Program-made: the position numbers and the translations under genes
Shown: in pieces, positions 1 to 20,084 of the stretch
How the letters are laid out: every line of letters begins with the position of its first letter
How positions within the stretch are numbered: position 1 is the stretch's first letter
IMG/VR virus record: IMGVR_UViG_3300009071_000098
Coordinates: 1 to 20,084 of that record
Reading direction: 5' to 3' (one strand)
DNA length: 20,084 bases
DNA from: a virus
The notes under the pieces: generated by a model
Databases searched by the model: none
Told to the model about the DNA's origin: nothing
What the model saw: only the letters and a program-made list of their open reading frames with translations

Positions 1-868
1 TATACTTGATTGCATCTGGTGTTACTGTACCAGTCTGTGCTGTATATGGTTGATAATCCAGGCCTGCCGTGGGTGATGTCGGAACACTGGTTAAGGAGCC
101 AGCGGGAGTGTAATGCTGAAAAGTGTGGCCAATGCCCGAAGCTGCTCGGATCGACCAACCACTAGATGTTGCTCTGAAATTATAGAATATATTACCCTCT
201 GGATTGCCGTCGCCTGTGTTTTTACCATAAGTGACATAGGTAGATACATCTTGTGTATTAGAGTTATATGTGCCGTCGAATTGTCGAGTAACATCTGTGC
301 CGGTTGGGAATGTTGCAGGATCAAGACTTGTGTCGTTAATAGTGACACCTCTAGCCAAACCGCCAGTTGAGACAGAATTACTATCAGTACCAGCTAACTG
401 AAATGACCAGTTCTGAGCACCCTCGGTTGTATTATCAGCTAGTGCCCTGATATACAATTTGAAATTCTGAGCTGAGAAGTCCAAGGTCAACGTACCACTG
501 TTTGCGCCGGCTAACCAGTTACTGCCATCATATGAAAGCTGAATGTCGGTGGCATTTGCGGTAGAAGTACCTAATACAGACCATCCGACTGTCGTCCCCG
601 ATGCCAGTTCTGCAGCATTAACTGTGAATGTACAAACCTGAGCACCATCTTCGTTTATACTAGATATGGACCGATCAATACTATTATAAGCAGGAACCGG
701 ATCAACTACAGCTGATTTACCATAGAAATTCGACATCGAGATTGCACCTGAACCTGGGACACCAGCTGCAGCACCATAAAAGTCTGCTGCTAGGCGGTGG
801 GGTGCAGAATCAGAAAATTCTGCTGCTATTTGAGATAGTGAAATTGCGCCGGATGATTGTAATGCCAC
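1..868 (-). CDS. Tail-fibre-like virion protein, C-terminus cut off by window edge
   Basis: An open frame with no stop runs for 289 codons from a GTG at 868 to the left edge. The start is set by AGGATAATAACC just before the GTG. The N-terminus holds two copies of an SGAIS(L/M)S motif (residues 6-12 and 40-46) spaced by alanine-rich sequence ending in FYG, a pattern I associate with tail-fibre and virion proteins of marine T4-like phages. Residues about 60-180 look like a Calx-beta/Ig-like beta-sandwich: INEDGAQVCTFTV, then TTEGAQNWSFQL, closing with VTINDT. The composition is rich in Ser, Thr, Gly and Asn and poor in Lys, as in fibres. The gene starts 18 bases after the oxygenase stop, so the two are probably co-transcribed late. 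Function as an adhesin or fibre part is inferred; the distal receptor-binding part lies outside the window. Confidence 0.8.
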   Translation of the reverse strand, partial: MALQSSGAISLSQIAAEFSDSAPHRLAADFYGAAAGVPGSGAISMSNFYGKSAVVDPVPAYNSIDRSISSINEDGAQVCTFTVNAAELASGTTVGWSVLGTSTANATDIQLSYDGSNWLAGANSGTLTLDFSAQNFKLYIRALADNTTEGAQNWSFQLAGTDSNSVSTGGLARGVTINDTSLDPATFPTGTDVTRQFDGTYNSNTQDVSTYVTYGKNTGDGNPEGNIFYNFRATSSGWSIRAASGIGHTFQHYTPAGSLTSVPTSPTAGLDYQPYTAQTGTVTPDAIKY

Positions 869-886
869 GGTTATTATCCTTTTAGT

Positions 887-1495
887 CTATCGCCATGCGG
901 GCCCCTCTGCCCAAGCTACTATTGATCTTCGTGTACCTTTTGTCACCGGGGTTATTCTGTGGGACCACGGTGAAGGAAACATAATGACACTTCCCTTTTC
1001 TCTAAAGTTATGACCCTCTAGAATTTTGTTAGATTGAAATTCTAGATCACCGCCTTCATAGTCGTGTTCATCCGAAAGCTGTATGATCATCGTAATTTTT
1101 CTTTGTATGTTCTGATTGGACCAATAATCCGTATCAATGTGCCAATTATAGAACATATCGTCTGAACCTTCAACGCCACCTCTATAACGCAACATATCTA
1201 TCTGAAAAACATCGAAGATATCAAAACCAAAATATTTGGCATTAATCTGACGAAATATAAATCCTAGACTTCTCGTAAGATCTGGCATCATCATTGAGCC
1301 AACGCCGTAAATATCAACATTCCTTATTGATGGATCTATCGTTCCCTGCCTATCTTCGCCTCTGATTGTTGCTTGACCCCAAGCTCTACCATGCTTATCT
1401 GGTGCATTATCTATTGTATCTTCGGGCCCATTGCCAATCATCTGCAATACTTGCAAATCATTGAAGTAACCTTTGAGGTAATAATAACCTTTCAT
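887..1495 (-). CDS. 2OG-Fe(II) oxygenase (prolyl-4-hydroxylase-like)
   Basis: This 202-residue protein has the double-stranded beta-helix signature of the 2-oxoglutarate/Fe(II) dioxygenases. NWHIDTD gives the HxD iron ligands (H119, D121), EGGDLEF (147-153) is the usual following strand, and SHRITPVTKGTRRSIVAW (178-195) supplies the distal iron ligand H179 and the 2-oxoglutarate-binding arginine R189. The family hydroxylates proteins or small molecules with O2 and 2-oxoglutarate; such genes are common in marine T4-like phages, often next to tail-fibre genes. Here it directly precedes the tail-fibre-like gene by 18 bases, so a virion protein is a plausible substrate, but that is inference. A TATAAATA late element lies about 20 bases upstream of the ATG. 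The ribosome site is weak (TTGAGAAC). Confidence 0.9.
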   Translation of the reverse strand: MKGYYYLKGYFNDLQVLQMIGNGPEDTIDNAPDKHGRAWGQATIRGEDRQGTIDPSIRNVDIYGVGSMMMPDLTRSLGFIFRQINAKYFGFDIFDVFQIDMLRYRGGVEGSDDMFYNWHIDTDYWSNQNIQRKITMIIQLSDEHDYEGGDLEFQSNKILEGHNFREKGSVIMFPSPWSHRITPVTKGTRRSIVAWAEGPAWR

Positions 1496-1513
1496 AATAT
1501 ATTTGTTCTCAAC

Positions 1514-1521
1514 TATTTATA
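1514..1521 (-). promoter_or_regulatory. T4-type late promoter (TATAAATA)
   Basis: The leftward strand reads TATAAATA exactly, the gp55-dependent late promoter element of T4. It lies in the 30-base gap between the tRNA-Trp 3' end and the oxygenase ATG at 1495, facing the oxygenase and tail-fibre-like genes. Transcription would begin roughly a dozen bases downstream, leaving a very short leader. Late expression suits a virion protein and its possible modifying enzyme. Confidence 0.75.
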
Positions 1522-1525
1522 TAGG

Positions 1526-1599
1526 CACAGGGATACGGGTTTGAACCGCAAGCTTCGGTTTTGGACACCGATGTGTTTGCCAACTTACACCATCCCCGC
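1526..1599 (-). tRNA. tRNA-Trp (anticodon CCA)
   Basis: The leftward strand folds as a 74-base cloverleaf. The acceptor GCGGGGA pairs with TCCCTGT (G-U at the first and third pairs), the D stem is GTGT/ACAC with GG in the loop, and the anticodon stem TCGGT/ACCGA is perfect around loop GTCCAAA. U33 is present and the anticodon reads CCA. The T loop is TTCAAAC. Discriminator G73 is as in bacterial tRNA-Trp. Unlike the other four tRNAs here, the 3' CCA is not encoded (CCT follows), so host CCA-adding enzyme would be needed. Confidence 0.82.
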
Positions 1600-1608
1600 A
1601 TTTATGGG

Positions 1609-1812
1609 TTATACTGGTTTTGGTTTTGTTTGAGTAATAGAAACCACTGATTCTCGTCGAATATCCATAATCATACCATCGTGTCGTTTCACGAAGATGA
1701 AATCACTTGCATCATTATTAAGATCGTCTGGCATATCACCGGAAATCTCTAATTCTTTAGTTTCATCTTGCCAATGCTTATAAACGACATTGAATATTCT
1801 AGCCATTTCCAT
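1609..1812 (-). CDS. Small hypothetical protein, 67 aa
   Basis: I do not recognise this protein. It is acidic in the first half with a basic tail (ends TQTKPKPV) and has no membrane segment or cysteine. Its ATG follows the TAA of the 44-residue gene with no intervening base (TAAATG), so its translation is probably coupled to that gene. A second ATG two codons later is a possible alternative start. It ends 10 bases before the tRNA-Trp gene. The tight packing between tRNAs, same direction and codon-like composition support a real gene, but no function can be given. Confidence 0.6.
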   Translation of the reverse strand: MEMARIFNVVYKHWQDETKELEISGDMPDDLNNDASDFIFVKRHDGMIMDIRRESVVSITQTKPKPV

Positions 1813-1947
1813 TTATAGGTTTCTCGACACGTAGAAATTATGATATTCCGGCCATCTAAAAAGCGCTTTTCTGATAAAACAATAGAACAGACCGTTATAA
1901 GGTGCTTCTAGGTTTGCTCTACCTAATGGTAATTCAGTCTGGGTCAT
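1813..1947 (-). CDS. Small hypothetical protein, 44 aa
   Basis: This frame starts at ATG 1947 behind a strong ribosome site (AAGGAGAAGACGACC before the start) and ends in TAA immediately before the ATG of the 67-residue gene. The peptide begins MTQTELPLGR and is rich in aromatic residues (FYCF, RWPEYHNFYV). No family is recognised. It lies between tRNA-Glu upstream and the 67-residue gene downstream. The Shine-Dalgarno strength and the exact stop/start junction are the main evidence that it is translated. Confidence 0.6.
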   Translation of the reverse strand: MTQTELPLGRANLEAPYNGLFYCFIRKALFRWPEYHNFYVSRNL

Positions 1948-1986
1948 GGTCGTCTTCTCCTTTAAGGTACATCATAATCTAAAAAT

Positions 1987-2063
1987 TGGCAGCCCTAGCC
2001 GGATTCGAACCGGAGTTTCCCCGTTGAGAACGGAGCGTTCTAGGCCATCTAAACTATAGGGCT
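1987..2063 (-). tRNA. tRNA-Glu (anticodon CUC)
   Basis: The leftward strand folds as a cloverleaf with acceptor AGCCCTA/TAGGGCT, D stem GTTT/GAAC, anticodon stem CTCCG/CGGGG around loop TTCTCAA (anticodon CTC, reading GAG), T stem CCGG/CCGG with loop TTCGAAT, discriminator G and an encoded CCA. Phage tRNA-Glu more often carries UUC; CUC here reads only GAG codons. Confidence 0.88.
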
Positions 2064-2081
2064 ATAATTATTTATCAAATA

Positions 2082-2158
2082 TGGCAGACCTCGTTTGACG
2101 GTAGCTAACCGAACGCTGTTATTTTGGTCGACCGGCCTGCCAGCGGGACCTCAATCTG
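2082..2158 (-). other. Structured intergenic element, tRNA-sized, not a canonical tRNA
   Basis: The 127-base gap between tRNA-Tyr and tRNA-Glu holds a GC-richer block that can fold as a three-way junction: outer stem 2085-2090/2153-2158 (four Watson-Crick and two G-U pairs), one arm 2114-2118/2141-2145 (CGCTG/CAGCG) and another 2099-2102/2108-2111 (CGGT/ACCG). On the leftward strand it is about 76 bases long and ends in GCCA, like its tRNA neighbours. It lacks U33 and a TTCRA T loop, so I do not call it a tRNA. It could be a decayed tRNA, a processing element or a small RNA. GGTCGACC at 2126-2133 is a perfect palindrome inside it. Confidence 0.35.
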
Positions 2159-2190
2159 AATTCAAAGTATCAGATAGAACTTCTCGAGCT

Positions 2191-2274
2191 TGGTGGAAGA
2201 GGCTGGATTCGAACCAGCGAACCTTGCGGGTCGGTTTTACAGACCGATTGCTTTAGCCACTTGCATACCCTTCC
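2191..2274 (-). tRNA. tRNA-Tyr (anticodon GUA)
   Basis: The leftward strand folds as an 84-base class II tRNA with acceptor GGAAGGG/CTCTTCC, anticodon stem TCGGT/ACCGA around loop CTGTAAA (anticodon GTA), the long variable arm expected of bacterial tRNA-Tyr, T loop TTCGAAT, discriminator A and an encoded CCA. Its first base is shared with the stop codon of the small basic protein gene upstream. Confidence 0.92.
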
Positions 2275-2405
2275 TATTTTTTATTTTTCTCTCTACATGC
2301 GCGCTTGGATGCCGCTCGCTTCTTGTCCTGCATCACTACTGCTTTGTTAAACTTATGTGCATGTTTTGCTACAGGGTTATGTCGCACAACTGCTTTAGTT
2401 TTCAT
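2274..2405 (-). CDS. Small highly basic protein, 43 aa
   Basis: The frame starts at ATG 2405 behind TTAGGAACGGTA (AGGA, good spacing) and ends on the first base of tRNA-Tyr. The product (MKTKAVVRHNPVAKHAHKFN onward) is dominated by Lys, Arg, His and Asn, has one Cys (C37) and no acidic residues except single D and E near the end. The NPVAK...KFNKA core is a pattern I recall from short basic ORFs in other T4-like phages, with no known function. Nucleic-acid or ribosome binding is possible from charge alone. A longer frame upstream in the same phase runs through tRNA-Asn and tRNA-Thr and is not real. Confidence 0.68.
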   Translation of the reverse strand: MKTKAVVRHNPVAKHAHKFNKAVVMQDKKRAASKRACREKNKK

Positions 2406-2422
2406 TACCGTTCCTAATAAAT

Positions 2423-2498
2423 TGGCTCCCTGTCTTGGGCTCGAACCAAGGACCCAATGATTAACAGTCATTTGCTCTACCAACTGAGCTAACAGGGA
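2423..2498 (-). tRNA. tRNA-Asn (anticodon GUU)
   Basis: The leftward strand gives a 76-base cloverleaf: acceptor TCCCTGT/ACAGGGA, D arm GCTCAGTTGGTAGAGC, anticodon stem AATGA/TCATT with loop CTGTTAA (anticodon GTT), T loop TTCGAGC, discriminator G and encoded CCA. It lies 7 bases downstream of tRNA-Thr. Confidence 0.93.
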
Positions 2499-2505
2499 AT
2501 TAAAA

Positions 2506-2580
2506 TGGTGCCGCCAGTAGGATTCGAACCTACGTCTAAGCATTACAAGTGCTTTGCTAAACCAACTCAGCTATGGCGGC
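2506..2580 (-). tRNA. tRNA-Thr (anticodon UGU)
   Basis: The leftward strand gives a 75-base cloverleaf: acceptor GCCGCCA/TGGCGGC, anticodon stem AAGCA/TGCTT with loop CTTGTAA (anticodon TGT), T stem GTAGG/CCTAC with loop TTCGAAT, discriminator A and encoded CCA. It begins two bases after the stop of the 74-residue gene, so the tRNAs probably lie on the leftward early transcript. Confidence 0.93.
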
Positions 2581-2582
2581 AA

Positions 2583-2807
2583 TTATTCTCCTTGTCCAAA
2601 ATCTTTATAATTCAACCAAGGCTGGTTAGTTGCAATCTTAAATTGACCTAACATCCAATCAAAGTCTTTCATAGACTCTGCTTCTAATGTAATTGGATCT
2701 TCGGTACACATTTCAGGGTTGCCGTCATCGTCATAGTAAACTTCATGAATACCAAACCACTCAGCGTCACCCTTTTCTTTCTTAATTATTCTATAACTCC
2801 AACTCAT
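2583..2807 (-). CDS. Conserved small phage protein, 74 aa (MSWSYR type)
   Basis: The protein begins MSWSYRIIKKEKGDAEWFGI and continues HEVYYDDDGNPEMCTEDPI. This resembles a common short hypothetical family in phages, with SWxYRI, an Asp-rich YYDxxGxPE segment and a C-terminal helix; its function is unknown to me. The start is chosen at 2807 rather than an in-frame ATG 14 codons earlier, because ATG 2807 forms an ATGA overlap with the preceding membrane-peptide gene and is preceded by AGAGAAAG. It is the last protein gene before tRNA-Thr. Confidence 0.75.
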   Translation of the reverse strand: MSWSYRIIKKEKGDAEWFGIHEVYYDDDGNPEMCTEDPITLEAESMKDFDWMLGQFKIATNQPWLNYKDFGQGE

Positions 2808-2932
2808 ATCACTTTCTCTAATATCAATAATAAAGTTCCTATTAAACAAATAATAGAAAATACGGATAATGTCTTTATCCGAATATCACGCCTTTTTCTT
2901 TCTTGATGTGAATAAGGCATATCAATCGTCAT
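2804..2932 (-). CDS. Small single-pass membrane peptide, 42 aa
   Basis: The frame MTIDMPYSHQERKRRDIRIK ends in a hydrophobic helix of about 20 residues (TLSVFSIICLIGTLLLILEKVI). A basic region before the helix predicts a cytoplasmic N-terminus. Its TGA overlaps the next gene's ATG (ATGA), and its start lies inside the 25-residue gene upstream, in another frame. An internal ATG at codon 5 (2920) is an alternative start. No homologue is recognised; a membrane role early in infection is inferred only from the helix and operon position. Confidence 0.6.
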   Translation of the reverse strand: MTIDMPYSHQERKRRDIRIKTLSVFSIICLIGTLLLILEKVI

Positions 2933-2999
2933 CTCGCTTAACACTTATATAGCATGCGATGACTATGATTATCATAAAAATTGTTACGTACGTAAACAT
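2922..2999 (-). CDS. Tiny membrane peptide, 25 aa
   Basis: The frame MFTYVTIFMIIIVIACYISV plus KRDDD is an almost pure transmembrane helix with a charged tail. Its ATG shares the last A of the preceding gene's TAA (TAATG), so re-initiation is likely; its own ribosome site is weak. It overlaps the 42-residue gene by 11 bases. At 25 codons this would be chance if alone; the TAATG junction and the run of coupled genes on both sides raise the odds. Confidence 0.42.
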   Translation of the reverse strand: MFTYVTIFMIIIVIACYISVKRDDD

Positions 3000-3166
3000 T
3001 ATGTTATCTTTGCTAATTTCTCATAACACTTATATTTTTCTTTCACCTCTTCGGCAAGAGAATGTTTAAGTGCATCAATTTCATCTCTTAAAGAGCGATT
3101 TTCTTTGTGCAATTCTATGATTTGAATTCTCAAGTCATCATATAGAGATTGATTTTTATCAGTCAC
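2999..3166 (-). CDS. Small coiled-coil protein, 55 aa, GTG start
   Basis: The GTG at 3166 follows AACAGGAGTAAAAT, a strong ribosome site that overlaps the stop of the methyltransferase gene. The product (MTDKNQSLYDDLRIQIIELH onward) shows heptad spacing of I/L residues with many E and K over residues 10-52, typical of a short two-stranded coiled coil. It has one Cys (C47) and no other motif. Function is unknown; it resembles many small early phage proteins. Its end is joined to the next gene by TAATG. Confidence 0.68.
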   Translation of the reverse strand: MTDKNQSLYDDLRIQIIELHKENRSLRDEIDALKHSLAEEVKEKYKCYEKLAKIT

Positions 3167-3169
3167 ATT

Positions 3170-3814
3170 TTACTCCTGTTCGGGCTTCTTTCGTAAGAAT
3201 ACCTGATATTTCATTAATATTACATCTACTTCTCTCACATGAGTTTCAATAAATGTATTAATGGCCATGTGAGGCCTTTCCACATCTGTATCCATATCAT
3301 CGTGAGGTTTCCACGTATAATCATCGAATATCATTAAACCGCCTGGTCTCAAAAGTTTCAGAGACATCATTGCATCTAATAAAACGTCGGGAGTACGATG
3401 AGACCCATCGATATAAATCCAATCAAAAGAACCTTCGTGTTTATCCATAAGTCCACTCATCATTCTGTGCGAGGGGCCTTTGAGTCGTACAACTGTTGGT
3501 CTTGGATTTTTGTCTTCGAGTGCGTCTACTATATTTCTACCAAATTTGTATTCGACATCGATGAAATTGACATCTTGGTGCTCTGAGCTACCTTCCCATG
3601 TATCAATGCAAAATAATTGCTGTAAAGAGGGGGCGTTATCGAGTAAGAAACAAGCAGAAGCTCCTTCATAAGAGCCTATTTCCATTGCTTTTAATGGTTT
3701 CCACTCTTGGATGAAACCGGGCCAATCGTTGTGGACATTCGAGCCCTTATACCAGCGATGGGTAAAGTCATATTTTGAATCATCATAATTGTCCACAGCT
3801 TCACCTTTCTTCAC
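3170..3814 (-). CDS. Class I SAM-dependent methyltransferase (Methyltransf_24-like)
   Basis: The 214-residue protein has a Rossmann-type methyltransferase core. AMEIGSYEGASA (43-54) is motif I, D71 in FCIDTWEGS is the likely acidic ribose ligand, and YIDGSHRTPDVLLDAMMSLK (134-153) followed by LLRPGGLMIFDDY (154-166) gives the motifs IV-VI region. The YIDGSH...GG..IFDDY pattern is that of the Methyltransf_24/cephalosporin hydroxylase-like group, often linked to sugar or natural-product methylation. The substrate is unknown. The GTG at 3814 makes a 4-base GTGA overlap with the previous gene; a GTG at 3796 behind AAAGGTGAAGCT is an equally good start and would shorten the protein by six residues. 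Confidence 0.85.
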   Translation of the reverse strand: MKKGEAVDNYDDSKYDFTHRWYKGSNVHNDWPGFIQEWKPLKAMEIGSYEGASACFLLDNAPSLQQLFCIDTWEGSSEHQDVNFIDVEYKFGRNIVDALEDKNPRPTVVRLKGPSHRMMSGLMDKHEGSFDWIYIDGSHRTPDVLLDAMMSLKLLRPGGLMIFDDYTWKPHDDMDTDVERPHMAINTFIETHVREVDVILMKYQVFLRKKPEQE

Positions 3815-3999
3815 ACTAGTTCATTCAGCATTAAATCTGAAATTATATAATTGTAAGCTCTACCGCTGGCATCATATAAGGTCACTTCCATGACCTCGCG
3901 AATTTCCGAGCCTGTTTTATTTATATTGACTGTCTTAGTCGGCTCTGGGCCAATGGATGTCAATACGTGACTTACCGGAACCACTCCAAGTATATCCAC
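3811..3999 (-). CDS. Small hypothetical protein, 62 aa, GTG start
   Basis: The GTG at 3999 lies behind AGAGGAGTCGGGCT, a near-perfect Shine-Dalgarno, but the first 65 bases overlap the end of the zinc-ribbon gene in another frame. The C-terminal half (EVMEVTLYDASGRAYNYIIS then DLMLNELV) looks like an ordinary folded small protein. Shorter starts after the upstream stop exist (ATG in REVMEVT, or GTG two codons later) with GAGGTC just before them; if one of these is used the product is only 24-26 residues. Family unknown. It is joined to the methyltransferase gene by GTGA. Confidence 0.55.
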   Translation of the reverse strand: MDILGVVPVSHVLTSIGPEPTKTVNINKTGSEIREVMEVTLYDASGRAYNYIISDLMLNELV

Positions 4000-4477
4000 A
4001 GCCCGACTCCTCTATAATAGGTAAGATATCATTCAGGTTTTTGAGGCCCTCATCACTATTAGAAAACATGAAAAGGGAACTTGACTGATGGTCTGGTGTG
4101 AAGCAATACATCGTGTGAAACCATTTAGCATTTTCAAAATTCTTAGAGTCTGGATCCATAACGTAACCTTCACCATCACATTCAGGGCAATCGACGTACT
4201 GTTCATTGCCATCTTCATCGGGTTCAGTATCGTCGTAATCAGAACTCTCAATCATACCCTCGCCTTCACAAGCCTCACATTCAATCTGATCATCAACTTC
4301 ACAATCTTGCTCATGATTCATCAACACCTTGTCGAAGTCGACCTCTTGGCCTTCGAACGGGCCTGCTTCGTGTTTGGATGGGATATCACTCCAGGCGCAG
4401 GATTGACAACAGGGCATTCCCCACTCTACAAACCAGCCCTCTTCCCGTAATCGGGTTTGCAATTTAGCAAAACTCAT
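3935..4477 (-). CDS. Zinc-ribbon protein with CxxCxGxG motifs, 180 aa
   Basis: Two DnaJ-like half-sites, CEACEGEG (67-74) and CPECDGEG (97-104), would make one zinc-binding ribbon separated by an acidic stretch of about 20 residues. The N-terminal half also has a PCCQSCAW motif (22-29) after GWFVEWGM. The C-terminal half (HTMYCFTPDHQSSSLFMF... YTWSGSGKSRIDI) has the look of a conserved small-protein domain seen in uncharacterised bacterial and phage proteins. The molecular role is unknown; the zinc ribbon suggests protein or nucleic-acid contacts. Start ATG 4477 overlaps the previous stop as ATGA. The ORF's last 65 bases are shared with the next gene in another frame. Confidence 0.8.
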   Translation of the reverse strand: MSFAKLQTRLREEGWFVEWGMPCCQSCAWSDIPSKHEAGPFEGQEVDFDKVLMNHEQDCEVDDQIECEACEGEGMIESSDYDDTEPDEDGNEQYVDCPECDGEGYVMDPDSKNFENAKWFHTMYCFTPDHQSSSLFMFSNSDEGLKNLNDILPIIEESGCGYTWSGSGKSRIDIHWPRAD

Positions 4478-4680
4478 CGAGATATGGCCTTCGTCTTTAC
4501 GAATACAGTGTAATCCGTGTTATGCTTAGGAAACCCTTTATCGTCGTGGACTATCATGTCCACAGCAAACCCATCTTCAAAAACTTCCGAAACAAAACCG
4601 GTAGCGCGTTTGCCGTTACGCTCAAAGTTAACAAAAGAACCATTCAGGTATGCTTTCGGGTTATGTGTTGATCCGCTCAT
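4474..4680 (-). CDS. Small hypothetical protein, 68 aa
   Basis: The product begins MSGSTHNPKAYLNGSFVNFE and continues with alternating beta-type segments (GKRATGFVSEVF, GFAVDMIVHDDKG, TDYTVFVKTKAI), suggesting a small barrel of SH3 or KOW type, though I cannot name a family. AGAGGACAAAGACG before the ATG is a good ribosome site. It overlaps neighbours by ATGA at both ends (4474-4477 and 4677-4680), so it belongs to the coupled leftward operon. Confidence 0.7.
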   Translation of the reverse strand: MSGSTHNPKAYLNGSFVNFERNGKRATGFVSEVFEDGFAVDMIVHDDKGFPKHNTDYTVFVKTKAISR

Positions 4681-4805
4681 CGTCTTTGTCCTCTAAATTG
4701 TCGTAATGCTACTATCAATGCAGCTCTTAGTCTGGTGTCGCTCAGTTGAAATACTGATACCTGCCTTTGAACCAAAGCTTGTAAATCGTGTTCCGCCTGT
4801 GTCAT
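4677..4805 (-). CDS. Small hypothetical protein, 42 aa
   Basis: The ATG at 4805 shares its A with the TGA of the metallopeptidase gene (TGATG) and is preceded by GAGG at good spacing. The stop overlaps the next gene's ATG as ATGA. The peptide (MTQAEHDLQALVQRQVSVFQ, then LSDTRLRAALIVALRQFRGQ and RR) is predicted almost wholly helical and basic at the C-terminus. No family is recognised. It exactly fills the space between two well-supported genes with overlap at both ends, which is strong evidence for a short ORF. Confidence 0.65.
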   Translation of the reverse strand: MTQAEHDLQALVQRQVSVFQLSDTRLRAALIVALRQFRGQRR

Positions 4806-5227
4806 CACGAGGCCTCTACGAATTTCAACATCAATTTGTTTTGAAGCTTTCGAGCCTCAATTTCCCATGGCTGATCCCAGTACCCAACATCCTCATAACC
4901 AGATTTGCCTTTCCACTGGGACAATTGCCAATCTATTTCACCTCGAAGATATTGCTTCATGTGAACCATTTCGTGGGCTAGGGTACCTAACCAGTTACCA
5001 TAGAGACACACATCAATATTAAAAGATCGGTCTCCAGTGGGTTCGATCAGACCCTCATTATCAGACGTCATCACAAATTTATGATGAAGTCGTAAAGTCA
5101 AGTTTGTCTTGAATCGATCAATTTTAAGTTCTTTTGCGAAGAACTTGATAGCTTCTAGTGCGTATCCATGAAGATGAAGATCGAGTTGGCCACCGAGTGG
5201 ACCCATCACTTGAGATTTTACAGCCAT
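4805..5227 (-). CDS. SprT-like zinc metallopeptidase, 140 aa
   Basis: TLAHEMVHMKQ (82-92) is an HExxH zinc-metallopeptidase motif (H85, E86, H89). Downstream QPWEIEARKLQN (119-130) provides a glutamate of the kind used as third zinc ligand in small phage and SprT-like peptidases (E122 or E124). The length fits a minimal catalytic domain without the C-terminal zinc ribbon of full SprT. Substrate is unknown; possible roles are cleavage of host DNA-bound proteins or of phage proteins. AAGGAGCTTAA before the ATG is a strong ribosome site, and the ATG directly follows the previous TAA. There is no signal peptide, so it acts inside the host cell. Confidence 0.82.
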   Translation of the reverse strand: MAVKSQVMGPLGGQLDLHLHGYALEAIKFFAKELKIDRFKTNLTLRLHHKFVMTSDNEGLIEPTGDRSFNIDVCLYGNWLGTLAHEMVHMKQYLRGEIDWQLSQWKGKSGYEDVGYWDQPWEIEARKLQNKLMLKFVEAS

Positions 5228-5392
5228 TTAAGCTCCTTTCAATCCGATAATGATTGATGTCATGAGTAATACTATCACAATTGTGATGGCATTGTCAAAC
5301 GCAAATTTAACTAATTTCACAGCAACTCCCAAAAGGACAGCTGCAATTAGGACAAATCCTATTAAGATGGCAAGGCCAACCCACATTTCCAT
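5228..5392 (-). CDS. Small two-helix membrane protein, 54 aa
   Basis: From ATG 5392 the protein reads MEMWVGLAILIGFVLIAAVL and has a second hydrophobic run (AITIVIVLLMTSIIIGL), giving two membrane helices joined by VKLVKFAFDN. A holin-like, ion-channel or inner-membrane early protein would look like this, but nothing identifies it. A longer frame from 5419 would overlap the upstream gene; the ATG one base after that gene's TAA (TAATATG) is preferred. Its TAA directly abuts the metallopeptidase ATG. Position in the early operon argues against a lysis holin. Confidence 0.65.
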   Translation of the reverse strand: MEMWVGLAILIGFVLIAAVLLGVAVKLVKFAFDNAITIVIVLLMTSIIIGLKGA

Positions 5393-5393
5393 A

Positions 5394-5609
5394 TTACCAA
5401 GTTCCGTTGAAAGAACCATTGAGATCAGCTAGATCTCTGTAAGGGGTCACACGATCTTCTTCCAAGAAAGGATTGAAGTCAGAGCTCTTGGTCTTGGTCA
5501 GGCTCAAAAGAGCCTTCTTGTTTTTACGAGATTCCAACGCAAATTCTATTGCCATGGCCCTTTCTTCTTTTTCAAAATCCGATGGGTAAATACTTGAGTT
5601 ATATTCCAT
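5394..5609 (-). CDS. Small hypothetical protein, 71 aa, first gene of leftward operon
   Basis: The product (MEYNSSIYPSDFEKEERAMA onward) is charged and soluble with a helical middle (FALESRKNKKALLSLTKTKS) and no recognised motif. AGAGGAAAACATC before the ATG is a strong ribosome site. It is the promoter-proximal gene of the leftward run, about 30 bases downstream of the predicted start point of the nearer leftward promoter, so it is probably among the earliest and most abundant products of this operon. Confidence 0.7.
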   Translation of the reverse strand: MEYNSSIYPSDFEKEERAMAIEFALESRKNKKALLSLTKTKSSDFNPFLEEDRVTPYRDLADLNGSFNGTW

Positions 5610-5644
5610 GATGTTTTCCTCTTTAGTTTCAATCTATGTGTACC

Positions 5645-5672
5645 ATTATAATGGTTTTTCGCAAGAAATCAA
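5645..5672 (-). promoter_or_regulatory. Leftward sigma70-type promoter (proximal)
   Basis: The leftward strand has TTGATT, a 16-base spacer and a perfect TATAAT. The -10 lies inside a perfect 12-base palindrome, CCATTATAATGG (5643-5654), which could also bind a repressor. It faces the 5394-5609 gene with a leader of about 30 bases. Confidence 0.65.
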
Positions 5673-5692
5673 CACTTTTTTCATCTTTTTTT

Positions 5693-5728
5693 AGATCTTT
5701 TTGTTATATCGATATAACTTTTTGATCT
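5693..5728. repeat. Nested palindrome between leftward promoters
   Basis: A perfect 16-base palindrome, GTTATATCGATATAAC (5703-5718), is flanked on each side by TTTTT and then by AGATC/GATCT, giving dyad symmetry over 36 bases apart from the T runs. It lies between the two leftward promoters, about 35-50 bases downstream of the distal one. A protein-binding operator is the likeliest reading; a rightward terminator is possible because T5 follows, but the stem is all A/T apart from its end pairs. Confidence 0.5.
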
Positions 5729-5758
5729 ATGTGGTCGGTTTCCTTAATTGATTTGTAC

Positions 5759-5787
5759 ATACTATCAGGTTTTGGACCCCCTGTCAA
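5759..5787 (-). promoter_or_regulatory. Leftward sigma70-type promoter (distal)
   Basis: The leftward strand shows TTGACA, a 17-base spacer ending in TGA and then TAGTAT: a consensus -35 with an extended -10. It matches the architecture of the rightward promoters in this window and would drive the leftward small-gene operon and probably the tRNAs. Confidence 0.72.
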
Positions 5788-5839
5788 CACTTTTCGCACA
5801 TTTTTTTTCTCTTTATAGTTCAATTACTTAACATAGTTG

Positions 5840-5868
5840 TTGACTTTTGGATCTGGTTGTGATAGTAT
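5840..5868 (+). promoter_or_regulatory. Rightward sigma70-type promoter for topoisomerase genes
   Basis: TTGACT, a 17-base spacer ending in TGA and TAGTAT form an extended -10 promoter preceded by ATAGTTG. The predicted start near 5875 leaves about 38 bases of leader before the topoisomerase large-subunit ATG. Its -35 is about 50 bases from the -35 of the distal leftward promoter, so the two are divergent and close enough for shared control. Confidence 0.75.
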
Positions 5869-5912
5869 AACCTCTCATATATAAAGCTAACGCTGACTAC
5901 AACGGATGTACT

Positions 5913-7766
5913 ATGACACAAAAACCTGAAGAATTTCGTATCCTAACCGCGCGACAACACGTGCGAGAGCGGATTGGAATGTATATGGGGTCATCATCTA
6001 TAGAGGAGGTGGAACGATTCGTACTGGGACAATGGAAGAAGGCTACGTATGTTCCTGCCTTGTCTAAGATGGTCGATGAAATTCTAGATAACTCTATAGA
6101 CGAGGCCATACGAACTAATTTCAAGTTCGCCAATAAGATCAATGTCTCTATAAATGAAGACCAGGTCACTGTAACTGATAATGGTCGTGGGATACCCCAA
6201 GACAAGGTCTTCGATGAAACTCAGGGCAAAAATATCTTACGGCCTGTAGCTGCTTGGACTCAAGTCAATGCAGGTACCTCCTTTGATGACGAGAGGGTGA
6301 CGATCGGAACGAATGGTGTCGGATCTGCTGCTACAAACTTCCTTTCCAAGAAATTCACTGGAAAGACATGTTCTGGCAACAATCTGGTCCAAGTCAATTG
6401 TAAAGATGGTGCTGACAATGTCAAGGTCGTGGCCAAGGCTAAGTGTGGTACATCTTATACAGAGGTATCCTTTATACCAGATTTTGATCTGTTCGAGGTC
6501 GGGTCTCTGTCTGAACTAGATACTGTGGCTTTAATAGAAGATCGATTGATCAGCTTACAGATGGCTTTCCCTGAGATTGCCTTTTCCTTTAATAAGAGAA
6601 GAGTCAAAGTTGCTGACCTAAAGAAATATGCAGGCCTCTTTTCAGATACCACGGTGATCGAGAAATCAGATAATCTGGCTTTCTTCTTCGCTCCATCTGA
6701 AGATGGGTTCAGAACTAATTCATTTACCAACGGGGTGAACACTCGACAAGGTGGCACTTATGTTGATTTCATTGTAAATAATGTGGTCGATGAATTGGTC
6801 ACTATGATCAAACGTAAATATAAGATTGAAGTAGCCAAAACTACGATCAAGGGTGGATTGACCTTTGTGATGTTTGCGCGTAATTTCACCAATCCAAAAT
6901 TCGATAGTCAGACCAAAGAGCGACTGACCAATCCAATGTCGAATGTTAAAGAACATTATGAATTGGCTGATCTTAAAGATCTACAAACAATTGCTAAGAA
7001 AGTCCTAAACACACCGGATATCATTGATCCTATTATTGAGGCTCAATTGGCAAAGAAGATGGCTGCTGATGCACGTGCTGCTGCTCAGGCTCAAAAGAAA
7101 TTGAAAAAAGTCAAGGTCGCCAAACACATTGCAGCTACTGGTAAAGACACTACACTGAAGATTGTCGAGGGTGATTCTGCCATGGGCTTCTTGTTGAAGG
7201 TACGTAATGCTAAGAAGGTTGGAGCGTTTCCTTTGCGTGGTGTGATTATGAATACGTGGGATATGAAACCAGCCGATGTATTAAAGAATAAAGAACTGAG
7301 TGAGTTGATCGCCGTACTTGGGCTCAATATCAATGACCCTGATAGTGTCGATGATATGACATACAGTCGAATTGCCACACTGACAGATGCTGACCATGAT
7401 GGAATCGGACATATTGCTCCTTTATTGATTGCCTTCTTTTATAGATTCTGGCCACGGCTGTTAGAAGAGCGTCGTGTGATGATTACACGAACCCCGATTA
7501 TGATCACCGAGGGCGGGATCAAAGGTGGCATGAGGGGTGATGAAACTTGGAATACCTGGTCTTACACCTATGAAGAGGCTCATGAAAGAAAGAAACGATC
7601 AGATGGCAAACATCGATACATTAAAGGTCTTGCAAGTCTCAGACAAGAAGAGTACGATCGTATCGTTAACCAGCCTGTATATGATGTAGTCACAGTTGAT
7701 GATGCAAAATATTTTGAAATGATGTTTGGAAAAAATTCAAACCTTCGAAAGGAGTATATGGTATGA
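5913..7766 (+). CDS. 39: Phage type II DNA topoisomerase, large (ATPase/TOPRIM) subunit
   Basis: This 617-residue protein joins the parts that are split into gp39 and gp60 in T4. EILDNSIDEAI (56-66) and VTDNGRGIP (87-95) are the GHKL ATP-binding motifs, GTNGVGSAA (132-140) is the ATP lid, QTKERL (333-338) is the K-loop of the transducer domain, and VEGDSA (418-423) plus TDADHDG (491-497) are the TOPRIM Mg-binding motifs. It works with gp52 to relax DNA and supports origin-dependent replication in T4. The ribosome site before ATG 5913 is modest (GGATGTACT). The last codons overlap the medium-subunit start as ATGA. Its length is consistent with an unsplit subunit, the usual state outside T4 and its close relatives. 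Confidence 0.96.
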   Translation: MTQKPEEFRILTARQHVRERIGMYMGSSSIEEVERFVLGQWKKATYVPALSKMVDEILDNSIDEAIRTNFKFANKINVSINEDQVTVTDNGRGIPQDKVFDETQGKNILRPVAAWTQVNAGTSFDDERVTIGTNGVGSAATNFLSKKFTGKTCSGNNLVQVNCKDGADNVKVVAKAKCGTSYTEVSFIPDFDLFEVGSLSELDTVALIEDRLISLQMAFPEIAFSFNKRRVKVADLKKYAGLFSDTTVIEKSDNLAFFFAPSEDGFRTNSFTNGVNTRQGGTYVDFIVNNVVDELVTMIKRKYKIEVAKTTIKGGLTFVMFARNFTNPKFDSQTKERLTNPMSNVKEHYELADLKDLQTIAKKVLNTPDIIDPIIEAQLAKKMAADARAAAQAQKKLKKVKVAKHIAATGKDTTLKIVEGDSAMGFLLKVRNAKKVGAFPLRGVIMNTWDMKPADVLKNKELSELIAVLGLNINDPDSVDDMTYSRIATLTDADHDGIGHIAPLLIAFFYRFWPRLLEERRVMITRTPIMITEGGIKGGMRGDETWNTWSYTYEEAHERKKRSDGKHRYIKGLASLRQEEYDRIVNQPVYDVVTVDDAKYFEMMFGKNSNLRKEYMV

Positions 7767-9115
7767 CTGATTTAACAACATTCGTAAAAGATTCGGCGAA
7801 TGAATATCCGATATCGAATGTAGCCAAGAATGAATGGTTAGACTTTGCGATGTACACGGTAGAGGCTAGGGCTATTCCTAACATGATTGATGGTTTGAAA
7901 CCAGTCCAACGATTCTATCTCTATTCATCCATTAAGAATTCTAAGTCAGAATTTAAGAAGGTTTCTGCAGTTGCGGGTATCATCAGTGATTATGGTTACA
8001 ATCACGGCGAATCTTCTGCTGCAGCTGCTGGACAATTGATGGCTGCAGAATGGAATAACAATGTATGTTTGGTTGAAGGCCGAGGTTCATTCGGAACACG
8101 ACTTGTCCAAGAGGCAGGTGCTGCTCGATATGTCTACACCAGACTATCTGAAAATTTTAATAGATATATTACCGACATTGATTTGTCACTCACACACGAG
8201 GATCCTGAACATGAGCCACCTAAATTCTATGTCCCAATCATTCCTTTGGTACTTGTCAACGGACAACGCGGTATTGCTACTGGCTTTGCCCATCTTAGTC
8301 TTCCAAGAAATCCTTTAGATGTTGCACAGGCCTGTAAAGAATATGTCGCGACGGGGAAAATCACAAGCAGTTTGCCGATCACGTTTCCCCAATTTACCGG
8401 TAGGGTTGAGGCCGATCCCGATGGAAGTAAATTTACCGTCTTCGGCAATTATCGAAAAAGGACAAAGACCACGCTATCAATTACTGAGGTTCCATACGGA
8501 TACGATCGAGAGTCATATGTAAAGATTCTCGATTCACTAGAAGATGATGGTGATATTGTCAGTTATGAAGATAGATGTGACAAGGACGGATTTCGATTCG
8601 AGGTGAAATTAAAGCAGAACAGTTCTGCCAAATGGAACACGAAACAAATCTATTCTAAATTCAAGCTAACCAAGTCCTTTACAGAAAATATGACTGTGAT
8701 AGGACCTGATGGCAAATTGAAAGAATACAATACAGCTGAAGATCTAATTAAAGATTTCTGTGACTGGAGGAGTGATTTCCTTTCAAAACGAATCGAGAAA
8801 AACACCGCTGAATATGAAGCTGAAATTCGATGGTTGGAAATCAGATTGGCTTTTGTTGAAGGAGTTCGCTCTGGGCAGATTGACATAATGAGTCTAAATA
8901 AGAATGACCTGATAAAAAGTATTATGACTATTACAAAGTGTGATACAAAAGAGGTCACCAAATTAATGGCAATGCCTATATCATCGATCATGAAATCAGA
9001 GCCCGCAGTATTCAAAAGGTTCATCACTGAAGCTAAAAAGAAACTAAAGTTCTGGAAAACTACAACTACAAAAGATCAGTTTCTTGCTGACTTGGATGAA
9101 TTGAATGCAAACTGA
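7763..9115 (+). CDS. 52: Phage type II DNA topoisomerase, medium (breakage-reunion) subunit
   Basis: The 450-residue protein is close in length to T4 gp52. It is homologous to the GyrA/ParC breakage-reunion core: ARAIPNMIDGLKPVQR (35-50) opens the winged-helix domain, GYNHGESS (78-85) follows, and GAARYVYTRLS (119-129) carries the catalytic R122-Y123 pair that forms the 5'-phosphotyrosyl bond. QRGIATGF further on is the conserved tower segment. A coiled-coil region (RIEKNTAEYEAEIRWLEIRL) follows, as in gp52. The gene is coupled to the large subunit by ATGA, with AAGGAG close before the start. The final 11 bases overlap the FkbM gene. Confidence 0.95.
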   Translation: MTDLTTFVKDSANEYPISNVAKNEWLDFAMYTVEARAIPNMIDGLKPVQRFYLYSSIKNSKSEFKKVSAVAGIISDYGYNHGESSAAAAGQLMAAEWNNNVCLVEGRGSFGTRLVQEAGAARYVYTRLSENFNRYITDIDLSLTHEDPEHEPPKFYVPIIPLVLVNGQRGIATGFAHLSLPRNPLDVAQACKEYVATGKITSSLPITFPQFTGRVEADPDGSKFTVFGNYRKRTKTTLSITEVPYGYDRESYVKILDSLEDDGDIVSYEDRCDKDGFRFEVKLKQNSSAKWNTKQIYSKFKLTKSFTENMTVIGPDGKLKEYNTAEDLIKDFCDWRSDFLSKRIEKNTAEYEAEIRWLEIRLAFVEGVRSGQIDIMSLNKNDLIKSIMTITKCDTKEVTKLMAMPISSIMKSEPAVFKRFITEAKKKLKFWKTTTTKDQFLADLDELNAN

Positions 9116-9878
9116 ATATGATGGCCCAAGAAGAACCCACTTCAACCAAAGAGATAAAAACCTAAACGAGTACATTGATGCCACTGGCATTCCGATGCGG
9201 TCACTGGGAACAATGTATCATGAATTTTTCAAGCGGATGGATTATGATTGGTGGTACGAGGTACAGCCTGGTGACGTCGTAGTCGATCTAGGAGCATGTA
9301 TTGGTATGTTTACCCTTCACGCTCTAGACAAAGGTGCCAAGAAAGTATATGCTGTAGAGGGTAGTAAACAAAACATAGAAACCACTATTAAGAATCTGAG
9401 TCCTTATTGGCTGAAACATGGTCATTGTCCTGTTGTTCCTATTCATACCATGATAGGTGATAAGAAAAGATACTCTTTGAAATTGCACAATTATGTGTAT
9501 TCCGATGAAGTAAATTTGTCCATGATGTCGTTTAAAGAATTTCTGGAAAAATACAAGATCGAACACATTGATTATCTAAAAGTCGATATCGAAGGTTCTG
9601 AATATGATATCTTTACTGAAGAAAATATATTCTTTCTTCGTAATCATGTCAAACACATGTCTGTAGAATTCCATTTAAATTGTTTCAGAGAGGCACCTTG
9701 GGAATGGATGCGAGTACGAGAGTTGATTGGGACTCACTTCGACCTCAATAAAGTTCGATATATGTCTCGTGAAGATGAATATGAGTTCCATGGCAACTAT
9801 GATACTGAATTCAAAACTGGTCAGTGGCCACATAACAATATATTTTCTGGGTTTATGTTATACATCACCAATTGGTAA
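9105..9878 (+). CDS. FkbM-family SAM methyltransferase, 257 aa
   Basis: VVVDLGACIGMFT (58-70) is SAM-binding motif I, VYAVEG (81-86) the second strand with acidic E85, and DYLKVDIEGSEYDIF (156-170) the diagnostic KxDIEGxE block of FkbM methyltransferases, which O-methylate sugars and natural products. The C-terminus is HNNIFSGFMLYITNW. The substrate is unknown; phage or host-surface glycans are candidates. It starts inside gene 52 (11-base overlap) with only a weak ribosome site, so it is probably read from the topoisomerase transcript. It converges with a paralogue whose end overlaps it by 14 bases, both finishing in YITNW. Confidence 0.88.
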   Translation: MQTEYDGPRRTHFNQRDKNLNEYIDATGIPMRSLGTMYHEFFKRMDYDWWYEVQPGDVVVDLGACIGMFTLHALDKGAKKVYAVEGSKQNIETTIKNLSPYWLKHGHCPVVPIHTMIGDKKRYSLKLHNYVYSDEVNLSMMSFKEFLEKYKIEHIDYLKVDIEGSEYDIFTEENIFFLRNHVKHMSVEFHLNCFREAPWEWMRVRELIGTHFDLNKVRYMSREDEYEFHGNYDTEFKTGQWPHNNIFSGFMLYITNW

Positions 9879-10515
9879 TATACATTAATATCGTGTCACC
9901 GTGTTGGGAATGTTTCCATTCTTTGCTTCTGAGATAACTATCATTTCTGAAATACCAGCCTGGGACACCATAGCCCCAGGTTTTTGGTCCGAATATTTGG
10001 ATCTTATTTCCAAAAAGTTCGAACTCCCATCGGTTTAAAAATGCATTTCGCCAATCAATGAATTGCTCTATAGTATCGTCTGTAAGGTATATCATTAATG
10101 CTATATGCCTCACGTTCCATCGAAACCATTCCACATGTTCAGGGGTGAGGATACTATAAAAAGAGGTATCACCGGTATTGATTTTGAGAAAATCGATCTT
10201 GTCAATATTGTAATTCACTAAAAAATCTTTCCAACTTAGATCTGTTCCTAGTGCATTAGGTACAATGACTACTCTTTGATTATCTTCGCCGACATTTTTT
10301 TGAATGTTTTGAATTGCAATAGGATCTGGTTCTACAGCATAAACACAATCTGCTCCGGCATCCAACGCCTTACATGTAAATAATCCAGCAGCTGCTCCAA
10401 CATCCACCACGATATCTTCGGGCAGGATTTCTCTGAAATAAGAATAACAGTCAAGTTCGACAATGCGTCGCCAATCAGAATTATCGCTTGGCATATTAGG
10501 AGGGAAATACTTCAA
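9865..10515 (-). CDS. FkbM-like methyltransferase paralogue, motif degenerate, 216 aa
   Basis: IVVDVGAAAGLFT (35-47) is a good SAM motif I, and VYAVEPDPIAIQN (58-70) is a normal second strand. The FkbM signature is altered: FLKINTGDTSFYSIL (109-123) replaces the expected KxDxEGxE, losing the conserved acidic residues. Either catalysis differs or the protein is now a non-methylating binding fold. The C-terminus (LMYITNW) matches the converging neighbour. The start is TTG at 10515 behind ATGGAGCAGCA; the next in-frame ATG, eight codons in, has no ribosome site. A GATAAATA late-like element lies about 60 bases upstream. This is the only leftward gene between 5840 and 20084. Confidence 0.78.
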   Translation of the reverse strand: MKYFPPNMPSDNSDWRRIVELDCYSYFREILPEDIVVDVGAAAGLFTCKALDAGADCVYAVEPDPIAIQNIQKNVGEDNQRVVIVPNALGTDLSWKDFLVNYNIDKIDFLKINTGDTSFYSILTPEHVEWFRWNVRHIALMIYLTDDTIEQFIDWRNAFLNRWEFELFGNKIQIFGPKTWGYGVPGWYFRNDSYLRSKEWKHSQHGDTILMYITNW

Positions 10516-10526
10516 TGCTGCTCCAT

Positions 10527-10534
10527 CATAAATA
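10527..10534 (+). promoter_or_regulatory. Possible late promoter before tail-tube-like gene
   Basis: CATAAATA matches seven of eight bases of the T4 late element TATAAATA and lies 28 bases before the tail-tube-like ATG, a typical distance. A virion gene is expected to be late. The match is short, so chance cannot be excluded. Confidence 0.45.
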
Positions 10535-10562
10535 AGACATAAAGACTATTAGGTAATACCCA

Positions 10563-11051
10563 ATGATCACTAACTATTTATCTCCTGCTGGGTTCGATCT
10601 TTCTATTGACTTGCTACCCACCACTGAATTTTTCTGTCAAAGTATTTCTATACCTGAAATTGCTGGTACACCACCTGGGCTTGGCAGTCCGTTGCGGCAA
10701 ATGTATAACCTACCGGATAGCTTGTTATACGGTGATTTGTCAATCGATTTTGTCGTAGACGAAAACATGAAGAACTATGTCGAATGCCTGACTTGGTTAG
10801 AGGCAATCGGTGCACCAAAATCTAGTGATCAATATAAGAATTGGAAAGAAACTGTCGGCAGATTTACGACCGATATTACCATTATCATCCAAAATAGCAA
10901 AAAGAATCCGAATGTCAAATTCACTTTTTTTGATGCTTTCCCTACAGGGATTAGTGGGCTTGATATGACTGTTACTGGTTCTGATGTCCCCCCTGTCCTC
11001 TGTACATTAAGTCTACGCTATGAATCCTTTGAAGTTTCGGACATTGAATGA
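10563..11051 (+). CDS. Tail tube-like protein (T4 gp19/gp54 fold), 162 aa
   Basis: The layout follows the T4 tail-tube fold: FFCQSISIPEI near residue 23, a proline/glycine loop, YGDLSIDFVVDENMKNYVEC in the centre, a helix with WLEAIG, then ITIIIQNSKKNPNVKFTFFD, AFPTGISGLDMTVTGSD and a final LCTLSLRYESFEV strand. T4 gp19 has the same length (163) and the same succession of FxC, DExx...W, FPT and F.VTL.Y elements. It could be the main tube subunit, the tube initiator-like protein or a baseplate paralogue; it is not next to a sheath gene, so the exact role is open. AGGTAATACCCA precedes the ATG. The stop overlaps the sulfotransferase start as ATGA. Confidence 0.72.
   Translation: MITNYLSPAGFDLSIDLLPTTEFFCQSISIPEIAGTPPGLGSPLRQMYNLPDSLLYGDLSIDFVVDENMKNYVECLTWLEAIGAPKSSDQYKNWKETVGRFTTDITIIIQNSKKNPNVKFTFFDAFPTGISGLDMTVTGSDVPPVLCTLSLRYESFEVSDIE
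10575..10582 (-). promoter_or_regulatory. Possible leftward late promoter
   Basis: The leftward strand reads GATAAATA, seven of eight to the late element, 60 bases upstream of the TTG start of the degenerate FkbM paralogue. It lies within the first codons of the tail-tube-like gene. It would give that solitary leftward gene a promoter, but support is only the short match and position. Confidence 0.28.
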
Positions 11052-11830
11052 TCGTATCGAAAGACGCATATTATATTGATGTACCAAAAACCGGCTCCAC
11101 TTTCATTGTAAAAAATCTTTCGAGGATTTGTACCGGATGGTCTGTGTCTGGATTCCAGAATATAACTGGTTCCATCCATGACGATAGGCACGGCAGACTC
11201 CTTAACTACAATAAAGAAGAATTTAAAGATAGGGTGATATTTTCTTCCCTTAGAGACCCAGTATCAATTTACATCTCAACATGGGCCAATGAAGAAATTG
11301 TGGGTCCACACAAAATTAATTTCAGAGCAAATCACCCTGATTATAAAGATCATGTGTGGGAGTTTTGTAGAAGAGCAGTCAATTGGTTTCCATGCGGAAC
11401 TCCATTGACTGCACAAGAAAATCCTAGACATATTAACAGACCATATCGGTTAGGAATGGTCACGTTTCGATATCTTGATTGGGTAGATGATAGCTTCTTT
11501 ACAAAGAAAAGAACTTGGGAGGAGGTCGAGGAGTGGTACGATACTCATTATTTTGACCCATCTGTCCCAGTACACTTTTTAGGCCCTCGAAATCTCGGTG
11601 CTGATTTTGTTAATCTCATACGCGACAATAGAGAAAAATTCTCTTTCCGTGATGATGTCGACATTGAGGCTGAATTGAACCTAATCGAACAAAACGAATA
11701 TATGAACGTCAGATATTCTTCAGATCAACAACAGCGTATAATCGATAATATGGTTGCCCATGACCCATCGATCATTGACGATCTAAAAGAGGCTGAACGT
11801 ATCCTCTATTCTAGGATTGACTTTTCTTAA
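11048..11830 (+). CDS. Sulfotransferase family protein, 260 aa
   Basis: YIDVPKTGSTFIVKNL (9-24) is the 5'-phosphosulfate-binding loop of PAPS-dependent sulfotransferases (K14, T15, S17, T18), and VIFSSLRDPVSIYISTWANE (63-82) is the 3'-phosphate-binding segment with R69 and S73. The remainder is aromatic-rich and less conserved, as in Golgi-type and bacterial carbohydrate sulfotransferases. The reaction would move sulfate from PAPS to a sugar or tyrosine hydroxyl; the acceptor is unknown. It is coupled to the tail-tube-like gene by ATGA and so is probably made late, which would suit modification of virion or cell-surface glycan. The uvsY promoter lies across its last codons. No signal peptide is visible, so it should be cytoplasmic. 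Confidence 0.85.
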   Translation: MIVSKDAYYIDVPKTGSTFIVKNLSRICTGWSVSGFQNITGSIHDDRHGRLLNYNKEEFKDRVIFSSLRDPVSIYISTWANEEIVGPHKINFRANHPDYKDHVWEFCRRAVNWFPCGTPLTAQENPRHINRPYRLGMVTFRYLDWVDDSFFTKKRTWEEVEEWYDTHYFDPSVPVHFLGPRNLGADFVNLIRDNREKFSFRDDVDIEAELNLIEQNEYMNVRYSSDQQQRIIDNMVAHDPSIIDDLKEAERILYSRIDFS

Positions 11831-11845
11831 ATAATATGATATAAT
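11817..11845 (+). promoter_or_regulatory. Sigma70-type promoter for uvsY operon
   Basis: TTGACT, a 17-base spacer ending in TGA and a perfect TATAAT make this the strongest rightward promoter in the window. It straddles the sulfotransferase stop codon. The predicted start near 11852 leaves about 22 bases of leader with GGAAG before the uvsY ATG. Confidence 0.8.
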
Positions 11846-11873
11846 ACTATTTTGAAATGGCGGAAGTTAAATT

Positions 11874-12311
11874 ATGAGTATTGAAGACATCGGCTCTATG
11901 TGGGCTTCAGATGCACCAATTGATGAGTCCAACCTAGTTCTCGCGTCAAGGCGAATCCCAGAGCTACATTCTAAGTATTACAATATGTATTTTAAAGAAG
12001 CTCTTTTGGTCAAGAAGTTTAAGGCTCAATTGAAAGAATTGCAATTGGCAAAGTCTGAATATTATAGTGGGTCCATGGCAGAAGAAGATCTAAAGGAACG
12101 AGGCTGGAAGCCTTTCCAACTGAAAGTAATTCGACAAGATTTAGATAAATATACTCAGGCGGATCCAGATATTATCAACCTAAGCCTCAAGATCGATTAT
12201 CATATTGCCCGTGCTGACTACCTTGAGGATATTATTAAGTCTATACATTCAAGAAATTTCATAATCAAATCGATGATTGACGTAATGAAATTTCAGGCCG
12301 GAGAATATTGA
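11874..12311 (+). CDS. uvsY: UvsY recombination mediator
   Basis: The 145-residue protein matches T4 UvsY (137 residues) in length and in pattern: MSIEDI start, PELHSKYYNMYFKEALLVKK, the aromatic KSEYYSG segment, KPFQLKVIRQDLDKYTQADP, then a helical C-terminus (KIDYHIARADYLEDIIKSIH, RNFIIKSMIDVMKF) corresponding to the hexamer-forming part. UvsY loads the UvsX recombinase onto gp32-coated single-stranded DNA for recombination-dependent replication. It has its own strong promoter. uvsW follows after one small gene, so the UvsW/UvsY pairing of T4 is kept although the order differs. Confidence 0.88.
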   Translation: MSIEDIGSMWASDAPIDESNLVLASRRIPELHSKYYNMYFKEALLVKKFKAQLKELQLAKSEYYSGSMAEEDLKERGWKPFQLKVIRQDLDKYTQADPDIINLSLKIDYHIARADYLEDIIKSIHSRNFIIKSMIDVMKFQAGEY

Positions 12312-12313
12312 TT

Positions 12314-12544
12314 ATGATTATTAAGAAAATTATCGACTGGATCGATAAGAACCCTCGTGATCCTGTACTTGAAATCATCGATAATAAGTTACCCGATGGT
12401 GATAGTGAAATCGTTCAAGATGTATTCTCTACTCACAAATATTCAGCTCGGTGGACCTGGTACCACACCATTCTAGCAGTTGAATTATTTTTCACCAATC
12501 TTCTTCTATTTTCCATTTTGGTTTTGTTGGCTGTTAAATTGTAA
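12314..12544 (+). CDS. Small membrane protein between uvsY and uvsW, 76 aa
   Basis: The soluble N-terminal part (MIIKKIIDWIDKNPRDPVLE onward) is followed by a tryptophan-rich entry (ARWTWYH) and one hydrophobic helix at about residues 52-74. The ATG at 12314 lies two bases after the uvsY stop; a TTG at 12308 overlapping that stop is an alternative, with GGAG close before it. The TAA shares its last A with the uvsW ATG (TAATG), so it is coupled to the helicase. T4 also has small genes between uvsY and uvsW, but I see no convincing similarity. Function unknown. Confidence 0.68.
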   Translation: MIIKKIIDWIDKNPRDPVLEIIDNKLPDGDSEIVQDVFSTHKYSARWTWYHTILAVELFFTNLLLFSILVLLAVKL

Positions 12545-14034
12545 TGACTGATATTGTCGAGATAGAATATCTCAATTCGGTACATATGAGAATAGTGACT
12601 GACGCCTCTATTAAACAAGAGATATCTGATCATTTCTCTTTCCGTCCTTCCGGCTACCAGTTTAATCCCAAGTTTAAGATGCGAGTGTGGGATGGTTGGA
12701 TTCGACTTTTCTCACCATTCAAGCCTATTCTTTATGTTGGATTGTTACCCCATGTAGTCCAGTTCTGTAAAGACAGGGATTATCAGGTCATAGTGCCCGA
12801 TGGAATGCAAGATGAAAAAATCGACGACAATTATGCATATGAACTAGCGAAAGAGGTTGGATGTAAATTCACTCCTCGTGACTATCAGAATGAATATGTG
12901 GTGACAGCACTTCGTAAGAAGCGATCTCTGTCTCTATCTCCAACATCATCTGGTAAATCATTAATCATTTATTTGATTCAACAACATTATTTTCAAGCCT
13001 TTGGTCACAGAACATTGATCATCGTACCTACAATCGGCCTGGTCTATCAGATGGCAGGTGACTTTAAAGACTACGGTTGCAATCCAGATGATATCTACAC
13101 AATCAAAGGTGGCGTCGATAAGAATACTTCTGCTCCAGTAGTGATATCGACCTGGCAATCTTTAGTCAAACAACCCAAAGCTTGGTTCGATCAATTTCGA
13201 TGTGTGCTGGGTGATGAGGCTCATAATTTCCAAGCCAAATCACTCACGACAATTATGGAAAAATTGGTTGATTGTGACTATCGTCATGGCTTCACTGGAA
13301 CCCTCAAATCAGATGAATCAAAAACACATCAATTGGTTCTAGAAGGATGTTTTGGCCAGGTGAATCGATTTGTTGGCACAAAGGATTTGATTGATGCTGG
13401 AACCATTGCTGATTTCGAAGTCAAAGCAATTGTCTTGTCTCATAAGCCAGACGCAAGAAAATCTTTTAGAGATGCCCTGAACAAACTCCAGAGTGGTACT
13501 CAGAAGTATCCGGCTGAACGACAATATCTGACCAACCATGAAAGACGAAACCTGTTCATTCGAAACTTGGTCTGGAGTCTTGAAGGACAAAATAATTTAA
13601 TTTTATTTGATCTTGTAGAAAAACATGGTCGAATTTTAGAACCTCTGCTTCGCAAGGAAGGCAGAGAGTTACACTTCATCTATGGTGGAGTTAAAGGAAG
13701 TGACAGAGAAGACATTCGAAATCTGGTAGAAAATGATGCCGAGAAACGCCATGACATATTGGCTTCTTATGGAGTATTCTCGACCGGTGTTAACTTGAAA
13801 AAGCTTGATAATGTGATATTCGCTTCAGGAAGCAAATCTGAAGTCAAAGTACTTCAATCTATAGGTAGAACATTAAGAAAAGGTAATGATGCAGACAAAG
13901 CAACACTCTATGATATTGCTGATGACCTTTCAATTGGTTCATTTGAGAATTATACTTTGAGGCATTTCAAGAAAAGAATCGAAATTTATTCTGACCAATC
14001 TTTCCCTTTTAAGATTTTCAATATAGAGATTTAA
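12544..14034 (+). CDS. uvsW: UvsW-type SF2 recombination helicase
   Basis: The 496-residue length matches T4 UvsW (about 500). The N-terminal 110 residues form the small DNA-binding domain (YQFNPKFKMRVWDGWIRLFS). Motif I is SPTSSGKS (132-139), motif II is GDEAH (223-227), motif III is TGT (251-253) and motif VI is QSIGRTLRKG (438-447). UvsW unwinds R-loops and branched recombination intermediates, which turns off origin initiation and favours recombination-dependent replication. Translation is coupled to the small membrane gene by TAATG. A strong antisense promoter lies 26 bases beyond its stop codon. Confidence 0.94.
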   Translation: MTDIVEIEYLNSVHMRIVTDASIKQEISDHFSFRPSGYQFNPKFKMRVWDGWIRLFSPFKPILYVGLLPHVVQFCKDRDYQVIVPDGMQDEKIDDNYAYELAKEVGCKFTPRDYQNEYVVTALRKKRSLSLSPTSSGKSLIIYLIQQHYFQAFGHRTLIIVPTIGLVYQMAGDFKDYGCNPDDIYTIKGGVDKNTSAPVVISTWQSLVKQPKAWFDQFRCVLGDEAHNFQAKSLTTIMEKLVDCDYRHGFTGTLKSDESKTHQLVLEGCFGQVNRFVGTKDLIDAGTIADFEVKAIVLSHKPDARKSFRDALNKLQSGTQKYPAERQYLTNHERRNLFIRNLVWSLEGQNNLILFDLVEKHGRILEPLLRKEGRELHFIYGGVKGSDREDIRNLVENDAEKRHDILASYGVFSTGVNLKKLDNVIFASGSKSEVKVLQSIGRTLRKGNDADKATLYDIADDLSIGSFENYTLRHFKKRIEIYSDQSFPFKIFNIEI

Positions 14035-14059
14035 TGTATCTCTTCGAACCGATAAAAGA

Positions 14060-14088
14060 ATTATAACACGCTACGTAGCTGTTGTCAA
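14060..14088 (-). promoter_or_regulatory. Perfect-consensus leftward promoter, antisense to uvsW
   Basis: The leftward strand reads TTGACA, exactly 17 bases, then TATAAT: both hexamers are full consensus. The spacer contains the perfect palindrome GCTACGTAGC (14070-14079). Transcription would begin near 14053 and run into the 3' end of uvsW on the opposite strand, where no leftward gene is evident. It shares the GTTGTTGAC context with the sense promoters. Confidence 0.7.
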
Positions 14089-14125
14089 CAACTATTTTTC
14101 ATTTTCCATTAGTTTGTTATAGTTG

Positions 14126-14154
14126 TTGACTTTCCCACATTTTTATGATAAGAT
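14126..14154 (+). promoter_or_regulatory. Sigma70-type promoter for 55-47-46
   Basis: TTGACT, a 17-base spacer ending in TGA and TAAGAT, preceded by ATAGTTG as at the topoisomerase promoter. The predicted start near 14161 excludes the longer reading of gene 55 that would begin at 14123. Its -35 is 38 bases from that of the divergent antisense promoter. Confidence 0.78.
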
Positions 14155-14188
14155 ATCACCTGAAATTTTGACCAATGGAGTTATCAGT

Positions 14189-14686
14189 ATGGCAAAGAAA
14201 AGGAATTACGTCAATAATAAAGATTTATTGCATGCCTTGATTGAATATAAAAAGAAGGTTGCAGAGGCAGAAGCCCAAGCAGATCCCCTACCAAGAATCC
14301 CAGAGTATATCGGCGAATGTATTTTCCTCATCGCGAACCGATTGGCCACCAAACCCAATTTCTCTGGTTACTCATATAAGGATGATATGATCTCAGATGG
14401 AATTGAGAACTGTGTGCAATACATTCATAACTTTAACCCTGACAAATCAGAAAATCCTTTTGCCTATTTCACGCAGATCATTTGGTATGCTTTCCTTCGA
14501 CGTATTCAGAAAGAAAAGAAGCAGATGTATATCAAGTTTAAGTCATCGCAGATGATGATGCTCGAACAAGAAATTGAAAACTCCGGCGACAATAGTATTC
14601 AACTTAGCACACCCCCAGAATACATCAATGAGTTCGTGAACGAATTTGAAGAAAAAATGGTAACAGCTAAAAAGAAGGTTAAATGA
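14189..14686 (+). CDS. 55: Late-transcription sigma factor gp55
   Basis: From ATG 14189 (GGAG eight bases before it) the protein has 165 residues, near the 185 of T4 gp55. The recognisable core is YSYKDDMISDGIENCVQYIH followed by NFNPDKSENPFAYFTQIIWY and AFLRRIQKEKKQ, the sigma region 2-like segment that binds core RNA polymerase and the late -10 element TATAAATA. The C-terminal end (INEFVNEFEEKM then a lysine-rich tail) would hold the sliding-clamp contact known for T4 gp55. Its presence explains the TATAAATA site before the oxygenase/tail-fibre unit. A start at 14123 is rejected since it lies upstream of the promoter -10. The stop overlaps gene 47 as ATGA. Confidence 0.93.
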   Translation: MAKKRNYVNNKDLLHALIEYKKKVAEAEAQADPLPRIPEYIGECIFLIANRLATKPNFSGYSYKDDMISDGIENCVQYIHNFNPDKSENPFAYFTQIIWYAFLRRIQKEKKQMYIKFKSSQMMMLEQEIENSGDNSIQLSTPPEYINEFVNEFEEKMVTAKKKVK

Positions 14687-15747
14687 AGATAGCAATTGTA
14701 ACAGATATTCATATTGGAGGCAGGGGAGATAGCCAACTCTTTTCTCGCTTCCAAGAAAAATTCTTTATGGAAGTATTTTTTCCTTATATCGATGAGCACG
14801 GCATTGATACTGTGTTTGATTTGGGTGATACGTTCGATCGTCGGAAGTATATCAATTTCCGAAGTCTAAAGAATAGCAAGGATTTTTTATTCGATCAGTT
14901 GGCAAAAAGAAATATCGATTTTCATGCCTTGGTTGGTAATCATTGCACGTTCTACACGAATACAAATGAAGTCAACTCAATGCAACTGTTATTGGATGAT
15001 TATCCGACATTCAAGATCTATGAAAGTCAGGCCGAAGAGCTTGTGTTGGGTTCGACCAAATTCTTAATGTTGCCATGGCTATGCAAAGATAATGAACAAG
15101 AAAATTATAAAATCATTTCAAATACAGATGCAAACATTGTCATGGGCCACTTAGAGGTAAAAGGCTTTGAGATGATGAAAGGTATGCCATGCAATGATGG
15201 TATTGATATGAACGTGTTCAAAGGATTCGAGTCTGTTTACTCTGGACATTTTCATCACCCATCACGTTATCAGAACATAGAGTATCTCGGTGCTCCTTAT
15301 GAGATGACCTGGTCAGATTATAAAGGCTCCCGTGGGTTCCATGTTTTTGATACAGAGACACGTGAGATGATCAAGATTGAGAACCCCCACAGGATGTTCC
15401 ACAAGATCGACTATGATGACACTAATATGACAATCGATGATGTGGCCAATTTTGACACATCAGGTTATAAGGATACCTATATCAAGGTGATCGTAAAGAA
15501 TCGCACGAACGCATACATCTATGACATGTTTATGAATAGGTTAAATGATGAAGGTGTGGCAGACATCAAAGCGGTGGACGATGCTCTTAATTTAGAATCT
15601 GCTGGGGTTGAAGAAATCCTCGATGAAACTAAAGACACCAAAGAAATCCTACATAATTATATTGACTCGTTAGAAACAAACGCAGATATAAACGCCATCA
15701 AACGCACGGTGGATGAGTTATATCAAGAGGCATTGAATATAGCATGA
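14683..15747 (+). CDS. 47: Recombination nuclease subunit gp47 (SbcD/Mre11-like)
   Basis: The 354-residue protein has all calcineurin-type phosphoesterase motifs: TDIH (7-10), DLGDTFDR (46-53), GNHC (85-88), GHLE (155-158) and SGHFHHPS (187-194), which supply the two-metal site. With gp46 it forms the Mre11/Rad50-type complex that degrades host DNA and resects ends for recombination-dependent replication. Length agrees with T4 gp47 (339). It is joined to gene 55 and gene 46 by ATGA overlaps, so 55-47-46 are translated as a coupled set. No unusual feature is visible in the coding sequence. Confidence 0.95.
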   Translation: MKIAIVTDIHIGGRGDSQLFSRFQEKFFMEVFFPYIDEHGIDTVFDLGDTFDRRKYINFRSLKNSKDFLFDQLAKRNIDFHALVGNHCTFYTNTNEVNSMQLLLDDYPTFKIYESQAEELVLGSTKFLMLPWLCKDNEQENYKIISNTDANIVMGHLEVKGFEMMKGMPCNDGIDMNVFKGFESVYSGHFHHPSRYQNIEYLGAPYEMTWSDYKGSRGFHVFDTETREMIKIENPHRMFHKIDYDDTNMTIDDVANFDTSGYKDTYIKVIVKNRTNAYIYDMFMNRLNDEGVADIKAVDDALNLESAGVEEILDETKDTKEILHNYIDSLETNADINAIKRTVDELYQEALNIA

Positions 15748-17453
15748 GATTACAGTTTAAAACACTTCGTTATAAAAACATTTTATCGACCGGAAATGCA
15801 TTTACCACAATAGATCTAGACAAAAAGAGTTCTACTCTCATCAGTGGTTCTAATGGTGCTGGTAAATCCACACTTTTAGATGCCATTGTCTTTGGTCTGT
15901 ATGGTAAGCCATTTCGAAAGATCAACAAACCACAGTTATTGAATGCTGTGAATTCTAAGGACCTACTGGTTGAATTAGAATTTAGTGTTGGTGGTTCTGA
16001 ATATCGAATTCGTCGTGGGATTAAGCCAAATATTTTTGAGATCATTCGAGATGGTCAACTGATCAATCAAGATTCGGCCAAGAAAGACTATCAAGCATTT
16101 TTGGAACAGAACATCCTCGGCATCAACTATAAGTCCTTCAACCAGATTGTGGTATTGGGCAGCGCAACCTATGTGCCTTTTATGGAGCTCCCTGCGCAGT
16201 CTCGTCGAGACATCATTGAAGACCTACTTGATATTCAGGTATTCAGCACAATGAATATATTGGCAAAGGATAGGTTGTCTCAGACCAAAGAAGCCATTTC
16301 GGAGAATAGGTACCAGAGTGAGATCATAGAATCGAACATTTCATTGACCGAAGAAAATAATAAGGCTATCACAAAGATTCGTCAGACTGAGGTCGACAAG
16401 ATCAAAGATAAGATGCAAGAACACATTTCTAAAATAGAAGAAAAGCAAGAATTGATTGAGTCTATTGAATCTATTATTAAGCTAATGATCAATCAAATTG
16501 AAGACAAGCATTCTAATAAGGCTAAATTAGAAAAGACTATATCTGTTCAAAGAGACCTAGAAACATCAAAGAGGAACCACGAAAAAGAAATATTGTTCTA
16601 TCACGATAATGATAATTGTCCTACGTGTAAGCAAGGAATAGATCATGAGTTTAAGACAAGAACTACCTACGAAAAAGAAACAAAGGCTCTAGAGCTTGAG
16701 AAAGGAATCGCCGAACTTCAAGTCAAGATTGATGAATACAAAACCAGAAGTGATAAGATCTCAGAGGTAGAAGATGAAATCAAATCAAAAAATCTTGACA
16801 TCAGTGAACAGCGTGGTGAGATTCGGATTTCTAAAAATGCCCTTCAGTCATATAAGGCAGAACTAGAATCTGCTGAACAAGAAGTAGAAAAGGTTGATAA
16901 GACTGGACTCAAAAAACTCAAGAAGCAATTCTGTACACTCCAGAAAGAACGCGAGGACTTATTCGAGGATCAATCTACCTTGAATGTGGTATCGACCATT
17001 CTCAAAGATGGTGGCATCAAGACAAGAATTATCCGGCAGTACATTCCTGTGATGAACAAACTGATCAATAAATATCTATCTGCTTTCGAGCTGTTTGTAG
17101 ATTTCCATCTCGATGAGAACTTCAATGAGGTTATTCGGTCTAGGTTCCGTGATTCCTTCTCGTATGGGTCGTTCTCAGAGGGTGAAAAATTGAGAATATC
17201 TTTATCCATCATGTTGGCTTGGAGGTCTGTAGCCAAACTCAGGAACTCTGTATCGACCAATCTGCTGGTACTCGATGAAACATTAGATGGAGCTCTCGAT
17301 GGGTTGGGAATCGAATCATTGATTGAGACCCTACACAACTTGAATGCCAACGACAACATCTTTGTGATCAGTCACCGTGGTGATCAATTTGCAGAGAAAT
17401 TTGCTAACCATATTCGGTTCAAGAAGGTCGGAAATTTCAGTGAGGTTGCATGA
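15744..17453 (+). CDS. 46: Recombination ATPase subunit gp46 (SbcC/Rad50-like)
   Basis: The 569-residue protein matches T4 gp46 (560). GSNGAGKS (35-42) is Walker A, the Q-loop lies in FNQIVVLG (132-139), coiled coil runs from about 175 to 400 with a CPTC zinc hook (292-295) in the middle, FSEGEKLRIS (477-486) is the ABC signature, LLVLDETLDG (507-516) is Walker B with the D-loop, and ISHR (542-545) is the H-loop. It powers and tethers the gp47 nuclease. It is the last gene of the 55-47-46 unit. Unlike T4, the clamp and clamp-loader genes 45, 44 and 62 do not follow; gene 43 comes next behind a separate promoter. Confidence 0.95.
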   Translation: MRLQFKTLRYKNILSTGNAFTTIDLDKKSSTLISGSNGAGKSTLLDAIVFGLYGKPFRKINKPQLLNAVNSKDLLVELEFSVGGSEYRIRRGIKPNIFEIIRDGQLINQDSAKKDYQAFLEQNILGINYKSFNQIVVLGSATYVPFMELPAQSRRDIIEDLLDIQVFSTMNILAKDRLSQTKEAISENRYQSEIIESNISLTEENNKAITKIRQTEVDKIKDKMQEHISKIEEKQELIESIESIIKLMINQIEDKHSNKAKLEKTISVQRDLETSKRNHEKEILFYHDNDNCPTCKQGIDHEFKTRTTYEKETKALELEKGIAELQVKIDEYKTRSDKISEVEDEIKSKNLDISEQRGEIRISKNALQSYKAELESAEQEVEKVDKTGLKKLKKQFCTLQKEREDLFEDQSTLNVVSTILKDGGIKTRIIRQYIPVMNKLINKYLSAFELFVDFHLDENFNEVIRSRFRDSFSYGSFSEGEKLRISLSIMLAWRSVAKLRNSVSTNLLVLDETLDGALDGLGIESLIETLHNLNANDNIFVISHRGDQFAEKFANHIRFKKVGNFSEVA

Positions 17454-17464
17454 TCAAAAATAGG

Positions 17465-17493
17465 TTGACAACTGATCACTTATGTGATAAGAT
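17465..17493 (+). promoter_or_regulatory. Sigma70-type promoter for DNA polymerase gene 43
   Basis: TTGACA, a 17-base spacer ending in TGA and TAAGAT, starting 11 bases after the gene 46 stop. The predicted start near 17500 gives a leader of about 17 bases with GGAGAAGTGA before the ATG. An inverted repeat ATCAC-TTAT-GTGAT (17475-17488) fills the spacer and touches the -10, so a repressor could act here. Confidence 0.75.
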
Positions 17494-17516
17494 GGTCATC
17501 CAAAATGGAGAAGTGA

Positions 17517-20063
17517 ATGCAATTCTATACTAGCGTTGAGAGATTCGGCAACAACATCCTATATCGTGGTTACAAGGATGGCAAACGTGTGGCCCACAAG
17601 ATCCCATACAAACCCACTCTCTATATCACAGCTCCGAACAAGAAGGGTGGTGAAACCCACACATCTCTGCTGACAGAAAAGCCTCTGCATCCGATGAAGT
17701 TTGATTCGATGAAAGAAGCCAAAGATTTTATCGAGCAGTATAAAGATGTCGGTGGTATTGAGATCTGTGGAAATACCAAGTTCCAGTCTGCGATAATTCA
17801 TGATCTGTTTCCGAATGATATCAAGTTCAATATCGAGGACATCAACATCGTGTCTTTTGATATTGAGGTCGACATCAGTGATGGATTTGCTGACATCGAA
17901 CTGGCTTCTAATGAAATCACTTCGATCTCGTACAAATCATCCAAATCAGATACCTACTGGCTTCTCGGTCGGAAAGACTACGACAAGTATGCCACTGTTA
18001 CTGATATCGACCCAGAGAATATCAACTTCATCAAATTCGATACAGAACAGCAGCTGCTTCGTAGATTCGTAGAACTCTGGAAACAAGACTACCCAGATAT
18101 CGTCACCGGCTGGAACGTCGAATATTTCGACATCATGTACATTGTGACTCGGATTCTCAACACCTGTGGTGAGGATTTGGCAAAACAACTCTCGCCTTGG
18201 AAGCACATCAGCAAGAAATCTAGAAAGATATTCGATAAAGATCAATCGACCTATCATATCTCTGGCGTATCTGTCATTGACTACATGGATGCGTTCAAGA
18301 AGTTCGGTTACAAGTACGGACCTCAAGAGTCTTTTAAATTAGATCATATTGCTCATGTAATTCTAGGCGATAGGAAACTTGACTATTCAGAATACGGCTC
18401 TCTTACTGCCCTATATGAACAGAATCCCCAATTATACCTCGACTACAATATCCAAGACACTCGACTGATCGAAAGGCTGGAGGATGAGACTGCTCTTCTG
18501 GCTCTCGTGATGACCATGGCTTATGCTGGTGGTGTGAACTATGTCGAAGCATTCGGGACTGTGGGCATATGGGAAACAATCCTGTATCGTAGGTTGATGA
18601 ACAAGAAGATTGCTCCACCCATCAAAACCGGACAGGGTGTCCGTGGTGATCTGGTTGGCGGTTATGTAAAAGATCCCAAAGTGGGACTCCACCCTTGGGT
18701 CGTATCTTTTGACCTCAACAGCCTATATCCACACTTGATGATGCAGTACAATATGTCACCCGAGACCTATCTTGCCGATCGTAGGGAATATGTGACTCAG
18801 GACATGGTTCTTGCTGGTGACTATAAGAACGATGACAAATCTGTCTCGGTCACGGCGAATGGTGTTTGCTTTAGAAATGATAAACTAGGTATGATTCCCG
18901 AGATCATTGATGAATACTACAAGAACCGATCTGAAATAAAGCGTACGATGATTGAGGTTGAAAAGAAACTCGAGATCGAGACCGATCTGGTGAAACGACA
19001 GAAACTCAAGCAAGAGGCAAATCAGTTACACAACTCCCAGATGGCTATCAAGATCTCTATGAACAGCCTCTACGGTGCTACTGCCAATGTCTACTTTGCA
19101 TACTATATTAATGAGATGGCAGAATCGATTACCACCTCTGGTCAATTGTCTATCCGATATGCTGAACAGGCTGTGAATGCCTATTTGAACAAATTGCTCA
19201 AGACTGAAGACGAGGATTATATCATCTATATTGATACCGATTCAATCTATGTCAATTTTGCACCGGTTATTTTAGAGGTGTTTGGCACCACTGATATTGA
19301 TCGAATCAAAGGTGAAGAGTTCCTAGACAAGATCTGCTCAACAAAAATTGAACAAGTGATCGAAGATGCGTACCAGAAATTGGCAGACGACCTAGGTGCA
19401 TATCGGCAGGCAATGTCGATGAAACGAGAGAAGATCAACGACCGTGGTCTGTTCGTTGCCAAGAAACGATACATACTGAACACCTTGAACAGTGAAGGTG
19501 TCCATTACGAAACCCCCAAGATCTCAGTCACAGGCCTCGAATCTGTCCGATCGTCTACCCCAGAAGTCTGTCGCGACAAGATGAAAGAGGTTTTCAAAGT
19601 CATCATGCAAGGCACCGAAACTGAGACTCAGGTGTTCATTCAAGACTTCCGAGAAGAATTCAGGAATCTGCCGATTGAAGAAATTGCCAAGAATTCTGGC
19701 ACAGACAACATCGACAAGTTTGTTGAACGAGGTGGTCACTCATTGTATAAGAAAGGGACCCCGATGCATGTTCGTGGTTGTATTCTCTACAACGACTTCC
19801 TAAAACAGAAGGGACTCTCAAAGAAGTACGAAAAGGTCATATCTGGCGACAAGATCAAGTATGTGTATCTGAAGGTTCCCAACCCTCTACGAGAGAACAT
19901 GATCTCGTTCCCACGACAGCTACCACAGGAGTTTGCTCTCGGCCCTTACATCGACTACGATACTCAATTCGACAAGGTTTTTCTCAAACCGATAGACCAG
20001 ATCCTCGAAGCTGTGGGTTGGTCTGCCGAAAAGGTCAATACTTTAGAAGATTTCTTCTCGTAA
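17517..20063 (+). CDS. 43: DNA polymerase gp43 (family B, with 3'-5' exonuclease)
   Basis: The 848-residue protein is complete and slightly shorter than T4 gp43 (898). Exonuclease motifs: SFDIEVD (113-119; D115, E117), TGWNVEYFD (197-205; D205) and YNIQDTRL (310-317; D314). Polymerase motifs: A, SFDLNSLYPHL (397-407; D399); B, KISMNSLYG (512-520); C, YIDTDSIYV (571-579; D573, D575); followed by the KKRYI segment. The C-terminal end (ALGPYIDYDTQFDKVFLKPI then DQILEAVGWSAEKVNTLEDF) includes the region that contacts the sliding clamp. It is the replicative polymerase. Its own promoter and strong ribosome site (GGAG, six bases) set the start at 17517. The 21 bases after the stop hold nothing recognisable. 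Confidence 0.97.
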   Translation: MQFYTSVERFGNNILYRGYKDGKRVAHKIPYKPTLYITAPNKKGGETHTSLLTEKPLHPMKFDSMKEAKDFIEQYKDVGGIEICGNTKFQSAIIHDLFPNDIKFNIEDINIVSFDIEVDISDGFADIELASNEITSISYKSSKSDTYWLLGRKDYDKYATVTDIDPENINFIKFDTEQQLLRRFVELWKQDYPDIVTGWNVEYFDIMYIVTRILNTCGEDLAKQLSPWKHISKKSRKIFDKDQSTYHISGVSVIDYMDAFKKFGYKYGPQESFKLDHIAHVILGDRKLDYSEYGSLTALYEQNPQLYLDYNIQDTRLIERLEDETALLALVMTMAYAGGVNYVEAFGTVGIWETILYRRLMNKKIAPPIKTGQGVRGDLVGGYVKDPKVGLHPWVVSFDLNSLYPHLMMQYNMSPETYLADRREYVTQDMVLAGDYKNDDKSVSVTANGVCFRNDKLGMIPEIIDEYYKNRSEIKRTMIEVEKKLEIETDLVKRQKLKQEANQLHNSQMAIKISMNSLYGATANVYFAYYINEMAESITTSGQLSIRYAEQAVNAYLNKLLKTEDEDYIIYIDTDSIYVNFAPVILEVFGTTDIDRIKGEEFLDKICSTKIEQVIEDAYQKLADDLGAYRQAMSMKREKINDRGLFVAKKRYILNTLNSEGVHYETPKISVTGLESVRSSTPEVCRDKMKEVFKVIMQGTETETQVFIQDFREEFRNLPIEEIAKNSGTDNIDKFVERGGHSLYKKGTPMHVRGCILYNDFLKQKGLSKKYEKVISGDKIKYVYLKVPNPLRENMISFPRQLPQEFALGPYIDYDTQFDKVFLKPIDQILEAVGWSAEKVNTLEDFFS

Positions 20064-20084
20064 ACGACCCCCCTTATTCCAAAA

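Follow-up and report, generated by a model that had tools for sequence, protein, structure and literature searches.

Two methyltransferase-like genes, which we call P and M, meet tail to tail in the stretch of viral DNA analysed here (the window, whose 20,084 bases make up an entire virus record and probably represent a fragment). P (9105-9878, + strand) encodes an FkbM-family methyltransferase of 257 amino acids that ends in GFMLYITNW with the stop TAA, and M (9865-10515, − strand) encodes a diverged FkbM-like paralogue of 216 amino acids, counted from a TTG start, that ends in TILMYITNW with the stop TGA. Upstream of P lies the small subunit of topoisomerase II (7763-9115, + strand; PF00521 and phrog_551), and M is divergent from its other neighbour, a gp19-like tail tube gene (10563-11051, + strand; phrog_45, E 2e-25). 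The 3' ends of P and M share 14 bases (9865-9878), in which codon positions of the two strands pair 1:1, 2:3 and 3:2, and a repeat search finds inside this overlap a perfect palindrome, ACCAATTGGT (9867-9876), that reads T-N-W on each strand. A preliminary description of this DNA had reported the facing genes, the 14-base overlap, the position of the palindrome, the common ending YITNW and the two different stops, and the open reading frames and sequence confirm all of these.

The tails can be read codon by codon. P ends in TAC ATC ACC AAT TGG TAA (9861-9878) and M, on the opposite strand, in TAT ATT ACC AAT TGG TGA (9865-9882). The TAA of P is the antisense of two bases of M's Ile codon ATT (9877-9879) together with the first base of M's Thr codon ACC, and the TGA of M is likewise the antisense of two bases of P's Ile codon ATC (9864-9866) and the first base of P's ACC. 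Around the perfect palindrome lies a wider, imperfect one (arms 9861-9875 and 9868-9882, 87% complementary) whose mismatches sit at the wobble bases of TAC/TAT and ATC/ATT, so that both strands read Y-I-T-N-W-stop. ACCAATTGGT occurs once in the window, where dinucleotide shuffles expect 0.04 copies. The junction is not an assembly accident, since it is identical in a second record (L001) whose P and M proteins are 97-98% identical to those of the window, and it recurs in divergent phages. Between the P genes of the window (9105-9878) and L001 (3823-4596), nine bases and eight residues differ, with no synonymous difference. The frame of M stays open upstream of the TTG to 10545; read by eye, this extension (10515-10545, − strand) would give ...IYDGAALKYFPPN, which recalls the N-terminal EYDG of P.

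A family search of the window identifies both topoisomerase II subunits, the tail tube protein gp19 and UvsY, and a DNA polymerase is identified by similarity (its best-ranked counterpart in named phages shares 44% identity, and identity stays below 60% in all 2,594 matching records). Judged by these genes, the source of the window is an uncultured T4-like phage. Other genes of this kind would be UvsW, gp55 and gp46/47.

P and M as FkbM-type paralogues

Aligned with each other, P and M are identical at 67 of 228 positions (29%; BLASTP, E 2e-22), and their homology runs from about residue 47 of P through to its end. The likeness extends beyond a shared methyltransferase fold, and for this reason the paralogy proposed in the preliminary description stands. 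P passes the cut-offs of both FkbM family models (PF05050, 51.8 bits against 22.7; TIGR01444, 50.8 bits against 37.7); M has no PF05050 match at E 0.001 and reaches 36.9 bits against the TIGR01444 cut-off of 37.7. In a structural model of P (pLDDT 86.6), which a Foldseek search matches best to class I SAM methyltransferases, the final strand is 249-255, GFMLYIT. The model of M (pLDDT 82.7) has a similar order of strands and helices and closes with the strand 208-214, TILMYIT, so that in both models the last strand is the FM-YIT or LM-YIT stretch.

Within the FkbM family, P belongs to a phage subfamily that ends in FM-YITN. Its matches among cellular FkbM proteins are distant: the best 80 of 192 are only 21-38% identical, over part of the protein. 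In a collection of named phages, Synechococcus phage DSL-LC02 gives the sole match to P at E 1e-5 (31% identity), and it alone matched P, M and one singleton FkbM protein. As an FkbM protein, P is probably a sugar- or glycan-type O-methyltransferase.

The overlap in related phages

How widely is this arrangement found? A degenerate pattern for tail-to-tail YITNW endings recovers one near-identical and one divergent phage. Profile searches, in which we kept the best 80 of 228 and the best 80 of 312 viral relatives (records that are mostly fragments), bring the number to at least 54 convergent pairs including the window, with 26 distinct junction sequences, and then to 8 more contigs. In total, the tail-to-tail overlap is present in at least 62 contig records, tallied by contig name, with 31 distinct combinations of the last 33 nucleotides, and this breadth argues that it is old and maintained. 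The preliminary description had suggested comparing the junction in relatives, and the overlap indeed proves common to many, from L001 to divergent phages. The genes of such a pair lie on opposite strands with overlapping 3' ends, and the omega values given below show that both reading frames are maintained; the overlap is 14 or 11 bases long in all junctions listed. The surroundings are stable as well: M is the gene on the gp19 side in 54 of 54 convergent pairs, and the topoisomerase genes lie on P's side wherever the contig reaches, with the exception of one subgroup (L009-L020). Among titles and abstract openings in the literature, we found no description of this arrangement.

The perfect 10-bp palindrome is much rarer than the overlap. 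It appears only where both genes end in Trp (NW/NW), in 4 of the 31 junctions (the window, L001, L008 and L155); in 21 of 23 junction segments (all but those of L001/window and L008) the longest perfect palindrome is 2-6 bp, and the overlap persists. What recurs is the protein motif. Both genes stop at, or one residue after, a YITN/YISN-type motif in 29 of 31 junctions, the other two being L021 and L024, where P runs nine residues past YITN. The same motif stands within the last ~12 residues of free-standing relatives, and tandem or single FkbM genes that have no converging partner carry it too, with ends such as YITRI, YITNREM, YIKNG, YLING and YLTKK.

A coding rule at the overlap

The codon phase is identical in all 31 distinct junctions, and in 29 of them the self-complementary core AATT is common to both Asn codons (at that position the run-on P of L021 and L024 reads AGT TTG). 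In this phase the antisense of I-T-N (ATY ACC AAT) is N-W-stop, which means that the Thr and Ile codons of each partner write the last residue and the stop of the other. More generally, the last codon of P consists of T followed by the complement of the third and then of the second base of M's pre-Asn codon, and vice versa, and this rule explains how the genes end in each of the 31 distinct junctions. When M has a Thr codon at this site, P ends in Trp (ACC), a stop (ACT), Ser (ACG) or Leu (ACA); Lys AAG and Arg AGG in M give P the Ser codons TCT and TCC; in the other direction, Thr ACC in P gives M Trp and Ser AGT gives M Tyr. The remaining stops are the antisense of the end of the partner's Ile or Val codon, except in L021 and L024, where M's TAG derives from a Pro codon. 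Given the phase, the rule is a consequence of the genetic code; what is new is the constancy of the phase and the meeting of two conserved motifs within it.

Codon usage at the junction is strongly biased. P uses ACC in 27 of 27 junctions with Thr at this site (25 in YITN or YVTN and 2, those of L021 and L024, in run-on tails) and has Ser AGT in the other 4. In the rest of the stop-to-stop frames, taken over 18 P and 21 M rows, 45 of 355 Thr codons (13%) are ACC, and of 17 free-standing rows the 10 with Thr at the site have ACC in none (two of the ten being near-identical). The 18 P rows fall into 13 clusters at a fourfold difference of at least 40%, 12 of them with Thr. This codon lock could in part be inheritance, although fourfold sites elsewhere in P differ by 61% on average. 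The M codon at the mirror site takes six forms. The last residue of M is aromatic in 33 of 33 rows (W 28, Y 5), that of P, over 23 rows, is W in 2, N in 5, S in 12, L in 2, D in 1 and E in 1, and other relatives have an aromatic residue there in 4 of 28 rows. With M always aromatic, the P codon fixed and the P residue varied, selection seems to act on the end of M, and the last residue of P seems to follow passively. On these alignments the constraint is one-sided: M keeps its aromatic residue and P its ACC (or AGT), and the M codon and the last residue of P vary together. The idea that protein conservation holds the shared end, also put forward in the preliminary description, is supported by the family-wide FM-YITN-like endings as well as by the invariant aromatic residue of M. 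A change that is synonymous in one gene can alter the terminal residue of the partner protein, and P seems to be held to a rare codon by the conserved aromatic end of M.

Genes without a converging partner

The preliminary description had asked whether YITNW endings also occur without a converging FkbM partner. They do for M: with no P adjoining, M ends in NW or NY in L104, L121, L126, L128, L135, L138, L139, L147, L148 and L151-L153 (L139, L151-L153 and L128 being judged from identical downstream sequence or from the locus listing alone; L120 and L146 end too soon to show the presence or absence of P). Because the records are mostly fragments, the lack of P beside M does not show a phage without P elsewhere. 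These genes weaken the idea of a tryptophan created purely by the overlap; M's Trp need not be a product of the overlap and may predate it. Other arrangements also exist: in L167, P and M are ~300 bases apart, P ending in YITND and M keeping YIKNW, and in L178, L180 and L182 a P-like gene that ends in YLSSE adjoins gp19 with no M (only L178 of these entered the tree). In the 84-row tree described below, the M genes without P beside them and the lone P of L178 nest within the groups of M and P, a placement suggesting that the partner was lost secondarily.

At the loci without P, M has a different neighbour 0-2 bases away, in some cases the gene of a small membrane protein. If P had been deleted through its NW-stop tail acting as a repeat with that of the small membrane gene, an in-phase overlap would be expected, whereas the stops abut or lie within 2 bases; such a deletion is no more than a candidate explanation. 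The small membrane gene has a conserved C-terminus that is mostly HNW (also RHW, HHW and HSW) and mostly lies between topoS and P, or adjoins M where P is absent (L185 is placed otherwise). Examples are L138 1796-1957, L148 4603-4761, L104 7558-7752 and L167 5629-5841, all on the − strand, and an HMM for the gene gave 49 matches in the loci examined, at least 22 of them distinct. Beside M, its W-stop meets stop-W, and longer palindromes result, e.g. ATTGGTAATTACCAAT in L138.

Motif loss and selection in M

The DxEGxE and ExH motifs were read off an alignment of 84 rows (33 M, 23 P and 28 other relatives). The SAM-binding glycines and aspartate are kept in all 84 rows, M included. The acidic residues are not: the DxEGxE glutamate is kept in 10 of 33 M rows and the ExH glutamate in 7 of 33, each against 23 of 23 in P and 28 of 28 in the other relatives. 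Both glutamates together remain in 7 of 33 M rows (P 23/23, others 28/28), and the M of the window has neither.

In the 11 of 21 pairs with an M dS of at least 0.45, omega for M is 0.06-0.33 by simple Nei-Gojobori counts, in which some sites are near saturation; 5 of these 11 pairs lack the EG glutamate, and at the same threshold omega is below 1 in 11 of 11 pairs for M and in 10 of 10 for P where defined. For the M of the window there is one comparison, with an omega of 0.34 and too few changes to show selection. By these counts M genes evolve under purifying selection in spite of the lost residues. We read M as a selected, probably catalytically impaired relative of P, the missing glutamates being presumed catalytic. 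This points to an apparently inactive methyltransferase paralogue family kept by these phages. Active/inactive methyltransferase pairs such as METTL3-METTL14 are a parallel: in pairs of that type one paralogue keeps, and the other mostly loses, conserved acidic motif residues under selection, as for P and M here. METTL3-METTL14-type pairs form a complex, whereas P and M are known from sequences and single-chain models and the residues lost are only putatively catalytic.

Interpretation of the overlap

The reading that we favour, and consider likely, is that of an old, maintained convergent overlap of two diverged FkbM-type paralogues in an uncultured T4-like phage lineage, with the palindrome as a by-product. 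Both genes carry the family's C-terminal strand motif FM-YITN at their ends. P and M would already have been distinct subfamilies when brought tail to tail, and the join would have formed once, at the motif itself; the single phase in all 31 junctions points to such a single join. The palindrome would then arise merely where both tails are ITNW, and a short, fixed junction may permit exchange of either gene with the other left intact.

A stronger version, which we regard as speculative and rather improbable, makes the seam of 11-14 bases a standing exchange joint between an enzyme P and an inactive partner M, the joint upkeep of which selects the seam. Two phage pairs bear on it, with a change of divergence within ~100 bases of the junction, at a resolution of ~100 bases. 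In L057 versus L059, pS is 0.44 in P and 0.05 in M; L057/L058 versus L059 are 86-100% identical upstream of P, 60-82% in P and 93-100% in M. The last ~45 bases of P are nearly alike in this comparison, which places the break near, not exactly at, the overlap, and the gp19 region after M has diverged too (61-77%) before identity returns, so that L057/L059 are mosaic at more than one gene and not at P alone. The second pair, L042 versus L048, is reversed (pS 0.29 in P and 0.57 in M), with M at 68-87% between P at 89-96% and flanks at 77-99%. Six other pairs profiled have no such clear contrast, or a milder one, and two cases of unequal P/M divergence do not make a rule. If the exchange-joint reading is true, recombination could replace either methyltransferase without damage to the other.

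The preliminary description had instead proposed that an inverted (mirror) duplication of one FkbM gene made P and M and left the palindrome as its scar. Paralogues in mirror orientation with their terminal 14 bases in common are what such an event would produce, and duplicates would be each other's closest relatives. The trees place them otherwise. A 58-row tree groups the P genes in one clade (95/90) and the M genes in another (91/87), and an AU test rejects P and M together as one clade (p 0.0055; 0.0066 after addition of the M of L104 and of a partial P). AU values of 2e-8 for P+M without the nested L104, and of 7e-7 for P alone and 6e-54 for P with all M, both without the nested L178, look stronger than they are, and our argument uses the p values of 0.0055 and 0.0066. 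In an 84-row tree the sister group of P (98/87; union 100/99) consists of 8 other FkbM rows: 4 have their gene between gp46 and DNA polymerase, 2 have it immediately before the polymerase gene, and 2 have it elsewhere. Support for the M clade is weak here (82/44), and the M of the window sits on a very long branch of ~2 changes per column. None of these trees is rooted, and our naming of the groups followed a look at a first, quick tree. A DNA inverted repeat extending from the junction was not found: the arms of the region's inverted repeats measure just 12-15 nt, and at the junction itself 15 nt. Of the 31 junctions, 27 lack the perfect palindrome. This phylogeny rejects a recent inverted duplication; a very ancient one, before the free-standing relatives split off, would be compatible with the unrooted trees, and we judge the proposal as a whole quite unlikely. 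The preliminary description thus holds in the paralogy and in the shared end kept by conservation; its inverted duplication with a palindrome scar finds no support.

Equally doubtful, in our estimate, is an ordinary overlap by stop-codon loss with a coincidentally shared ending. In a published analysis (PMC2174442), stop-codon loss fits the convergent overlaps of E. coli, and the phase 123:132 is the commonest for convergent overlaps shorter than ~50 bp. The P genes of L021 and L024 do extend nine residues beyond YITN. Stop loss would add residues beyond the motif, however, and 29 of 31 junctions stop at or one residue after the motif that ends the modelled fold; the single phase in all 31 again points to one join at the motif.

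Least probable of all, and very unlikely, is that the palindrome is a functional DNA element (a protein site, a bidirectional terminator or a recombination site) whose coding match is secondary: other palindromes stand at M's 3' end where P is absent and divergence shifts near the junction in the two phage pairs above, but the sequence is not kept (the 2-6 bp palindromes of 21/23 junction segments), it has no loop or T-run, and terminator-like matches lie nearby at 9959-10003. Among the junctions compared, none conserves the palindrome where one tail has changed, and neither the junction palindromes nor a terminator search supports a functional palindrome or terminator.

With the maintained overlap of two diverged paralogues as our preferred reading, P/M is a striking variant of convergent gene overlap with conserved, mutually coding gene ends. 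The convergent pairs described in PMC2174442 likewise have a short overlap of opposite 3' ends in the commonest phase 123:132; what sets P/M apart is that the two genes belong to one family, that their overlap codes in each for the same conserved terminal strand, and that each gene supplies its partner's stop. P/M is a clean natural example of genes that each encode the final residue and the stop of the other. Its 31 distinct junctions make a comparative system for selection on overlapping genes, in which phages with one of the two genes at the site are natural controls.

Further observations on the locus

The FkbM-topoL-topoS block is inverted relative to gp19 between phage groups (L104, L105, L106, L108). 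One singleton group, with gp19- FkbM+ topoL+ topoS+, had suggested that the junction arose when the topoisomerase block was inverted. We reject this origin, since the block of convergent phages is oriented as it is in G027 and G028 and is inverted in the other singleton group; part of this comparison used 40 loci chosen from those found up to then. A further FkbM gene, in P's sister group, lies between gp46 and DNA polymerase in L105 (12801-13523), L142 (3890-4681), L145 (3884-4645) and L163 (3887-4651). Upstream of gp19 stand CATAAATA (window 10527-10534) and TATAAATA (L008 2631-2638), which resemble the T4 late promoter motif. The window also holds other modification-type genes (a 2OG-Fe(II) oxygenase, a Methyltransf_24 protein and a sulfotransferase-like protein, at 887-1495, 3170-3814 and 11048-11830) and five tRNA genes at 1524-2580 (− strand; Trp, Glu, Tyr, Asn, Thr), four of which match the tail letters Y, T, N and W, probably by chance.

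Follow-up and report, generated by a model that had tools for sequence, protein, structure and literature searches.

A divergent PAPS-type sulfotransferase gene behind gene 3 in a clade of marine T4-like phages

The window analyzed here is an entire virus record of 20,084 bases. Its genes run in the order FkbM-family methyltransferase (plus strand), FkbM-like methyltransferase (minus strand), gene 3, sulfotransferase, uvsY, a 78-aa open reading frame (ORF), uvsW, 55, 47, 46, and 43, where the names of uvsW, 47, and 46 were assigned from synteny and sequence. The pair under study comprises a gene 3 homolog of 162 aa (10563..11051, plus strand) and a divergent PAPS-type sulfotransferase gene of 260 aa (11048..11830, plus strand), whose ATG overlaps the TGA of gene 3 as ATGA. 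Both ORFs and their start/stop overlap, as given in the original prediction, were confirmed. The gene for the recombination mediator UvsY (11874..12311, plus strand; PF11056, E = 8e-26; phrog_231) forms the downstream border of the region.

The upstream gene had been taken for a tail-tube-like gene of the gp19/gp54 type, an assignment that we correct to gp3, the tail completion protein at the head-proximal tip of the tail tube (phrog_45, E = 2e-25). It matches 790 phage records, the matched genes being annotated gp3, “tail completion”, or “head-proximal tip of tail”, and both the sequence family and the position upstream of uvsY place it with T4 gp3. Stenotrophomonas phage DLP6, Prochlorococcus phage P-SSM4, and Synechococcus phage S-H38 also carry gp3 followed by uvsY-uvsW-55-47-46, so that a tail gene beside replication genes is normal here. 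The idea of an unusual modification module set among replication genes was rejected accordingly, since this order is the standard T4-like synteny.

The second gene encodes the motifs of a PAPS-binding enzyme. A 5′-phosphosulfate loop of the PK[ST][GA][ST]T type, VPKTGSTF, occupies residues 12–19 (11081..11104, plus strand), followed by RHGRL at residues 47–51 (11186..11200, plus strand) and by the 3′-phosphate motif SLRDPVSIYIS at residues 67–77 (11246..11278, plus strand). We aligned the window enzyme with copies from three other phage lineages (L004/L005/L035, L007, and L034) and with one from the bacterium Thalassococcus halodurans (L097). K14, S17, T18, R69, P71, and S77 are invariant across all four phage copies, and the bacterial copy keeps K14, R69, P71, and S77; R47-H48-G49 is invariant in all five sequences. 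The earlier reading of intact PAPS motifs therefore stands for VPKTGSTF and R69 but not for S73, a position at which the phage relatives have E, R, or K. The true PAPS 3′-phosphate serine is S77, eight residues past R69, the spacing found in known PAPS sulfotransferases such as human SULT1E1 (R130/S138). H48 stands 21 residues N-terminal of R69, and the corresponding distance from the base to the arginine is about 22 in SULT1E1 and heparan 2-O-sulfotransferase; this histidine is likely the best candidate for the catalytic base. The paired motif K[TSC][AGS][ST][TS]...R.P.....S was found in 4 of 551 ORFs of at least 200 aa from the fetched loci, all four being members of the enzyme family.

Database models gave a more distant picture of the enzyme. 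No Pfam or NCBIfam model matched it, and none of the four members tested scored above the gathering cut-offs of PF03567, PF13469, and PF00685; as no curated Pfam family was reached, we file the enzyme at the superfamily level only. The phage family phrog_3347 (“Galactose-3-O-sulfotransferase”) matches residues 4–99 of the window enzyme (E = 1.1e-5) and shares both PAPS motifs with it, while the three other phage copies gave no match to this family. Searches of 50,697 phage records by tblastn with three different members returned no relatives, and sequence searches of the PDB with the protein, its alignment, and the bacterial protein L099 returned no match. A profile built from the four phage copies found L099 with E = 2e-4 per genome among 397 genomes searched (~0.08 expected over all), a value that is marginal alone. 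L099 is, however, a genuine PF03567 sulfotransferase (E = 5e-10) that is also matched by phrog_3347, and this strengthens the result, since a chance match would rarely be such a protein.

At the level of whole alignments, hhalign comparisons were weak (P = 0.015 for the PF03567 set, 0.043 for the PF13469 set, and 0.76 for APS kinase), and the comparison was therefore recalibrated with single members and 80 controls. The five-sequence family aligned with L099 over ~93 columns (Prob 85, E = 5.8e-6) with a score of 45.5, where the maximum among 80 unrelated ORFs of similar length was 23.9 and the APS-kinase controls reached 16.0. VPKTGSTF was paired with IPKCAGTT, RHGRL with DHARY, placing H48 on its histidine, and SLRDPVSIYIS with ATRDPWDRALS. 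The likeness to PF03567 (Sulfotransfer_2, the bacterial and eukaryotic carbohydrate sulfotransferases) hence lies in the 5′-phosphosulfate loop, the R-x7-S element, and the H48 region, as seen against this one member. Only the first ~100 residues show detectable similarity to known sulfotransferases; beyond them, the phage enzyme has a conserved C-terminal half of its own (NRP, FRYLDWVDD, W.EVE.WY..HYF.P, and GP.NLG). AlphaFold2 gave poor models with pLDDT values of 39.0 from the single sequence and 42.6 with five sequences, and Foldseek found no significant match of the poor model in the PDB (best E = 1.7; sulfotransferases made up 4 of 25 insignificant matches). The identification of the second gene as a very divergent PAPS-type sulfotransferase is thus supported by sequence, through phrog_3347, the invariant PAPS motifs, and the hhalign score against 80 controls, and not by structure.

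Each of the four lineages of the clade retains the gene pair. Among the relatives whose gp3 is at least 68% identical and whose slot is intact, all have the sulfotransferase gene directly behind gp3; in two further close relatives (L006 and L008) the sequence ends inside gp3. The junction is ATGA in the window, a 1-base overlap in L004/L005, adjacent in L007, and 15 bases apart in L034. Outside the clade, the sulfotransferase was absent from the gp3/uvsY slot in the relatives compared. Between the near-identical copies of L004 and L005, the gene differs by seven synonymous and no nonsynonymous changes, where about three in four changes would be nonsynonymous without selection, showing that it is under purifying selection. 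Pairwise identities are 42–45% for the sulfotransferase and 36–57% for the FkbM proteins, compared with 68–82% for gp3, 77–89% for UvsY, and 81–89% for UvsW; such fast divergence might fit enzymes that face variable host targets. A recent acquisition from a host was rejected, as the base composition of the gene (GC 0.39, GC3 0.36) matches that of its neighbors.

Upstream of gene 3 lies a T4 late-promoter-like element, CATAAATA (10527..10534, plus strand), the sole such site in the window and identical in seven of eight bases to TATAAATA, as T4 late promoters read (PMC3014915; PMC3037559). Of 42 non-redundant relatives, 35 have ATAAATA in the 75 bp preceding gp3, where shuffled sequences predict 2.1, and chance was rejected as its origin. 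The late-like element noticed in the original prediction is present, then, and gene 3 carries a predicted, conserved T4-type late promoter.

A putative sigma70-type promoter for the uvsY unit (TTGACT-17-TATAAT with a TG extension; 11817..11845, plus strand) is the best-scoring promoter-like site between positions 9000 and 13000, and its -35 box falls within the final codons of the sulfotransferase gene. All 51 scored slot sequences, a set that is not fully non-redundant, have their best site close to TTGACA-17-TGnTATAAT before the uvsY unit, under a scoring scheme made for the purpose that takes the best site of the whole slot. The early promoters of T4 are sigma70 promoters (PMC3037559), and its middle genes mostly specify proteins of replication and recombination (PMC2988021).

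In most relatives, only ~10–130 bases separate gp3 from uvsY. Elsewhere the gap is filled by cargo of several kinds: 2OG-Fe(II) oxygenases (at least two families), an endonuclease of the thermonuclease type, an esterase/lipase accompanied by further genes, or the sulfotransferase. Where the slot is empty, the sigma70-type site begins 2–26 bases past the gp3 match. Genomes whose cargo is the sulfotransferase (all four lineages), a nuclease, or a lipase have it between cargo and uvsY, 25–37 bases before the uvsY start, and those with a 2OG oxygenase have it at the gp3 end of the slot, ahead of the cargo and 552–1011 bases before uvsY. Cargo type tracks the side of the promoter in L079–L091, L037, L045, L048, L058, L060, L070, and L072, with oxygenases downstream and nuclease, lipase, and sulfotransferase upstream. 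What is new here is the recognition of the gene 3–uvsY interval as a cargo slot that is divided by a conserved predicted sigma70 promoter. The positions of the site make this slot two-sided: genes inserted next to gp3 should be expressed late, and those inserted next to uvsY should come under the sigma70 promoter.

Two methyltransferase genes adjoin the pair. The first (9105..9878, plus strand) belongs to the FkbM family (PF05050, E = 1.4e-13, 51.8 bits against a cut-off of 22.7; TIGR01444 above cut-off), and the second, convergent with it (9865..10515, minus strand), is FkbM-like (phrog_8156, E = 8e-8; TIGR01444, E = 4.5e-9, just below cut-off). They had been joined with the sulfotransferase into one modification module; the adjacency stands, but many relatives carry FkbM genes without the sulfotransferase, which makes them neighbors rather than obligate partners, and a functional link is at most suggestive. 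The two FkbM genes overlap at 9865–9878 on the palindrome ACCAATTGGT, so that both proteins end in YITNW, and similar tail-to-tail junctions of the ATTACCAATTAGTAAT type occur in L007, L034, L037, L060, and L072. The pair appears to derive from an old inverted duplication that left the two copies with a common end.

The homolog of Thalassococcus halodurans sits beside genes for an FkbM methyltransferase, a capsular-polysaccharide-synthesis glycosyltransferase, a polysaccharide deacetylase, and a GT4 glycosyltransferase. A survey of 397 genomes from this bacterial family and 385 from its class yielded no other close bacterial homolog, so the argument from this neighborhood is that of a single case. 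The FkbM protein of Thalassococcus is 25% identical to the phage FkbM proteins over 133 residues, a distant kinship that makes the parallel one of neighborhood and not of a transferred module. No PAPS synthesis gene was found within the 20,084-base window; an APS kinase is encoded in 56 of 61 genomes of the bacterial homolog's family, which would make PAPS available in hosts of this kind.

Taken together, we propose, with a probability of roughly 0.6, that the gene encodes a cytoplasmic PAPS-dependent sulfotransferase that this clade of marine T4-like phages carries as late-class cargo and that sulfates a surface glycan. Given its position ahead of the uvsY sigma70 promoter, it would share a transcription unit with gene 3 and be transcribed from a gp55-type late promoter, with translation probably starting by reinitiation at the gene 3 stop within ATGA. 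K14, S17, and T18 would hold the 5′-phosphosulfate of PAPS and R69 and S77 its 3′-phosphate, with H48 as the likely base. The coupling to gene 3 would set the timing and dose of the enzyme, with no sign that gp3 is its substrate. The acceptor would most likely be a sugar of a host surface glycan or of its lipid-linked precursor, and the sulfotransferase would possibly act alongside the FkbM methyltransferases. A surface glycan is favored because of the polysaccharide genes around the one bacterial homolog, and we name host polysaccharide as the likeliest target with low confidence. The surface might then be altered late in infection, for example sparing progeny from loss to debris or blocking competing phages. 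Sulfation of bacterial lipopolysaccharide by a dedicated enzyme is established for LpsS of S. meliloti, a sulfotransferase of the Stf0 family (PMC12445080), which offers a precedent for surface-glycan sulfation, although LpsS belongs to a different family and is a host gene rather than a phage gene.

A small metabolite of the host or phage, such as a signal, lipid, or nucleotide, might be the acceptor instead, making the gene a general auxiliary metabolic gene. The acceptors of PAPS sulfotransferases are diverse, and other phages fill the slot with unrelated enzymes. Sulfotransferase genes have been reported in marine phages, in OM43 phages and Synechococcus phage S-SRM01, and what that report says of them calls their role unclear (PMC10580990). 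Those enzymes are likewise phage-encoded and, as far as that account of them goes, have no described acceptor; they are of the Sulfotransfer_3 type (PF13469), a model that the window family fails to match (PMC10580990). The polysaccharide setting of the only close bacterial homolog found and the nearest named family, galactose-3-O-sulfotransferase, both speak against a metabolite, and we consider this alternative unlikely.

The close coupling to gene 3 could also mean that the enzyme sulfates a component of the virion, whether gp3, another tail protein, or a virion glycan, in which case these phages would release sulfated virions. The tight junctions in the window, L004, and L007 and the late-type promoter before gene 3 would fit this, and the FkbM neighbors could modify the same glycan. 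Sulfation of a tail component had indeed been considered in the original prediction. If gp3 were that component, however, a tyrosine peculiar to enzyme-bearing genomes might be sought, and none was found: all six invariant tyrosines of gp3 are also common in 51 relatives without the enzyme, and gp3 was rejected as a tyrosine-sulfation target. In addition, gp3 is conserved while the enzyme diverges, and in other phages nuclease and lipase genes follow gene 3 in this late position, which therefore does not imply gp3 as a substrate. We know of no description of a sulfated phage particle, and a virion target appears improbable. That the protein is a P-loop-like or decayed, catalytically inactive homolog would agree with its high divergence, the absent Pfam match, and the poor AlphaFold2 model, but is very improbable given that every PAPS-site residue is invariant in copies of such low identity, that only synonymous differences separate L004 from L005, and that the APS-kinase P-loop control gave no match.

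The genome itself indicates when the sulfotransferase should be expressed, as every lineage sampled in the clade has the gene, purifying selection acts on it, and it lies on the late side of the conserved promoter pair. The placement of the promoters thereby gives a sharp prediction on the timing of enzyme synthesis and narrows the possible targets. T4-like cyanophages likewise carry host-like accessory genes inserted between syntenic core genes (PMC3037559), and P-SSM4 likewise has an extra gene between gp3 and uvsY. The slot described here differs from such cyanophage cargo in being bounded by predicted late and sigma70 promoters, with cargo type correlated with promoter side, and it would provide a simple system for studying how acquired genes are assigned to early or late expression in T4-like phages.

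Other features of the window were recorded as well. Five tRNA genes (Trp-CCA, Glu-CTC, Tyr-GTA, Asn-GTT, and Thr-TGT) lie on the minus strand at 1524–2580. A 2OG-Fe(II) oxygenase gene (887–1495) and a Methyltransf_24-type methyltransferase gene (3170–3814), both on the minus strand, show that further modification enzymes are present. A 140-aa protein encoded at 4805–5227 on the minus strand belongs to phrog_10499, of unknown function, and carries a metalloprotease-like HExxH motif, GTLAHEMVHMKQY. Gene 43 (17517–20063) has a GC3 of 0.52, compared with 0.34–0.39 in the six other genes measured, an offset that may reflect a different origin or selection. Finally, L007 carries a 219-aa ORF (4315–4974) between its two topoisomerase subunit genes, where the window has no ORF, and its sequence reads like that of a homing endonuclease of the NUMOD/GIY-YIG type.
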